Positions 1 through 64,000 of a stretch of 64,000 nucleotides of DNA are shown one piece after another. How positions within the stretch are numbered: the first letter of the stretch is position 1; each line of letters starts with the position of its first letter. The stretch covers positions 1 through 64,000 of the forward strand of contig SUWE01000008.1 of the NCBI GenBank assembly GCA_015061615.1, given 5' to 3'. Below the pieces are notes generated by a model that had not been told where the DNA came from, made no database searches, and saw only the letters and a list, made by a program, of their open reading frames with translations. The position numbers and the translations under genes were made by a program. This DNA is from Lentisphaerota bacterium (lineage in GTDB: Bacteria; Verrucomicrobiota; Lentisphaeria; Victivallales; Victivallaceae).

Positions 1-580
1 GTCCGAAGTCAAGAACCTTGATCTTGCCGAACTGGTCTATCATGATATTACCGGGCTTGATATCACGGTGGATTATCTTCATTTCATGCGCATAATCCAG
101 TGCATCGGCGACCTGTTTCACGATTGGCAGGACATCTTCAAGAGTGATTTCCCCCTCTTTGCGTTTGCGCTTTAACCAGCGGCGCAAGTCTTCGCCCTCA
201 CAGCACTCCATAATAAGATAATAGTTGCCGTTGGAGTTGTCCTTTTCCAAGTTTTTACATATTGCAATATTTTGATGAACAAGTTTGGCAACCAACTGAA
301 AATTATCCTTGATATCTTCCATTGCCATAAGGTCGCTGCTTAACTCTGGAGGTAATGCTTTAAGAGCAACCTCAATTCCCGCAGTTTCATCAAAACACTT
401 GTAAACTACGCCCATGCCGCCCTGCCCCAATTCGGCAAGAACTTTGTAACGCCTCATTATCAAGTCGCCGATATCAAATCTGCCGTCAGGCTTTCTGTCG
501 CGTTTGCCCGGCATGGTCACATCAAATTCAACTGGTTCCTCATGCCGGCGCGGCGGTATCGTCAAATCCATATCATCCAT
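1..580 (-). CDS. Serine/threonine protein kinase, N-terminal part (runs off the window edge)
   Basis: Reverse strand reads MDDMDLTIPP...RYKVLAELGQGGMGVVYKCFDE...VALKAL...HRDIKPGNIMIDQFGKIKVLDFG: Gly-rich loop, HRDIKPGN catalytic loop and DFG. No stop because the gene is truncated. Confidence 0.93.
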   Translation of the reverse strand, partial: MDDMDLTIPPRRHEEPVEFDVTMPGKRDRKPDGRFDIGDLIMRRYKVLAELGQGGMGVVYKCFDETAGIEVALKALPPELSSDLMAMEDIKDNFQLVAKLVHQNIAICKNLEKDNSNGNYYLIMECCEGEDLRRWLKRKRKEGEITLEDVLPIVKQVADALDYAHEMKIIHRDIKPGNIMIDQFGKIKVLDFG

Positions 581-623
581 AAAAAATCAATCCTTCCCGC
601 ACTTAACTGTATTAACACCCTAT

Positions 624-652
624 AATATATCTCCTGTTTTTACTAAAAACAA
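624..652 (-). promoter_or_regulatory. Putative sigma70-type promoter for the kinase gene (TTGTTT-17-TATATT)
   Basis: Minus-strand -35 TTGTTT (652..647), 17-nt spacer, -10 TATATT (629..624). Confidence 0.5.
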
Positions 653-813
653 TACATTTTGCGATTTTTTATGCTTCATGCCCTTGAAAAACAGCATTTA
701 TGAGATTAAATTAAGTGCAGACACATCGAAGTGTTCCTATTCTTGACAATTATTCATCTCTATAATCTCCCTTTGTTTGTCTTTTTTTTACATTGGGATT
801 TCAGGAAATTTCT

Positions 814-1416
814 ATGATTCTCGGAATTACCGGCGGGTTCGGAAGCGGCAAAAGTTCTGTTTTACGTTTTTTTGCTTCACGTTCATGGTTTGTGATGGAT
901 GCCGATTCAGTCTGCCGCAGTTTTTATGAAAACAAAGAACCTGAATTAATGGATTGCCTCCGTGATAATTTCGGTTCCGGAATATTTGATGCAAACGGTT
1001 TTGCCGACCGCAGAAAACTTGGTGAAATATTGTTTCGCGTTCCGGAAAAGATGGATTTGATAACCCGGGTAATATATCCGATGCTGACAGAAAAAATCCA
1101 TCAGGCAATAAATGAATGCAGAGAAAAAAAGCAAAATGGTGCTTTTGAACTGCCACTGCTTTATGAAGCCGGTTTTGAAAACTGCTTCGATAAAGTACTC
1201 GCAGTATGGATTCCTGCCGATTTGCGCAAAAAACGTCTGCTCGGCAGAAATTTTTCTCCGGATGAGGTCGACCGTCGTGACAGAATGCAAATGCCGCCGG
1301 ATGAAAAGCTGGAAAGAGCAGACTTCGGAGTCATAAACAGCGGTACTACCGACGAGTTATTCGCTCAACTGACAACAATAGCAGAGAAATTGGAAAACAG
1401 TAATTTACATATATAA
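814..1416 (+). CDS. coaE: Dephospho-CoA kinase
   Basis: MILGITGGFGSGKSSVLRFF P-loop, DAD motif, LLYEAGFENCFD...VWIPADLRKKRL; ATG at 814 is preferred over the TTG at 793. Confidence 0.9.
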   Translation: MILGITGGFGSGKSSVLRFFASRSWFVMDADSVCRSFYENKEPELMDCLRDNFGSGIFDANGFADRRKLGEILFRVPEKMDLITRVIYPMLTEKIHQAINECREKKQNGAFELPLLYEAGFENCFDKVLAVWIPADLRKKRLLGRNFSPDEVDRRDRMQMPPDEKLERADFGVINSGTTDELFAQLTTIAEKLENSNLHI

Positions 1417-1429
1417 CGACATGAGGTAA

Positions 1430-3286
1430 TTGATGAACAGCGAAAACGATCTTTTTGAAAATCAGTCTGACGGGATTGTTCCGGCAGAAAAAAATGAAAC
1501 AACCGCCCCTGCCCCCAAACGGCGCGGAAGACCCAGAAAAAATCCGCAGCCGGTCAATACAGATTCCAAACAGGATACTTCAGCGGAATCTGTTCCCGCT
1601 CCTGCAGCAGCAGAAAACAAACCGCCGCGAGCTGACGGAGAAAAGAAAAAAGAGATTTCAAAAAAATCCAAATGGAAGAAACAGGAAGATAAAACAGTCG
1701 ACAGAACAGAGGAACTGCCGATTTCACAGCCGGATCCGACAGCAGTTTATGCTCCGGGAATCATCCAAACTCCGCCGTTGAGCAATGAAGATGATTTTGT
1801 CGCAATCCCGGCTCCTCCTCAACTTCCTCCACAGCCGTCATTTCAGGAGCCGGCAGAGCAAAAAACGACCGGCAATCATAATAACAACCCGAATAATAAC
1901 AATGGCAGTAACAACGGCAACCGCCGTGACCGTTTCCACAAAAATAAAAACAATCGCGGAAATCACCGCAATAATGGTGAACACAATGCGGTGGAAGACG
2001 AAATCAAACCGGTCGATCCCAATGCTCCGGTGATCAATATCACAGATTTGCAGAACAAATCGATCGTTGAACTGGCAGCGATGGGGGCCGAACTTGGAAT
2101 CGAAGGGATCGGCGCGTTGGAAAAATCCACGCTGATCTGTGAAATACTCCGTGCAAATGCTGAGAAATGCGGTCAGCTTTACGGCAGCGGCTATCTGGAA
2201 GTCTTACCGGACGGGTTCGGCTTTCTCCGTTCCCCGATTTACAGCTATCTGCCCTCTTCTGAAGACATTTACCTCAGCCCTTCGCAAATCAAACGCTTTG
2301 CTCTTAAAACCGGGGATTTTATAACCGGTCAAATCCGTACTCCGCGGGAAAAAGAGCGCTTTTTTGCGATGCTGAAAGTCGAATCTATCAACAATGATTC
2401 TCCGGAGCGGAAAAAACAGATAATTCCCTTCAATTCTCTTGAACCGTATTTCCCGACTCAACGGCTTCTGCTGGAAAGAGAACCGCAGGAATACTCCACC
2501 CGCGTGGTCGATCTTGTCGCTCCCATCGGCAAAGGTCAGCGCGGTCTGATCGTAGCCCCTCCGCGAACCGGAAAAACGGTGTTATTGCAGAAAGTGGCAA
2601 AAAGCATTCGCGAAAACAATCCGGAAGTAACTCTAATCATCCTGCTGATTGATGAGCGTCCGGAAGAAGTTACCGATATGGAACGCAGTATCGATGCTGA
2701 AGTAGTCAGTTCTACTTTTGATGAACCGCCTGAACGCCACGCTCAGGTTGCGGAAATGGTGATCGAAAAAGCCAAGCGCATGGTCGAATACGGCAAAGAT
2801 GTGGTGATCCTGCTTGACAGTATCACCCGTTTGGCAAGAGCGTACAACACCTTGCAGCCGCACAGCGGCAAAATCCTCACCGGCGGTGTTGATGCAACTG
2901 CCCTGCACAAACCCAAACGCTTCTTCGGAGCAGCAAGAAACATTGAAAATCATGGCAGTTTGACCATCATTGCAACCGCCCTTATCGAAACCGGCAGCCG
3001 CATGGACGATGTTATCTTTGAAGAATTCAAAGGAACCGGCAACATGGAACTGCACCTTGACCGTAATGTTTCCGACCGCCGCATTTATCCTGCGATCAAT
3101 ATTGAAAAATCCGGAACAAGAAAAGAAGAACTTCTGCTTCACCCTGACGAACTGGGCAAAGTATGGCTGCTGCGCAAAGCTGTAAACGGCGTTCCTTCCG
3201 CAGAAGCGATGGAAATGGTTCTCGGAAGATTGAAAAAATGCCAGAGTAATGTTGAATTTCTGTTCTCGCTTCAGCCGGAACGCTGA
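1430..3286 (+). CDS. rho: Transcription termination factor Rho with a long Asn-rich N-terminal extension
   Basis: [83 protein letters not shown] are Rho signatures. Start TTG 1430 or ATG 1433. Confidence 0.97.
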
Positions 3287-3311
3287 GGAATAAAGCCAAA
3301 GGAGCAACTCT

Positions 3312-3635
3312 ATGGGAAAAAACAAAGAAATCGATGCGATATTATCGTGGAGTTTATTCATTGCGGCAGTCGTTATAGCGGCAGGAGTTTTTCTCTACCC
3401 GCTTTATCAAACCAAAAAGAGTCGGCTTGCGGAATTGGAAGCCCGGAAAAAAGTGCTTGCCGAAAAAGAAAAAGTCAACGAACAGCTCGCCGCCAAAGTC
3501 GATGCGTTGGAAAATTCACCGGAGGCAGTGGAAAAAGAAGCCAGGGAAAAATTTCACATGGCGCGTCCGGGGGAAAAGGTACTTATTTACGAAAATAACA
3601 AGAAAAAGCCTGACAATGCTGATGAAATAAAATAA
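3312..3635 (+). CDS. FtsB/DivIC-like septum formation initiator protein
   Basis: Short protein with one N-terminal TM segment, a coiled coil (LAELEARKKVLAEKEKVNEQLAAKVDALE) and a C-terminal EKEAREKFHMARPGEKVLIY motif. Confidence 0.8.
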   Translation: MGKNKEIDAILSWSLFIAAVVIAAGVFLYPLYQTKKSRLAELEARKKVLAEKEKVNEQLAAKVDALENSPEAVEKEAREKFHMARPGEKVLIYENNKKKPDNADEIK

Positions 3636-3669
3636 GTACAAAAAAAACAGTTTTTTTTCGTTACAGCTA

Positions 3670-3698
3670 TTGCAAAAACAAATCAGGTTCCGTATATT
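3670..3698 (+). promoter_or_regulatory. Putative sigma70-type promoter (TTGCAA-17-TATATT)
   Basis: TTGCAA 3670..3675, 17-nt spacer, TATATT 3693..3698, upstream of the LysM gene. Confidence 0.55.
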
Positions 3699-3753
3699 AT
3701 ATAACGTTGCACAACTAACGCTCAAAGATACAAAAAAAAAGGAGGATTGCGAA

Positions 3754-4746
3754 GTGCGGAAAACTTATTTTTACGCCGTCGTCGGTGCCGGTCTTCTGTT
3801 GGCTGGCTGTAACAGTGATCCCATTATGGGAAATCACAAATATCAACCCATTCCCGTTGATGATCCGGTAAATATAACAACCGAAAATCAGACGGAAACT
3901 CTTCCTCCTGCTCAACCGGCTCCGCAGCCTGCGTTCAAATACGCCCCGATGACCGGAGTCACCTCCTCCGGCGGCGTGGATTCTGTTCCCGGCAAAAAAG
4001 CAAAAAAAGCGGCAAAAGCCGGCAACACTGTTGCTCCCGGCGGAACCTACACCATTCAACGCGGTGACACCCCGGAACGCATCGCCCGCAAGCATAACGT
4101 CAGACTCAAAGACCTTATGGCGGCAAACAATCTTGACGAAGCCAAAGCCCGCCGTCTCCAGATCGGTCAGAAGTTGACTATCCCCGGCAGGGGGGGGGCT
4201 GCCGCTCCTGTTATCAGCAAGAAAAACAATACAGTGAAGGGCGGCTCATCATCAAATACTCCGGCATTGGAAAACGGTAAGTATAAAGTTCAGCGCGGTG
4301 ACAGCCCGGAACGCATCGCCCGCCGTTTCAAAGTCAAGCTCAAAGATTTGCTTGCTGTCAACAATCTTGATGAAGCGAAGTCCCGCCGTCTCCAGATTGG
4401 TCAGCAGCTGATCATCCCCGGCCGTAATGCAGAACCGGCACCGGTGGTAAAACCTGAAGTCGTCAAAGTACAGGGGCCGGAGAAAAAAGATGTTGCAGAC
4501 AAAAAAGCTGAGGCAGAGGGAACGAAAATAAATCCGCAGCCCGCACCCACCCCAACACCCTCAGATCCTGCAACTCCTGAAAGCGACGAAGGTGACTACG
4601 ATACGCTGGAAGCTGAAGAAGACACCACTTATGCTGCTCTTGCTGCTAAATACGGTACAACAGAAGCAAAGTTGCGTGAAATCAACGCTGCCTCTCCATC
4701 AGCAACGATCAAAAAAGGCGATTGGCTGCTGGTTCCCAAAAAGTAA
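3754..4746 (+). CDS. LysM-domain lipoprotein (three LysM motifs)
   Basis: GTG start after GGAGG; lipobox LLLAGC; repeats YTIQRGDTPERIARKHNVRLKDLMAANNL, YKVQRGDSPERIARRFKVKLKDLLAVNNL and DTTYAALAAKYGTTEAKLREIN. Confidence 0.88.
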   Translation: MRKTYFYAVVGAGLLLAGCNSDPIMGNHKYQPIPVDDPVNITTENQTETLPPAQPAPQPAFKYAPMTGVTSSGGVDSVPGKKAKKAAKAGNTVAPGGTYTIQRGDTPERIARKHNVRLKDLMAANNLDEAKARRLQIGQKLTIPGRGGAAAPVISKKNNTVKGGSSSNTPALENGKYKVQRGDSPERIARRFKVKLKDLLAVNNLDEAKSRRLQIGQQLIIPGRNAEPAPVVKPEVVKVQGPEKKDVADKKAEAEGTKINPQPAPTPTPSDPATPESDEGDYDTLEAEEDTTYAALAAKYGTTEAKLREINAASPSATIKKGDWLLVPKK

Positions 4747-4756
4747 CATAACAGCG

Positions 4757-4791
4757 TTTCTGCAAGTACGGAATTCCTGTACTTGCAGAAA
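4757..4791. promoter_or_regulatory. Perfect 13-bp inverted repeat just upstream of coaB
   Basis: TTTCTGCAAGTAC (4757..4769) and GTACTTGCAGAAA (4779..4791), 9-nt loop; ends 13 nt before the coaB ATG. Confidence 0.6.
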
Positions 4792-4804
4792 AGTCTCGAT
4801 TTTC

Positions 4805-5422
4805 ATGAAAATTCTTATCACAGCCGGACCTACAAGAGAAAAAATAGATCCGGTGCGTTTTATTTCAAATTATTCCAGCGGCAAAATGGGGTATGCGATC
4901 GCTCAAGCAGCATTGGAGTCCGGTCATGAGGTAACACTTATTTCCGGTCCGGTAACATTGACTCCGCCGGAAGGTGCAACGCTTATCAAAGTCACTTCTG
5001 CCGCAGAAATGGCAGCAGAGGTTCATAAATTTGCACCGGACGCTGACGTGATCATAATGACCGCAGCTGTTGCGGACTATCGTCCTGCGAATCCGTTTGA
5101 CTGTAAAATGAAAAAGCTCCCCGGAAAACTTGTTCTTGAACTGGAACGGACCGAAGATATTCTTGGAACTCTTGGAACAAACAAGCTTCCGCAACAGACA
5201 TTGATCGGTTTTGCTGCTGAAACGGATGATCTTGAGAAAAACGCTTTGGGAAAACTCGAACGGAAAAATCTTGATTGGATCGCTGCCAACCTCGTTGCTG
5301 ATGGATTTGGAACCGATACCAACGCAATAACCCTTTACAACAAAGCCGGAAATAGAATACCCCTTCCGCGCGGAGCAAAAATCGACGTCGCCCGCTCAAT
5401 GCTGAAAGTGATCCTGCCATGA
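4805..5422 (+). CDS. coaB: Phosphopantothenate-cysteine ligase, stand-alone CoaB domain
   Basis: MKILITAGPTREKIDPVRFISNYSSGKMGYAIAQAA...AAVADYRP...KLPGKLVLELERTEDIL...LIGFAAETDD; no CoaC flavoprotein domain upstream. Confidence 0.92.
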   Translation: MKILITAGPTREKIDPVRFISNYSSGKMGYAIAQAALESGHEVTLISGPVTLTPPEGATLIKVTSAAEMAAEVHKFAPDADVIIMTAAVADYRPANPFDCKMKKLPGKLVLELERTEDILGTLGTNKLPQQTLIGFAAETDDLEKNALGKLERKNLDWIAANLVADGFGTDTNAITLYNKAGNRIPLPRGAKIDVARSMLKVILP

Positions 5423-6312
5423 GTAAAAATGTTCCTGTAACCTACATTGACCGTGCAACGGGAAAACTTTGCACTGAATCAGTTATGGGGAACAAAGCAT
5501 TGAACTTTGCTTACAATACTCTGTTGGGCAGAAGTTTGTGGGGATTTCTTTTCGGCACGGGGGTTCTTTCCCGTTTGATGGGAGCCTATTATGATTCCAG
5601 ACTTTCCCATAATGCGATAAAGTCTCTGCTGCAAATTCCCGGATTGAATGCGAATGAGGCGGAAATGCCGTGGCAGAACTATTCTTCATTCAATGATTTT
5701 TTTACCCGTAAATTAAAGCCGGATGCACGCCCGGTTGCCGTTGGCGGCAATATTCTATGCACGCCAGCTGACGGCAGATTGCTGGTATATCCGGAAATTG
5801 CTCCGGATATACCGTTTCCGGTAAAAGGTGCGGTACGTTCATTGAATGAACTTTGCGGAACAACGCTTCCTTCAGAAAGTTACAGCGTGGCCGTGGCGCG
5901 TTTGGCACCGATAGATTATCATCGTTACCACTATCCGTGTGATTGTGTTGAAACCGGTTTTGTAAAAAAAATTGCGGGAAAATACCACTCTGTAAACCCG
6001 ATAGCTTTTGCAAAAGCGCCTGATCTTTTTGTAGAAAATACAAGGGTGATAACATTGCTTGATTCTCCGGTATTCGGCAGATTTGCCTATCTTGAAATAG
6101 GCGCATTCGGAGTCGGTTCCATCGTCAATACGGCAAAAGGTGAAAATCACGCCAAAATGGATGAAAAGGGTATGTTCAAATTCGGCGGTTCAACAGTCAT
6201 CCTTGTAATGGAATCCGACAAAGTCTGCTTTGACAGTGATTTGGTGGAAAATTCCTCCAATAATCTGGAAACGTTGGTTCGTTGCGGCGAAAAAATCGGC
6301 ACAGGCAATTAA
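5419..6312 (+). CDS. psd: Phosphatidylserine decarboxylase
   Basis: FNDFFTRKLKPDARPV, IDYHRYHYPCDC, GGSTVILVMESDKV processing site; 4-bp overlap with coaB. Confidence 0.94.
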   Translation: MSKNVPVTYIDRATGKLCTESVMGNKALNFAYNTLLGRSLWGFLFGTGVLSRLMGAYYDSRLSHNAIKSLLQIPGLNANEAEMPWQNYSSFNDFFTRKLKPDARPVAVGGNILCTPADGRLLVYPEIAPDIPFPVKGAVRSLNELCGTTLPSESYSVAVARLAPIDYHRYHYPCDCVETGFVKKIAGKYHSVNPIAFAKAPDLFVENTRVITLLDSPVFGRFAYLEIGAFGVGSIVNTAKGENHAKMDEKGMFKFGGSTVILVMESDKVCFDSDLVENSSNNLETLVRCGEKIGTGN

Positions 6313-6315
6313 AAA

Positions 6316-6840
6316 ATGCTCTGCCCGCGCTGTCACAGTGATTTATCTCAAATATCTGATAAGGGAATCTTTCTCTTTTTCTGCCCGGCATGTCACGGTC
6401 AGGCAGTGACGATGAGCGGCATGCGCTCATTAGGAATAGAAGAAGATTCTATAAGGAAAATCTGGAGTGCTGCCGTAAAAGGAAAACTCGGTAATGAACT
6501 GCCCTGCCCTGAATGCGGGAACTTGATGTGCGTTGTAAAAATTGATGACGGTCAAACTGTATTTTCTATTGACGTATGTACAAAGTGCCATATTCTCTGG
6601 TTTGATTCCGGTGAATTGGAAAAAATCCCCTTGACTCCAGCTGAAAAAGTTGAAGAACTGCCGCAAAGAGCGAGAGAAATTCTTGCGGAACATGCAATAA
6701 AAAATGTAAAACCTCCGGCAGATCATTCAGGATTGATGTATGCAAGTTACCGCAATTTCAGGATTCCGTCAGAAGAGGAAATGCCGTTTGCTCTGATTAT
6801 TGCAGCGTTGAATCTGATTATAAGATTATTCTTACGCTGA
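6316..6840 (+). CDS. Zinc-ribbon (TFIIB-type zinc finger) protein
   Basis: CPRCHSDL...CPACHG and CPECGNL...CTKCHILWFDSGELEKI. Confidence 0.75.
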   Translation: MLCPRCHSDLSQISDKGIFLFFCPACHGQAVTMSGMRSLGIEEDSIRKIWSAAVKGKLGNELPCPECGNLMCVVKIDDGQTVFSIDVCTKCHILWFDSGELEKIPLTPAEKVEELPQRAREILAEHAIKNVKPPADHSGLMYASYRNFRIPSEEEMPFALIIAALNLIIRLFLR

Positions 6841-6841
6841 C

Positions 6842-6870
6842 TTGAATAAACTATACCGGCATGCTATATT
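6842..6870 (+). promoter_or_regulatory. Putative sigma70-type promoter (TTGAAT-17-TATATT) of trxB
   Basis: TTGAAT 6842..6847, 17-nt spacer, TATATT 6865..6870. Confidence 0.55.
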
Positions 6871-6910
6871 GAATGATGATAGTGATTTTATATAAAAAGG
6901 AGATTAGTTA

Positions 6911-7840
6911 ATGGAAAAATTAGTTATTATCGGTAACGGTCCGGCAGGATTGACTGCGGCAATTTACGCCGCCCGTGCCGGTTTGGCACCTTTGGTATTT
7001 GCGGGCAATGTTCCCGGCGGACTGCTGACAATGACCGGCGATGTTGAAAATTTTCCCGGCTTCAGGGACGGCATCGGCGGCTTTGATCTCATAATGGATA
7101 TGCAATACCAAGCGGAAAAATTCGGCGCTTATGTTGAATATGAAGAAATTACCGCAATCAAATTACAGCCCGGTGGTCCTCATACTCTTGAAGTTTCAGA
7201 TGGAAGAACCATTGAATGTTCTGCCGTTATCATTGCCTCCGGAGCGACTCCGCGCAAACTTGAAGTCCCCGGTGAAGACCGTCTTTGGGGCAATGGCGTT
7301 TCGGCATGCGCTACCTGTGACGGGGCATTTTATAAAAATCTTCCGGTTGCAGTAGCAGGCGGCGGTGATTCAGCAATGGAAGAAGCCCTTTTTCTCACCC
7401 GTTTCGCCTCAGAAGTTCACCTGATACACCGCAGGGAGACCCTGCGTGCCTCTCTCATAATGCAGGAGCGGGCAAAAAATCATCCCAAAATCAAATTTCA
7501 TTTGAATGCCTTGATTACAGAAATCGTTGGTGATAAAAAAGTTTCCGGAGTCCGCTTTGTGGACAGGGAATTTAATAAAGAAATATTGCTCCCCTGCTCT
7601 GCTGTTTTCACGGCCCTCGGCCATACTCCATGCAGTGAACTTTTCCGCAACGCCGGCGTTGAAACCGACTTAGCCGGATTTATTGCAGTAAAAAACAACA
7701 CTTCACATACAAATATTCCCGGCGTTTTTGCAGCCGGTGATTGTGCAGACCCGCGTTACCGTCAGGCAATCGTTGCTGCCGGAATGGGCGCACGAGCTGC
7801 AATGGATGCGGAAAAGTTCCTTGCTGATGCAAACAAATAA
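6911..7840 (+). CDS. trxB: Thioredoxin-disulfide reductase
   Basis: IIGNGPAGLTAAIYAARAGL, CATCDGAFYKN redox motif, GGGDSAMEEALFLT, GVFAAGDCADPRYRQAIVAAGMGA. Confidence 0.95.
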   Translation: MEKLVIIGNGPAGLTAAIYAARAGLAPLVFAGNVPGGLLTMTGDVENFPGFRDGIGGFDLIMDMQYQAEKFGAYVEYEEITAIKLQPGGPHTLEVSDGRTIECSAVIIASGATPRKLEVPGEDRLWGNGVSACATCDGAFYKNLPVAVAGGGDSAMEEALFLTRFASEVHLIHRRETLRASLIMQERAKNHPKIKFHLNALITEIVGDKKVSGVRFVDREFNKEILLPCSAVFTALGHTPCSELFRNAGVETDLAGFIAVKNNTSHTNIPGVFAAGDCADPRYRQAIVAAGMGARAAMDAEKFLADANK

Positions 7841-8486
7841 TTTCCGGGTGATCCGTTCTGCCCGGCGCAAAACAGTCTCGTTCCGTTTTTCGCCGGATGG
7901 AATATTGGAAATTCACGCCCCGTTACGTTTTCCATTGAAACAAATCCGGCTGTTGATTGCAAATAATCAACAGCTTATTGCTGATTTGTGCAAACGTACT
8001 CCGCAAAAAATCAAACCTGATTTCTCGGAAAATGCGATGTTTTACCTGCTTGGAACACGCTACCCGCTGCATTTAACCGGCAGATTACTTATGTTTGATG
8101 AAAGATTTATGATTCCCCGCAGTGACGAGGAGCACAAAAAATCTTCTATGATAACTCTTTACCGTCAAATAGCGGCAAAAATAATTTCATCCAGAGTCGA
8201 AATTTTCCAAAAAATAATGAATTTATATCCGGAAAAGATCCGCATATCTTCGGCATCGACCCGCTGGGGATCATGTTCGGCAAACAAAACCCTTTCATTC
8301 AGCTGGAAATTGATCCAGTGCCCATTGGAATGTGTTGATTATGTTGTTGTACATGAACTTGCACATCTTGCAGAAATGAATCACTCTCCGGCATTCTGGC
8401 AAAAAGTCGCAAACGTCATTCCGGATTACAGAGAAAAGAAACAGCAGTTGAACGCATTTGCAGCTCAACTGCCGTATTGGGAATAA
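7827..8486 (+). CDS. YgjP-like (DUF45/M48-type) metallopeptidase
   Basis: STRWGSCSANKTLSFSWKLIQCPLECVDYVVVHELAHLAEMNHSPAFWQKV; HELAH zinc motif. Confidence 0.88.
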   Translation: MQTNNFRVIRSARRKTVSFRFSPDGILEIHAPLRFPLKQIRLLIANNQQLIADLCKRTPQKIKPDFSENAMFYLLGTRYPLHLTGRLLMFDERFMIPRSDEEHKKSSMITLYRQIAAKIISSRVEIFQKIMNLYPEKIRISSASTRWGSCSANKTLSFSWKLIQCPLECVDYVVVHELAHLAEMNHSPAFWQKVANVIPDYREKKQQLNAFAAQLPYWE

Positions 8487-8494
8487 AAACAGCT

Positions 8495-9238
8495 TCAAAA
8501 TGACACTTTAACGTCACCGGATATTGCGGTCGGTGGCGCCATCACCTGAATCCCGGCTGGCACGCTCCAATCACGCTCCCATGTCCGCAGAAGCAGCGGA
8601 TCAGTGTCTCCGCCCCACGGATTGAGGTCGATTATCAGAAAACCTTTTGAGGAAGTGATATAAACATCCATTACCAAAGTATCCACAGGCAAACGCCAAA
8701 CTGTCTTTTTGACAAACTCGACAGCCTGTTTCCAATATTTATCCTTGACACCTTCCAAACGGCGGTAATGACGGTTCAAATGGTACTGACTCATCGCAGA
8801 AAGTTCACCTTTGTAAATAAACAACCGGAACTCTCTTGCTCTGGTGATCCTGCGGAACGGACGCAGACAAATATATTCGACCTTGCCTTCAGCCGCAGCC
8901 TTGGCAATTTTCTTGCTTTGAAGCAAATAGAAAAGCGCACTTCTTGGGGAATAAACCGCACCGCGTTTATTTTCAAAACGTTCTGTATCAGTTGGAGCGC
9001 AACTGTCAACAAAAACAAATGCATTGCCGGGAATATCTGCAAGCGGCTCAATCAGCTCGCTCATCATCTCTTTTCCCTGAGAAGAATAAAGAAACGCCCT
9101 TGCTTCTTCTTCATCCATCCCCCGGGATAACGCTTCAATCATGAAATCTTGCAATTTCACAAATTTGGTATGCCATGTAAAAGGTTCCAAAGCAGTGTAC
9201 CATTCATTGGTACGGAAAATATTACTGGACTGACTCAT
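8495..9238 (-). CDS. CDC123/D123-like ATP-grasp family protein
   Basis: REFRLFIYKGELSAMSQYHLNRHYRRLEG...LVMDVYITSSKGFLIIDLNPWGGDTDPLLLRTWERDW follows the eukaryotic CDC123 core pattern EFRxFV...ISQR...FDxYxDxxGKxxLIDFNPxGxxTDxLLFTWEEL. Confidence 0.8.
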   Translation of the reverse strand: MSQSSNIFRTNEWYTALEPFTWHTKFVKLQDFMIEALSRGMDEEEARAFLYSSQGKEMMSELIEPLADIPGNAFVFVDSCAPTDTERFENKRGAVYSPRSALFYLLQSKKIAKAAAEGKVEYICLRPFRRITRAREFRLFIYKGELSAMSQYHLNRHYRRLEGVKDKYWKQAVEFVKKTVWRLPVDTLVMDVYITSSKGFLIIDLNPWGGDTDPLLLRTWERDWSVPAGIQVMAPPTAISGDVKVSF

Positions 9239-10151
9239 GATTCTCTCCTTTACCTGAATTATCCGGATTATCCGGATTCTGTATCAGGTATTTAAGTACA
9301 ACAAAAAGATATATGACCCAACCGATCATAAGCAAATTTGTAAAATAAGAGTCCCCCGGCAGTTGGAATGCGGGGAAGAAACTGACGACAGCCAGCACCG
9401 GGAACGCAGTGTAGAGAGCGATCTTCCATAACTGACTGAACGTTATAAACTTTGATCTGCCTGCCGAAAAAACTTTGAACAACGAAGAGAAGAAAAAAGT
9501 TATAAACGCAATCATAAAGAAACTGAGAATGAAATATTCCATTGCAACGGTGGCAGCAAAACCGACACGGAGCATGGCAAAAACCTGAATACTGCTGACT
9601 TCTTCAGGATTTTCCGGCAATTTCCACTTTGCATCAGTTTTCAAATCAACAAGATTGAAAAACAGCTTTTTCATCTCATTGAACTTGATATCTTTTTCCG
9701 GAAGAACCGTTTCGCCATCCGCACGGTAAACGGTAACATTCCAGAGTTCGCCATTACGGAAGAAAAATCCGAATGCTGATGAACTCCACAAAAAGAACCA
9801 GTTGCGGTCACGGAAAAAATCATCCTGATATATTTTTTTATCACCGGATGCCACATAAACGAGAGCAGAATTGTACGGCAACTCCTGCCAACGGCTCCGT
9901 TGCGGCTCTATTCCGGGAAATATACCTTCGGAAGAAAAAGTCAAATGATTACCAAAAATTTTGGAAAATTCGGCTTGAGCCGCTTTCCAACGGTAATTGA
10001 TCAAAAAATAATTGCAAATCCCGATAAAAAACGAACAGAAAAAACAGAGAAGAAAAAAGTGCCAAACCACCCTGCCCCAGGAATGTTTCACCAGTTCCCG
10101 GCAGCAGTACGGACCGCTGCATATTTCAAACAAGGAACGGAAAAAGCCCAT
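9222..10151 (-). CDS. Integral membrane protein (possibly DUF1189-like)
   Basis: One N-terminal and several C-terminal hydrophobic segments; 17-bp overlap with the CDC123-like gene. Confidence 0.5.
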   Translation of the reverse strand: MGFFRSLFEICSGPYCCRELVKHSWGRVVWHFFLLCFFCSFFIGICNYFLINYRWKAAQAEFSKIFGNHLTFSSEGIFPGIEPQRSRWQELPYNSALVYVASGDKKIYQDDFFRDRNWFFLWSSSAFGFFFRNGELWNVTVYRADGETVLPEKDIKFNEMKKLFFNLVDLKTDAKWKLPENPEEVSSIQVFAMLRVGFAATVAMEYFILSFFMIAFITFFFSSLFKVFSAGRSKFITFSQLWKIALYTAFPVLAVVSFFPAFQLPGDSYFTNLLMIGWVIYLFVVLKYLIQNPDNPDNSGKGENHESVQ

Positions 10152-10153
10152 TT

Positions 10154-10738
10154 TTATTTGAACCTCCGGTAATTACAACTCTGTCCGGCACTCTTCAACC
10201 GGTTGATATCTCCGCGCACACGACGCTCTACATCGGGAGCTAAACGATCAGTAAACAGGAAACCATCCAAATGGTCAAGTTCATGCTGAATACAGCGCGC
10301 AAGAAGACCGCCGCACTCATATTCAAAAAATTCACCTTCAAGAGTCTGCGCCCGGAATACGACGGTTTCCGGACGGACGACCGGGGCATAGATGCCCGGC
10401 ACTGACAAACACCCTTCCTCGCCTTCGACAAGATTACTTGAGCGCATGACAATTTCCGGATTGATAACAGCAAGCGGCATTTTCGGCAGCAAAAACGCCT
10501 CTCCGGGAGTACCGGTATTCCGTTCTGCGGGAACATCGAAAACTACCAGCCTTAAAGATTTGCCGTATTGAGGAGCAGCAAGACCAATTCCGTTGAAATA
10601 ACGCATTGCCTGCATCATCTCTTTGGCAAGCTGACGGATTTCCGGGGTGACAACAGCAATCGGCTCAGCGATCTTTTTCAAGACCGCTGCACCGACAGTG
10701 TAGACAACAGAAGATTCTTTTTGTTTTTTCAAAAACAT
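10154..10738 (-). CDS. def: Peptide deformylase
   Basis: GIGLAAPQYG, EGCLSVPG, QHELDHLDG motifs; start at MFLKKQKE. Confidence 0.95.
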   Translation of the reverse strand: MFLKKQKESSVVYTVGAAVLKKIAEPIAVVTPEIRQLAKEMMQAMRYFNGIGLAAPQYGKSLRLVVFDVPAERNTGTPGEAFLLPKMPLAVINPEIVMRSSNLVEGEEGCLSVPGIYAPVVRPETVVFRAQTLEGEFFEYECGGLLARCIQHELDHLDGFLFTDRLAPDVERRVRGDINRLKSAGQSCNYRRFK

Positions 10739-10742
10739 ACCG

Positions 10743-12377
10743 TTATTTAGCCGCAGGAGCGGCAGTTGCAGATTCCGGAATTGCCGGAGCATTATTTTTC
10801 TTGGGGAACTCGCGTTTGATATCCGGAGCCTTTACAGACTCAGTCTGAGCGCCGGCATTGCCGCTTTCCGCAGAAGCGACAGCTTCTTTCACACCGTCAA
10901 GTCCGGGGTAACGCTCATCACTCTCTTCACCGAGGTAATAATTTGCGCCCTGACCGCCGACCACCGAGGTAAGCTGCGCCTTGGCATTTTGAACATTGAT
11001 ATAACTTGATGCCAAAGCAGTCTCTGCATCAACGAGGTCGCGCTGCGCCTCATTGAGACGGGTCAACTCAGCTTTACCGGCACGATATTCTTCGTCAACG
11101 AGCCTTCTCTGTTCAGCAGAAAGAGAACGGATCTTAGCATAAAGTTTGGTTTTTTTCACATTCTGAACATAATTCGCGTACGCGGTACGCACTTCACTGA
11201 CAACAGCAAACCACTGAGATGCAACTGAATATTCCGCAACCGCACGCTGAGCTTTAGCTTCGCGCAACTGATTAAGACGGATCGCTCCGTTAAAAATCAC
11301 CCAATCGGCAGTAATTCCCATGGACAATCCCATGTTGTCATGGAACCGGCTGATTTCACCTGTGGAGTAACCTTTACGGTTATTGGTGGTATAAGTCCAG
11401 GCAAAGTAACCGTTGATTTCCGGAGAATATGCGCCCCATGCCTGATACACCTGATAGTTCGCAATATTCAACTGTTCACGATAAGCCTTGAGGTCGGGAC
11501 GGTTGGCAAGAGCAGCATCAAGATAGAGTTCCACAGCCGGCAGTTCAGCAAATTCCGATTTGTAATCAGAGGGGAATTTGATATGAGATGGAAGTACGCC
11601 TTCTGGATATCCCATCAACTGAGCAAGAGCATAAATCGCAACTTCATACTGATAGTCGGCACCGACGAGATTGACTTCAGCAGAGTTTACATAAATTTCA
11701 AAGTTCAAAACATCGCTGAGCGGAGCGGCACCGGCTTCAAATTTATGACGGGTATTTTCCAAAGAACTCTTCTGAAAGTCGCGGTCTTCAGAGGCAATCC
11801 GGCGATTTTCGATCGCCAGCAGAACCGTGTTATACGCATACGCGACAGAAAGCATCATCGTCCGGCAGGCATTTTCTTCCAGTTTTGCCTGATAATTGAA
11901 GTTGCTTTTAGCAGCCATCAAGCGGAAAAGACGGGCAAAACCATCAAAAATCAGCATATTTGCACGAATGCCGGTAGTCGTTGTAAACGAGTGGTCACGG
12001 GTGGAGTGACCTTCCAAATCCGGATATTCCTCCTCATCATAGTTCAACATCCACCTTGCGGAATAATCCATATCAAAACTGGCTGTGATCGTCGGAGAAT
12101 ACGCGCCCCATGCCTGCAAATACTTCAAACGCGCAGCCTGCATTGAATGATAGGCGGAAATATAAGTCGGATTGTTTTTGATGGCAATCCGCTGTGCTTC
12201 ACGCAGGGTCAGGACAGAAATATCCTTGAACATATCATCAGAAGAGTCCTTCTGACGCTGCGTGTAACTCTCTGAAAGAGTTGCAATGGCAGGCTCTTTA
12301 TAACTGTAACATCCGGAGAGAGCGACCAGCGCAGCAGCAAAGGCGCCCCCCAACAACCTGACTTGAACTTTTTTCAT
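10743..12377 (-). CDS. TolC-family outer membrane efflux lipoprotein
   Basis: Lipobox VALSGC; two repeated TolC-type halves (AWGAYSPTITASFD / AWGAYSPEINGYFAW), helical coiled segments, EEYRAGKAELTRLNEAQRDLVDAE. Confidence 0.85.
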   Translation of the reverse strand: MKKVQVRLLGGAFAAALVALSGCYSYKEPAIATLSESYTQRQKDSSDDMFKDISVLTLREAQRIAIKNNPTYISAYHSMQAARLKYLQAWGAYSPTITASFDMDYSARWMLNYDEEEYPDLEGHSTRDHSFTTTTGIRANMLIFDGFARLFRLMAAKSNFNYQAKLEENACRTMMLSVAYAYNTVLLAIENRRIASEDRDFQKSSLENTRHKFEAGAAPLSDVLNFEIYVNSAEVNLVGADYQYEVAIYALAQLMGYPEGVLPSHIKFPSDYKSEFAELPAVELYLDAALANRPDLKAYREQLNIANYQVYQAWGAYSPEINGYFAWTYTTNNRKGYSTGEISRFHDNMGLSMGITADWVIFNGAIRLNQLREAKAQRAVAEYSVASQWFAVVSEVRTAYANYVQNVKKTKLYAKIRSLSAEQRRLVDEEYRAGKAELTRLNEAQRDLVDAETALASSYINVQNAKAQLTSVVGGQGANYYLGEESDERYPGLDGVKEAVASAESGNAGAQTESVKAPDIKREFPKKNNAPAIPESATAAPAAK

Positions 12378-12535
12378 TCTCACATTTAACTCCATAAAAT
12401 ATATTAAGTCAACTTAAATATTTAGTATAATGTAGCATATTTTTTGTTTTTTACAAGAGCTATTTTTACAAACACTGACAAAAAGTGATTAAAAATCCTC
12501 ATTGTTGAAATTAAACAACATTTTTCCGGATTCTA

Positions 12536-12961
12536 TCACTTAAAACCGAAGAGAAAAACTCTGCGGACTCCATCCACTTCGCCGACAACAATAGAAAAAA
12601 TAGTTTCTTTGAAAATTTTTTCTCCTTTGAGCGAATAACTCTGAAAACGAACTGCCCATACAAGTTCATGCAGAGGCTCTTTTTCCAAACGGGTAAGAAA
12701 ACGGAACGAATCTATTTTCCCCATCCGGCTGGCTATTTCACGCAGATCGGTCTGAAACTTCTCTTTATTGTACGCCTGACGCCCACCGGGAGGAATAAAT
12801 TGGATATAACCATCGTAATTCTGTTTTTTGAAAGCCTCAAGCATAGCTTCTCCCATTGCCTGCTCCTTAGCCATTTTCTGCTGATCATCAGAAATATTTT
12901 GCACAGAAACACAACCGGCGAACAACAGAACAATAAGCGGCAGAATAAAAAATTTCTTCAT
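12536..12961 (-). CDS. Small lipoprotein of unknown function
   Basis: MKKFFILPLIVLLFAGCVS lipobox; about 140 aa. Confidence 0.6.
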   Translation of the reverse strand: MKKFFILPLIVLLFAGCVSVQNISDDQQKMAKEQAMGEAMLEAFKKQNYDGYIQFIPPGGRQAYNKEKFQTDLREIASRMGKIDSFRFLTRLEKEPLHELVWAVRFQSYSLKGEKIFKETIFSIVVGEVDGVRRVFLFGFK

Positions 12962-12978
12962 AAAAATCCTTTCTGATT

Positions 12979-13707
12979 TCAAAGAACTTTGTTAAAAAAA
13001 TCACGGATACGCTGATTTGATGAGTTCATCAAAACTTCAGGCGCCCCTGTTTCCATAATGGCACCTCTGTCCATAAAAACCATGCGGTCGGCAACTTCAG
13101 CGGCAAAACCGATTTCATGTGTAACGACAAGCATCGTCATGCCTTCTTTTGCCAACTCTTTCATCAGCGATTGAACTTCACCTACCATCTCCGGGTCAAG
13201 TGCCGAAGTCGGTTCATCAAACAACAGAACTTCCGGATGCATTGCACACGCACGAACAATAGCGACACGCTGTTTCTGTCCGCCGGAAAGCTGCATCGGA
13301 TACGCTTTTGCTTTATCAGCCAGACCGATTCTCTCTAAAAGTTCATGCGCCTCTTTTTTTGCCTGACGGTGAGAAAGCAATCCGGTTTGTACCGGAGCCA
13401 ATGTGATATTATCAAGAATCGTCAAATGCGGAAAAAGATTGAAATGCTGAAAAACCATTCCGACTTTTCCACGGTAGCGGTTTATTTTCCGCATGGAAAC
13501 ACATTTGCCATGAAACAGGACTTTGCCGGAGGTCGGTATTTCCAACATATTCAAACAGCGCAGAAACGTACTTTTTCCGGAACCGGACGGTCCTACGATA
13601 AAAACAGACTCTCCCTTGCTTACCGACAACGACACATTGTCAACAGCGCGGAGGGCAGGAAAATCTTTAACAAGATCACGGGCTTCCAAAATTATTGAAT
13701 CATTCAT
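12979..13707 (-). CDS. Polar amino-acid ABC transporter ATP-binding protein
   Basis: GPSGSGKSTFLRCLN Walker A, LSGGQKQRVAIVRA signature, LLFDEPTSALDPEMVGEV Walker B. Confidence 0.95.
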   Translation of the reverse strand: MNDSIILEARDLVKDFPALRAVDNVSLSVSKGESVFIVGPSGSGKSTFLRCLNMLEIPTSGKVLFHGKCVSMRKINRYRGKVGMVFQHFNLFPHLTILDNITLAPVQTGLLSHRQAKKEAHELLERIGLADKAKAYPMQLSGGQKQRVAIVRACAMHPEVLLFDEPTSALDPEMVGEVQSLMKELAKEGMTMLVVTHEIGFAAEVADRMVFMDRGAIMETGAPEVLMNSSNQRIRDFFNKVL

Positions 13708-15136
13708 TTTTCTTCAACCTTTTCTCCAGTATCTCCAGCAATTTGGAGAAAATCACAACCATAACAAGGTAAACCAGCGCAACCGCGATCAACGGCTGAA
13801 ATGCGTTGTAAGTTTGACTGCGGATGATATCTCCGCCCTTTGTCAAATCCTGCAATGCGATAAAACCGCACACACTGGTCTCTTTCAGCAATACAATGAA
13901 CTCATTGCCCAACGCAGGCAAAACATTTTTCAGTGCCTGAGGCAGAATGACCATTCCCATGGTCTGACTGTAATTCAAACCGAGACTTCTGCCGGCTTCC
14001 ATTTGTCCGCGATCAATGGACATAATGCCGGAACGGATGATTTCTGCAACATAAGCGCCGGAATTTATCCCGAAAGCGAGAATTGCAACCATTATCTTAT
14101 CAACATCGACCGAACCGAAGACCACAAAATATATTATCAACAGCTGCAGTACGACCGGAGTTCCCCGGATAACAGTAAGGTATACGCGGCAGACAAAGTC
14201 CGCTATTTTAAATTTTCCGGTCTGATCTGCTGTACTGCGGATGATCGCAACAACGAAACCGATAAGGACACCCAGAATAACAGAACTGAACGCAACGGAT
14301 ATGGTAACGATGAAACCATCAACAAGATAACGCCAACGCTCATTTTTCACAAAGTTGGTATAAAAATCTGCTTTGAATCCGGAAGCGGCATCTTCCTGCG
14401 CAGAATCAACACTTTTTTGTGTACGCTCATTATATTTGTCCACAATTTCAACGATAGTTTTATCCAAATGCATTCCGGTCAAACCGTCATTGATCATTTT
14501 AAGCAGCTCCTGCCGACCTTTGGGAACAGCAAACGCATACTCTTCAAATGTCAAAGGCTTTTCAAGAATTTTAAGCTGCGGATTTTTTGCGACATGCACC
14601 ATCGCCGGATCATTATCAAGAACGACAACATCAAGTTTATTGCGATTCAATGCCGCAACAGCCATGCTGGCATCACTGAAACGCTGCGGCTCACCGATTT
14701 TTTCCGTAACGTAAGAATCTCCGGTCGTACCATGCTGCACACCGATACGCAAACCTTTAAGATCCGATACTCCCTGCACTTTTGAGTTCTCAGGAACAAT
14801 AATGACCTGCTTGGCGGTAATATAAGGAATTGAAAAATCCACCATTTTTTTGCGGTCTTCGGTAATTGTGATCGCCGAAGCGGCAATGTCACCTTTCCCG
14901 GTTTGAACGGCGGCAATGATCGAATCGAATTTCATATCTTCAACGACCATCTTACAGTTTCCGCGTCTGAGAACTTCACGCAGGATATCAATATCAATTC
15001 CCACGATTTTATCTCCCTCATGATACTCATACGGAGGAAAATCCGCTGAAGTCACCACGCGCAGAATCTGCTCAGATGCAGCATTGCAGAGAAAAAATAC
15101 CGCAAAAACTGAAAGTAAAAATATTTTCTTCATCAT
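13700..15136 (-). CDS. Amino-acid ABC transporter, substrate-binding and permease domains fused
   Basis: N-terminal signal peptide and SBP3 domain (VVTSADFPPYEYHEGDKIVGIDIDILREV), then a HisM/GlnP-type permease (RGTPVVLQLLIIYF...GRSLGLNYSQTMGMVILPQALKNVLPALGNEFI). Confidence 0.93.
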   Translation of the reverse strand: MMKKIFLLSVFAVFFLCNAASEQILRVVTSADFPPYEYHEGDKIVGIDIDILREVLRRGNCKMVVEDMKFDSIIAAVQTGKGDIAASAITITEDRKKMVDFSIPYITAKQVIIVPENSKVQGVSDLKGLRIGVQHGTTGDSYVTEKIGEPQRFSDASMAVAALNRNKLDVVVLDNDPAMVHVAKNPQLKILEKPLTFEEYAFAVPKGRQELLKMINDGLTGMHLDKTIVEIVDKYNERTQKSVDSAQEDAASGFKADFYTNFVKNERWRYLVDGFIVTISVAFSSVILGVLIGFVVAIIRSTADQTGKFKIADFVCRVYLTVIRGTPVVLQLLIIYFVVFGSVDVDKIMVAILAFGINSGAYVAEIIRSGIMSIDRGQMEAGRSLGLNYSQTMGMVILPQALKNVLPALGNEFIVLLKETSVCGFIALQDLTKGGDIIRSQTYNAFQPLIAVALVYLVMVVIFSKLLEILEKRLKKNE

Positions 15137-15137
15137 A

Positions 15138-15890
15138 TCAGCACACCGCCTTCAATCCGGCAATAAAAGCCTTGGTCCGCTCATTCGCGGGGTTATGGAT
15201 GATCTGCGCAGCCGGACCATCTTCGACAACAACTCCATCCGCCATAAAAATAATCCTGTCGGCGACCATTTCGGCAAAATCCATTTCATGAGTTACAATT
15301 ATCATTGTCATATTTTCTTCAGCCAGCGCCCGGATGACCTGAAGGACTCCCTGAGTAAGCTCCGGGTCAAGAGCTGAAGTCGGTTCGTCGAAGAAAAGTA
15401 TTTCAGGATGCAACGCAAGCGCTCTGGCAATGGCGACACGCTGCTGCTGTCCACCGGAAAGTTCACAGGGATATGCTTCAGCGTGATCGGCAAGCTCCAT
15501 CTTCTCCAAAAGCCGCATAGCTTCCGCAACAGCATCTTTTGGCGGAACTCCGGCAACATGTACGGGAGCATCAATAATATTTTTCAAGACGGACATGTGC
15601 GGAAAGAGATTGAATCCCTGAAAAACCATTCCACATTTACCGCGCGCCTGCTTCAAAACGTTCTTTGCAGCATACACGCCGTTGGCAAGAACCGGAATGC
15701 CGCCGATATTGATTGAACCTCCATCAGCATTTTCCAACATTGCCGCACAGCGCAAAAGCGTCGTTTTGCCGGAACCGGATGGCCCGATAACGGCAATCAC
15801 CTCGCCCTTTTCAACCGCAAGCGACATATTCTTCAAAACTTCATGCCCCCGGAAGCTTTTAGATAGATCATCTATTTGCAAAACCTTCAT
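15138..15890 (-). CDS. Polar amino-acid ABC transporter ATP-binding protein
   Basis: GPSGSGKTTLLRCAAMLE, LSGGQQQRVAIARALALHPEILFFDEPTSALDPE. Confidence 0.95.
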   Translation of the reverse strand: MKVLQIDDLSKSFRGHEVLKNMSLAVEKGEVIAVIGPSGSGKTTLLRCAAMLENADGGSINIGGIPVLANGVYAAKNVLKQARGKCGMVFQGFNLFPHMSVLKNIIDAPVHVAGVPPKDAVAEAMRLLEKMELADHAEAYPCELSGGQQQRVAIARALALHPEILFFDEPTSALDPELTQGVLQVIRALAEENMTMIIVTHEMDFAEMVADRIIFMADGVVVEDGPAAQIIHNPANERTKAFIAGLKAVC

Positions 15891-15894
15891 TTTA

Positions 15895-17445
15895 TCACCG
15901 ATAGTAATTTAATTTTTTCTCAATCGCAGACATAGCCGCTGCAACAAGAAAGTTGAACACGTAGTAGAACACTCCGGCAACGACAAACGGCATCATGGAT
16001 GCTGTCGCGCTGGCAATCTGCTTGGCGATAGTAAACATTTCAAGAACAGAGAGTGAAAATGCAAGCGAAGTATCTTTCACCAGAGTGATGATTTCATTAG
16101 TCATCGGCGGCAAAATCCTTTTGACAACCTGAGGAAGAATGATACGGAAGAATGTCTGCATTCTGGAGTATCCAAGCACGCATGCAGCTTCATACTGCCC
16201 CTGAGCAACAGACTCGATCCCGCCGCGGTAAATTTCGGCAAAATAAGCTGCATAATTAAACGAAAAACCGATAATGACAGCAATAAAGCGGTAATCTACA
16301 CCCCAAAGTGAGAGTTTTGACAACTGTATACCGAATATATAATACGGACCGAAAAACCATACAAGCAGTTGAAGCATCAGCGGAGTTCCGCGCATTACTG
16401 AAATGAAACAGCGGAAAATCGTACTGACAAACCTGTTTCCGCACATTCTTCCCCATGCCACAAGCAAACCAAGCGGCAAAGCAAACAAAAGAGTCAGAAC
16501 GAATATCAAAACAGACACTCCAAGTCCGCTGAAAAGCTCGCTTACAACAGAAAAAAGCCGGACTTTATTTTCTGAATCAACAACTTCAGAGTTTTTCCTG
16601 TTCCCGCTTATTTTGCCGAGCGCCATTTTATTTTCACCGTCAAAATATTTTGCAGAAATCTGAGCGGCAGTACCGTCGGCAGCCATTTCAAGCAAGGTAT
16701 TCTGAACCGCATCGCGCAGTGCGGTATCTCCTTTGCGGAACCCGATACCGTAATTCTCCGTCATTATGATTTCGTCAAGTATCCGGAATCCGCCGTTTTT
16801 CATTTTCTCCTTTGCAACGCCGATATCCATGGCAACCGCATCGACACTGCCGGATTCAAGCATCATCACAGCATTGTTATAGTCAGGAGCAACGATCAGT
16901 TTCTTGAAGGTTTTACCAAGTTTACTGCGCTCACCGCCGTCAGAAAGAGCTTTTTGAACCGGAGTATCTGTTTGGACTGCGACGTTGAGCTGCCGGAGAT
17001 CACTGAGTTTTTTGACAGAAGAATTTTTTCTGACCATCACGACCTGCTCATTTACCACATAGGGATCACTCCACGTGTAGGCATGTTCCCTGCCATTTAT
17101 AGTAAAACCGTTCCAGATACAATCGATCATGCCGCTGTTAAGCTCACTGTCCTTTGCATCCCAGTTGATTGCTTTCAGCTCAATTTTCCAATTATTCCTC
17201 CGGGCAACTTCTCTTGCCAAATCAAGGTCAAATCCGCAATACTTGCCATCTTTAACATAACCGTAAGGGGGGAAGTTGGCATCAAATCCCACTGCAAAAC
17301 GCCGACCTTCAGCAAAGGCAGCAAGACTGAATAAAAACACTGCAGCAACGACAAATAAACTTTTGATTTTTCTCAAAACAAAAACTCCCTGAATCATATT
17401 AACACGGACGCCGGGTGCGCGAAGAACGGACATCCGGAAAGTCAT
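15895..17445 (-). CDS. Second amino-acid ABC transporter, substrate-binding and permease domains fused
   Basis: RRFAVGFDANFPPYGYVKDGKYCGFDLDLAREVARR (SBP), then MRGTPLMLQLLVWFF...AACVLGYSRMQTFFRIILPQVVKRILPPMTNEIITLVKDTSL (permease). Start codon uncertain. Confidence 0.92.
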   Translation of the reverse strand: MTFRMSVLRAPGVRVNMIQGVFVLRKIKSLFVVAAVFLFSLAAFAEGRRFAVGFDANFPPYGYVKDGKYCGFDLDLAREVARRNNWKIELKAINWDAKDSELNSGMIDCIWNGFTINGREHAYTWSDPYVVNEQVVMVRKNSSVKKLSDLRQLNVAVQTDTPVQKALSDGGERSKLGKTFKKLIVAPDYNNAVMMLESGSVDAVAMDIGVAKEKMKNGGFRILDEIIMTENYGIGFRKGDTALRDAVQNTLLEMAADGTAAQISAKYFDGENKMALGKISGNRKNSEVVDSENKVRLFSVVSELFSGLGVSVLIFVLTLLFALPLGLLVAWGRMCGNRFVSTIFRCFISVMRGTPLMLQLLVWFFGPYYIFGIQLSKLSLWGVDYRFIAVIIGFSFNYAAYFAEIYRGGIESVAQGQYEAACVLGYSRMQTFFRIILPQVVKRILPPMTNEIITLVKDTSLAFSLSVLEMFTIAKQIASATASMMPFVVAGVFYYVFNFLVAAAMSAIEKKLNYYR

Positions 17446-17484
17446 TTTTATAATATATTACCGAAATGCTCTCAATACAAGCAT

Positions 17485-17982
17485 CTATTGAAGAATCTCT
17501 TCTGCAATCAAAGATGATATCTGCCATTTGCCATCGTTTTTGACCGCGGTCCCGTTGATTTTATACACGTTGGAAAAATCTTCTTTTCGACCTCCGGCGA
17601 TTCCGGAAAATTCAGCATCAAAAGTGAAAACAGCTTTATTTCCGGCAATATCAACTGTTATATTTTCTGTACTGACCTGCATTGACGTAACAAATTTATT
17701 CACCATGGAAACCATAGCCTTGAGTTCATCACGGCTTTTTGATGCCTCTATGGCAGGATTATGACAACGCAACGTAACATTTTGATCAAAAAGCTCATCT
17801 ATTTTTACAAATTTGAAGACTCCGGCATGAGGAAGATCATCGGCTTTTTTCTCGATAACAGCTGCTGCATTTTTCACAAGTTCCGTCACCAGACGGCGGT
17901 CGCGGTTGAGATACCACCAATATCCGCCGGCGACTGCAAACGCAATAGCAAGAACGACAACAGCAAAAAACAACTTTTTCAA
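17485..17982 (-). CDS. Hypothetical protein with an N-terminal TM anchor
   Basis: MKKLFFAVVVLAIAFAVAGGYWWYLNRDRR; overlaps lepB by 4 bp. Confidence 0.55.
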   Translation of the reverse strand: MKKLFFAVVVLAIAFAVAGGYWWYLNRDRRLVTELVKNAAAVIEKKADDLPHAGVFKFVKIDELFDQNVTLRCHNPAIEASKSRDELKAMVSMVNKFVTSMQVSTENITVDIAGNKAVFTFDAEFSGIAGGRKEDFSNVYKINGTAVKNDGKWQISSLIAEEILQ

Positions 17983-18482
17983 AATAAAGGTCCTCCGGTG
18001 ATTCTGTTCAATTCGACTTCTCCGAACTTGTGTTCACGACTGCTCATAGAGCGGTTGTCTCCGACAACGTAACAATAACCTTCCCGTACAGTTACAGGAG
18101 GCGTATTCCACTTGCAGGGGAGTATTACATAACTTTCATACTGAACCGCACCGTTCACAAGCAGTTTTCCCTCACGAAACTCAACTGTATCTCCGGCAAC
18201 AGCAACAACGCGTTTCAAAAGCATTTTGCGACCGAAGTAACCAATGGTCACGACATCGCCTCTGGCCGGCGGAGAAAACAGATAGCGAAGACGGAAAGAA
18301 AAGGTAAAACCTCCGTCTTTCCATGACGGCTCCATACTGCTGCCGGAAATAAAACTCGGCTGAAAAACGGAAAACAACACATAAACGGCAACTGCGAGAA
18401 AAATTATCCGCAGCAGCAGTCTTTTATTTATTTCCGGCAGAAAAAAGTTCCGGAGAACACCAGAAATCCGATTTTTCTCCAT
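17979..18482 (-). CDS. lepB: Signal peptidase I
   Basis: ISGSSMEPSWKDGG (catalytic Ser), KRVVAVAGDTVEFREGKLLVNG (Lys), YVVGDNRSMSSREHKFGEV. Confidence 0.9.
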   Translation of the reverse strand: MEKNRISGVLRNFFLPEINKRLLLRIIFLAVAVYVLFSVFQPSFISGSSMEPSWKDGGFTFSFRLRYLFSPPARGDVVTIGYFGRKMLLKRVVAVAGDTVEFREGKLLVNGAVQYESYVILPCKWNTPPVTVREGYCYVVGDNRSMSSREHKFGEVELNRITGGPLF

Positions 18483-18503
18483 AGCTCCTCCCTGCCCTGA
18501 AAA

Positions 18504-19616
18504 TTACTGCCCCTGCTGAGCCATGCGTTCTTCTTCTGCCTTTCGTTCAGCCTGCATCAACGGCAGGAAACGGCCTTTATCACTTGCCTTCATATACGCT
18601 TCTTCAGCACTGATATTGCCGTTGTCAAGCTGGTACTGGATAGAGTTGTCCATTGCTCTCATACCGCGGGCGCCGCCGGCATCAATAATGGTTCGGATAT
18701 TGGATATCTGCCCTTCCCGGATAGTATTGGGCAATCCGTCGGTATAAAGCAATACTTCGTGTACCGCGACACGTCCTCCGGAACGGGTACGGCAGAGAAG
18801 CTGGGAAACGACCCCCTGCAAACACTCCGCCAGCATAGTGCGGATCTGCGCCTGCTCATCAGCGGGGAACGCATCAATAATACGGTCGATCGTCTGCGGA
18901 GCGTTATTTGTGTGCAGTGTGGCAAAAACAAGCATACCCATTGAGGCACATGTCAAACCGAGCCGCATAGTTTCGTTATCACGCATCTCACCGATAAGCA
19001 CAATATCAGGGTCAGAACGCATCACTCCGCGCAGAGCGTCCGGGAACGAATGACTGTGGATACCGATTTCACGGTGAACGATCGTACAATTTTTATTCTG
19101 ATGCACGAACTCGATCGGGTCTTCAATAGTGATGATATGCTTGCTGGTGTAGGTATTGATATAGTCGATCATCGCAGCAAGGGTGGTGGATTTACCGCTG
19201 CCGGTAGGTCCGGTCACCAGAACCAAACCGGATTTGAAGTTGCAGATATCTTTCAAAACTTCGGGAAGCTTCAAGTCATCAAGTGTAAGTATCTTACTGG
19301 GGATCTGACGCAGAACGCAAGCCATTCCGTGATAGTTGTAGAAAAAGTTGCAGCGGAAACGTGCAAAACCGGGGATTTCGTGAGCGAAGTCCAGGTCGTG
19401 AGTTTTCATAAAGGTATCCCACCGCTTTTTCGGCAGACATATTTCTTCCATCAATTCTGCCATAAACTCAGGCGTTATTATATCTTCGGAAAGCGGCTTG
19501 ATATTTCCGTGGAAACGGGCTTTCGGCGGAAAGTTGATCGACAAATGCAAGTCTGATCCGCCGTTTTCCAGCATGTAACGCAAATATCCGTTGATAATCG
19601 GTTCTTCTCTGTCCAT
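18504..19616 (-). CDS. pilT: PilT-family twitching motility ATPase
   Basis: LVLVTGPTGSGKSTTLAAMIDYINT, IVLIGEMRDNETMRLGLTCASMGMLVFATLHTNNAPQTIDRIIDAFP. Confidence 0.9.
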   Translation of the reverse strand: MDREEPIINGYLRYMLENGGSDLHLSINFPPKARFHGNIKPLSEDIITPEFMAELMEEICLPKKRWDTFMKTHDLDFAHEIPGFARFRCNFFYNYHGMACVLRQIPSKILTLDDLKLPEVLKDICNFKSGLVLVTGPTGSGKSTTLAAMIDYINTYTSKHIITIEDPIEFVHQNKNCTIVHREIGIHSHSFPDALRGVMRSDPDIVLIGEMRDNETMRLGLTCASMGMLVFATLHTNNAPQTIDRIIDAFPADEQAQIRTMLAECLQGVVSQLLCRTRSGGRVAVHEVLLYTDGLPNTIREGQISNIRTIIDAGGARGMRAMDNSIQYQLDNGNISAEEAYMKASDKGRFLPLMQAERKAEEERMAQQGQ

Positions 19617-19642
19617 ATTCTATAATTCCTTATGCTGAAAAA

Positions 19643-21148
19643 TTATTTTCTCTGTGCCTTGGCTTTTTGAGCTTCATTTTTAGCCCAAAGCATATTGACC
19701 TGAGCAATAAGTGTCGGATCTCTCATTTCCGCCAGAACTGCCTCTCTGGTCATCAATCCGGCGGCGTATTTATCAAACATGCACTGATCGAAAGTACACA
19801 TACCCTGTTTGGTGCTTGTAGCCATGGTCGATTGCAGACGGAATGTTTTCCCTTCACTGATAATGTTGGAAACAGCCATAGTATTAAGCATCAATTCGTA
19901 AATAAGTGTCAATCCGCCGAATCCGTCTGCGACAAGTTTCTGGCAGATAACACCGCGCATACTTCCGGCAGTCATTGCACGGATCTGCGGCTGCTGAGAA
20001 GGCGGAAACACGTCAAGCAGGCGGTTCAGGGTATTTGCGGCATTGCCGGTATGCAGAGTGCCGATAACAAGGTGACCGGTTTCAGAAGCCGTAATGGCGT
20101 TTTCGATAGTTTCCAGGTCGTGCATTTCTCCGATAACAATGATATCGGGGTCTTCACGGAGTGATGCTTTAAGCGCGGTACGGTAACTGTTTGTATGCTT
20201 GCCGACCTCACGCTGGGAAACCTGACAGTTTTTCGACATCTGTAAAATTTCGATCGGATCTTCGACGGAAATAATGTGATCCTGTCGTTTGTCATTAATA
20301 ATGTTTATCATTGATGCAAGAGTCGTCGTCTTGCCCGCTCCGATAGGGCCGGTCACCAGAACAAGACCGTTGTGATAGTCAAGCAAACGTTTGATATGTA
20401 CGACGTCTTTGGGCAGGAATCCAAGTTCCTCAAGAGTTTTGATTTCAGCAGGAACCAAACGGTAACTGCCTGCCATACCGTCTTTCTGCTCCATCAGACA
20501 GACACGGAAACGGTTGTAACCGATCTCCAGAGCAAGACTCATATCCTGTTCTTCTTTGAAAATCGTTTTCTGTTCTTCGGTCAGCAATGCAGTATTCAAT
20601 CTCCACGCATCTTCAGCCGTTATCACATAGGAATCGATTCTCTCAATCTGAAGCAAACGGCGCACAAACGGAGGAGATCCGGCGGAAATATGCAAGTCAC
20701 TGCAGCCAAGCTGACGCAGACAGGTCAGCATCAGCATCATACGTTCTTTCAATTCTTCATCGGAAAGGTACGCGGTATCGCTTAAACTGGGCAGATCCTC
20801 ATATCCGTTGATTCCGGACACATCAATATCCGGCTGGCTGTAAACGACAGCTTCCTGCTGTCCGGAAAGATTCTGAACGCTCTGGTCAGCTGCACCCGGA
20901 GCGACTCCGGAAGCCGCCTGTTCGCAAGCAAAATCAACAATGCTCTGGATCTGTTCTCCCCATGCTTCATGTTCTTCTTCAGGAACAGATGCAAGAAGCT
21001 GATCCAATACCGACTGAGCAAAAACTCCAAGATCGCCGGTACGGTCAAGAGCTTCCCAGAATGCCTGCGCATCATCATCGCTCAACAAGCCGTTGTCGGC
21101 AAGTGCATAAGCGAACCATTGTATTTCCAACGGGACATCAGGTGTCAT
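19643..21148 (-). CDS. PilT-like ATPase paralog with an extra N-terminal domain
   Basis: LVLVTGPIGAGKTTTLASMINIIND, IIVIGEMHDLETIENAITASETGHLVIGTLHTGNAANTLNRLLDVFPPSQQPQIR; about 140-aa acidic N-terminal extension. Confidence 0.87.
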   Translation of the reverse strand: MTPDVPLEIQWFAYALADNGLLSDDDAQAFWEALDRTGDLGVFAQSVLDQLLASVPEEEHEAWGEQIQSIVDFACEQAASGVAPGAADQSVQNLSGQQEAVVYSQPDIDVSGINGYEDLPSLSDTAYLSDEELKERMMLMLTCLRQLGCSDLHISAGSPPFVRRLLQIERIDSYVITAEDAWRLNTALLTEEQKTIFKEEQDMSLALEIGYNRFRVCLMEQKDGMAGSYRLVPAEIKTLEELGFLPKDVVHIKRLLDYHNGLVLVTGPIGAGKTTTLASMINIINDKRQDHIISVEDPIEILQMSKNCQVSQREVGKHTNSYRTALKASLREDPDIIVIGEMHDLETIENAITASETGHLVIGTLHTGNAANTLNRLLDVFPPSQQPQIRAMTAGSMRGVICQKLVADGFGGLTLIYELMLNTMAVSNIISEGKTFRLQSTMATSTKQGMCTFDQCMFDKYAAGLMTREAVLAEMRDPTLIAQVNMLWAKNEAQKAKAQRK

Positions 21149-21262
21149 AAAACAATCCTTTCCTGTGTTAGTTTTACCATAGACTGCATATACAATACAA
21201 CCGGATTCCGCCGAAGTCAACCCCGAATATGCAATAGAAATGTAAAAAAAACGATTATGAAT

Positions 21263-21291
21263 TTGAAAATTTGACTTTTCAGGGTTATATT
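21263..21291 (+). promoter_or_regulatory. Putative sigma70-type promoter (TTGAAA-17-TATATT) of the etf operon
   Basis: TTGAAA 21263..21268, 17-nt spacer, TATATT 21286..21291. Confidence 0.5.
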
Positions 21292-21347
21292 AATTAAATG
21301 GTATGGCATAATTTTGCCGTTAATTCAAGAAAGATGGAGGTAACCCC

Positions 21348-22235
21348 GTGAGTTTTCATCTGTTGGTGTTTGTCAAGCAGGTGCCGGATACTCAGAACAT
21401 TTCCGGTGATGCGATGACTCCAGAAGGAACTGTGAACCGTGCCGCTCTGCCGGCGATCTTCAATCCGGAAGATTTGAATGCTTTGGAACTGGCTCTTCAG
21501 CTCAAAGACCGTTACCAGGCCCATGTAACTGTGGCAACGATGGGAATGCCCGCCGCCGCAGAAGTTTTGCGCCAGTCTCTTTACCGCGGCGCAGACCGTG
21601 CGGTGCTGGTCACTGACCGCGCTCTTGCCGGAGCTGACACTCTTGCTACCAGCTACACGTTGAGCTGTGTTGCGAAAAAACTCGGAAACATCGACCTTGT
21701 TCTCTGCGGCCGTCAGGCTATTGACGGTGATACAGCTCAGGTTGGTCCGCAGATTGCGGAAAAACTCAACATCCCGCAGATTTGTTATGTTGAAGAAGTG
21801 AAATCACTTGATGCTGATAAAATCGTCGCACGCCGCGCGATCGAAGGCGGCTACGAAGTTCTTTCCTCACCGCTTCCGGCGCTGTTGACTGTTATCGACG
21901 CAAATGATCCGCGTCCGATGAACGTCAAGCTCATTATGAAATACAAACGCGCCCGTACTCCCGGCGAAGTCGATGCTGCGGCTAAAAAAGGCGAGATTGC
22001 CGATGCAGAACAGTACAAAGCCGAACTTGCAGCGAAGGGACTGCTTATTGAGGAATATTCCGCAGCCGATATCAATGCTGCTCCGGAAAGAATCGGCTTT
22101 CCCGGTTCACCGACCAAAGTAAAGCAGGTTATGAGTGTTGTTCTCACAGCCGGCGAAGCAAAGACCGTATCCGCCGATGCCGAAGGTATCGCCGGACTTA
22201 TGCATGAACTTATCAGCGATCATACTCTGGGGTAA
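21348..22235 (+). CDS. etfB: Electron transfer flavoprotein beta subunit
   Basis: LLVFVKQVPDTQNISGD, LVLCGRQAIDGDTAQVGPQIAEKLNIPQI; adjacent to etfA. Confidence 0.93.
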   Translation: MSFHLLVFVKQVPDTQNISGDAMTPEGTVNRAALPAIFNPEDLNALELALQLKDRYQAHVTVATMGMPAAAEVLRQSLYRGADRAVLVTDRALAGADTLATSYTLSCVAKKLGNIDLVLCGRQAIDGDTAQVGPQIAEKLNIPQICYVEEVKSLDADKIVARRAIEGGYEVLSSPLPALLTVIDANDPRPMNVKLIMKYKRARTPGEVDAAAKKGEIADAEQYKAELAAKGLLIEEYSAADINAAPERIGFPGSPTKVKQVMSVVLTAGEAKTVSADAEGIAGLMHELISDHTLG

Positions 22236-22241
22236 TCGAAA

Positions 22242-23264
22242 ATGGCTAATATTGGAAACGTCTGGGTCTTTATCGAACAGGAACAGGGCAAGATCGCCGG
22301 AGTCAGTCTCCAGCTGGTCTCCAAAGGTCGTGAACTTGCAGACCGTCTCGGTGTCAAACTTGAAGGTATTCTTCTCGGCGACAATCTTTCCGGTTGCATC
22401 GACACACTTTATCACTACGGCTGTGACCGGGTAATTCTTGCGGAAGATCCCCGTCTGGAACCGTTCACCGTCCTGCCCTATGCAAAAGTTATTATGAAAC
22501 TCATCCTTGAGCATAAACCGAACATTCTGCTTTTCGGTGCGACACTCAAGGGCAGAGAGCTGGCTCCGCGTATTGCGTCTGAGAAACTCGCCGGTCTTAC
22601 TGCAGACTGTACCGACCTGCAGATCGACGATTTTGAAGACAAGAAAAACGGTCAGAGCTACACCGACAAACTCATGCAGATCCGCCCGGCATTCGGCGGT
22701 AACATCATCGCCACCATCGTCAACACCTGGGATGATCCCCAGATGGTGACCGTCCGCGAAGGCGTGATGAAACTCGGCGAAGCAGACACATCAAGAAAAG
22801 GTGAACTGCTCCGTATTCCGGTTGAACTGACTGCTGCAGATACCGTGGTTCAGGTCATTGAACGCGTCCGTGCAGACAAGGAAGTCGACCTTCAGGGTGC
22901 GCAGATCATCGTTGCCGGCGGTTACGGTGTCGGATCCAAAGAAAACTTCAAGCTGATCTATGATCTGGCGGAAGCTATCGGCGGTGAAGTCGGAGCTTCA
23001 CGTGCGGCAGTGGATGCCGGCTGGATCAGTCACGATCATCAGGTTGGTCAGACCGGTGTCACGGTCCGTCCGCGTCTTTACATTGCCTGCGGTATTTCCG
23101 GTTCCATCCAGCACACTGCCGGTATGAGTGAATCCAAAAAGATCATTGCAATCAACACCGATCCGGATGCACCGATTTTCAGCTGTGCAGACTATGCGAT
23201 CGTCGGTGACCTTAATCAGGTTATCCCGCAGATGATCAAAGCCTTCAAAGCCAAGCAGCAGTAA
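22242..23264 (+). CDS. etfA: Electron transfer flavoprotein alpha subunit
   Basis: LFGATLKGRELAPRIASEKLAGLTADCTDL, GASRAAVDAGWISHDHQVGQTGVTVRPRLYIACGISGSIQHTAGM. Confidence 0.95.
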   Translation: MANIGNVWVFIEQEQGKIAGVSLQLVSKGRELADRLGVKLEGILLGDNLSGCIDTLYHYGCDRVILAEDPRLEPFTVLPYAKVIMKLILEHKPNILLFGATLKGRELAPRIASEKLAGLTADCTDLQIDDFEDKKNGQSYTDKLMQIRPAFGGNIIATIVNTWDDPQMVTVREGVMKLGEADTSRKGELLRIPVELTAADTVVQVIERVRADKEVDLQGAQIIVAGGYGVGSKENFKLIYDLAEAIGGEVGASRAAVDAGWISHDHQVGQTGVTVRPRLYIACGISGSIQHTAGMSESKKIIAINTDPDAPIFSCADYAIVGDLNQVIPQMIKAFKAKQQ

Positions 23265-23281
23265 CAGGAGATATTCTTACA

Positions 23282-25012
23282 ATGTTGAACTACTTTTCTG
23301 ACAATCAGGATCTTGAATTCACGCTGCACAATCTTGAGCTGGCTGAAATCACCGCCATGCTTGAGAAAAATTATGAAAATGCGGAAAAATTTGAAACTGC
23401 TCCGGCGGACTTCAAAGATGCGCTTGACAACTATGAACGCGCACTTAAAGTCATCGGAGAAATCGCCGGTGAACGCATCGAAGCCCGTTCCCGTACCGTA
23501 GATGAAGTCGGCGCCCAGTTCAAAGACGGCAAAGTCATCTATCATCCGCTGACTCTGCAGAACCTCAAAGACCTCAATCAGGCAGGTCTGATGGGTGTCA
23601 TGCTCGGTCATGAGTACGGCGGTTTGAACTTCCCCTGCTCTGTTTATACGATGATGACTGAAATCGTCTCCCGTGCGGATGCGTCACTTCAGAACATTTT
23701 CGGTTTGCAGGATATCGCTGAAACCATCAGCTTCTTCGGAAACGATGAGCAGAAGAACTTCTATCTGCCCCGTTTTGCGGCAGGTGAATTTGACGGATCA
23801 ATGGACCTGACCGAACCTGACTACGGTTCAGACTTGCAGTCTGTCCGTCTGCGTGCGTATCAGGATGAAAACGGTCAGTGGTATCTGAACGGAATGAAAC
23901 GCTTCATCACCAACGGCTGCTCCAAAGTGCATCTGGTGCTTGCCCGTTCTGAAGAAGGAACGACCGACGGCCGCGGATTGTCCATGTTCATCTGTGAAGC
24001 GTGTCCGCAGCTTGTTGTCCGCCGTATTGAAGACAAAATGGGTATTCACGGTGTTGCGACTTGCGAACTTCAGTTCAATGATGTCCCTGCCCAGCTTTGC
24101 GGAAAACGCCGTATGGGTCTTATCCGTTATGTGATGAGTTTGATGAACGGAGCGCGTGTTGCGATCAGTGCGCAAGCGGTCGGTATTGCCGAAGCTGCCT
24201 ACCGTCAGGCACGCAAATATGCTTCTGAGCGTGAACAGTTCAAGCGCAGCATTGACAAATTCCCTGCGATCTACTCAATGCTGAGCAGCATGAAAGTCCG
24301 TTTGACTGCTGCGCGTGCGCTGCTTTATGAAACGACCAGAATCGTTGACCTGCGTAATGCGTATACCCATGTTGTCGAACACGGAACTCCGACTGCGGAA
24401 GACCGTGAAAAGCAGAAATATTACACCAAACTGGCAGCTCAGCTGACCCCGATGTGCAAAGCTCTTGCAACAGAGAGTGCGAACTCGATTGCATACGACG
24501 GAATCCAGATCCACGGCGGAACCGGTTACATGCGAGACTTCAATGCGGAGCGTTACTACCGTGATGCGCGTATTACGAACATTTACGAAGGAACGACCCA
24601 GCTGCAGATTGTGGCTGCGATCGGCGGAGTGATGCAGCGTGATGCAGACAAACGCATGGAAGAGCTGTTCTCAATCGAACTGCCTGAAAATCTGGCGGCA
24701 CTTCGCGACAAACTGGCGGCACTCCATGCAAAACAGCTGGAAGCGGTCAAATTTGTTTCAGAAAAACGCACCGAAGACGGCAATAAAGATACAGCGTATC
24801 ACGATCTGATGGCACGTAATCTGGTGGAAATGGAAACTTACATTTTCGTTGGTCTGCTGCTGCTGCGTGACGGAGCGATTTGTGCCGACCGTGCGCCGAT
24901 TGCGGAACGCTATGTGCTGGATGCAGTTGCGGAATTTGAGCGCCGTTATTTGAATGTCTGCTCCGGCGACACCAAACTGATCGCCAATCACCGCGACATT
25001 ATTGATTACTGA
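23282..25012 (+). CDS. Acyl-CoA dehydrogenase family protein
   Basis: LTEPDYGSDLQSVRLRA, KRFITNGCSKVHLVLARS, NSIAYDGIQIHGGTGYMRDFNAERYYRDARITNIYEGTTQLQ. Confidence 0.93.
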   Translation: MLNYFSDNQDLEFTLHNLELAEITAMLEKNYENAEKFETAPADFKDALDNYERALKVIGEIAGERIEARSRTVDEVGAQFKDGKVIYHPLTLQNLKDLNQAGLMGVMLGHEYGGLNFPCSVYTMMTEIVSRADASLQNIFGLQDIAETISFFGNDEQKNFYLPRFAAGEFDGSMDLTEPDYGSDLQSVRLRAYQDENGQWYLNGMKRFITNGCSKVHLVLARSEEGTTDGRGLSMFICEACPQLVVRRIEDKMGIHGVATCELQFNDVPAQLCGKRRMGLIRYVMSLMNGARVAISAQAVGIAEAAYRQARKYASEREQFKRSIDKFPAIYSMLSSMKVRLTAARALLYETTRIVDLRNAYTHVVEHGTPTAEDREKQKYYTKLAAQLTPMCKALATESANSIAYDGIQIHGGTGYMRDFNAERYYRDARITNIYEGTTQLQIVAAIGGVMQRDADKRMEELFSIELPENLAALRDKLAALHAKQLEAVKFVSEKRTEDGNKDTAYHDLMARNLVEMETYIFVGLLLLRDGAICADRAPIAERYVLDAVAEFERRYLNVCSGDTKLIANHRDIIDY

Positions 25013-25029
25013 CAAGGAGTAAACGGAAT

Positions 25030-25281
25030 ATGAACAACAGTTATCTGGAACGGGCAAAGCAGAACATTCCCGATCCGCAGATTCTTTCTGTGGTAGCCGC
25101 CAAACGCGCCAAACAACTGGCGCTCGGCGCCCGCCCGATGGTGAAGACTGCGGATGAAAATCTGCTGGATATTGCACTGCTGGAAATTGCCGAGGGCTTG
25201 CTCTCATACGAATTTCCGGATGAAAACGAAGTTGCCGCGCCTGCTGAAAATGCAGAAGCTGCCGCAACGGATGCTGAATAA
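25030..25281 (+). CDS. rpoZ: DNA-directed RNA polymerase omega subunit (RpoZ-like)
   Basis: ILSVVAAKRAKQLALGARPMV...LLDIALLEIAEGLLSYEF resembles the omega-subunit core (xxVAAxRARQL...ALxEIxEGLI); 83 aa. Confidence 0.75.
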   Translation: MNNSYLERAKQNIPDPQILSVVAAKRAKQLALGARPMVKTADENLLDIALLEIAEGLLSYEFPDENEVAAPAENAEAAATDAE

Positions 25282-25301
25282 GTACAACTTTTCAGTTTCA
25301 A

Positions 25302-25333
25302 GAGCTGTCGCGAAAGTGACAGCTCTTTTTTTT
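25302..25333 (+). terminator. Rho-independent terminator after rpoZ
   Basis: GAGCTGTC-GCGAAAGT-GACAGCTC followed by T8. Confidence 0.9.
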
Positions 25334-25520
25334 GCCCCTGCGGCGGCAAACGTGCCGCTCCGGTGGAACTGCCGACGATGGCGCACCGATAAACCTCCGT
25401 ACCTTTACGTACTCATCCGTTCAATGCGCCGCCCCCCAAAAAACCGCAAGCCACAGCAGGCATTTTTCCTCTGCCTGAAAAAAATCGCAACTTTCCAAAC
25501 GCAACTGCTTGAAAAAAAAA

Positions 25521-25572
25521 CTTATGATAAATTATACTCAAAATATATTTTTTCAGTAAATTTTATCATAAG
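25521..25572 (+). promoter_or_regulatory. Inverted repeat in the leader of the first giant repeat-protein gene
   Basis: CTTATGATAAA (25521..25531) pairs perfectly with TTTATCATAAG (25562..25572); ATG at 25583. Confidence 0.6.
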
Positions 25573-25582
25573 GAAAGTTTCC

Positions 25583-28500
25583 ATGGCGTATTACATCTAC
25601 GACGGCATTATCAGCAGTGGGATAACATTATCATCTTGGTGGGACCCCATGTGGATCTCCTCCGGCGGTACGGCTAACAACACCACCGTTTATTCCGAGG
25701 GCTCCATGTACATCTGCTCCGGCGGAACGGCAAACAAAACCACCGTTAATTCCGGGGGCATCATGGACATCTCCTCCGGCGGCACGGCTAACAGCACCAC
25801 TGTTAATGATGGGGGCAAAATGTACATCAACTCTGGCGGAACAGCGACAAATGTTATTTGGACTCCATGCGAGGGATTTGTATCTGCCGCTGCCGGAGCT
25901 TATGTAACCTATGCCAGTGAATATTCCGGAGTCTACTTCGGTTATAATGGCCAATTGCGTTCTCACGCACAATCAATGGATAACAAAGTTGTTTCAGGTT
26001 CAATGTACGTCATGTCCGGTGGAGTGGCAAACTCCACCACCGTTAATTCCGGTGGCGCCATGTACATCTCCTCCGGCGGAACGGCAAACAGCACCACAGT
26101 TTCCTGGGGCTTCATGGACATCTACTCCGGCGGTGTAGCAAACAACACAGTTAACGATGGCGACATGTACATCTACTCCGGTGGGGTGGCAAACAACACA
26201 GTTAATGACGATGGCTACATGCTCATCTTCTCCGGCGGAACGGCAAACAGCACCACCGTTAATTCCGGTGGCTCCATGTACATCTCCTCCGGCGGGACGG
26301 CAACAAACGTTTCTTGGACACCATGTATTGGTAGTGTATATGCCGCTGACGGAGCTTATGTAACCTATGCCAGTACATATTCCAGTGTTTATTTCGGCTC
26401 AGGTAATCGACTGCTTTCTCATACTCAAACAATGAGCGATAAATATGTAACAGGCTATTATTGTTCGATGTATGTTATGTCCGGCGGAACGGCAAACAGC
26501 ACCACCGTTAATTCCGATGGCAAGATGTACATCTCCTCCGGCGGAACGGCAAACAGCACCACCGTTTACTGGGGCTCCATGTTCATCTACTCCGGCGGAA
26601 CGGCAAACAGCACCACTGTTAGTTCCGGCAGGATGTACATCTCCTCCGGCGGCACGGCTAACAGCACCACCGTTTACTGGGGCTCCATGTTCATCTACTC
26701 CGGCGGAACGGCAAACAGCACCACTGTTAATGATGGGGGCAACATGTACATCTCCTACGGCGGAACGGCAAACAGCACCACTGTTAATGACGGAGGTTAC
26801 ATATACATCTCCTCCGGCGGTTCTGCAACAAATTTAACCTTGTCTGCCGGAGGTCGACTCGGAGGAATTTCTTTTGCAGAAGATAGGTATTTTGCCAATA
26901 TTTCCAATGGTTCGGCTATTGTTGCAGATAATGTATACATTATTGGTTTAGGCATGAACATCATCTCCGGCGGCACGGCTAACAACATCACCGTTAATTC
27001 AGGTGGCAACATGTACATCTCCTCCGGCGGTACGGCTAACAACACCACTGTTAATTCCAGGGGCTACATGTACATCTCCTCCGGCGGCACGGCTAACAGC
27101 ACCACCATTAACGATGGCTACATGAACATCTTCTCCGGCGGTACGGCAAACAGCACCACCGTTAGGGGCTACATGTACATCTCCTCCGGCGGCACGGCTA
27201 ACAGCACCACCATTAACGATGGCTACATGAACATCTCCTCCGGCGGGGTGCATCGTGGCTCGTTGCAGATTGAAAGCGGAGCAACTGTTTCGGCGCATAA
27301 AGGCGCTAAAATTGATTTTAACGTGGCTGACCGGAAAACAGAAGATGGCTACTTGATCAACGATCTGTCGTTGATTCAAGGCGCACCAACTTATACGATT
27401 ACGGTTTCGGCTGAACAGGAGTTCGGAACATATAAACTTGCTCAAGGAGCAGATAACTTCACCAGAACACTTACTATCGGCGAGGGCACAAGCAATTACG
27501 GTTCAATCACCGTCAATGGCGAAGATTTTGTCTACAACGACACAGTTTATTCTCTTGATCAACTTGATGGAAATCTCACTTTGACAATAGCTAAGGATAT
27601 TACTCCTCCGACACTTACCATTAACGGCAATGCAACTGCCCTCACCAATAAAGACGTTGTTCTCAAAATCTCCGCTAATGAAAATTGTACCATTTTGTAC
27701 AACATCAACAACGGTGAATGGCAGACCTATTCCGACGGCATCACTGTAACTGCCAACGGCACTGTAAATATCAAAGCCACCGATGAAGCGGGCAACGTCA
27801 CCGAAAAATCAGTTGTGGTGGATATGATCGACAAAGTCGCGCCGACGCTTGAGATTTCCGGCAATGCAGAAGTTGCGACAAATCAGGATGTCGTCTTGAC
27901 TGCAACCGCCAGTGACGGTATTGTAGAATATTGGGATGGCGCGGAATGGATTGAAGGAAATTCTATCACTGCCACAGAAAACGGAACTTACCAGTTCCGC
28001 GTAACCGATGAAGCGGGCAATGTCACTGAAAAGTCGGTCGTGGTTGATCAAATCGACAAAATCGCTCCCACTCTTGAGATTTCCGGTAATGCGGAAGTTG
28101 CGACAAATCAGGATGTTATTCTTACCGCAACCGCCAGTGACGGTACGGTGGAATACTTTGCCAACGGCAAGTGGAATTCCGGAAACAGTTTGACTGTTGC
28201 CGAAAACGGAACTTACCAATTCCGCGTAACCGATGCGGCGGGCAACGTTACTGAAAAGTCGGTCGTGGTTGATCAAATCGACAAGGTCGCGCCGACCAAG
28301 CCGGAAGTTTTTGCCAGTACCACCGCGCCGACTAATAAAAATGTGACGGTCAGTGCGGAGTTCTCACTCGACAGCATCAAACAGCAGTTCTCCTACGACA
28401 ACCAGACTTGGTACGACTACGAAAGCGGAATTGTCCTCTCCCGCAACGGAGTGATTTACTTCCGCGGAATTGATGCCGTCGGCAATGTCTCAGAAGTTGC

Positions 28501-29902
28501 GGAATACACCGTTACCAATATCGACAAGATCGCTCCGTCTGCTCCGTCGGCATTTGCCGACGTTACAACTTTGACGAACAATCCGGTCACGGTCAGTGCT
28601 GCATTCAGCAATGATTCTGATCGTAAACAGTATTCATTTGATGGTTACACCTGGAGTTCGTATACTTCCGGCATTGTTATGGCAAATAACGGAACCGTCT
28701 ATTTCCGCGCTGTTGATGATGCAGGAAATATTTCTGATACAACAGAATATGTTGTGGAAAATATCGACCGTATCGCCCCCGCAAAACCGACGGCGTATGC
28801 CGACATTACCGGCGATACCACCGGAGCAGTGACCGTTTCCGCCATATTCAGCAACGATTCTGTAATTACGGAATTTTCACTGGATAACAAAACTTGGCAA
28901 ACCTATACCGATGGCGTGGTTATGGAAAGTAACGGCACGATTTATTTCAGAGGGATTGATGCCGCTGGAAACGTTTCTCAGACCGCCGTTTATGAAGTGA
29001 ACAACATTATTGCCGCCCCGGACACCATTGATGATGACCTTGACGGAAACGGCAAGGCTGATGTTATTCTCGTTCACACTAAGCAGGGATATTCTGGCGC
29101 ATGGTTGACTACTGGCGACAAGAGTGTAATCAAATGGGGCAGCCTTTCCGATGTTAAAGCGGGAACGGAAATCCTCGGAACCGGAACTCTGTATGGAAGT
29201 GGAAATGACGGTCAGGACATCTTCTTTGCCGACAGCAAATCCGTCGGAGCATGGAATGTTGTCGAAGGAAAAGTTACCGGGTATAAGTCAATCATGAGTG
29301 TGAACTCCACCACCAACGTCCTCGGACTCGGTGACTTTAACGGTGACGGCGCAACGGATATCCTCCTGCGCTCTACTAATGGCGATTTGGGATACTACAA
29401 CACTGACGGAACCGGATTCACTTATCTCAAAGGATTGGGTAAGGAGTGGACAGTTGCGGCAATCGGCGACCTCAACGGTGACGGATTGGATGATGTCGTC
29501 CTCCGTCACGATGCCGGATTTGCCGGAACATTCCTCACTCAGAAAAATGGAACTGTCAAATGGGCGAACCTTGATACCCTTGCAAAAGATATGACCATTG
29601 TCGGAACGGGAGACTTCAACGGCGACGGTGTGGATGATGTTCTCTTGCAGAATAAATCCAACGGCTGGGTCGGAGCATGGCTTGTTGAAGACGGCAGAGT
29701 TGACTCCTTCATCGGTCTATGCAACAACAAAAACACCATTGAACAGATCGCCGACTTCAACGGTGACGGCATCGACGACCTCCGCATCCGTGCCGGAGCA
29801 GATATCGGAGTATTGTATGTCAACGGAGCCGACGACACCACATGGCAGTACTTCAAGAGTGTCGGAACTGAGTGGGATACCTCCTTTTCCGCCCTCGCGT
29901 AA
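25583..29902 (+). CDS. Giant AIDA-type passenger-repeat protein with Ig-like modules and a C-terminal FG-GAP/VCBS-like module
   Basis: Long array of MYISSGGTANSTTVNSGG units (18-19 aa), Ig-like modules (APTLEISGNAEVATNQDVVLTATASDG... and APTKPEVFAS...), then DFNGDGxxDxxL repeats ending WDTSFSALA. The ORF track start (25154) is upstream of the likely ATG at 25583. Confidence 0.88.
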   Translation: MAYYIYDGIISSGITLSSWWDPMWISSGGTANNTTVYSEGSMYICSGGTANKTTVNSGGIMDISSGGTANSTTVNDGGKMYINSGGTATNVIWTPCEGFVSAAAGAYVTYASEYSGVYFGYNGQLRSHAQSMDNKVVSGSMYVMSGGVANSTTVNSGGAMYISSGGTANSTTVSWGFMDIYSGGVANNTVNDGDMYIYSGGVANNTVNDDGYMLIFSGGTANSTTVNSGGSMYISSGGTATNVSWTPCIGSVYAADGAYVTYASTYSSVYFGSGNRLLSHTQTMSDKYVTGYYCSMYVMSGGTANSTTVNSDGKMYISSGGTANSTTVYWGSMFIYSGGTANSTTVSSGRMYISSGGTANSTTVYWGSMFIYSGGTANSTTVNDGGNMYISYGGTANSTTVNDGGYIYISSGGSATNLTLSAGGRLGGISFAEDRYFANISNGSAIVADNVYIIGLGMNIISGGTANNITVNSGGNMYISSGGTANNTTVNSRGYMYISSGGTANSTTINDGYMNIFSGGTANSTTVRGYMYISSGGTANSTTINDGYMNISSGGVHRGSLQIESGATVSAHKGAKIDFNVADRKTEDGYLINDLSLIQGAPTYTITVSAEQEFGTYKLAQGADNFTRTLTIGEGTSNYGSITVNGEDFVYNDTVYSLDQLDGNLTLTIAKDITPPTLTINGNATALTNKDVVLKISANENCTILYNINNGEWQTYSDGITVTANGTVNIKATDEAGNVTEKSVVVDMIDKVAPTLEISGNAEVATNQDVVLTATASDGIVEYWDGAEWIEGNSITATENGTYQFRVTDEAGNVTEKSVVVDQIDKIAPTLEISGNAEVATNQDVILTATASDGTVEYFANGKWNSGNSLTVAENGTYQFRVTDAAGNVTEKSVVVDQIDKVAPTKPEVFASTTAPTNKNVTVSAEFSLDSIKQQFSYDNQTWYDYESGIVLSRNGVIYFRGIDAVGNVSEVAEYTVTNIDKIAPSAPSAFADVTTLTNNPVTVSAAFSNDSDRKQYSFDGYTWSSYTSGIVMANNGTVYFRAVDDAGNISDTTEYVVENIDRIAPAKPTAYADITGDTTGAVTVSAIFSNDSVITEFSLDNKTWQTYTDGVVMESNGTIYFRGIDAAGNVSQTAVYEVNNIIAAPDTIDDDLDGNGKADVILVHTKQGYSGAWLTTGDKSVIKWGSLSDVKAGTEILGTGTLYGSGNDGQDIFFADSKSVGAWNVVEGKVTGYKSIMSVNSTTNVLGLGDFNGDGATDILLRSTNGDLGYYNTDGTGFTYLKGLGKEWTVAAIGDLNGDGLDDVVLRHDAGFAGTFLTQKNGTVKWANLDTLAKDMTIVGTGDFNGDGVDDVLLQNKSNGWVGAWLVEDGRVDSFIGLCNNKNTIEQIADFNGDGIDDLRIRAGADIGVLYVNGADDTTWQYFKSVGTEWDTSFSALA
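25650..27245 (+). repeat. Coding 54-57-bp repeat array (AIDA-type passenger repeats)
   Basis: Recurring tcctccggcggaacggcaaacagcaccaccgttaat...atgtacatc units in frame. Confidence 0.92.
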
Positions 29903-29912
29903 AAACAGCCCA

Positions 29913-29952
29913 AACAAAAACGGCACTGACAAAAATCAGTGCCGTTTTTGTT
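29913..29952. terminator. Bidirectional-looking intrinsic terminator
   Basis: AACAAAAACGGCACTGA-CAAAAA-TCAGTGCCGTTTTTGTT, between convergent genes. Confidence 0.9.
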
Positions 29953-29968
29953 GTTTTCAGTGAATTTT

Positions 29969-30886
29969 TCAGCGGGAAAGAAGCTCCTGCCGGTATTCCA
30001 TGTAACGGTCATAAAGTCCGTGTGCCGATTGGTACATGGAGTTGGGACTCATGAAGTGAGAAAACTCAAAGGTGATCGCCTTGTCGACACCGGCTTTGCC
30101 GGCAGCTTCAAGTTTCAGGCGCATTTTTTCCCATTTGATCGGCGGGAAGCGCCACGGCATATCACGGTCGAAGGTTTCACAGTTCGTCCAGCTTGTCATT
30201 CCGTAACGGCTGGCAAGTTGATGGTTGAGCGCCAGATAATCGGGCAATTCCTCATAAGTACACTGACCATCCTGAAATGCAACGATATCGACCGCACCTT
30301 TGATTTCGGAAAGAATAATATCCCAGTCATGCTCATGCTCAATTATAGTCACAGGTTTTTCAGGACAAACCTTTACACCGCAAATATAGGGAGAAATCAT
30401 CGTCGGCAGATTTCCGGAAAGATCTTTGACAAAATTCCCCAAATCGCGGTACAAATTGGTCATACCGATGCTGTTGCGGGAAATCTCACAGTTGAGATAC
30501 CAGCCTTTGAAACTCTTGTGGTGTCCGTAGTTTTTCCAAACTTCTTCTGCTACGAATTTAGAAATATCCAACTCTTTTTCGCACTCTTTGCGATGCCAGT
30601 ATTTGCCGGAGTCGTACAATCCGAAATAAAAAGCCATATCGTACTTATCCGCAAGAGTCAGGAACAGCTCAACCAAATCCAGCGGCGGACAATAGCACTG
30701 TTCATTTTCCATCAAATATTTGGAAGGAAATGTAATAAAACGCTTGTGACCGCAGCGGATAAGAATAACAGTGTCGATTCCGGCTGCTTTCATCGCTGCG
30801 AAATCGCGATCCCACTCTTTTTCTCCCCAGTTCTGGTGCGGAATATCGTGGCTTATTTCATCCAAAAAAGTTCCTGTTACCAACAT
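29969..30886 (-). CDS. DUF4434-like putative glycoside hydrolase (TIM-barrel)
   Basis: TGTFLDEISHDIPHQNWGEKEWDRDFAAMKAAGIDTVILIR...GWYLNCEI...VDIVAFQDGQCTYEELPDYLA; family assignment by recall. Confidence 0.65.
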   Translation of the reverse strand: MLVTGTFLDEISHDIPHQNWGEKEWDRDFAAMKAAGIDTVILIRCGHKRFITFPSKYLMENEQCYCPPLDLVELFLTLADKYDMAFYFGLYDSGKYWHRKECEKELDISKFVAEEVWKNYGHHKSFKGWYLNCEISRNSIGMTNLYRDLGNFVKDLSGNLPTMISPYICGVKVCPEKPVTIIEHEHDWDIILSEIKGAVDIVAFQDGQCTYEELPDYLALNHQLASRYGMTSWTNCETFDRDMPWRFPPIKWEKMRLKLEAAGKAGVDKAITFEFSHFMSPNSMYQSAHGLYDRYMEYRQELLSR

Positions 30887-31020
30887 TTTCTCAATAAACT
30901 CCTTTCTATTTTTATTTTCAGCTGATTACTGAAAATGTTGTCCGGTTGCACCGTTTTTCATTCTGAGTATGTCTGTGCCATTGAATACGGTTCAATCAAT
31001 GCTCAACAGTCATCACTCTC

Positions 31021-34000
31021 TCACAACAATTTACCTTTCACGGCAGTAAATTTCATTGCCGGAACTTTTATCTTCAACGGAACAGAATTTTTACCGAAAT
31101 CAACTTTTTTATTGAATTCGATCACACAATCAGCACTGTTTTTACCGATATTATACGCTATTACCAGAATTTCGCCCTTATCATTGATCCTGACTTCAGC
31201 AGGAGTACCTTTTACAATAACATCATTTTTCATACTTTTCCATCCGGGATTGAAAAATTCTTCGTTATTTGCGACAAAAGAGGTTATTCCGGCAATGGCA
31301 TTCATTGATCTGCCATCCATTGTTCCGTGAACAAAAAGCAATGCTCCGCCAGTGGCATCAAGCATGACCTGCATCAATCGAGCCTCAGATACAACACCCG
31401 GAACATCTCTTGATCCCGGACGCCACGGTTCAAGGATCAATCCAAAAATCATCGGTTTTCCGCGAACAGCGTTCAGCGTATCTGCGATCTCTTTGAGCGG
31501 ACGACCATATCCTGCTCCGCCGAAATCCATCGCATCATGTATCTTATTCCAATCAATAGAATAAGTGATTTTCGTATCTTCACACTGGTATCCGCTGTAA
31601 ACGTTGAAAGACACATGCGGCAAATTACGTTTGACAGCCTGATATATGAAACGGGTCATCCCGGCGACCTGCGAAGTCATAAATTCAGTCCATTCACGCC
31701 GGTATTTCAGACGTATATCCTCAAGAGACGGAGTCTCTTTCAAACCACTGGATTGGACAAAACTTTTCAAGCAGTTTTTACATACACAGGCGGCATAAGG
31801 GCTGAATATACCAAATTCATAATCCAGATTGATGATATCCGGAGAACTTCTGCGTTTATACCACTGCGGAAGTTTCTGATCGAACCACTTGCGGAATTCC
31901 GGATTGTTCGCAATCTGCTGCGGACACATCACGGTTCCGCCGGTATAATCTTTACCGCCGAAAGGAACGAGTTTTGTTTCCGGATAGATTTTTACAAATT
32001 CATCCAGATTAAAGTTCCAGCTTTCAAAAGTGAATAACTGAAAATTTTTCACTCCGGCGCTGTTTTTTGCCAGCATTTCCGTAACACCGGCAAAGGCAAA
32101 TTCTTCAGCAATCAGCTCTTTGAGAGCCGGATCATCCATTGAGTCAAGCCATGAAGTCCACATTTGCATGTGCTGTTTTGCCATCTTTTTACCACGGACA
32201 GTTTCCAACACACTGAGATTGATCTGATTGGGGATTTCAATAAAATTACCATCGTTACTGGCACAATGGAAATAGATTTTGAATTTTTTGCCCGCGGCAT
32301 TTTCAGGAGCCCGGATAAATGCTGCCACATAAGTATGGCTCTGCGGTTTGCTGACATAAGAAATTTTGTTTTTGAAATTGATCCGGTAACGGTTGTATTT
32401 TTCACCGTCGATCACAATTTTCTGAGCTTTTCCGACTGTCAGCGGATGAAGTTTATAATAGCCGCACGCACCTTCAAAAGTAAAGTTTTCAGGCAAATCA
32501 AAGCAAATGGAGTAATCCACGTTTTTCACCCCTTGCGGAACGAAGGGATAGAACAATATCTGCTGTACTCTGCCGGCAGCAACGGATAATCCGGGAGCAG
32601 CTGTCCAATCCGGCCACACCTGAGAAATATCACATAAAAGATTTTTCGTGAACATGCCGGTCTGATTTTTCTGCCATGAGCTATCAATTTTATATTCAAA
32701 ATTTCCGATTTTGAAAGATGCTGCGGCATCATCAGTAACGATTTTGTTATTACCGCTGGCAAGCAAGTATTGATTTTTGGCGATTCCGTCATTGATCAAT
32801 ACACTTTTACCGGAAGCAGCTTTGATCTGCATGTTTTTGGCGCTGGCACTGCCGGTAAACAGCGGCAGACGCAAAATTTCTTCCAAAGTAAAAGGATTGC
32901 GGATGGAAGCAAAATAGTTGAATTTCCCCTGGGTATTTATCTGAAACTTGCCCTGCATATCAAGATAATTTGCTGTTTTTCCTTTGGCAGTCACAAAAGA
33001 ATTGATCAATGCAGGAGATTCTGAAATAAATTTCAGCTGATTTTCCCCGGAGTGAAAATTGATTTTACCGTCAATATTTCCGGGGAACGGAGCGGAAGCA
33101 AAAGCAAGTTCGCCGAATTTTGCCACATTGTGAAATCCGTAGCCTGAAAAGGAACTTTTTTCCTGACGGCTCTGCTCATAACGGGCAATCATAACTTTGA
33201 AACGTTCTCCGGGAGCCGGTTTCCCGCCGATAACTGAAAACGGAAGTGCCGCTTCAACAAAAAACTTCCCCTGGTCGATCTTTCCGCCGGCTTTAACACC
33301 GGAATCAAACATTTTACGGCTTCCCCAGAGATCGGGCGGAATTTCCGTCATGGCAGTAACAATACCGGAAGCATTGATACAAAATTCATAAACTTTATTT
33401 TCTTTTTCCCGCTTGATCATCAATGATATAATATCATCTCTGTAACAATTTGTAATATCCGGCTGTTTCAGATTATTGCGGAATTCATGCAGACGCTGTT
33501 CCCATTTGTTGAGAGCTGACTCAAATGCGGTTGCGCCAAAATAAAGATTGTTTTCATCATAAAGAAATTTGACTTGAGTCTGCTCCGTTGCAGGTCTGCC
33601 GTCAGGAAGACGGAAGACAGAGGCGGCGAAAGCACTGTTCCAGCTTTTTTCATTCAAATCACCATCGGCGGCAATTAAACCATCTGCCGGGAATGCGGAA
33701 ACCAGACTCAAAGGTGCCGATACCGCAGTTTTTTCATCAGGACGGTAGTTTTCATCAGTGGTCAATACAATCAGTGAAATATCGCCATTGACTTTGGAAG
33801 CACCATCCAGACCTAAAGTAATGCACGGCATTGCCGACAGCGCATTGGCAACACGCATTTTGACCCAGCTGAATTCTCCTTCAGGCATAGCAACAGAGGT
33901 CAAAGGTTGTGTTGAATTTCTCCAGACCAGATTGAGTTTGCCGCCGGGAGCTTTGCGTACTTTCACCCACAAAATCAGTGGTTTGGAAGTCAACGGAACA

Positions 34001-34569
34001 GGAATACCTGACACCGGCAAATACCAGAGCTGACCACGGCGGAAATTACCATCTTTTTTGCTGTAAGCATTGAGTCCGTTGATTCCCGGATAATCAACTG
34101 CGGCAAAAACAGTTGGTGCAACATCGGAATCCTTTGATTCAGGATAACCGATTTTTTCAACCCGGAAACTTTTGACTGTAAAAGCAGCATTTTTTCCGGC
34201 TTTGGTAAAAAGGCAGATTCCCGTACCTCTGCCATTAGTAAAAAACTGCATGTCAATCTGAAATTTTCCACCGCCGCCGGGACGGAGTTCTTTCCCGTAA
34301 CCGGGCTTCAAAAAAGAAAATACTGCAAATTGCAGAGGTACAGAGGTTTCAACCTCTGCAACGACCCGGTACTGACCGGGAGTGTTTACCGGAATCGTAC
34401 GGTAAACACCATGTCTGACCTGCAATCCCTGCCCTTCAACAAAATTGACACTGCCGCCGCTGTAAGGTGTGAAAAACTTCTTTTCTTTGGCAAAATCAGC
34501 CCGGTACACTTCTCCTGCACCGAGCAGAATTGCAAAAAACAGAATCAATGTATTAAAAAGTAATTTCAT
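31021..34569 (-). CDS. Large secreted carbohydrate-active protein (CBM9-like domain and TIM-barrel hydrolase-like C-terminal half)
   Basis: Signal peptide MKLLFNTLILFFAILLGAGEVYRA; DGDLNEKSWNSAFAASVFRL...QVKFLYDENNLYFGATAFES (CBM9-like); DIINLDYEFGIFSPYAACVCKNCLKSF...YGRPLKEIADTLNAVRGKPMIFGLILEPW. Confidence 0.65.
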   Translation of the reverse strand: MKLLFNTLILFFAILLGAGEVYRADFAKEKKFFTPYSGGSVNFVEGQGLQVRHGVYRTIPVNTPGQYRVVAEVETSVPLQFAVFSFLKPGYGKELRPGGGGKFQIDMQFFTNGRGTGICLFTKAGKNAAFTVKSFRVEKIGYPESKDSDVAPTVFAAVDYPGINGLNAYSKKDGNFRRGQLWYLPVSGIPVPLTSKPLILWVKVRKAPGGKLNLVWRNSTQPLTSVAMPEGEFSWVKMRVANALSAMPCITLGLDGASKVNGDISLIVLTTDENYRPDEKTAVSAPLSLVSAFPADGLIAADGDLNEKSWNSAFAASVFRLPDGRPATEQTQVKFLYDENNLYFGATAFESALNKWEQRLHEFRNNLKQPDITNCYRDDIISLMIKREKENKVYEFCINASGIVTAMTEIPPDLWGSRKMFDSGVKAGGKIDQGKFFVEAALPFSVIGGKPAPGERFKVMIARYEQSRQEKSSFSGYGFHNVAKFGELAFASAPFPGNIDGKINFHSGENQLKFISESPALINSFVTAKGKTANYLDMQGKFQINTQGKFNYFASIRNPFTLEEILRLPLFTGSASAKNMQIKAASGKSVLINDGIAKNQYLLASGNNKIVTDDAAASFKIGNFEYKIDSSWQKNQTGMFTKNLLCDISQVWPDWTAAPGLSVAAGRVQQILFYPFVPQGVKNVDYSICFDLPENFTFEGACGYYKLHPLTVGKAQKIVIDGEKYNRYRINFKNKISYVSKPQSHTYVAAFIRAPENAAGKKFKIYFHCASNDGNFIEIPNQINLSVLETVRGKKMAKQHMQMWTSWLDSMDDPALKELIAEEFAFAGVTEMLAKNSAGVKNFQLFTFESWNFNLDEFVKIYPETKLVPFGGKDYTGGTVMCPQQIANNPEFRKWFDQKLPQWYKRRSSPDIINLDYEFGIFSPYAACVCKNCLKSFVQSSGLKETPSLEDIRLKYRREWTEFMTSQVAGMTRFIYQAVKRNLPHVSFNVYSGYQCEDTKITYSIDWNKIHDAMDFGGAGYGRPLKEIADTLNAVRGKPMIFGLILEPWRPGSRDVPGVVSEARLMQVMLDATGGALLFVHGTMDGRSMNAIAGITSFVANNEEFFNPGWKSMKNDVIVKGTPAEVRINDKGEILVIAYNIGKNSADCVIEFNKKVDFGKNSVPLKIKVPAMKFTAVKGKLL

Positions 34570-34592
34570 AATAATTTTCCGATTCTACGACC

Positions 34593-35364
34593 TCAATTAC
34601 CACATGCAGAGTTACATTTGATCCAGGTTCCCAGATAGTCAAATACCGGATTCCAATCACAGCGCAGGGAAAACTGCGTTTCAGACAAAGCTCCGGCATG
34701 ACCATCCATGAAAGTGGCATTGATATAGCGGCCGCCGCCGTGACGGAAATGGGCAAGATAACTCCATTTATTCGGCTTATCTTTCGGCGCATACAATTTC
34801 CACTCATTCACATGTATCGACATCTCAGTTGCCACTCCGTAAGTTTCGATATTATACTGCTGGGAAGTGGTATCCAAAAAAGTGGCAAAACGGCTGAATT
34901 TATTATTAAAAATCTTATCAGTTGACTTTATCAGTCTGGTACGGTCAGAACTGTCAAGTCCGAATACTCTTCCGGGCATACCATAATTTATGTTATGCGT
35001 ATCAAATTTCCAGTAACCGTGAGCATCACAACGGGTAACCTCTTCAGAGATGTAAGAGGCTTTCTTAAACGGGATATGCCAATAACCGACCTCACTGGTC
35101 GGCCCGGGACACCATCCATCCCAATCATTGAGATAGGAGTTGAATCCCAATCCCAACTGCTTGAGATTGTTGATACATGAAGCACTCATTCCCCGCTCCC
35201 TTGCCGAATTAAGAGCCGGCAGCAAAATCGCCGCCAGAATGGCGATAATTGCAATGACAACGAGGAGTTCAATAAGAGTAAAGCTGGTAAGCTTTACTCC
35301 ACCATGGTGGAGTAAAGCTGGTAAGCTTTACTCCACCATGGTGGAGGCATTTGTTTCTACTCAT
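34593..35364 (-). pseudogene. Prepilin-like (FTLIELL N-terminal methylation motif) protein, reading frame interrupted by a 34-bp tandem duplication in the leader
   Basis: Minus strand: AAGGAG, ATG (35364), [18 protein letters not shown] then frameshift; the [31 protein letters not shown] frame lies in the next frame. Removing one 34-bp copy restores one ORF. Confidence 0.8.
35276..35346. repeat. Tandem duplication of a 34-bp doubly palindromic unit
   Basis: [GAGTAAAGCTGGTAAGCTTTACTC CACCATGGTG] x2 followed by GAG. Confidence 0.97.
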
Positions 35365-35530
35365 AAAAATCATCTCCTTAATTTTTCTGCAAAATTCACC
35401 TGCGATGAAACAACACCTCGCTTTCACATCACCAGACTTGAAAGTTCCGGTAAATTTTGCAAAAATCCTGCCGGCAGCTTATCCTTTTTTCACCGGCAAA
35501 ATATTGTTTTATTTTTCAAAAATACCTATT

Positions 35531-36541
35531 TCATTTTTCTCCGGGATACTTCAGTATCGGCTTCAATTTTTCCGACTCGACGACATCCCCAGCCAACAGA
35601 CTGCGTAATTTTTTGATCGCCAACACACCAAGTTGATGAAACGGCTGAATGATTACCGGCAATCTGAAAGTATCTTCTGAATCCGGATATTTATCATAGC
35701 GGACTATATAAAAATCTTTTCCGTAAATCAGATTACGTTTCTGACACTCCAAGAGAACCGGCAAAGCAAACTTTGAACAAACACACAGAATCCCGATTGG
35801 AAATTCCGCTTCATCCAACATCTTGGCAATAACTTTTTCAGGAGATAAAACATTTTTCGCACGATAAACTTTCACAATTTTTCCAGGATCAAAACTTTCA
35901 CAGCTTTCAGAAAAAGTCTTTTCCCGCAAAGAATAAACACTGTCAACAGACTCCACACTCAATACTGCATAAAATGACAATTTCTTTTCTGCGAGATATC
36001 TGCCTGCCATCCAGCCGCCGCACTCATCATCCATCGCCAGAGTGACACTTTTTTTCATCGGCCAATTCAAAGTATTCAGCGCAATGACTTTTCCGCCATT
36101 GATCAGATATTCATCCAATTTGCAAAGAGTTTTCTCGAACCCTTTATCCCAATAAGGCACATAACTGATGATCCCGGTATGCTGAAACGAGGTCATTGAG
36201 TCAATGAACGCACTGTAAGAATCAGCGGTCATACCGAAATAAAAACTCAATGGGATATTATACAAAGCTGAGCCCTCGGTCAGACCATGGATCAATTCAA
36301 GCAACAGTAAATCATCCCATGACGGCAGAAAAACACCGACTATCGGCTTTTGCTTTTTACGCAGACTGACCGCCTGCACATTAGGGAAATATCCCATCTC
36401 TTTTGCAACCTGCCGTATATATTCCCTGCGTTCTTCGGAAACCCGCAAATAACGGCGGTTGTTCAATACCGCCGATATCACGGTCGGATGGATCCCTGTC
36501 CGCGCTGCGACATCTTTTAATGTTATTCCCATAACGATCAC
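35531..36541 (-). CDS. LacI-family transcriptional regulator
   Basis: MGITLKDVAARTGIHPTVISAVLNNRRYLRVSEERREYIRQVAKEMGYFPN helix-turn-helix plus periplasmic-binding-like domain. Confidence 0.9.
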   Translation of the reverse strand: MIVMGITLKDVAARTGIHPTVISAVLNNRRYLRVSEERREYIRQVAKEMGYFPNVQAVSLRKKQKPIVGVFLPSWDDLLLLELIHGLTEGSALYNIPLSFYFGMTADSYSAFIDSMTSFQHTGIISYVPYWDKGFEKTLCKLDEYLINGGKVIALNTLNWPMKKSVTLAMDDECGGWMAGRYLAEKKLSFYAVLSVESVDSVYSLREKTFSESCESFDPGKIVKVYRAKNVLSPEKVIAKMLDEAEFPIGILCVCSKFALPVLLECQKRNLIYGKDFYIVRYDKYPDSEDTFRLPVIIQPFHQLGVLAIKKLRSLLAGDVVESEKLKPILKYPGEK

Positions 36542-36633
36542 GCTTAAATGGTTTTAATCACGACTGCATAGATAGTATAGTGCTTAAAATGCTTAAAAAT
36601 CAAGAGAACAAATAAAAAAATCTGCTTTTTTTT

Positions 36634-37671
36634 TCAATCATTCCCGACATTGATGACCTGAAGATCATCAAGAGTAAAACGCGGAGTTTCGGCAAAAGTA
36701 AAAAAACATTGATCAGCACCGGCAACTGTCTGCAAAAAAAGTTCCAGATTCCGGTCGTCCAATTCTCCGGTAACATCATCAGCCAATACCGCAACCGGGG
36801 CGGACGACTGCTTTCTCACAATCTGGAACTCGGCAAGTTTCAACAAAAGTGAAATCAGCCGCAACTGTCCGGTGGAACCGTATGTACGCAAAACCTTGCC
36901 GTTGAAAATCATATCAAATTCGTCAAGCTGCGGTCCGCAAAGCGTACACTGGCGGCGCAGTTCATTGTCTCTTTTGGCAACCAGCAGCTCCCGGTGCGCA
37001 ACCGGATTATCCGGAGTATCACTGCGGTACACTATTTTGAAGTCACCGCGATTTCCCAGCAGTTCGCACACTCTGCTTTCAATTTCCTCTCCGTAAAAAC
37101 GGCGTTTGGCAGCAATGAAAGGAGCCTGTTCAGCAAGTTCCTCCTCAAATGCTTCTGCCGTCGCCGGGGCAAACTTCAATGCACGGTTGCGTTGATTCAA
37201 CGCCCGGTTATACCGTGAAAGACGCAAAAGATATTCCGGTTCCGTCTCTGAAATAAGTATATCAAAAAATCTCCGGCGGCAGCCGGAAGTTCCGGCGGTG
37301 ATCTCCCGGTCTTCCGGAGCAAAAATCACACAGTGAAACTCTCTTATGAAATCACTGCTGCGCCGTACAGCTTCATTATTGATAAAAAGTTTGCGTTTAC
37401 CGGAAAGGGTTTCTGAAACAAGAAGTTTTTCAGGTGCATACTTCCCCTTCAATTCCGTACATATTGTAAACTCCCGCGCACCGATACGGATCATTTCCCG
37501 CGGCGGAGCCCCCCGGAAAGAACGGAGCAGACTGGTAAAGCCGATACTTTCCAGCAAATTGCTTTTTCCTGAACCGTTCGGTCCCTGAAAAATTATGTTC
37601 CGGGAATCAAAAACCAATTTCCGCGACACAAAGTTGCGGAAATTGGTCAATTCAACAGATCGGATAAACAC
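36634..37671 (-). CDS. recF: DNA replication/repair protein RecF
   Basis: LTNFRNFVSRKLVFDSRNIIFQGPNGSGKSNLLESIGFTSLLRSFRG, YGSTGQLRLISLLLKLAEF, LADDVTGELDDRN. Confidence 0.93.
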   Translation of the reverse strand: MFIRSVELTNFRNFVSRKLVFDSRNIIFQGPNGSGKSNLLESIGFTSLLRSFRGAPPREMIRIGAREFTICTELKGKYAPEKLLVSETLSGKRKLFINNEAVRRSSDFIREFHCVIFAPEDREITAGTSGCRRRFFDILISETEPEYLLRLSRYNRALNQRNRALKFAPATAEAFEEELAEQAPFIAAKRRFYGEEIESRVCELLGNRGDFKIVYRSDTPDNPVAHRELLVAKRDNELRRQCTLCGPQLDEFDMIFNGKVLRTYGSTGQLRLISLLLKLAEFQIVRKQSSAPVAVLADDVTGELDDRNLELFLQTVAGADQCFFTFAETPRFTLDDLQVINVGND

Positions 37672-37675
37672 GGCG

Positions 37676-38767
37676 TTACTTTTTGCGTATCGGCATGATT
37701 ATATAGAGGAATCCTTCACCGGCCTCGATCGCAACCGGACTGAGGGGATCATTAAGCTTGAAACGCACCATATCGGCATCGGTGTTACGCAGGGGATCTG
37801 CCAGATAAGAGGGGTTGAAAGAAACCTCAAACGGCTCCCCTTCATAAACAGTTTCCAGCATATCGCAACCTTCACCGACTTCGGCGCAGGATGCTTGCAG
37901 CTGCAACTGATTATCCGCGAAGTTCAGAATGATCGAACCATTGCTGGCAGCGATCATCAATGCCACAGTTTCGATTTTTGCCAGCAGTGCCGCAACCGGC
38001 AGCTCAACTTCACAGGCAAAACTGCCGGGAACAACCTGACGGTAATTGGGATAGGCACCCTCAATAAGTTTGCTGGTCATTTTCACAGATGCACTGGTGA
38101 AGCGGCAAATCTTCTCACCGATTTCGACAGTCATAACATCATCGCCTTCAAGCTGACGGCGCAATTCAACCATCGCCTTCAGCGGAATGATCGCATCCCC
38201 GTCACCATCTGCTGATTCAGGAGCAGCCTCCTGCATCGCCATACGTTTACCATCCGTGGCAACCATCGTGAGAGCAGCATCACGCAGGCTCAACAGCACA
38301 CCGGTAAGCACCTTACGGGAGTCGTCGACACTCACAGCATAAGTTATCGAACCGATCATCCGTTTGAAAACAGACTCTTTGATACGGATAGTACGGACAG
38401 GCTCCACAGAAAACTCCTCAGGGAAATCTCCTGCCGCCAAACCGAAAAGAGTAAATTTCGCTGTACCGCAGGTGATTTTTGCCTGATCGTTTTCATTTAC
38501 AGAAAACTCAACTTTCTCAGCAGAAAAACTGCCGATCAGAGAAACCAGTTTTTTCGCCGGCAAAGTGGTAACTCCGGCTTCGGCGACTTCAGCTTCAACG
38601 GTTGTGACAAGACGGAGTTCCAAATCAGTGGTACTCAACTCCAGAGAATTATCGGCAGCCTTGATCAAAACATTGCCCAAAAGCGGCAGCGTTGAGCGTG
38701 AGCCGATAATATTGCTGACCCTCTGCAAAGCTTTTTGCAGTTTCTGACGGTCCACGGTAAATTGCAT
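37676..38767 (-). CDS. dnaN: DNA polymerase III beta subunit (sliding clamp)
   Basis: MQFTVDRQKLQKALQRVSNIIGSRSTLPLLGNVLIKA, VATDGKRMAM, SFNPSYLADPLR, C-terminal YIIMPIRKK. Confidence 0.96.
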   Translation of the reverse strand: MQFTVDRQKLQKALQRVSNIIGSRSTLPLLGNVLIKAADNSLELSTTDLELRLVTTVEAEVAEAGVTTLPAKKLVSLIGSFSAEKVEFSVNENDQAKITCGTAKFTLFGLAAGDFPEEFSVEPVRTIRIKESVFKRMIGSITYAVSVDDSRKVLTGVLLSLRDAALTMVATDGKRMAMQEAAPESADGDGDAIIPLKAMVELRRQLEGDDVMTVEIGEKICRFTSASVKMTSKLIEGAYPNYRQVVPGSFACEVELPVAALLAKIETVALMIAASNGSIILNFADNQLQLQASCAEVGEGCDMLETVYEGEPFEVSFNPSYLADPLRNTDADMVRFKLNDPLSPVAIEAGEGFLYIIMPIRKK

Positions 38768-38864
38768 AATATAACCTCCTGTATAGATATAAAGTTCTCA
38801 TCGGGTAATATAACCCTGTTTTCCCATCTTTTCCAGTAAAAAAACAGAAAAAAGACGATTTTTT

Positions 38865-39806
38865 TCAGTCAAACGCCAAATGATACAATTCGCAATTCAA
38901 TGCTCCGGTCAATACAGAAGCCAGTTCAGCCGCCAGCGACTGGTCGGGAGCGCTGTTGGCAAAAGACTCCAGAAAGTCGAAGATATCGGGCAAAGCAAGA
39001 CAGCACGGCAGCTCACCGGGATGGCGCAATGCGGTATTTATTGCCTTGCGGGCTTCTTCCAGAGCATTACCGGCAGTGTATAACAACGGCTCGATTTCAA
39101 GCTCTGTCACCGGAATGGAAACTCCTCTTGCTTTCGCAAAAGGTTTCATAAAGAAAAAGAGACGCACACTTGGGAAAATAGTGGTGATCCCATTGATCCG
39201 CAACACCCCCTCATCCACAAGTTTTTTGGGAGCATCCGGCAGCAGGTCGTAAATCTCTTTACGGGTAAGAGTCTGTTGCGGGATCCCCGGAAGCAGTTCA
39301 CTGTCACGAAGCAGATCATCTTCCGCAAGATTGCGTTCATAATGACGGGCAAGTTCCAGAATCAGCTGCGGAGCAGCTGTTGCAAATGCAAGTTTTTTCA
39401 AAGCATCAGCAACTATTTCCGCAATGTGAGCCGCCCGCTCAGCTGAACAACCAAGATGAGCTGCAAGCACCCCTGCCACAGTGATTTTATCAACAGCAAT
39501 GCGCAGTTGGGATTCACTGCCGCTGCGCCGGAAAACATGGGCGACTTCAGGGAATCCGATACTTTCCAGAAGTCTGACCACAGCGGCATCAACTTCACTG
39601 CGGGTAAAAACGGGTTCCCGGCGCGGAGAGTTCAAAAGAGTGTATTCCAAAGCCAGCACGATTTCTTCAGACATGAAACTTTCTTCCCGCAATCCGGTAG
39701 CAAGAAAGCCTCCGATAAGCCTTGTCTGCAAAGCACCGGTATCAAACGGAATGATCCCGCCATCAGCATCGCGCAAGAAAATCTGTTTTTCAACAGCCTG
39801 TACCAT
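38865..39806 (-). CDS. ATP-cone domain protein of unknown function
   Basis: IFLRDADGGIIPFDTGALQTRLIGGFLATGL...VDAAVVRLLESIGFPEVAHVFRR resembles an ATP-cone; the rest is unassigned. Confidence 0.6.
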   Translation of the reverse strand: MVQAVEKQIFLRDADGGIIPFDTGALQTRLIGGFLATGLREESFMSEEIVLALEYTLLNSPRREPVFTRSEVDAAVVRLLESIGFPEVAHVFRRSGSESQLRIAVDKITVAGVLAAHLGCSAERAAHIAEIVADALKKLAFATAAPQLILELARHYERNLAEDDLLRDSELLPGIPQQTLTRKEIYDLLPDAPKKLVDEGVLRINGITTIFPSVRLFFFMKPFAKARGVSIPVTELEIEPLLYTAGNALEEARKAINTALRHPGELPCCLALPDIFDFLESFANSAPDQSLAAELASVLTGALNCELYHLAFD

Positions 39807-39920
39807 AAATTCTCCCAAAGATAAAAATCAAACATTTTGAAATATAACATTTAATCGTTGAATTTTCAATATGCCTTGCAAAAAAATATTGAAACTCCCT
39901 TGATTTTTGATAAATCCGGC

Positions 39921-39948
39921 TTGCAATACGGCCGTATAATGCTATATT
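39921..39948 (+). promoter_or_regulatory. Putative sigma70-type promoter (TTGCAA-16-TATATT)
   Basis: TTGCAA 39921..39926, 16-nt spacer, TATATT 39943..39948. Confidence 0.5.
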
Positions 39949-39991
39949 TTGCAATAAAAACAATTCAATCCCCCAACAGGAGAAAAAGTCT

Positions 39992-41521
39992 ATGAAAAAG
40001 AATTTTTCAGAAATACGTTCAGCGTTGCCGGAACCGTTATTTGATGAACATCCGGAGTTCATTGATCTTTACTGGAAAGCATGGGAACTGGCATGGGATC
40101 ATGTAAAAGATATCCCCGGCATGCCCCAGACTCCATACATGGATGAAGGATTCTGCGACACAGACATCTGGATTTGGGACACCTGTTTCATGGCGCTTTA
40201 CTGCAAATACGCTCCGGTAGAACTCTACCCCGGATACAAATCTCTGCAAAACTTCTATTCAGTTCTCCACGATGGCGGTCAACTGCCTGAAATCATTGCG
40301 CAGAATGTTCCGGTTGACGGACCGATAAAAGCCGGAGAAAAAGCCCGCATAAAAATCCATATTGCCGATAATCCGCCGCTTTTTGCATGGGCAGAATATG
40401 AAAATGCAAAAATTTCCGGAAACCTCGAACACATAAAGCAGCTTGTACTTGAAAAACGTTACCTGCAAAAACATTACGATATGTTGGAAAACAACTCCGC
40501 CGGAACAGTCTACCCCGGTGTCAAAGTAAAGACATACTGGGAAAAAGCTGCTCTCGGTTACCGCTGGGAAGGCGGTGTTTCAGGAATGGACAACACCCCC
40601 AGAGGCAGAAGCGGCGAAACCTCAAATGTTCAGCGTCCTGCCACCCGTGATCTGCTCTGGATAGATGCAATATGTCAGCAGGCAATGGCGGCAGATATCA
40701 TCAGCAAACTTTATGATTTACTTGATATGACTGACGAATCCGCAAAATGGCAGAAACGCTTTGAAGAAAAACGGGATATCGTCCGAAAATATTACTGGGA
40801 CGATGAGGAAAAATTCTTCTTCGACCGCAGCGACAGCACCGGAGAACTGTGCAAAGTTGCCACAGCCGGTTCCTATTGGGCATTGACAGGCAAAATTGCT
40901 TCCGAGAAACAGGCAAAGGCGATGGAAACGCATTTGAATGATCCGGATAAGTTCGGTGGAGAACGTCCCTGGGTTTCACTTTCACGCAGTGACGGTGACT
41001 TCAATTCTGAAAATGGCATGTACTGGCGCGGTTCAGTATGGCTGCCGACAGCCTATGCCGGTTTGCGCGGATGTTCAAATTACGGATTATTTGATACCGC
41101 AAGAAAAACTGCAACTGCCATGCTCGCACACATGTACCGCACATGGCAGAATTACACCCCGCACACGATTTGGGAGTGTTATGCCCCCTGTGACGATGCT
41201 CCTGCCCGCTCCTGTGATGAAAACAACCGTATCGTAAGAGAAGATTTCTGCGGTTGGAGCGCCATCGGACCGACTGCGGCATTTATTGAGTTTGTTATCG
41301 GCATTTACGATATAGATGCTTTCAAAAAGGTCGTAAAATGGAATCTGCCGGAAAGCACCACCGGAAAAACCGGTATAAAAAACCTCCGTTTCGGAGATAT
41401 TACAGCTGATTTGATTGCTGAAGACGATAATATCACCGTTACTTCAAACAAAGAGTTCACGCTGGAAGTAAACGGCAAAAAATATGCTGTTGCCGCAGGA
41501 AGCAACAATTTCAAACGATGA
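39992..41521 (+). CDS. GH63/trehalase-like (MGH1-like alpha/alpha-toroid) glycosidase
   Basis: FCDTDIWIWDTCFMALYCKYAPVELYPGYKSLQNFYSV, GRSGETSNVQRPATRDLLWIDAICQQAMAADII, MYWRGSVWLPTAYAGLRG, NRIVREDFCGWSAIGPTAAFIEFVIG. Confidence 0.75.
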   Translation: MKKNFSEIRSALPEPLFDEHPEFIDLYWKAWELAWDHVKDIPGMPQTPYMDEGFCDTDIWIWDTCFMALYCKYAPVELYPGYKSLQNFYSVLHDGGQLPEIIAQNVPVDGPIKAGEKARIKIHIADNPPLFAWAEYENAKISGNLEHIKQLVLEKRYLQKHYDMLENNSAGTVYPGVKVKTYWEKAALGYRWEGGVSGMDNTPRGRSGETSNVQRPATRDLLWIDAICQQAMAADIISKLYDLLDMTDESAKWQKRFEEKRDIVRKYYWDDEEKFFFDRSDSTGELCKVATAGSYWALTGKIASEKQAKAMETHLNDPDKFGGERPWVSLSRSDGDFNSENGMYWRGSVWLPTAYAGLRGCSNYGLFDTARKTATAMLAHMYRTWQNYTPHTIWECYAPCDDAPARSCDENNRIVREDFCGWSAIGPTAAFIEFVIGIYDIDAFKKVVKWNLPESTTGKTGIKNLRFGDITADLIAEDDNITVTSNKEFTLEVNGKKYAVAAGSNNFKR

Positions 41522-41533
41522 AAGGTATTTGTA

Positions 41534-42712
41534 ATGATTTCAATAACCAACTTCCGCGAAGGAGCCATTCTCAACAGCCGTCACGGCAGAGAAGATGACA
41601 AATCACTTACAGTTGAAATAGAAGTGCTGAACTCTTTCGGAACTCCTGTAAAAATCAACGGTATTCAAGCCCGGCAGGATGGGCTTCGTTTCTCAGCCCC
41701 GGTAAGATTGACTGAAAAAATCAATATCGTAGAAGCGGTCACGACCACCTCTTACGGCGATTTTTCCCAGAAACTCACTCTGGTATGGGATAAGAAATCT
41801 TTCCGCAGATGCAACTTTTATATTGACGACAACATTTTCCTGTTTACAGAACTTGCCAAAAAACGCCCTGCCCGCGCCTTTGACCACTTTTATTTGAAAG
41901 CGCTCAAAGAGATTCACAACAAATACGAAACCAAGTTCACGCTCAACACATTCTACCACAATGACCATGAAGAGTTTCTGCTCAAAGACATGCCGGACAT
42001 CTGGAAAAATGAGTTTATTGACAACTCCGATTGGCTGAAAATCTCTCTGCATGCTTACAGTGAGTTTCCTGACCGCCCCTACGCAGAAGCATCAAGAAAA
42101 GATTTCCTGCGGGATTACAACATGCTGAAAAGCGAAGTTGAACGCTTTGCCGGCAACTCCACATTCATCGTTCCCGGAGTTCTGCACTGGAACAACCTCA
42201 GCGCAGGAGTAGCTGATGAACTTATCAAAGCCGGATGTACCAGCTATTCAGAATCAATGCGCCATCGCGTAATGAGTACTCCGCCGTTTGATGAACTGAC
42301 GGAAACTGAAAAACTTGAAGAGTTCCGTTCCGAAATCTATATTCCGCCGACGGAACCGCTTGCACGTCATTACGGATTTGCCGAAGAAATCAATTACCTG
42401 GAAACGCACGGTGCCGTTTATGACCGCGGTCTCGGAGTGTTTTTCTATCACGACTGGCTCATCTGCAACCTGCTGACAACTGAGCAGATCCCCCGTCTTT
42501 TCAAGCGGATAGCGGCTCAGGCTGAAGCGGGAAAATGCGATCTGTTTTCAGCCGGCGGACACGAACAATACTCCTTCCCCTCATATTTCAACTATCAGCC
42601 CGACCATTTTCAGAAACTGGATGAAACCGCCCGTCTGATGGTGGAAGAAGCCGGTTGCACCCCCGTATTCTATCAGGATGGTCTTCTCGGCAACACTGCT
42701 TGGGAGAACTGA
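41534..42712 (+). CDS. Polysaccharide-deacetylase-like protein
   Basis: FYIDDNIFLFTELA...FTLNTFYHNDHEEF...WLKISLHAYSEFPDRPYAEASRKDFLRDYNMLKSEVERFAG...FSAGGHEQYSFPSYF; inferred (beta/alpha) deacetylase-like fold. Confidence 0.55.
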   Translation: MISITNFREGAILNSRHGREDDKSLTVEIEVLNSFGTPVKINGIQARQDGLRFSAPVRLTEKINIVEAVTTTSYGDFSQKLTLVWDKKSFRRCNFYIDDNIFLFTELAKKRPARAFDHFYLKALKEIHNKYETKFTLNTFYHNDHEEFLLKDMPDIWKNEFIDNSDWLKISLHAYSEFPDRPYAEASRKDFLRDYNMLKSEVERFAGNSTFIVPGVLHWNNLSAGVADELIKAGCTSYSESMRHRVMSTPPFDELTETEKLEEFRSEIYIPPTEPLARHYGFAEEINYLETHGAVYDRGLGVFFYHDWLICNLLTTEQIPRLFKRIAAQAEAGKCDLFSAGGHEQYSFPSYFNYQPDHFQKLDETARLMVEEAGCTPVFYQDGLLGNTAWEN

Positions 42713-42761
42713 CAACACTCTTTTCCCTGACAGTTGATATGCGTCAAATTATTCCCAAAAC

Positions 42762-42800
42762 AAAAAACGTAACTGAAAAAATCATCAAGTTACGTTTTTT
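42762..42800. terminator. Bidirectional intrinsic terminator
   Basis: AAAAAACGTAACT ... AGTTACGTTTTTT between convergent genes. Confidence 0.85.
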
Positions 42801-42823
42801 ATAATATTCTGCGGCAGCTGGTA

Positions 42824-43516
42824 TCAATGCTTTTTCGATGATGCAAGCCGAATACCGTGAAGCGTAAAATACTCATCCGCCATTACCGCATCGGGAAATG
42901 CCGGATGCAGAAACTCAGCATCTCCTCCGGTCAGAATAACGGTCAAATCCGGATACTTTTCCTTCAACACCGCTATCCACTGACGGACGACTCCGACGAT
43001 TCCGGAGTCAACCCCGAAGCGGATAGCATCAACAGTATTGCGCCCGATATTTTCCGGTATCCCCTGCCCCAACGGGATTTCCGGCAGTTGAGCGGTCCCT
43101 GATGCCAATGCTTTACGGAGCAATTTTCTGCCGGGCGCGATCGCACCGCCGGCAAAACGGCATTGAGCATCAACGACCTCAAGAGTAAGCGCAGTGCCGC
43201 AATCAACAACTGCCGCAGGCAAAGGATAAAATTCGGCTGCGGCAACTGCGTTTGCAACCCTGTCCGCGCCGAGTGTGGAACAGTCGACAAGAGAAAAGTC
43301 AACTTTTGAGTGCTGTTCCGATGCCGAAATAAACTCTGTTCCGGATTCTTTCAACAGCTCCTTTGCCGGCGGATAAACACATGCGGCAACCTGCGGAACA
43401 TCGCTTTTTTCGCTACTCAATTCAGCGGTAGGCAAACGGCGTAGATTTATAAACTCTCCGCCGTTCCATTCGGCAATACGGGTAAAGGTATTGCCGATAT
43501 CCAATACTTTCAGCAT
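42824..43516 (-). CDS. coaX: Type III pantothenate kinase
   Basis: MLKVLDIGNTFTRIAEW, LGADRVANAVAAAEFYPLPAAVVDCGTALTLEVVDA, GGAIAPGRKLLRKALASGTAQLPEI, VILTGGDAEFL. Confidence 0.92.
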   Translation of the reverse strand: MLKVLDIGNTFTRIAEWNGGEFINLRRLPTAELSSEKSDVPQVAACVYPPAKELLKESGTEFISASEQHSKVDFSLVDCSTLGADRVANAVAAAEFYPLPAAVVDCGTALTLEVVDAQCRFAGGAIAPGRKLLRKALASGTAQLPEIPLGQGIPENIGRNTVDAIRFGVDSGIVGVVRQWIAVLKEKYPDLTVILTGGDAEFLHPAFPDAVMADEYFTLHGIRLASSKKH

Positions 43517-43520
43517 AGCT

Positions 43521-44765
43521 CTAACCGGACATTTTTTCAATGATTTTGGTCAAGGGCAGGAACAATGCGATAACAATCGTACCGACGATACCCGCCAGAC
43601 CGACGATCATCAACGGTTCGATAAGTGAAGTCAACGCACTTACGGAGTTGTCAACTTCTTCGTCAAAGGTATTGGCGATTTTTTCAAGCATTTCAGGCAG
43701 TTTACCGGTTTCCTCACCGACTTCCACCATACTGATAACCATTTCAGGGAAGACTTTAGTTTTGCCCAGCGGAACTGCAATACCATCACCTTCTTTAACA
43801 GCAGAGTAAACGTCCTGCACCGCTTTGGCAACGACTTCGTTACCGCTTGTCTCTTTAACGATTGCCAGCGCACTGAGAACCGGCACACCGGAACTCATCA
43901 ATGTACCAAGAGTACGGCTGAAGCGGGAAACAGCGGTTTTCATAACGATGGGGCCGAAAAGCGGCATATTGTATGTACACCAGTCGATACCGAATTTACC
44001 GGCAGGGATCTTTGCCGCAATTTTGAATGCTATAATGATCACCGCCAGACCGATAAGCCAGTAATACCAGGTCTGCACCATTGAGTCTGACATGGCAATC
44101 AGAAACTCAGTGATTCCCGGCAACGGTTCATCCGGACCGAGCAGGTCGGCAAAGATTTTACGGAAGTTCGGAACGATAAACACCATCAAACCGACCACAG
44201 CCAGAATGGCGATACTCATGATCACACACGGGTAAATCATCGCTGATTTCACCTTACCGGTGATCCGCGCGGCTTTTTCCATAAATCCGGCGAGACGGTC
44301 AAGAATCGTTTCCATAGCACCGGAAGCCTCACCGGCGCGCACCATGTTCAAATAAAGTTTGTCAAATGACTTCGGACTTTGCGCCAGAGCTTCGGCAAAA
44401 GTCGCACCGCCTTCAACAATGTCAGAGGTTTTTCCCAGAACGCCCTGCACGGCAGGGTTTTTCGCCTGTTTTTCCAAAGTTCTCAAAGAACGGATCAACG
44501 GCAGACCTGCTTCCAGCAGAATCGCCAACTGACGGGTCACAACGGTCAACTCTTTACGTTTGATGACCATCGGACCAAGGTTCATGTTCATTCCGCCTTT
44601 GCCTTTGGCTTTGGTTTTCTGAACTTTTACAGCAACGCGGAGCGAAGTGACATAAAGTCCTTTCGCCCGCAGATCTAAAGTTGCCGCATCTTCGCTGACA
44701 GCTTCGATCTTGCCCTTACGCTCCTTACCGGAGTTATCCATGGCTGTATATAAATACTGTGGCAT
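43521..44765 (-). CDS. pilC: Type IV pilus/type II secretion inner-membrane protein (PilC/GspF)
   Basis: LAILLEAGLPLIRSLRTLEKQ, TFAEALAQSPKSFDKLYLNMVRAGEASGAMETILDRLAGFMEK, LGTLMSSGVPVLSAL, ALTSLIEPLMIVGLAGIVGTIVIALFLPLTKI. Confidence 0.94.
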   Translation of the reverse strand: MPQYLYTAMDNSGKERKGKIEAVSEDAATLDLRAKGLYVTSLRVAVKVQKTKAKGKGGMNMNLGPMVIKRKELTVVTRQLAILLEAGLPLIRSLRTLEKQAKNPAVQGVLGKTSDIVEGGATFAEALAQSPKSFDKLYLNMVRAGEASGAMETILDRLAGFMEKAARITGKVKSAMIYPCVIMSIAILAVVGLMVFIVPNFRKIFADLLGPDEPLPGITEFLIAMSDSMVQTWYYWLIGLAVIIIAFKIAAKIPAGKFGIDWCTYNMPLFGPIVMKTAVSRFSRTLGTLMSSGVPVLSALAIVKETSGNEVVAKAVQDVYSAVKEGDGIAVPLGKTKVFPEMVISMVEVGEETGKLPEMLEKIANTFDEEVDNSVSALTSLIEPLMIVGLAGIVGTIVIALFLPLTKIIEKMSG

Positions 44766-44804
44766 AGGATCCTCTCTTTTTGGTTAATCAATCAACTTAA
44801 TACA

Positions 44805-46493
44805 TCAGGTGTAACGAACAACTTCGTCTACCGTTGTTTCTCCATTGAAGATGGCAAGCAAACCATCTTCACGCAATGTACGCATTCCAAATTCCGCAGC
44901 TTTGGCACCGAGGATATTGGCGGGGGTACTGTTTGCGATCATATCCCGCAGGACATCGTTGATGACCATCAATTCGGTCAACGCCTTACGTCCCTTGTAA
45001 CCGGTATTGCTGCACAAATCACAGCCTTTACCGTAACAGAACTGTTTACCTTCAACCTGGGCGCGTTCAAGATTGAGCCGGTCAAGGTCTTCATCCGTGG
45101 GAGTATAGAAAGTTTTGCACAGCGGGCAGACCCGGCGGATAAGACGCTGGCCGAGAACACCGGCAAGAGACGATGCAATAAGGAACGGCTCCACGCCCAT
45201 ATCCATCAAACGGGTAATGGTACTGGCGGCATCATTTGTGTGCAGGGTACTGAACACAAAGTGTCCGGTAAGCGACGCTTCGATAGCGATCTGCGCAGTT
45301 TCAAAGTCACGGATTTCTCCGACGAGAATACGGTCAGGGTCCTGACGTAGGAACGCTCGCAGCGCCTTTTGAAAGGTCATACCGACGGCATCGTTGATAG
45401 GACACTGGATCAAACCTTCGATATCGTACTCTACAGGGTCTTCTGCGGTAAGGATCTTGTCTTCTATTTTGTTGATCTCGCTCAACGCAGAGTAAAGCGT
45501 TGTGGTCTTTCCTGAACCGGTAGGTCCGGTCACCAGCAGAATACCGTTGGGCAGATGAATCATTTCACGCAAACGCGCAAGAACGTCTTCTCCGATACCC
45601 AGAGCATCAAGTTCAAGGTTCACAACCGAACGGTCAAGCACACGGAGCACCACTGATTCGCCATGGCTGGTAGGCAGACAGGATACACGCAAGTCGACCG
45701 GACGGCCATTGTATTTCAACTGGATACGTCCGTCCTGAGGACGGCGGCGCTCAGAAATATTCAGACCGGAAATGATCTTGATACGGCTGATCACCGGAAT
45801 TGCCAGACTACGCGGCGGTTCAGGCATTTCGTAAAGAGCGCCGTCCACACGGTAGCGGATGCGGAAGTTCTTTTCAAACGGTTCAAAGTGAATGTCTGAT
45901 GCTTTATCTTTGATCGCCTGATGTATAATGACGTCCACAAATTTGATGATAGGCATTTCATTTGCCATATCCTCATCGTAAACATCCTCTTCCTCGACTT
46001 CCATAACGCCGAGTTCAGCGACAATGTCATCAACGGTATCTTCCTTTTCCGGATAGTAACGGTCAAGTTCACTGGCAAACTGTTCAGGATCACAAACTAC
46101 CGGCAAAATATTTCTGCCGATAATAAAGCGCAAAGACTCGACCGTCTGAAAATCCAGCGGATGACGCATCGCCATATGAAGGGATTCACCATCATCCTGA
46201 AGCGGAATAACACCGTAAGTACGGGCGGTGTCGATATCAATGGTTTTGACGATTTCGCGGGGCAAATCTGCCGCTTTCGGATTCCATACATAGGAACCGA
46301 GGTTCTCAGCAACAGCCGCAAGAACTTCGGAACGGGTGTACAAACCGAAGTTTTCAATGATTTCAAGCGCACTCTTGCCGGAGTTTTCACACTCTTCAGC
46401 AACTTCATCAAGATGTTTGAGCATCTGAGCATTACCGGCGGCAAGCTCACTGCGGAGCAAATCAATCAACGCAGAACTGTTTATATCCAACAT
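44805..46493 (-). CDS. PilB/GspE-family assembly ATPase
   Basis: GILLVTGPTGSGKTTTLYSALSEIN, RAFLRQDPDRILVGEIRDFETAQIAIEASLTGHFVFSTLHTNDAASTITRL, CPLC...CDLC zinc motif. Confidence 0.94.
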   Translation of the reverse strand: MLDINSSALIDLLRSELAAGNAQMLKHLDEVAEECENSGKSALEIIENFGLYTRSEVLAAVAENLGSYVWNPKAADLPREIVKTIDIDTARTYGVIPLQDDGESLHMAMRHPLDFQTVESLRFIIGRNILPVVCDPEQFASELDRYYPEKEDTVDDIVAELGVMEVEEEDVYDEDMANEMPIIKFVDVIIHQAIKDKASDIHFEPFEKNFRIRYRVDGALYEMPEPPRSLAIPVISRIKIISGLNISERRRPQDGRIQLKYNGRPVDLRVSCLPTSHGESVVLRVLDRSVVNLELDALGIGEDVLARLREMIHLPNGILLVTGPTGSGKTTTLYSALSEINKIEDKILTAEDPVEYDIEGLIQCPINDAVGMTFQKALRAFLRQDPDRILVGEIRDFETAQIAIEASLTGHFVFSTLHTNDAASTITRLMDMGVEPFLIASSLAGVLGQRLIRRVCPLCKTFYTPTDEDLDRLNLERAQVEGKQFCYGKGCDLCSNTGYKGRKALTELMVINDVLRDMIANSTPANILGAKAAEFGMRTLREDGLLAIFNGETTVDEVVRYT

Positions 46494-46514
46494 ATTAAAA
46501 CGATCGCTCCTCTG

Positions 46515-48305
46515 TTAATTCTCATCGCGCAAGGTTACGAAAATAACCTCTTCCAAAGTGGAAATACCTGCCTCAGCCTTACGAATGGCATCGTCACGCA
46601 AACTTCTCATACCGTTACGGCGGGCAAATGAACGCAGCGTACCGCTGGTCTCATTGGCAAAAATCAGGCGGGCAATTTCTTCTGTGATAAGGAAAATCTC
46701 ATAAATACCGACACGTCCTTTGTAACCGGTATAGCCGCAGTGACGGCACCCCTTACCTTTTATGAACTTGTGATTGGCAAGATATTCCGGAGTAAGTCCG
46801 AGTATACGCTGTTCTGCTTTGCTCGGAGTATACTCCTCTGCACACTCCTTACACACGCGGCGCAAAAGACGCTGGGCCATTGCCGCGCGCAAAGCTGTTG
46901 CAACAAGGAACGGCTTAACTCCCATATCAACAAGACGCGCCACCGCACCGGGAGCGTCGTTGGTGTGCAGGGTACTGAACACCAAGTGACCGGTAAGAGC
47001 GGCGTTGATAGCGATTTCAGCAGTTTCCAAGTCACGGATTTCACCGACCATGATAATGTTCGGCGCCTGACGCAGCATGCTTCGCAGAGCTGCGGCAAAT
47101 GTCATATCCACATGCCGGTCGACCTGAACCTGATTGATACCCGGCAGCTGATACTCGATCGGGTCTTCAACAGTGATGAGTTTACGGGCGGTGGTATTGA
47201 TGGTGTTCAAAAATGCGTAAAGCGAAGTTGTTTTACCGGAACCGGTAGGTCCGGTAACAAGAAAGATACCGTCAGGATAGTTGATGATCTTCGTGACCAT
47301 TTCAAGGTCGTCCGCATAAAAACCGAGACGGGGAATATCAAGCTGGATACTGCTTTTATCCAAAATACGCATAACGATACTTTCACCGAAGATCGTCGGG
47401 ATGGATGATACACGCAAGTCGATATCTTTATCACCGACCGAAAGCTGGATACGACCGTCCTGAGGAATACGTTTTTCGGTAATATCCAAATGCGCCATGA
47501 TTTTCATACGGCTGGTGAAGTTTGACTGCAAATATTTCGGAGGTCCGTCAACTTCGCGGAGCGCTCCGTCGATACGGTAACGGACCCGGTAACGTTTTTC
47601 CATAGGTTCCAAATGAATATCCGATGCCCGCATCTTGTAGGCGTCGACGATAAGTTTGGTTACAAGACGGATGATCGGAGCAGTATCATCTTCATCATCC
47701 ATGCCGGATGAGTCACCGTTATCTTCGATGATCATTTCAGCAGAATCGATATCAACATCCTTATTCTGACTGCCGGTATCTTCAGTAGCTTCCGGATAAT
47801 ATTTATCCAAAGCGATGGCAATTTGATCGGCAGGTGCGATAACCGCATCGACATCCCTGCCGAGAAGATAACGGAGCGTATCGAGTTTTTCCACATCAGT
47901 CGGGTCATCCATTGCGACAGTCAGCCATGCTCCGTCATTTGCAACGGGAATGACCTGATAATAACGGGCATAGTCGCCGCGCAATGCCTCAAGAACCTCA
48001 GGAGGTATCTCAAAATCCTCCAAACTGATAACTTCCATTCCGTACTGCTGGGCAAGCATGGCGATCAGCTCGGAATAATCAACTATCCCGGCTTTCACCA
48101 ATTCACCGATAACATCGGAAGAACCGACATCTATTGCTGCGGCACGGGCAGCCTCCACCTGCGCGAAATCAACAGTCTTAGACTCGCGCAAAAGTTTAAG
48201 CACGAATTCCTGATCCTTAATCAATCTCTGGCTCCTTCCAAAATCTGAATATGAACAAAAAACATGAACATTAACAAAATTAACCCCAATTTCGGATTTT
48301 GTCAA
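46515..48305 (-). CDS. PilB/GspE-family assembly ATPase, second paralog
   Basis: GIFLVTGPTGSGKTTSLYAFLNTIN, RSMLRQAPNIIMVGEIRDLETAEIAINAALTGHLVFSTLHTNDAPGAVARL; true start probably downstream of the ORF start. Confidence 0.93.
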   Translation of the reverse strand: MTKSEIGVNFVNVHVFCSYSDFGRSQRLIKDQEFVLKLLRESKTVDFAQVEAARAAAIDVGSSDVIGELVKAGIVDYSELIAMLAQQYGMEVISLEDFEIPPEVLEALRGDYARYYQVIPVANDGAWLTVAMDDPTDVEKLDTLRYLLGRDVDAVIAPADQIAIALDKYYPEATEDTGSQNKDVDIDSAEMIIEDNGDSSGMDDEDDTAPIIRLVTKLIVDAYKMRASDIHLEPMEKRYRVRYRIDGALREVDGPPKYLQSNFTSRMKIMAHLDITEKRIPQDGRIQLSVGDKDIDLRVSSIPTIFGESIVMRILDKSSIQLDIPRLGFYADDLEMVTKIINYPDGIFLVTGPTGSGKTTSLYAFLNTINTTARKLITVEDPIEYQLPGINQVQVDRHVDMTFAAALRSMLRQAPNIIMVGEIRDLETAEIAINAALTGHLVFSTLHTNDAPGAVARLVDMGVKPFLVATALRAAMAQRLLRRVCKECAEEYTPSKAEQRILGLTPEYLANHKFIKGKGCRHCGYTGYKGRVGIYEIFLITEEIARLIFANETSGTLRSFARRNGMRSLRDDAIRKAEAGISTLEEVIFVTLRDEN

Positions 48306-49501
48306 GCATCAATTTCAATATCATTGATAATTTTTTCAAGTATTGCTGAATATCCGGGGATTTTAGCCTCTTCTTTCAATGCAAGATCGACCGGGACTGA
48401 GGTTGCCGGACTTGACGGAGCAAACACGGTACAACTGTCAGGAACCTGAACACTGGACTGCTTCATCGTACCTATTTTTTCCGCGACTGAGATAGTCTCC
48501 AATTTATCAGCCCCGACCAGCGGACGCAGAACAAGCATATCAATGGAACGGTTTATTGTATCCATGTTAGCAACAGTCTGGCTGGCGACCTGTCCGAGGG
48601 CATCTCCTGTAACCAGAGCTTTGCAATCTTCTCTCAATGCGACAGCCTCAGCGATCCGGAGCATTGCTCTGCGGTAAAGCACAGTCCGCACCCGTTCGGA
48701 ACAGTTGTCTCTGACAGCTTTCTGAAACTCTGCCAGATTGACAATAAAAAGCCTGCCGTGTCTCTGAAATGAGTTGAGAGTCGCCGCCAGTCCCCGCACC
48801 TTATCCACAGTTTCAGGCGGAGTGTAAGGAGAGCTGTGGAATGTTATAAAATCAGTCGGCGATCCGCGTTTCATGATCTGCCATGCGGCAACCGGAGAGT
48901 CGATCCCGCCGGAAAGCAAAGTCAGTACACGGGGATTACTGCCGACCGGCAAACCGCCGGCACAGCGATAGGTGTCAAAATAAAGTGCAGAAAATTCGTC
49001 CCGAACTTCACATCCGAGGGTGATATCCGCATTTTTCAGGTCGATATCAAAACTGTTTTCACCGATTTTATCAGCGATGGCAGTTACAAGATCTATTTCT
49101 ATCTGCTGGGAAGTAAGCGGAAAACGTTTGTTGCTCCGCCTTGCCCGGACCCTGAATGAAGGTTTGCTCCCGGAATATGCGGCAAAAGCTCCGGGAGCAA
49201 GCTCAACAGCAGTTTCACGGATGACATCCATATCCACCGGCAGCAGAACAGCAGGAGAAAAAGACTCCAAACCGAACACAGCAGGCAGATTTTCTATGAT
49301 AAACTCAAGAGATTCAGCGGCAAAAGTCTCTCTGCCTTCGGGTTCAATCCACACCCTGCCCCGGATACGGCGGACACGGCAATCAGCAGCACCTTTTTTC
49401 AGCATGTGGCGGATATTTTCCACCAGACACTTTTCAAACATATTACGGTTATTGCCTTTGGTGGCGATCTCATGATAGCGGCAAATCACACAGTTATACA
49501 T
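48302..49501 (-). CDS. thiI: tRNA 4-thiouridine synthase ThiI (no rhodanese domain)
   Basis: YHEIATKGNNRNMFEKCLVENIRHML, THUMP region, VLTLLSGGIDSPVAAWQIMKRG PP-loop, VTGDALGQVASQTVANMDTIN. Confidence 0.92.
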   Translation of the reverse strand: MYNCVICRYHEIATKGNNRNMFEKCLVENIRHMLKKGAADCRVRRIRGRVWIEPEGRETFAAESLEFIIENLPAVFGLESFSPAVLLPVDMDVIRETAVELAPGAFAAYSGSKPSFRVRARRSNKRFPLTSQQIEIDLVTAIADKIGENSFDIDLKNADITLGCEVRDEFSALYFDTYRCAGGLPVGSNPRVLTLLSGGIDSPVAAWQIMKRGSPTDFITFHSSPYTPPETVDKVRGLAATLNSFQRHGRLFIVNLAEFQKAVRDNCSERVRTVLYRRAMLRIAEAVALREDCKALVTGDALGQVASQTVANMDTINRSIDMLVLRPLVGADKLETISVAEKIGTMKQSSVQVPDSCTVFAPSSPATSVPVDLALKEEAKIPGYSAILEKIINDIEIDA

Positions 49502-49693
49502 AAATTTCCTCTGAATAAACAGCTGTTTCGATTCAAAAAAAATTCCGGAATGTTCCCCGTCCCGGAAAAGCACTTTTATAATATAGTCTGCAATTTGCAG
49601 ATTCACAACCTTATAAGCACAGGAAATCTGATTTTTTTACAAAAAACAGCAAAACAAACCTCTCGTTTCAGGAATACTCACATGTAAGGCTTC

Positions 49694-49722
49694 TTGAATT
49701 ATCAGCGTTCAAGGTGTATATT
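49694..49722 (+). promoter_or_regulatory. Putative sigma70-type promoter (TTGAAT-17-TATATT)
   Basis: TTGAAT 49694..49699, 17-nt spacer, TATATT 49717..49722. Confidence 0.55.
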
Positions 49723-49759
49723 ATAAAAAATTTTATTTTGTATTCCCGGAGTTGGAAGT

Positions 49760-50146
49760 TTGAAGTTAAGATCTATTATTTTCAGTCATTTTCTTCAGAG
49801 TGTTTCAGCGGCATTGATGATCGCCGCCGGAGCATTCTGGTTGCTTTTGGCTGTTGCAATCGAACACTTCGATAACAACACGGCAGAAATCGGGTGTACG
49901 ATTTCTGCTCATGACGACACGGACAACACCCCTTTGACCAAATGTGTTTCGGTCCGTTCCGTAAAAACTCAATCTGCATCTTCATCAAGGCGTTTGGAAT
50001 CTGTCATTCCTGCGCCTTTTGTATTGCCATTTGTTCTTCGTATCAACTGCGGTGCCGATATTCCGGCAAAAATCACCCCTGTCGCGCAGTTTGCGGAGAA
50101 CCCCGCCAACTATGTAAGAGCGGGACCGGACAGCGTTTTATCTTAA
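49760..50146 (+). CDS. Small hypothetical membrane-anchored protein
   Basis: TTG start; hydrophobic SAALMIAAGAFWLLLAVAIEHF; sits between a promoter and the Na/Pi transporter gene. Confidence 0.45.
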   Translation: MKLRSIIFSHFLQSVSAALMIAAGAFWLLLAVAIEHFDNNTAEIGCTISAHDDTDNTPLTKCVSVRSVKTQSASSSRRLESVIPAPFVLPFVLRINCGADIPAKITPVAQFAENPANYVRAGPDSVLS

Positions 50147-50192
50147 TTTGTCAGTAATATTTTTTCAAACAGAATTTTTCAAGGAGTTACAA

Positions 50193-51872
50193 ATGCAGAA
50201 AGTAATGGAAGTTATCGGAGGATTGGCAATATTCATTTTCGGTATGAAAATGATGAGTGACGGTCTGCACCACGTTGCCGGCGAAAAAATGCGTTCCATC
50301 CTCAGAGCATTTTCAGCCAACCGTTTTGTGGCGATAGCTTCCGGAGCAGCTGTCACATGCGTAGTTCAATCATCAAGTGCGACAACAGTCATGGTCGTTG
50401 GTTTCATCAACGCCGGTCTGCTCAATCTTGCCCAAGGCATCGGCTTGATGTTCGGTGCCCATGTCGGAACAACGATCACTGCTCAGCTCGTAGCATTCAA
50501 AATATCGTGGATAATCATGCCGGCAATCATCCTCGGATTGCTGCTCAGCTTCATTCCCCGTCAGCGTATTGCCAGATGGAGCGAAACTGTTCTCGGCTTC
50601 GGCTTTCTCTTTCTCGGAATGGAAACGATGGGAAGCACCCTGAAAGCACTGGCCAAAAACAGTGATGCAATCAGTGAAGCATTCACCCGTTTCCAGTGTG
50701 CGCCGGACAGCAACGGAATGTTGCTCAGTTTTGCAGTTATCGGAGCGATTCTGGTCGGTATGATCGCGACAATGATCATTCAGAGTTCATCAGCAAGTAC
50801 CGGTATCATCATCGCACTCGGAGCAAGCGGATTGCTCAACGTTTACACTGCCGTAGCACTTGTATTGGGTTGCAACATTGGCACAACGGTAACCGCACAG
50901 CTTGCAGCGATGACTGCAAACCGGGTGGCAAAACAGGCAGCACTGGCAAATACACTGTCGATGTTCTTCGGTGCAGTTCTGATGTATGTTTCATTCATGA
51001 TCCCCATCGGAGACAAGCCGGCGTTTTTTGCTCTGCTCGGTAAACTCGGCGGAGAAATTCCCCGGCAGATCGCCAATGCCCACACTGTATTCAACGTACT
51101 CAACACTCTTATATTGCTGCCGTTCATTCCGTTGCTGGCAAAGCTCTGCGAAAAGATCATTCCGGTCAAAAACTCAAAAGTCAAATACCAGAAACTGGAA
51201 CCGCATTTGCTTGACACTCCGCCGATCGCTCTGGCCCAGACGGCCAGCAGTTTGCGGCAAATGTTGAAAAAAGCGTGGAAAATGATCGACTGTTCTCTCA
51301 AAATTTATATCGACAACGATGAAAAAAATCAGGCAGTTGTCAAGCAACTTGAGAAACGCGAAGCGGATATCGATGAAAGACAGAAAGATATCACCGAATA
51401 TCTTTCCCAGCTTATGCGCCGCGACCTGACTCAGAAAGAAGCTGAGCAGATACCGATGCTGCTGCACTGTACCAATGACGTTGAACGTATCGGTGACCAC
51501 ACGGAGTTGATCCGCGATATTACCGAAAAGCTTAACAATGACAATATCCGTTTCAGTCCGGAGGCAGAAGAGGAGTTCAAACGCCTTCACTCGCTGCTCA
51601 GCGATTTGGCGGATTCATCAATCGAACTGCTGGAAAAAAACACCTCCGCCTGTCACGAAAAAGCGACCCAGCTTCAGGAACAGCTCTTTGCCATGCTTGA
51701 CCGCAGTGAAGCGGAACATATTTCACGGATCAACAACGGCGATTGCCGTCCCCAGGTTGGTATTCTCTACCTTGAACTGCTTGAAGAAATAAGAAAAATT
51801 TCGCGGCACCTTGAAAATATCAATGACCGTGCCGGAATGTTTTATGAAAAACTCCCCAATGCGGTAAAATAA
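50193..51872 (+). CDS. Na/Pi cotransporter family protein with C-terminal PhoU-like domain
   Basis: GLAIFIFGMKMMSDGL, VTCVVQSSSATTVMVVGFINAGLL, IIQSSSASTGIIIALGASGLL (QSSS repeats); PhoU-like helical tail. Confidence 0.93.
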   Translation: MQKVMEVIGGLAIFIFGMKMMSDGLHHVAGEKMRSILRAFSANRFVAIASGAAVTCVVQSSSATTVMVVGFINAGLLNLAQGIGLMFGAHVGTTITAQLVAFKISWIIMPAIILGLLLSFIPRQRIARWSETVLGFGFLFLGMETMGSTLKALAKNSDAISEAFTRFQCAPDSNGMLLSFAVIGAILVGMIATMIIQSSSASTGIIIALGASGLLNVYTAVALVLGCNIGTTVTAQLAAMTANRVAKQAALANTLSMFFGAVLMYVSFMIPIGDKPAFFALLGKLGGEIPRQIANAHTVFNVLNTLILLPFIPLLAKLCEKIIPVKNSKVKYQKLEPHLLDTPPIALAQTASSLRQMLKKAWKMIDCSLKIYIDNDEKNQAVVKQLEKREADIDERQKDITEYLSQLMRRDLTQKEAEQIPMLLHCTNDVERIGDHTELIRDITEKLNNDNIRFSPEAEEEFKRLHSLLSDLADSSIELLEKNTSACHEKATQLQEQLFAMLDRSEAEHISRINNGDCRPQVGILYLELLEEIRKISRHLENINDRAGMFYEKLPNAVK

Positions 51873-51884
51873 AGGAACAAAAAA

Positions 51885-52829
51885 ATGAGTATGTTTTATC
51901 AAATACTCGGTGGTATTGCCGGTATTGCATTGCTCTACTACGGAGCAGAATTTCTTATCAAAGGCGGTGTCAGTATTGCCTTAAAAATGAAAGTTCCTGC
52001 CCTGGTGATCGGTTTGACTCTTGTGGCATTCGGCACAAGCGCTCCGGAACTTGTTGTCAGTATAGATGCGGTACTCAAAGGCAGCGGTGATATCAGTATC
52101 GGGAATGTGCTTGGTTCAAATGTTTGCAATATTGCATTGATACTCGGTTTGAGTGCTTTGATCGCGCCTCTTGCAGTACAGAAAAAACTTCTGAAACTTG
52201 ACATGCCGCTTCTGGTGGCAGCAAGCGTACTGATGTCGTTATTCTGTTATTTTTCCAAAGGAATCACCCGCTGGCAGGGCGGAATATTCTTTATTGCAAT
52301 AATAGCGTACACCCTTTACAGTATTTATGCAGGCAAAAAAGATGGAGCCGATGCCGATGATGAGGTAAGCAACAGCAAAATTTATCCCTATTATCTGGCG
52401 GCGATTTTTGTTATCGGCGGTCTTCTGGGATTGATAGCAGGTGCAAAACTCTTTGTCAATGCGGCAATATTCATTGCCAGAGCCGGAGGCGTTTCCGATG
52501 CAGTTATCGGTCTTACAGTTGTTGCCCTGGGCACAAGTCTGCCGGAATTGGCTACCTCAGTTGTTGCGGCAATAAAAGGTGAACAGGATATTGCCATCGG
52601 CAATGTGGTGGGCTCAAACATATTCAATATTCTCTGCATCTTGGGAATCGCCCCGCTGATTTCACCGATACATGCTCCGCAAATAGACTGGGTCGACTTG
52701 GGAACAATGCTTTTTGTCACAGTTGCTCTGTTCCCGGTAATGCGCACAGGTTGGAAAATCAACCGTGCAGAAGGAGCATTTTTCCTGCTCATATACATAG
52801 CCTATACCGCATATTTGTTCTGCAAATAA
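51885..52829 (+). CDS. Calcium/sodium antiporter (YrbG/CaCA family)
   Basis: GLTLVAFGTSAPELVVSIDAVLKGSGDISIGNVLGSNVCNIALILG and GLTVVALGTSLPELATSVVAAIKGEQDIAIGNVVGSNIFNILCILG alpha repeats. Confidence 0.95.
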   Translation: MSMFYQILGGIAGIALLYYGAEFLIKGGVSIALKMKVPALVIGLTLVAFGTSAPELVVSIDAVLKGSGDISIGNVLGSNVCNIALILGLSALIAPLAVQKKLLKLDMPLLVAASVLMSLFCYFSKGITRWQGGIFFIAIIAYTLYSIYAGKKDGADADDEVSNSKIYPYYLAAIFVIGGLLGLIAGAKLFVNAAIFIARAGGVSDAVIGLTVVALGTSLPELATSVVAAIKGEQDIAIGNVVGSNIFNILCILGIAPLISPIHAPQIDWVDLGTMLFVTVALFPVMRTGWKINRAEGAFFLLIYIAYTAYLFCK

Positions 52830-52849
52830 AAATCAAATTTGTCTTACAG

Positions 52850-52878
52850 CGCCCGCAAAATCATGCGGGCGTTTTTTT
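52850..52878 (+). terminator. Intrinsic terminator
   Basis: GCCCGCAAAATCATGCGGGC followed by a T run. Confidence 0.85.
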
Positions 52879-53112
52879 ATTTGTAAACTCTCGGACGATG
52901 CAGGCAGACCACGAAATTTTGCGGCGCACCGACTTCATCCGTAATTGTCCGTTAAAAGTGCCGCAAACTCAACGCCTGCAAGCTGATAAAAGGCATCAAA
53001 AATAAAAAAAAACTCGCATTTTTCAATCATAAGCGTTTGAAAAAATATAAAACTTATGATAAGTTATAACAAAATTATCTTTTTTACAACATTTTTCATA
53101 AAGGGCAGTTTT

Positions 53113-56100
53113 ATGGCAGAGTATCACATTTATTCAGGCATGGTCAGCAGCGGGATAACACTATCAGATGAGGATTATATGTACATCTCATCCGGCGGCA
53201 ATGCAGAGAATACAACAGTAAATGAATGGGGAGGTATAATAATCTTCGACAGTGGTACAGCCAACAGCACCACTGTTAATTTCAACGGCTACATGTACAT
53301 CTACTCCGGCGGAACGGCGAACAGCACCACCGTTAATTCCTACGGCCACATGTACATCGACTCCGGCGGAACGGCGAACAGCACCACAATTAATTCCTAC
53401 GGCCACATGTTAATCTACTCCGGCGGAACGGCGAACAGCACCACCGTTAATGATGGCAACATGCGGATTTTTTCAGGAGGGACGGCGACAAATGTTATTT
53501 GGACTCCATGCGTTGGATATGTTTCAGCTGCAGATGGGGCTTATGTTACTTACGCCAGCAAATATTCAGGAGTTTACTTCGGTTCAAATAATCAACTGCT
53601 ATCTCATACTCAATCAATGAGTGGAAAAGTTGTTTCAGGTTCAATGTACGTTTCTTACGTTTCTGCTACAATGTACGTTTCTTACGTTTCTGCTACAATG
53701 TACGTTATGGATGGCGGGGTGGTAAGCAACACCACTGTTAGTGACTTGGGCTACATGAACATCTCCTCAGGCGGGACGGCGAACTGTACCACGGTTAATT
53801 CCAGAGGTTACATGTACATCTCCTCCGGCGGAACGGCGAACAACACTACCGTTAATTATTACGGCATAATGTCCATCTCCTCCGGCGGAACAGCGGACAG
53901 CACCACCGTTAATGCCTACGGCAACATGTACATCTTCTCCGGCGGAACGGCAACAAATATTGTTGCTGAATCCGGAGCATATCTTGGGATAACGGTTGCC
54001 CCTGATACCTATATTCAGGGAACTTATAACGGTTCTGCATTTGAAATGAAAAATGCATATATTTCGGGGTATACCCTTGATGGCACCATGTACATCTCCT
54101 CCGGCGGAATGGCGAACTACACCACCGTTAATTCAAGTGGCTACATGGACATCTACTCCGGCGGAACAGCGAACAGCACCACAGTTAATTCCGGCGGCGG
54201 AATGTACATCTACTCCGGCGGGACGGCAACTGATATTGTTGCTCAATCTGGAGCATATCTTGGGATAACGGTTGCCCCTGATACCTATATTAAGGGAACT
54301 TATAACGGCTCTGCATTTGAAATGAAAAATGCGTTTATTTCCAGTTACACCGTTAAGGGCCTCATGTACATCGAATCTGGCGGAACGGCGAACAGCACCA
54401 CAGTTAACGGCGGAATGTACATCTACTCCGGCGGAACGGCGAACTACACCACTATAAATCAAGGTACGCTTTACATCGGTTTTGTTAATAAGGGTGGAGC
54501 AGCAAGCAACACAACAGTTAACTCCGGCGGCAACATGCACATCTCCTCCGACGGTACAGCGAACAGCACCACCGTTAATTCCGGCGGCAGAATGTACATC
54601 GAATCTGGCGGAACGGCAACTGACATTGTTGCTCAATCCGGAGCCCGTCTTGAAATAACCGTTGCCCCTGATACCTATATTCAGGGAACTTATAACGGTT
54701 CTGCATTTGAAATGAAAAATGCAACTATAACAGGATACACCGTTAATTTTGGTATGCGCATATCTTCCGGCGGGACGGCGAACTGTACCACGGTTAATTC
54801 CAGAGGTTACATGTACATCGCCTCCGGCGGAACGGCGAACAACACCACTATAAATCAAGGCACGCTTTGCATCGGTTTTCCTAATGGAGGTGGAGCAGCA
54901 AGCAACACCACTGTTAATTCAGGCGGTAGTATGTACATCTCCTCCGGCGGAACGGCGAACAACACCACTGTTAATTCTGGCGGTAGTATGTACATCTCCT
55001 CCGGCGGGATTCATCGCGGCTCATTGCAGATTGCCAGTGGGGCAGTTGTTTCAGCTTACAGCGGTTCAGAGATAGATTTCTCTATTGCTGACCGCAAAGC
55101 CTCTGACGGTTATCTTATCAATGATCTTTCGTTGATAAAAGGTTATCCGACTTACACCATTACTGTTTCTGCAGAACAGGAATACGGCGTATACAAACTT
55201 GCACAGGGAGCTGACAAATTTACCGGTACTGTTACTATTGGCGATGGTTCGGTCGATTACGGAACAATTACTGTCAACGGTGCTGATTTTGTCTACAATG
55301 GCGTAACTTATTCGCTTGATCAACTTGAAGGTGATCTCACTTTGACCATTTCCGGAGGCGCTGTTCCCTCCACCACGGTTGCCGATGACCTTGACAGTAA
55401 CGGCTTGGCGGATGTGGTTCTGGTTCACACGAAACAGGGATACTCCGGAGCGTGGCTTACCACCGGAACAACTTCGGTTATCAAGTGGGGAAGTCTTTCA
55501 AATGTCAACGCGGGAACGGAAATTCTCGGAACAGGCAAACTTTACGGAAGTGAAAATGACGGTCAGGATATCTTCTTTGCCGACAGCAAATCCGTCGGAG
55601 CATGGAATGTCGTTGACGGCAAAGTTACCGGATACAAATCAGTTATGAGTATAAACTCCACCACTAATGTCCTCGGACTTGGGGATTTCAACGGTGACGG
55701 CGCAACGGATATCCTCCTGCGCTCGACTAATGGCGATTTGGGATACTACAACACTGACGGAAACGGATTCACTTATCTCAAAGGATTGGGTAAGGAGTGG
55801 ACAGTTGCGGCAATCGGCGACCTCAACGGTGACGGATTGGATGATACCGTCCTCCGTCACGATGCCGGATTTGCCGGAACATTCCTCACTCAGGAAAATG
55901 GAACCGTCAAATGGGCAAGTCTCGATACCCTCAAGAGTGATATGTCCATTGTCGGGACGGGAGACTTTAACGGTGACGGCGTGGATGACGTTCTCTTGCA
56001 GAACAAATCCAACGGCTGGGTCGGAGCTTGGCTCGTTGAAGAGGGTCGCGTTGACTCCTTCATCGGTTTGTGCAAAAACAAAAACGCAATCGAACAGATC

Positions 56101-56253
56101 GCGGACTTCAACGGTGACGGAATCGACGACCTCCGCATCCGTGCCGGAGCTGATATCGGTGTTCTCTACGTCAACGGCGCCGACGATACCACATGGCAAT
56201 ATTTCCAGAGTGTCGGAACTGAGTGGGACACCTCCTTTGCCGCCCTCGCATAA
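53113..56253 (+). CDS. Second giant AIDA-type passenger-repeat protein with C-terminal FG-GAP/VCBS-like module
   Basis: MAEYHIYSGMVSSGITLS then SGGTANSTTVNS repeats, ATDIVAQSGAYLGITVAPDTYIQGTYNGSAFEMKNA modules, DFNGDGxxDxxL repeats ending WDTSFAALA. Confidence 0.88.
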   Translation: MAEYHIYSGMVSSGITLSDEDYMYISSGGNAENTTVNEWGGIIIFDSGTANSTTVNFNGYMYIYSGGTANSTTVNSYGHMYIDSGGTANSTTINSYGHMLIYSGGTANSTTVNDGNMRIFSGGTATNVIWTPCVGYVSAADGAYVTYASKYSGVYFGSNNQLLSHTQSMSGKVVSGSMYVSYVSATMYVSYVSATMYVMDGGVVSNTTVSDLGYMNISSGGTANCTTVNSRGYMYISSGGTANNTTVNYYGIMSISSGGTADSTTVNAYGNMYIFSGGTATNIVAESGAYLGITVAPDTYIQGTYNGSAFEMKNAYISGYTLDGTMYISSGGMANYTTVNSSGYMDIYSGGTANSTTVNSGGGMYIYSGGTATDIVAQSGAYLGITVAPDTYIKGTYNGSAFEMKNAFISSYTVKGLMYIESGGTANSTTVNGGMYIYSGGTANYTTINQGTLYIGFVNKGGAASNTTVNSGGNMHISSDGTANSTTVNSGGRMYIESGGTATDIVAQSGARLEITVAPDTYIQGTYNGSAFEMKNATITGYTVNFGMRISSGGTANCTTVNSRGYMYIASGGTANNTTINQGTLCIGFPNGGGAASNTTVNSGGSMYISSGGTANNTTVNSGGSMYISSGGIHRGSLQIASGAVVSAYSGSEIDFSIADRKASDGYLINDLSLIKGYPTYTITVSAEQEYGVYKLAQGADKFTGTVTIGDGSVDYGTITVNGADFVYNGVTYSLDQLEGDLTLTISGGAVPSTTVADDLDSNGLADVVLVHTKQGYSGAWLTTGTTSVIKWGSLSNVNAGTEILGTGKLYGSENDGQDIFFADSKSVGAWNVVDGKVTGYKSVMSINSTTNVLGLGDFNGDGATDILLRSTNGDLGYYNTDGNGFTYLKGLGKEWTVAAIGDLNGDGLDDTVLRHDAGFAGTFLTQENGTVKWASLDTLKSDMSIVGTGDFNGDGVDDVLLQNKSNGWVGAWLVEEGRVDSFIGLCKNKNAIEQIADFNGDGIDDLRIRAGADIGVLYVNGADDTTWQYFQSVGTEWDTSFAALA
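53180..55010 (+). repeat. Coding 54-57-bp repeat array (AIDA-type passenger repeats)
   Basis: Recurring in-frame ctccggcggaacggcgaacagcaccaccgttaattcc...atgtacatc units. Confidence 0.92.
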
Positions 56254-56271
56254 AATCAAACAATAGCAAGA

Positions 56272-56309
56272 GCGACTTTTGCGGAATATTCCCGCAAAAG
56301 TCGTTTTTT
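56272..56309 (+). terminator. Intrinsic terminator after the second giant gene
   Basis: CGACTTTTGCGG-AATATTC-CCGCAAAAGTCG followed by T6. Confidence 0.9.
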
Positions 56310-56404
56310 CATGTATTTAACGGAGTTTTTTTTCATTTTTTTATTATAAACTATGGAAAAAAATTTTTTTTGGATTATATTAAGTTAAATGTAACAGTTT
56401 ATGC

Positions 56405-56478
56405 AACCCCGTGGTGTAATGGTAGCACAAGTGGTTTTGGTCCATTTAGATTAGGTTCGAGTCCTGGCGGGGTTGCCA
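56405..56478 (+). tRNA. tRNA-Gln (anticodon TTG)
   Basis: Acceptor AACCCCG/CGGGGTT, anticodon stem AGTGG/CCATT with loop TTTTGGT, T-arm TTAGG-TTCGAGT-CCTGG, discriminator G and encoded CCA. Confidence 0.92.
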
Positions 56479-56521
56479 TTTTTTTATCACCGGAAAATTT
56501 TCAAACGTAAGGAACAGGCAA

Positions 56522-57466
56522 ATGAGTAAAAAATCTCCATTTTTGAACGATATTTACAATTTCTGCGTGGGTTTCTGCATGGGCGGTGCTAATGTCATTC
56601 CGGGCGTTTCCGGCGGCACAATGCTCTTTATCCTCGGAGCGTTTAATCAGCTCACCGATGCTATCCGCTCCATCGCAAGTGTTGAAACTCTTAAACTCTT
56701 TTTCTCTGCTGATTGGAAAGCCCTCAATGCCAGAATACAGTGGCGTTTTCTCATCGGCATCGGTATCGGTCTGCTTGTCTCATTTGCAACCCTTGCCAAA
56801 CTTGTCGTATGGCTTCTTGCTGAACACCAACAGTTGACTTACGCCTTTTTCTTCGGTTTGATAATTTCCAGCATCATCACCGTCAACCGTCAGATAAAAA
56901 AATGGTCATTCGGAGCTATAATCTGCTTCATAATCAGCGCCATCGGAGCGTTTGCAATCATCTCTCTGGTTCCGGTTGACGGCGGCAGTCAATGGTACAT
57001 GCTCATGCTCTACGGTGCGATTTGTATTATTGCAATGATCCTGCCCGGTCTTTCCGGATCATTTCTGCTCCTGATTTTCGGTCAGTATGAACGGGTTTGG
57101 AAAGCAGTTTCAAATATTGCACGCTTCCAATTCAATTTGCAGGAAATCACCGATGTCCTTCTGCTGGCAGCGGGGGCAATCATCGGAATCGCCCTTTTCG
57201 TCCATCTTCTCAACTTTTTGATGAAATATTTCTACAATGCGACAATAGCTTCGCTCATCGGTTTCATGCTCGGTGCGATTCCGCGCCTCTGGCCGTGGCA
57301 GCATGAACAAATCATTTCCAAAAAACTTGTATACGAAGTTCCGGTATGTAACGGCAATCTCCCGTGGATAATCCTTTCCGTTCTCGGCGGGATCGCCCTC
57401 GTTTTGATCATTGATTTCTGCGCGAAAGGCGGCGAATCAGAAAAAAATGCAAAGGAAAATAAATAA
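56522..57466 (+). CDS. DUF368 family (polyprenyl-phosphate transporter-like) membrane protein
   Basis: GFCMGGANVIPGVSGGTMLFILGAFNQLTDAI and MILPGLSGSFLLLIFGQYE motifs. Confidence 0.9.
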   Translation: MSKKSPFLNDIYNFCVGFCMGGANVIPGVSGGTMLFILGAFNQLTDAIRSIASVETLKLFFSADWKALNARIQWRFLIGIGIGLLVSFATLAKLVVWLLAEHQQLTYAFFFGLIISSIITVNRQIKKWSFGAIICFIISAIGAFAIISLVPVDGGSQWYMLMLYGAICIIAMILPGLSGSFLLLIFGQYERVWKAVSNIARFQFNLQEITDVLLLAAGAIIGIALFVHLLNFLMKYFYNATIASLIGFMLGAIPRLWPWQHEQIISKKLVYEVPVCNGNLPWIILSVLGGIALVLIIDFCAKGGESEKNAKENK

Positions 57467-58227
57467 TGTATCCGATAGCTGTAAAAATCGGTTCTCTTGC
57501 TATTCACTGGTACGGGATTATGGCTGCATGCGGTTTCATGATCGCCTCATGGCTGCTTGAACGGAACCGGGAATATGCAAAACTTTCCAAAGATCAATGC
57601 GGAACACTGCTTATCATCGCCATGATAGCAGGTATTCTCGGCGCGCGCATATTTTATGTCGTCCAGTTTTTTCATCAGTACAAAGATGATCTTATCCGTA
57701 TATTTTACATTCATGAAGGCGGTCTGGTGTTTTACGGCGGCTTTATTCTGGCATTTCTTTCAATCATCGTCTACACCCGCAAAAACAAATTGGATACGAT
57801 CCGGGTTCTGGATATCTTTGCCCCCGCGATGGCAGCAGCACACTGTTTCGGCAGGATCGGCTGTTTTCTCAACGGCTGCTGTTTCGGCAGGGCGACTGAC
57901 GCATTCTGGGGAGTAACTGCCCCTGCCGGTTCGATACTCTACACCCAGACCGGCGGTCTTCCGGTTCATCCGGTTCAGCTGCTTGAAGCCGGAGAAAATC
58001 TGCTTCTTTGCTTTTTCTACTGCTGGCTGCTGAAAAAAGGTAAAAGAGGAACTGTTGTAGCATCCTATTTGCTTATTTACGGAATTTTGCGCTGTATCAA
58101 CGAAACTCTCCGCGGTGACAATGTGCTTTATTGGCATCTGACTCCGGCGCAGTGGATAGGCGCATTGCTCATAACCGCCGGAGCCGGATTGCTCTGTTAT
58201 TTTTACCGCCATGAAAAACGTGCATAA
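57466..58227 (+). CDS. lgt: Prolipoprotein diacylglyceryl transferase
   Basis: IHWYGIMAACGF, HEGGLVFYGGFI, HCFGRIGCFLNGCCFGRATD, PVHPVQLLEAGENL. Confidence 0.95.
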   Translation: MYPIAVKIGSLAIHWYGIMAACGFMIASWLLERNREYAKLSKDQCGTLLIIAMIAGILGARIFYVVQFFHQYKDDLIRIFYIHEGGLVFYGGFILAFLSIIVYTRKNKLDTIRVLDIFAPAMAAAHCFGRIGCFLNGCCFGRATDAFWGVTAPAGSILYTQTGGLPVHPVQLLEAGENLLLCFFYCWLLKKGKRGTVVASYLLIYGILRCINETLRGDNVLYWHLTPAQWIGALLITAGAGLLCYFYRHEKRA

Positions 58228-59158
58228 TTTCACCGTTGATGAAACAGCATCCGGCAGGCTTGACCGGGTGCTGGCACTCTTTCTGCCGGATTACTCCCGC
58301 ACATATTTGCAAAATCTGATAAAAAACGGCGCGGTATCTGTTGATAAAACAGTTATCTCCCAACCCCGTTTTGCAGTAAAAAAGTCAATGCTCGTGCAAA
58401 TAACAATTCCGGAAACTCCGCAAACCGAAGCTGTAATTGCGGAAAACTTTGAGTTTGATATACTTTATGAAGATCAATCATTCCTGGTGATAGATAAACC
58501 CGCCGGAGTGGTCGTACACCCTGCCCCCGGCAATTATGAAGGAACAGTGGTCAATGCCCTTATCGGTCGTTATCCGTCAATGGCAAAAGATTTTGAGAAC
58601 GAAGACAGCAATCGTCCGGGCATAGTCCATCGGCTTGACAAAGATACCAGCGGGTGTCTTGCCGTTGCCAAAACAGTCGAAGCCAAATTCAAACTCGGTT
58701 CAGCATTCGCAGACCGGAAAACAGGGAAAACATATCTTGCAATTTGCCGCGGAGTCCCCAGACAGATATCCGGAGAATTGAAGAATCTTATCGGACGCCA
58801 CCCGGTCAACCGGCAAAAAATGGCGATCGTCGAGCGCAATGGAAAAGAAGCGCACTCAGCATACAGGGTCATCGCACAAAAAGTCATAGACGGAATACCG
58901 CTTGCTCTGATAGAAGTAAAAATATTCACCGGCAGAACACATCAGATCAGGGTTCACTTAAGCTCCATCGGCTTGCCGATCATCGGTGATGAACTTTACG
59001 GTAACCGGAACTGTATTATTCCGGGAGTTGAAAGGCAGCTGCTTCACGCCTGGAAACTCTCACTTCCTCATCCTTTGACCGGTGAAATAATGACCTTTAC
59101 AAGTCCATTCCCCGCTGATTTTGCAAAATTTTATAATATTTTAACAGAAAAAAGATAA
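58211..59158 (+). CDS. rluD: RluA-family pseudouridine synthase (RluD-like)
   Basis: S4-like N-terminus, IVHRLDKDTSGCLAVAKT, GRTHQIRVHLSSIGLPIIGDELYG; 17-bp overlap with lgt. Confidence 0.93.
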   Translation: MKNVHNFTVDETASGRLDRVLALFLPDYSRTYLQNLIKNGAVSVDKTVISQPRFAVKKSMLVQITIPETPQTEAVIAENFEFDILYEDQSFLVIDKPAGVVVHPAPGNYEGTVVNALIGRYPSMAKDFENEDSNRPGIVHRLDKDTSGCLAVAKTVEAKFKLGSAFADRKTGKTYLAICRGVPRQISGELKNLIGRHPVNRQKMAIVERNGKEAHSAYRVIAQKVIDGIPLALIEVKIFTGRTHQIRVHLSSIGLPIIGDELYGNRNCIIPGVERQLLHAWKLSLPHPLTGEIMTFTSPFPADFAKFYNILTEKR

Positions 59159-59165
59159 CATTGTA

Positions 59166-59194
59166 TTGATTTCAACCCGTTTATGCCGTATATT
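59166..59194 (+). promoter_or_regulatory. Putative sigma70-type promoter (TTGATT-17-TATATT) of fabD
   Basis: TTGATT 59166..59171, 17-nt spacer, TATATT 59189..59194. Confidence 0.55.
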
Positions 59195-59234
59195 TAGCAA
59201 ATTACAAAGCATTCAATATAAAGGAACAATTTCT

Positions 59235-60152
59235 ATGAAACCGTTTTTTGTTTTTTCAGGACAGGGTGCCCAATGTGTCGGAATGGGCAAAGATCTCGCA
59301 GAAAATTCAGCAGCTGCCAAAGCTGTTTTCGACACAGCCGATGCCGCTCTCGGATACAGCATCAGCGATATCATCTTCAATGGACCGGAAGAAAAACTTA
59401 CTCAGACGATCTACTGTCAGCCTGCGATCTACACGGTCAGCTGCGCTGCGATTGAAGCATTCAGAGAAAAATACCCGCAAATCTCTCCCCTAGCCTGTGC
59501 CGGCTTGAGTTTGGGAGAATACGGAGCGCTTTATGCCGCCGGAGTATTCGATTTTGTATCAGGGTTGAAACTTCTCGCCAAACGCGCTGAACTGATGGAT
59601 GCCGCCTGTAATCAGACAAACGGTTCAATGGCATCTGTGCTCAACGGTGATCCGGAAGTCATTAAAAAAGTATGTGCGGAACACAATGTTGATGTTGCAA
59701 ACTTCAACAGCCCCGGACAGATCGTCATTTCCGGTGAAAAAGAGGCTCTTGCCGCCGCTGTTGACGGTTTGAAAGCCGCCGGGATCCGTAAAGTCATTGT
59801 TTTGAATGTTGCCGGAGCGTTTCACTCACGTCTGATGAAATCTGCCGGAGATGCTCTTGTCCCGGTTCTGGAAAACAGCTCATTCAAATTGACAAATATT
59901 CCGGTCTATCACAACTTCACAGCCGCTCCTGCCGCTGATGAAGCTGAATTGAGAAAAAATCTTGCCGCACAGGTTGCCGGTTCAGTCCGCTGGGAAGAGT
60001 GTGTCCGGGCGATGGCGGCACTGGGAGCGGACACAATGATCGAGTTCGGTCCGGGAAATGTTCTGACCAAGCTCTGTTCCCGCACCATTCCGGAACTGGC
60101 GACAGCCAATATCAACAGTTTCGCCGCCCTCAATACTTTTTCGGAACAATAA
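59235..60152 (+). CDS. fabD: Malonyl-CoA:ACP transacylase
   Basis: FVFSGQGAQCVGMGKDL, ACAGLSLGEYGALYAAG (GxSxG), VAGAFHSRLM, EFGPGNVLTKL. Confidence 0.95.
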   Translation: MKPFFVFSGQGAQCVGMGKDLAENSAAAKAVFDTADAALGYSISDIIFNGPEEKLTQTIYCQPAIYTVSCAAIEAFREKYPQISPLACAGLSLGEYGALYAAGVFDFVSGLKLLAKRAELMDAACNQTNGSMASVLNGDPEVIKKVCAEHNVDVANFNSPGQIVISGEKEALAAAVDGLKAAGIRKVIVLNVAGAFHSRLMKSAGDALVPVLENSSFKLTNIPVYHNFTAAPAADEAELRKNLAAQVAGSVRWEECVRAMAALGADTMIEFGPGNVLTKLCSRTIPELATANINSFAALNTFSEQ

Positions 60153-60167
60153 TCGGGAACACCATAA

Positions 60168-60815
60168 ATGATCGACCGTTTTGAAGTATTCTGTTTTGAT
60201 TTCGACGGAACAATCGGGGATACAGAGCCGGATATCCGCAATGCTTGGCTGAAGGCTCTGGATAAACTCAACTGGACAGCAGACAACTTTGATGAAGTGT
60301 TCCGCGTGGGTCCTCCCCTGCAAGTTACCGCAAAGGCACTTTTTCCCGATAAGAGTGATGAAGAACGGGAACTGCTTCAAAATACTTACAAACATTTTTA
60401 TGATGATTGTGATGATCATGTTGCTCAGCCGTACCCGGGAATGATACAAGTGCTGCAAAAACTGCATGCCCTTGGCAAACGGGTATACATTGTCACCAAC
60501 AAACGGGGAAAAATCCTGCATAAAATGATGAAGCGTTTCGATTTGCTGAAAATCAGTCACGGAATGTTTTTCCCGGATATTGCCGATAAAGACAATCATA
60601 TATTCAAAAATAATCTTCTGGCAATGGCGATCCGGAGCTGTGGTTTTTCTGCGGAAAAAGTTCTGATGATCGGAGACACGGTTCTGGATATCCGGGCGGC
60701 AAAGGTCAACAACTGTTTCTCTGCGGCAGTAACGTGGGGGTACAGTTCCAGAGAAGAACTGCTTTCGGTCGATCCGGATTATATTTTTGATAACGCTGAA
60801 GAATTTCTTTCCTAA
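60168..60815 (+). CDS. HAD-family hydrolase, phosphoglycolate phosphatase-like
   Basis: FCFDFDGTIGDTEPDI, YPGMIQVLQKLHALGKRVYIVTNKRGKI, VLMIGDTVLDIRAAKVNNCFSAAVTWGYSSREEL. Confidence 0.9.
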   Translation: MIDRFEVFCFDFDGTIGDTEPDIRNAWLKALDKLNWTADNFDEVFRVGPPLQVTAKALFPDKSDEERELLQNTYKHFYDDCDDHVAQPYPGMIQVLQKLHALGKRVYIVTNKRGKILHKMMKRFDLLKISHGMFFPDIADKDNHIFKNNLLAMAIRSCGFSAEKVLMIGDTVLDIRAAKVNNCFSAAVTWGYSSREELLSVDPDYIFDNAEEFLS

Positions 60816-61483
60816 AAGAATAATTCTTCAGGCAGATAAAGCTGTGCCATCGTTGCAACACTGTTGACAACGCCATGCAGTATTATTGCCGTAAGCAGAT
60901 TCTGCCTGAACAGATAAACAAGCTGAAATCCGACCCCCATGATAAATAATCCGGGGATTCCGAGAATAAAAAAGTGAACAACGGAAAACAGCATCGAGGT
61001 AACGATGACTGCGGTTCCGCAATTTTTTGTCCAACGGAAAAACCAATCATAAATGATTCTGCGGAAAAGCACCTCCTCCACAACCGGAGTTATGATACAG
61101 GTGGAAATCAATATAAAAACCCGGTCTCTTTTTCCGGCAGAACGGAACAACTCAACTATCTCCTGTTCCTTTGCACACTCTATATTCAGGAAAGATAAGA
61201 GTTCCTCCCAGAGTGGAGCAACTGCCGCACCAAGCAGAATGATCCCAAGATAAGCGGCAAAAATGATACAAAAATCGCGAAACTCAATTTTTTGCAATCC
61301 AAATTCTGCGGAATTTCCCCAACAGGCAAAAAGAGCTGAAAACGAAGCCGCAAGCATCGCATGGGCAACCGGAACAGAACACACCATAAGCAGTGACGGA
61401 AAAAGAAATATTGAAGCCAATATCCACAACGCTCTCAACGGAGCCAATGGCAAATCTTTTTTCCATGGGACCGGATTAATCAT
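60812..61483 (-). CDS. CPBP family intramembrane metalloprotease
   Basis: TPVVEEVLFRRIIYDW (EExxxR), later FILGIPGLFIMGVGFQLVY and AIILHGVVNSVA motifs. Confidence 0.85.
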   Translation of the reverse strand: MINPVPWKKDLPLAPLRALWILASIFLFPSLLMVCSVPVAHAMLAASFSALFACWGNSAEFGLQKIEFRDFCIIFAAYLGIILLGAAVAPLWEELLSFLNIECAKEQEIVELFRSAGKRDRVFILISTCIITPVVEEVLFRRIIYDWFFRWTKNCGTAVIVTSMLFSVVHFFILGIPGLFIMGVGFQLVYLFRQNLLTAIILHGVVNSVATMAQLYLPEELFF

Positions 61484-61904
61484 CAAGAGTGATCTCCCTT
61501 GTATGTTCATCAAGGTGACGGATAAACACTTTCAGCGCATCATCCGGAATAACATCGCCGATCTGCCCCGGCCATTCGACCAGCGCATAAGCCTTTGGAT
61601 CATTAAAAAACTCATCCACACCGAAAGCCAAACCGGCTTCAGCTGATGATATTCGGTAAAGATCAAGGTGGTAAAGCCGCCTGTTTCCGGCAAGCGCATA
61701 CTCCTGAGCAATCGTATAGGTCGGACTTGAAACCGCTTCTTCAACCCCCAGACCGCGGGCAAAACCGCGGGCAAAAACTGTTTTTCCGGCGCCGAGATCA
61801 CCATTGAGAGTAAGAACTGTCCCCGGTTGAAGAGACTGTGCCAATTCAAAAGCAAAATTTTCAGTTTCCGCTTCGGAATGTGAAATTATTTTTTTCATAA
61901 TCAT
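61476..61904 (-). CDS. tsaE: tRNA threonylcarbamoyladenosine biosynthesis protein TsaE
   Basis: LNGDLGAGKTVFARGFARGLG, VSSPTYTIAQEY, LYHLDLYRI, ALVEWPGQIGDVIP. Confidence 0.93.
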   Translation of the reverse strand: MIMKKIISHSEAETENFAFELAQSLQPGTVLTLNGDLGAGKTVFARGFARGLGVEEAVSSPTYTIAQEYALAGNRRLYHLDLYRISSAEAGLAFGVDEFFNDPKAYALVEWPGQIGDVIPDDALKVFIRHLDEHTREITLDD

Positions 61905-62007
61905 CCTGCATTATCATCATTTTGTTCCATATTGCATGAAACAGCAGCACCATTGCTGTATACTGACAGAATATAACTCTAAAACGGCTTATTTACAAGT
62001 ATCGGGA

Positions 62008-62036
62008 TTGAAAAAAACGGTGTTCTGTGCTATATT
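62008..62036 (+). promoter_or_regulatory. Putative sigma70-type promoter (TTGAAA-17-TATATT) of the asnB homolog
   Basis: TTGAAA 62008..62013, 17-nt spacer, TATATT 62031..62036. Confidence 0.55.
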
Positions 62037-62074
62037 ATAAAGAACAAAACTCATAATCTTACTACGGAGTTACC

Positions 62075-63970
62075 ATGAGCGCAATTTCCGGAATCGTCAA
62101 TACCCACGGCAAAGATTGCCGGGAAATAATAACTGCAATGATGCAGAGTCAGCTTCACCGGGGACCGGATGACAACGGTGTTTTTGTCTGTGAAGATGCT
62201 TGTTTCGCCCACTGCCGTCTGGCAATAATCGATCCTGCCGGCGGGAAACAACCTCTGGTAAGCAGTGATGGCCGGGTCATTACTGTTATTGACGGGGAAA
62301 TTTACAATTACCGGGAATTGCGGCGCAAACTGATCGGAACCGGTCACAATTTCCATACAGAATCCGATGCAGAAACCTTGCTCCATCTTTATGAAAATTA
62401 CGGAGCTGAGTGCATTTCACAGCTTGACGGGATGTTTGCATTTGCAATCTTTGACAGTCAGAAGCGGAAACTGCTCCTCGGTCGAGACCGTCTGGGACAG
62501 AAGCCGCTCAACTATTTCATGGATGGTGACACGCTTGTTTTCGCCAGCGAAATAAACGGTTTGATGAGTTATCCGGCATTTCCGGCGGAGTTGGACAAAG
62601 AAGCTGTCAGCAATTTTCTTTCTCTGCAATACGTTCCCCAGCCGGATACAGTTTTCAGCAATGTCCGCAAACTTCTGCCGGGTCATATTCTCGAACTGGA
62701 TTTGAACACCAGTCATATATCCATCCGCTGTTACTGGCAGGCTGATTTTTCCATCAAACATACAGCTCTTAACATGGATTCAGCAACGGCAAAACTCCGG
62801 ACTCTGGTGGAAAAAGCAGTGGAAAAACGTTTGGCGGCAGATGTGCCGATCGGAACATTTCTTTCCGGCGGAGTCGATTCCTGCATAGTCACCGGAATTG
62901 CTGCCAGACTTCTCTACCCTGCTCCTTGTGACACATTTACTGCGGCATTTTCAAATGCGGCATACGATGAACGCGATGCGGCAGCACAATCTGCCCGGAT
63001 AATAAATCAGGTATGCGGCGGAAATCTCCGCCACCACATGCGCGAAATCAAGCCAGCGGATTTCTCTCTGGCAGAAAAAATATCATCTTACTTCGGAGAA
63101 CCATTCGCCGATGCCTCTGCCTTACCGCTGTATCTTCTCAGCCAATTTGCAAAGGAAAAAATCTCTGTCGCTCTTTGCGGCGACGGTGCCGATGAAATAT
63201 TTGCCGGATATGAACGTTATCTGGCGATGAGGTATGCTGAAAAAGTTTACTGGCTGCCGCAAGGCGCACGTTCGCTGATATTCGGAACTCTTGCCGGATT
63301 TTTGCCGGAACACGGAGAAAGAAGCCGTTGCGGAAGGATCAAAAGATTATTCAAGTTTTTCGCATCCCCGGAAAAAGTGGGGTACTTCAACCTGCTTGAC
63401 CGCTGTCCGGCATATATCAAAAACGAACTATTCGGTCCGGCACTGGATGAGGTAAAAGATTATGATTCATCCTCATGTTTCACTTCACTGAGTTGGGAAC
63501 TTTTTGCAAAAGACCGCGTGGAAAAACTTGAAGAACTTGATCTTCGCACCTATCTGCCCGGAGATATTCTCCCCAAAGCGGATATATCTTCAATGGCGAA
63601 TGCACTGGAACTGCGTTCACCGTTCCTCGATACAGAAGTTGTGGAATTTGCCGCCAGGTTGCCGATGAAGTACAAACTTTCCGCAAAACGCAGAAAATAT
63701 ATCCTCTGTGCCGCGTTTCCGGAGTTTATCACCCCGGAACTGCTCCAACGTCCCAAGCGCGGATTCGGCGCCCCGATGGCGGCATGGCTCCGCGAAATGT
63801 GGAAAGATCAGGCATATGACAAACTTTTCAATTCACGCCTTACAGCAGATGGTTTTGTCCGCAAAGAGATCCTTGAAAAATATTGGGATCTCCACCAGCA
63901 GGGCAGAGATTTCAGTTATCTGCTGTGGAACTTGATCGTGTTTGCATTTTTTCTTGAGCGTCAGAAATAA
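62075..63970 (+). CDS. asnB: Asparagine synthetase B-like protein lacking the Cys2 glutaminase nucleophile
   Basis: MSAISGIVN, LHRGPDDNG, HCRLAIIDPAGGKQPL, IDGEIYNYRELR; synthetase domain FLSGGVDSCIVTGIAA, ALCGDGADEIFAGYERY. Confidence 0.9.
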   Translation: MSAISGIVNTHGKDCREIITAMMQSQLHRGPDDNGVFVCEDACFAHCRLAIIDPAGGKQPLVSSDGRVITVIDGEIYNYRELRRKLIGTGHNFHTESDAETLLHLYENYGAECISQLDGMFAFAIFDSQKRKLLLGRDRLGQKPLNYFMDGDTLVFASEINGLMSYPAFPAELDKEAVSNFLSLQYVPQPDTVFSNVRKLLPGHILELDLNTSHISIRCYWQADFSIKHTALNMDSATAKLRTLVEKAVEKRLAADVPIGTFLSGGVDSCIVTGIAARLLYPAPCDTFTAAFSNAAYDERDAAAQSARIINQVCGGNLRHHMREIKPADFSLAEKISSYFGEPFADASALPLYLLSQFAKEKISVALCGDGADEIFAGYERYLAMRYAEKVYWLPQGARSLIFGTLAGFLPEHGERSRCGRIKRLFKFFASPEKVGYFNLLDRCPAYIKNELFGPALDEVKDYDSSSCFTSLSWELFAKDRVEKLEELDLRTYLPGDILPKADISSMANALELRSPFLDTEVVEFAARLPMKYKLSAKRRKYILCAAFPEFITPELLQRPKRGFGAPMAAWLREMWKDQAYDKLFNSRLTADGFVRKEILEKYWDLHQQGRDFSYLLWNLIVFAFFLERQK

Positions 63971-64000
63971 ATCTTACAAGTTTCCAACTGTAGCTTTGGA

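Follow-up and report, generated by a model that had tools for sequence, protein, structure and literature searches.

In eukaryotes, the assembly of eIF2 is promoted by CDC123, which binds to domain III of the gamma subunit (PMC8844851). The protein binds ATP and has ATPase activity, and R111 of human CDC123 touches the beta and gamma phosphates of the nucleotide (PMC12860950). Other ligands of the human protein are K104 and the set D233/D246xN248 (PMC4431377). Bacterial CDC123 proteins, lentisphaeral ones among them, have been known since 2015, when Burroughs et al. listed lentisphaerae, including Lentisphaera araneosa, among the bacteria that bear the family (PMC4431377). The same study predicted a role for bacterial CDC123 in peptide or protein modification, assuming the lysines of the R2K clade and a setting in conflict systems, either T6SS-delivered or host-directed (PMC4431377). 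According to the published view, the CDC123 proteins of bacteria are conflict effectors of sporadic occurrence, and it was from this arsenal that eukaryotes recruited CDC123. The gene described here is of another sort: most families of Lentisphaeria have inherited it, and its ATP site is apparently rewired.

The locus lies in a 64,000-nt stretch of lentisphaeral DNA, hereafter the window, and its features are collected in Table 1. None of 500 shuffles of the D123 segment contained a full-length open frame, and both GC and GC3 of the gene are native, resembling those of its neighbors. The Pfam D123 profile (PF07065) matched residues 120–221 of the 247-aa protein (E = 3.1e-19; 69.7 bits, cut-off 24) and was likewise matched by all 60 aligned orthologs. 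With a class profile (A1) built from these 60 orthologs, human CDC123 (8phd) was found at E = 1.7e-19 over profile positions 49–214, a second, weak stretch of the match covering the N-terminal 'SAWYP' (WYP) segment, and fission-yeast CDC123 was found at about 1e-10. A phmmer search with the window protein also found human CDC123 (1.6e-7). C-lobe similarity to R2K.2 and R2K.3 (PF18299, PF14243) is weak, and the R2K_2 and R2K_3 Pfam profiles matched the window protein only below threshold.

Table 1. Coordinates of the D123 gene, its mapped residues and its upstream neighbors in the window.
Feature	Position	Strand	Remarks
CDC123/D123-family ATP-grasp protein gene	8495..9238	-	247 aa; ATG start
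Shine-Dalgarno-like AAAGGAGAG	9243..9251	-	upstream of D123 ATG
D191	8666..8668	-	equivalent of human D233; invariant, D in 60/60
D204-L205-N206	8621..8629	-	equivalent of human D246xN248; D 60/60, N 59/60
E136-F137-R138	8825..8833	-	arginine of first strand, kinase-like lobe; characteristic of ATP-grasp enzymes that form amides (PMC4431377)
Residues 74-84, FVFVDSCAPTD	8987..9019	-	aligned to human FPKLNWSAPRD; F76 at K104 position, T83 at R111 position
R129	8852..8854	-	invariant, 60/60; C, M, L in human, Aneurinibacillus, Tritonibacter proteins; candidate compensating basic residue
C-terminal tail GDVKVSF	8498..8518	-	kept almost throughout the group, but not in family f8
Multi-pass membrane protein gene	9222..10151	-	weak DUF1189/Yip1 similarity; 17-nt overlap with D123 start
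def, peptide deformylase	10154..10792	-	upstream of D123, same transcription direction
TolC-family outer membrane protein gene	10743..12395	-	upstream gene of run

An AlphaFold2 model computed from the 60-sequence alignment had a mean pLDDT of 95.3 and a pTM of 0.89. In a PDB structure search the model was closer to the CDC123 fold than to other ATP-grasp folds. All of its best 10 matches were CDC123 (E 1.3e-14 to 6.7e-13, query TM 0.73–0.79, 17–20% identity), whereas D-Ala-D-Ala ligases and RimK, which belong to the same ATP-grasp superfamily, followed with a query TM of at most 0.49 (0.34–0.49 among the 50 matches listed). Because CDC123 chains head the PDB list and other ATP-grasp proteins fall far below them, the identity of the window protein as a full-length CDC123 homolog is secure. 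Among viral models, the best match was Clandestinovirus Cdc123. No signal peptide was seen by inspection, and the protein is predicted to be a compact, cytosolic member of the CDC123 family with an ATP-grasp fold. An earlier note on this DNA, made from its letters only, had proposed a bacterial CDC123 homolog, which the Pfam match, the class profile and the fold matches all bear out. It had also stated that the C-terminal half follows the CDC123 ATP-grasp core; the peptides it quoted are indeed present, and the PF07065 match falls over this part of the protein. Both findings on which the note had made its assignment depend were obtained, PF07065 being returned by the profile search and the Mg/ATP ligands aligning with those of CDC123.

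The window protein resembles eukaryotic CDC123 (human 8phd/8phv, S. pombe 4zgn-4zgq) in its whole-length fold, its WYP-type N-terminus and the motifs APxD, EFR, MDxY, D-x-NP(W/F)G and TD...LL..W. Unlike the eukaryotic proteins, to which they are about 20% identical, lentisphaeral members have no disordered inserts, carry an invariant R129 and a GDVNVSF tail, and live where the eukaryotic client is missing, as bacteria to our knowledge have no eIF2. The D123 proteins of family f8 (L066, L067, L068) stop before the GDVNVSF tail that is common to nearly all others. In the ligand comparison that the earlier note had suggested, the D..D-x-NPWG residues align with human D233, D246 and N248, and throughout the alignment the predicted Mg ligands (D191, D204xN206) and R138 are conserved.

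The N-lobe of the lentisphaeral proteins differs from that of human CDC123, as the two clade-defining basic residues, K104 and R111, are both replaced group-wide in the aligned sequences. HMMER and MAFFT alignments agree, free of gaps, in placing human FPKLNWSAPRD opposite FVFVDSCAPTD, within which D78, P82 and D84 are invariant among orthologs. At position 76 (human K104) we found S in 25 sequences, F in 12, G in 9, C in 5, A in 4, H and L in 2 each and T in 1, and at position 83 (human R111) T in 56 of 60, the rest being S, D, I and V; neither position holds K or R in any of the 60. The group thus lacks, at positions 76 and 83 respectively, the first basic residue and the second K/R in the next loop by which the R2K clade is recognized, human R111 being taken as the second R2K residue from our reading of the published description (PMC4431377) together with the alignment. 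R135 is nearly invariant in orthologs and is also found in the Aneurinibacillus protein; with R129 it is a candidate for compensating the loss of K104 and R111.

Other bacterial CDC123 proteins (R2K.1) differ again. A search of 72,556 plasmids gave only two matches, from Aneurinibacillus (P0002) and Tritonibacter (P0003), which are homologous to the window protein and share its C-lobe ligand positions. They differ from it in having E for the first D of DxN and in retaining a basic residue at both N-lobe places (R and K in each). The genes of P0002 and P0003 adjoin WGR or SMI1/KNR4 genes, whereas lentisphaeral D123 in the taxonomic order of the window lies near def. On the 722-kb Aneurinibacillus plasmid (L185 5890–6687), the CDC123-like ATP-grasp gene comes directly after two WGR-domain genes, which is not a T6SS-type setting.

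PF07065 was detected in 51 of 61 relatives, including 27 of the 30 of high quality. A phyletic profile, which the earlier note had advised, placed it in 68 of 243 genomes sampled from the phylum: 68 of the 83 from the window's class, Lentisphaeria, and 0 of the 160 from other classes. A second sample of the class had D123 in 16 of 31 genomes, families f10 and f59–f62 being without it. The class profile, which is more sensitive than Pfam, found no D123 in families f5 and f10 or in genus g19; one genome, G054, is Pfam-negative, yet has a partial D123 by this profile. Absence from G184 and G205 was discounted, as the neighboring membrane-protein gene is also missing there and the locus may be unassembled. 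When 85,462 species genomes were scanned, 80 loci were returned, lentisphaeral wherever the organism was named. Among named strains, Victivallis vadensis DSM 14823 carries the gene. D123 is single copy, the sole exception being G155, whose gene lies in pieces on separate contigs. Since the protein tree follows taxonomy with 12 changes for 13 groups, which is as few as possible, the simplest reading is that a single-copy gene, present in an ancestor shared by most families of Lentisphaeria, was inherited vertically and lost several times. Placing D123 in the ancestor of the whole class depends on the branching of f10 and f59–f62. For some Lentisphaeria (f5, f10, f59–f62 and g19, from which it is absent), the gene is dispensable. 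Replacement of D123 by R2K.3 where D123 is missing was considered and rejected, as none of 37 class genomes tested had an R2K.3 gene above cut-off.

This inheritance bears on the proposal that D123 is a conflict gene, acting as a T6SS-linked toxin accessory or as a host-directed effector. Such a role is published for other bacterial CDC123 proteins (PMC4431377), and the Tritonibacter plasmid homolog does have SMI1/KNR4 and HNH nuclease genes as neighbors. Lentisphaeral D123, however, is a vertically inherited, single-copy gene with housekeeping neighbors, beside which no T6SS or polymorphic-toxin locus was found, and the T6SS sheath gene VipB is missing in 43 of 46 D123 carriers, among them the window's own assembly, which is 84.65% complete. 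PADLOC defence models gave no match, and no relatives of D123 were found in phage records or viral contigs. On the absence of VipB from most carriers and the gene neighborhoods, a T6SS or effector role was rejected; it is strongly disfavored and, in our estimate, very improbable. An origin from phages or plasmids was also rejected, there being no phage or viral matches and only the two distant plasmid homologs. With VipB absent from most carriers, no defence, phage or viral match, no signal peptide and a setting unlike that of the Tritonibacter gene, the lentisphaeral group makes up a third kind of bacterial CDC123, distinct from the others. The earlier note had reported that bacterial members were predicted to carry out peptide or protein modification. 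Such a prediction was indeed made in 2015, but the R2K lysines and the conflict setting that it assumed do not fit the lentisphaeral group, and the note was right to name no substrate.

Neighbors in the window were read separately from a survey of neighbors across loci. The gene run in the window's order consists of tolC, often gltX, then def, the membrane-protein gene and D123, and the membrane-protein gene is the adjacent upstream gene in 49 of 51 D123-bearing loci of the order. This membrane protein evolves fast, comes directly after def throughout the order and has relatives in families of the class that lack D123. Where D123 has been lost or moved (f3:g19, f1:g2 and f6; L206–L209 and L212–L214, whose ORFs were identified by inspecting their sequences), def and the membrane-protein gene are still paired. 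Together with the relatives in D123-less families, this persistence indicates that the pair is independent of D123, and the linkage of D123 to it may be only positional. The membrane protein was accordingly rejected as an obligate partner. In genus g19, which has no D123 (L206, L207, L208), a CCA-adding/poly(A) polymerase gene occupies the slot of D123 after the pair.

Outside the window's order, the neighbors of D123 differ between families. Family f11 has the order map, ffh, D123, AMP-binding ligase, pdxJ; families f12 and f13 have an AMP-binding ligase and/or aroF after D123. The gene follows a UDP-sugar dehydrogenase gene in f14 and, in f58, an ABC ATPase gene and a small lipoprotein-like one; in genome G041 of f6 it lies near LptD/LolA-like genes. 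Def, Map and Ffh all work at or near the ribosome exit tunnel. As neighbors they are suggestive of that site, a weak lead given that several unrelated neighborhoods were examined.

We tentatively favor, at a probability of roughly 40%, a housekeeping CDC123-like protein that would act, as eukaryotic CDC123 does, as a nucleotide-dependent protein-binding factor in maturation or assembly. Its Mg-nucleotide site would still be in use, other conserved basic residues (R129, R135 and K91/R92) making up a rebuilt phosphate clamp, and the process served may lie near nascent-chain processing or translation; it would not be a secreted weapon. Conserved metal ligands, the putatively rebuilt clamp and the housekeeping setting lead us to prefer such a binding factor to two other readings. 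A possible, though less probable, one is an active ATP-grasp ligase, forming an amide bond between a carboxylate, by way of an acyl phosphate intermediate, and an amine carried by a protein or small molecule; basic residues that have moved elsewhere would steady the phosphates. The residues that serve catalysis in amide-forming ATP-grasp enzymes, here D191, D204xN206 and R138, show little or no variation, the closest folds after CDC123 are those of D-Ala-D-Ala ligase and RimK, and invariant R129 with nearly invariant R135 could compensate for what is missing; moreover, D123 in families f11–f13 is often followed by the gene for an AMP-binding acyl ligase or by a biosynthetic one. Yet D123 has no constant enzyme partner beside it, both clade basic residues are lost in all 60 sequences, and we know of no demonstration of ligase activity for CDC123. 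What has been described for CDC123 is an ATPase (PMC12860950) and an assembly factor (PMC8844851).

Loss of the two N-lobe basic residues, with free variation at position 76, is also what one would expect of a pseudoenzyme that keeps the fold only as a binding scaffold and no longer binds nucleotide. We regard this as unlikely, as the acids that ligate the metal do not vary among 60 divergent sequences, a pattern hard to explain unless a metal-nucleotide site is maintained. The preferred reading of a nucleotide-dependent binding factor can be made more specific by analogy. EF-Tu and SelB have barrels homologous to domain III of eIF2 gamma; in EF-Tu, the homologous counterpart of this CDC123-binding domain is the third domain. 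The inherited bacterial CDC123 might then help a translational GTPase such as EF-Tu, or else nascent chains leaving the ribosome, to mature or assemble, an idea we offer as a long shot. SelB itself was excluded as a dedicated or general client, since no more than 5 of 110 genomes of the class had it above cut-off, unrelated to the presence of D123.

If an EF-Tu or nascent-chain factor were the correct answer, the eukaryotic role in eIF2 assembly would derive from an older, translation-linked function and not from a toxin. A class that inherits single-copy CDC123 in housekeeping operons represents another kind of source for the eukaryotic protein than the conflict arsenal. Lentisphaeria are also a natural system in which to find the general activity of CDC123 without eIF2, and the group-wide loss of two clade-defining basic residues provides a test of CDC123 as an enzyme versus a nucleotide-gated binding protein. 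Elsewhere in the window, minus-strand positions 13700–15136 and 15895–17445 encode two amino-acid ABC transporters in which periplasmic binding protein and permease are fused, with an ATPase gene beside each.
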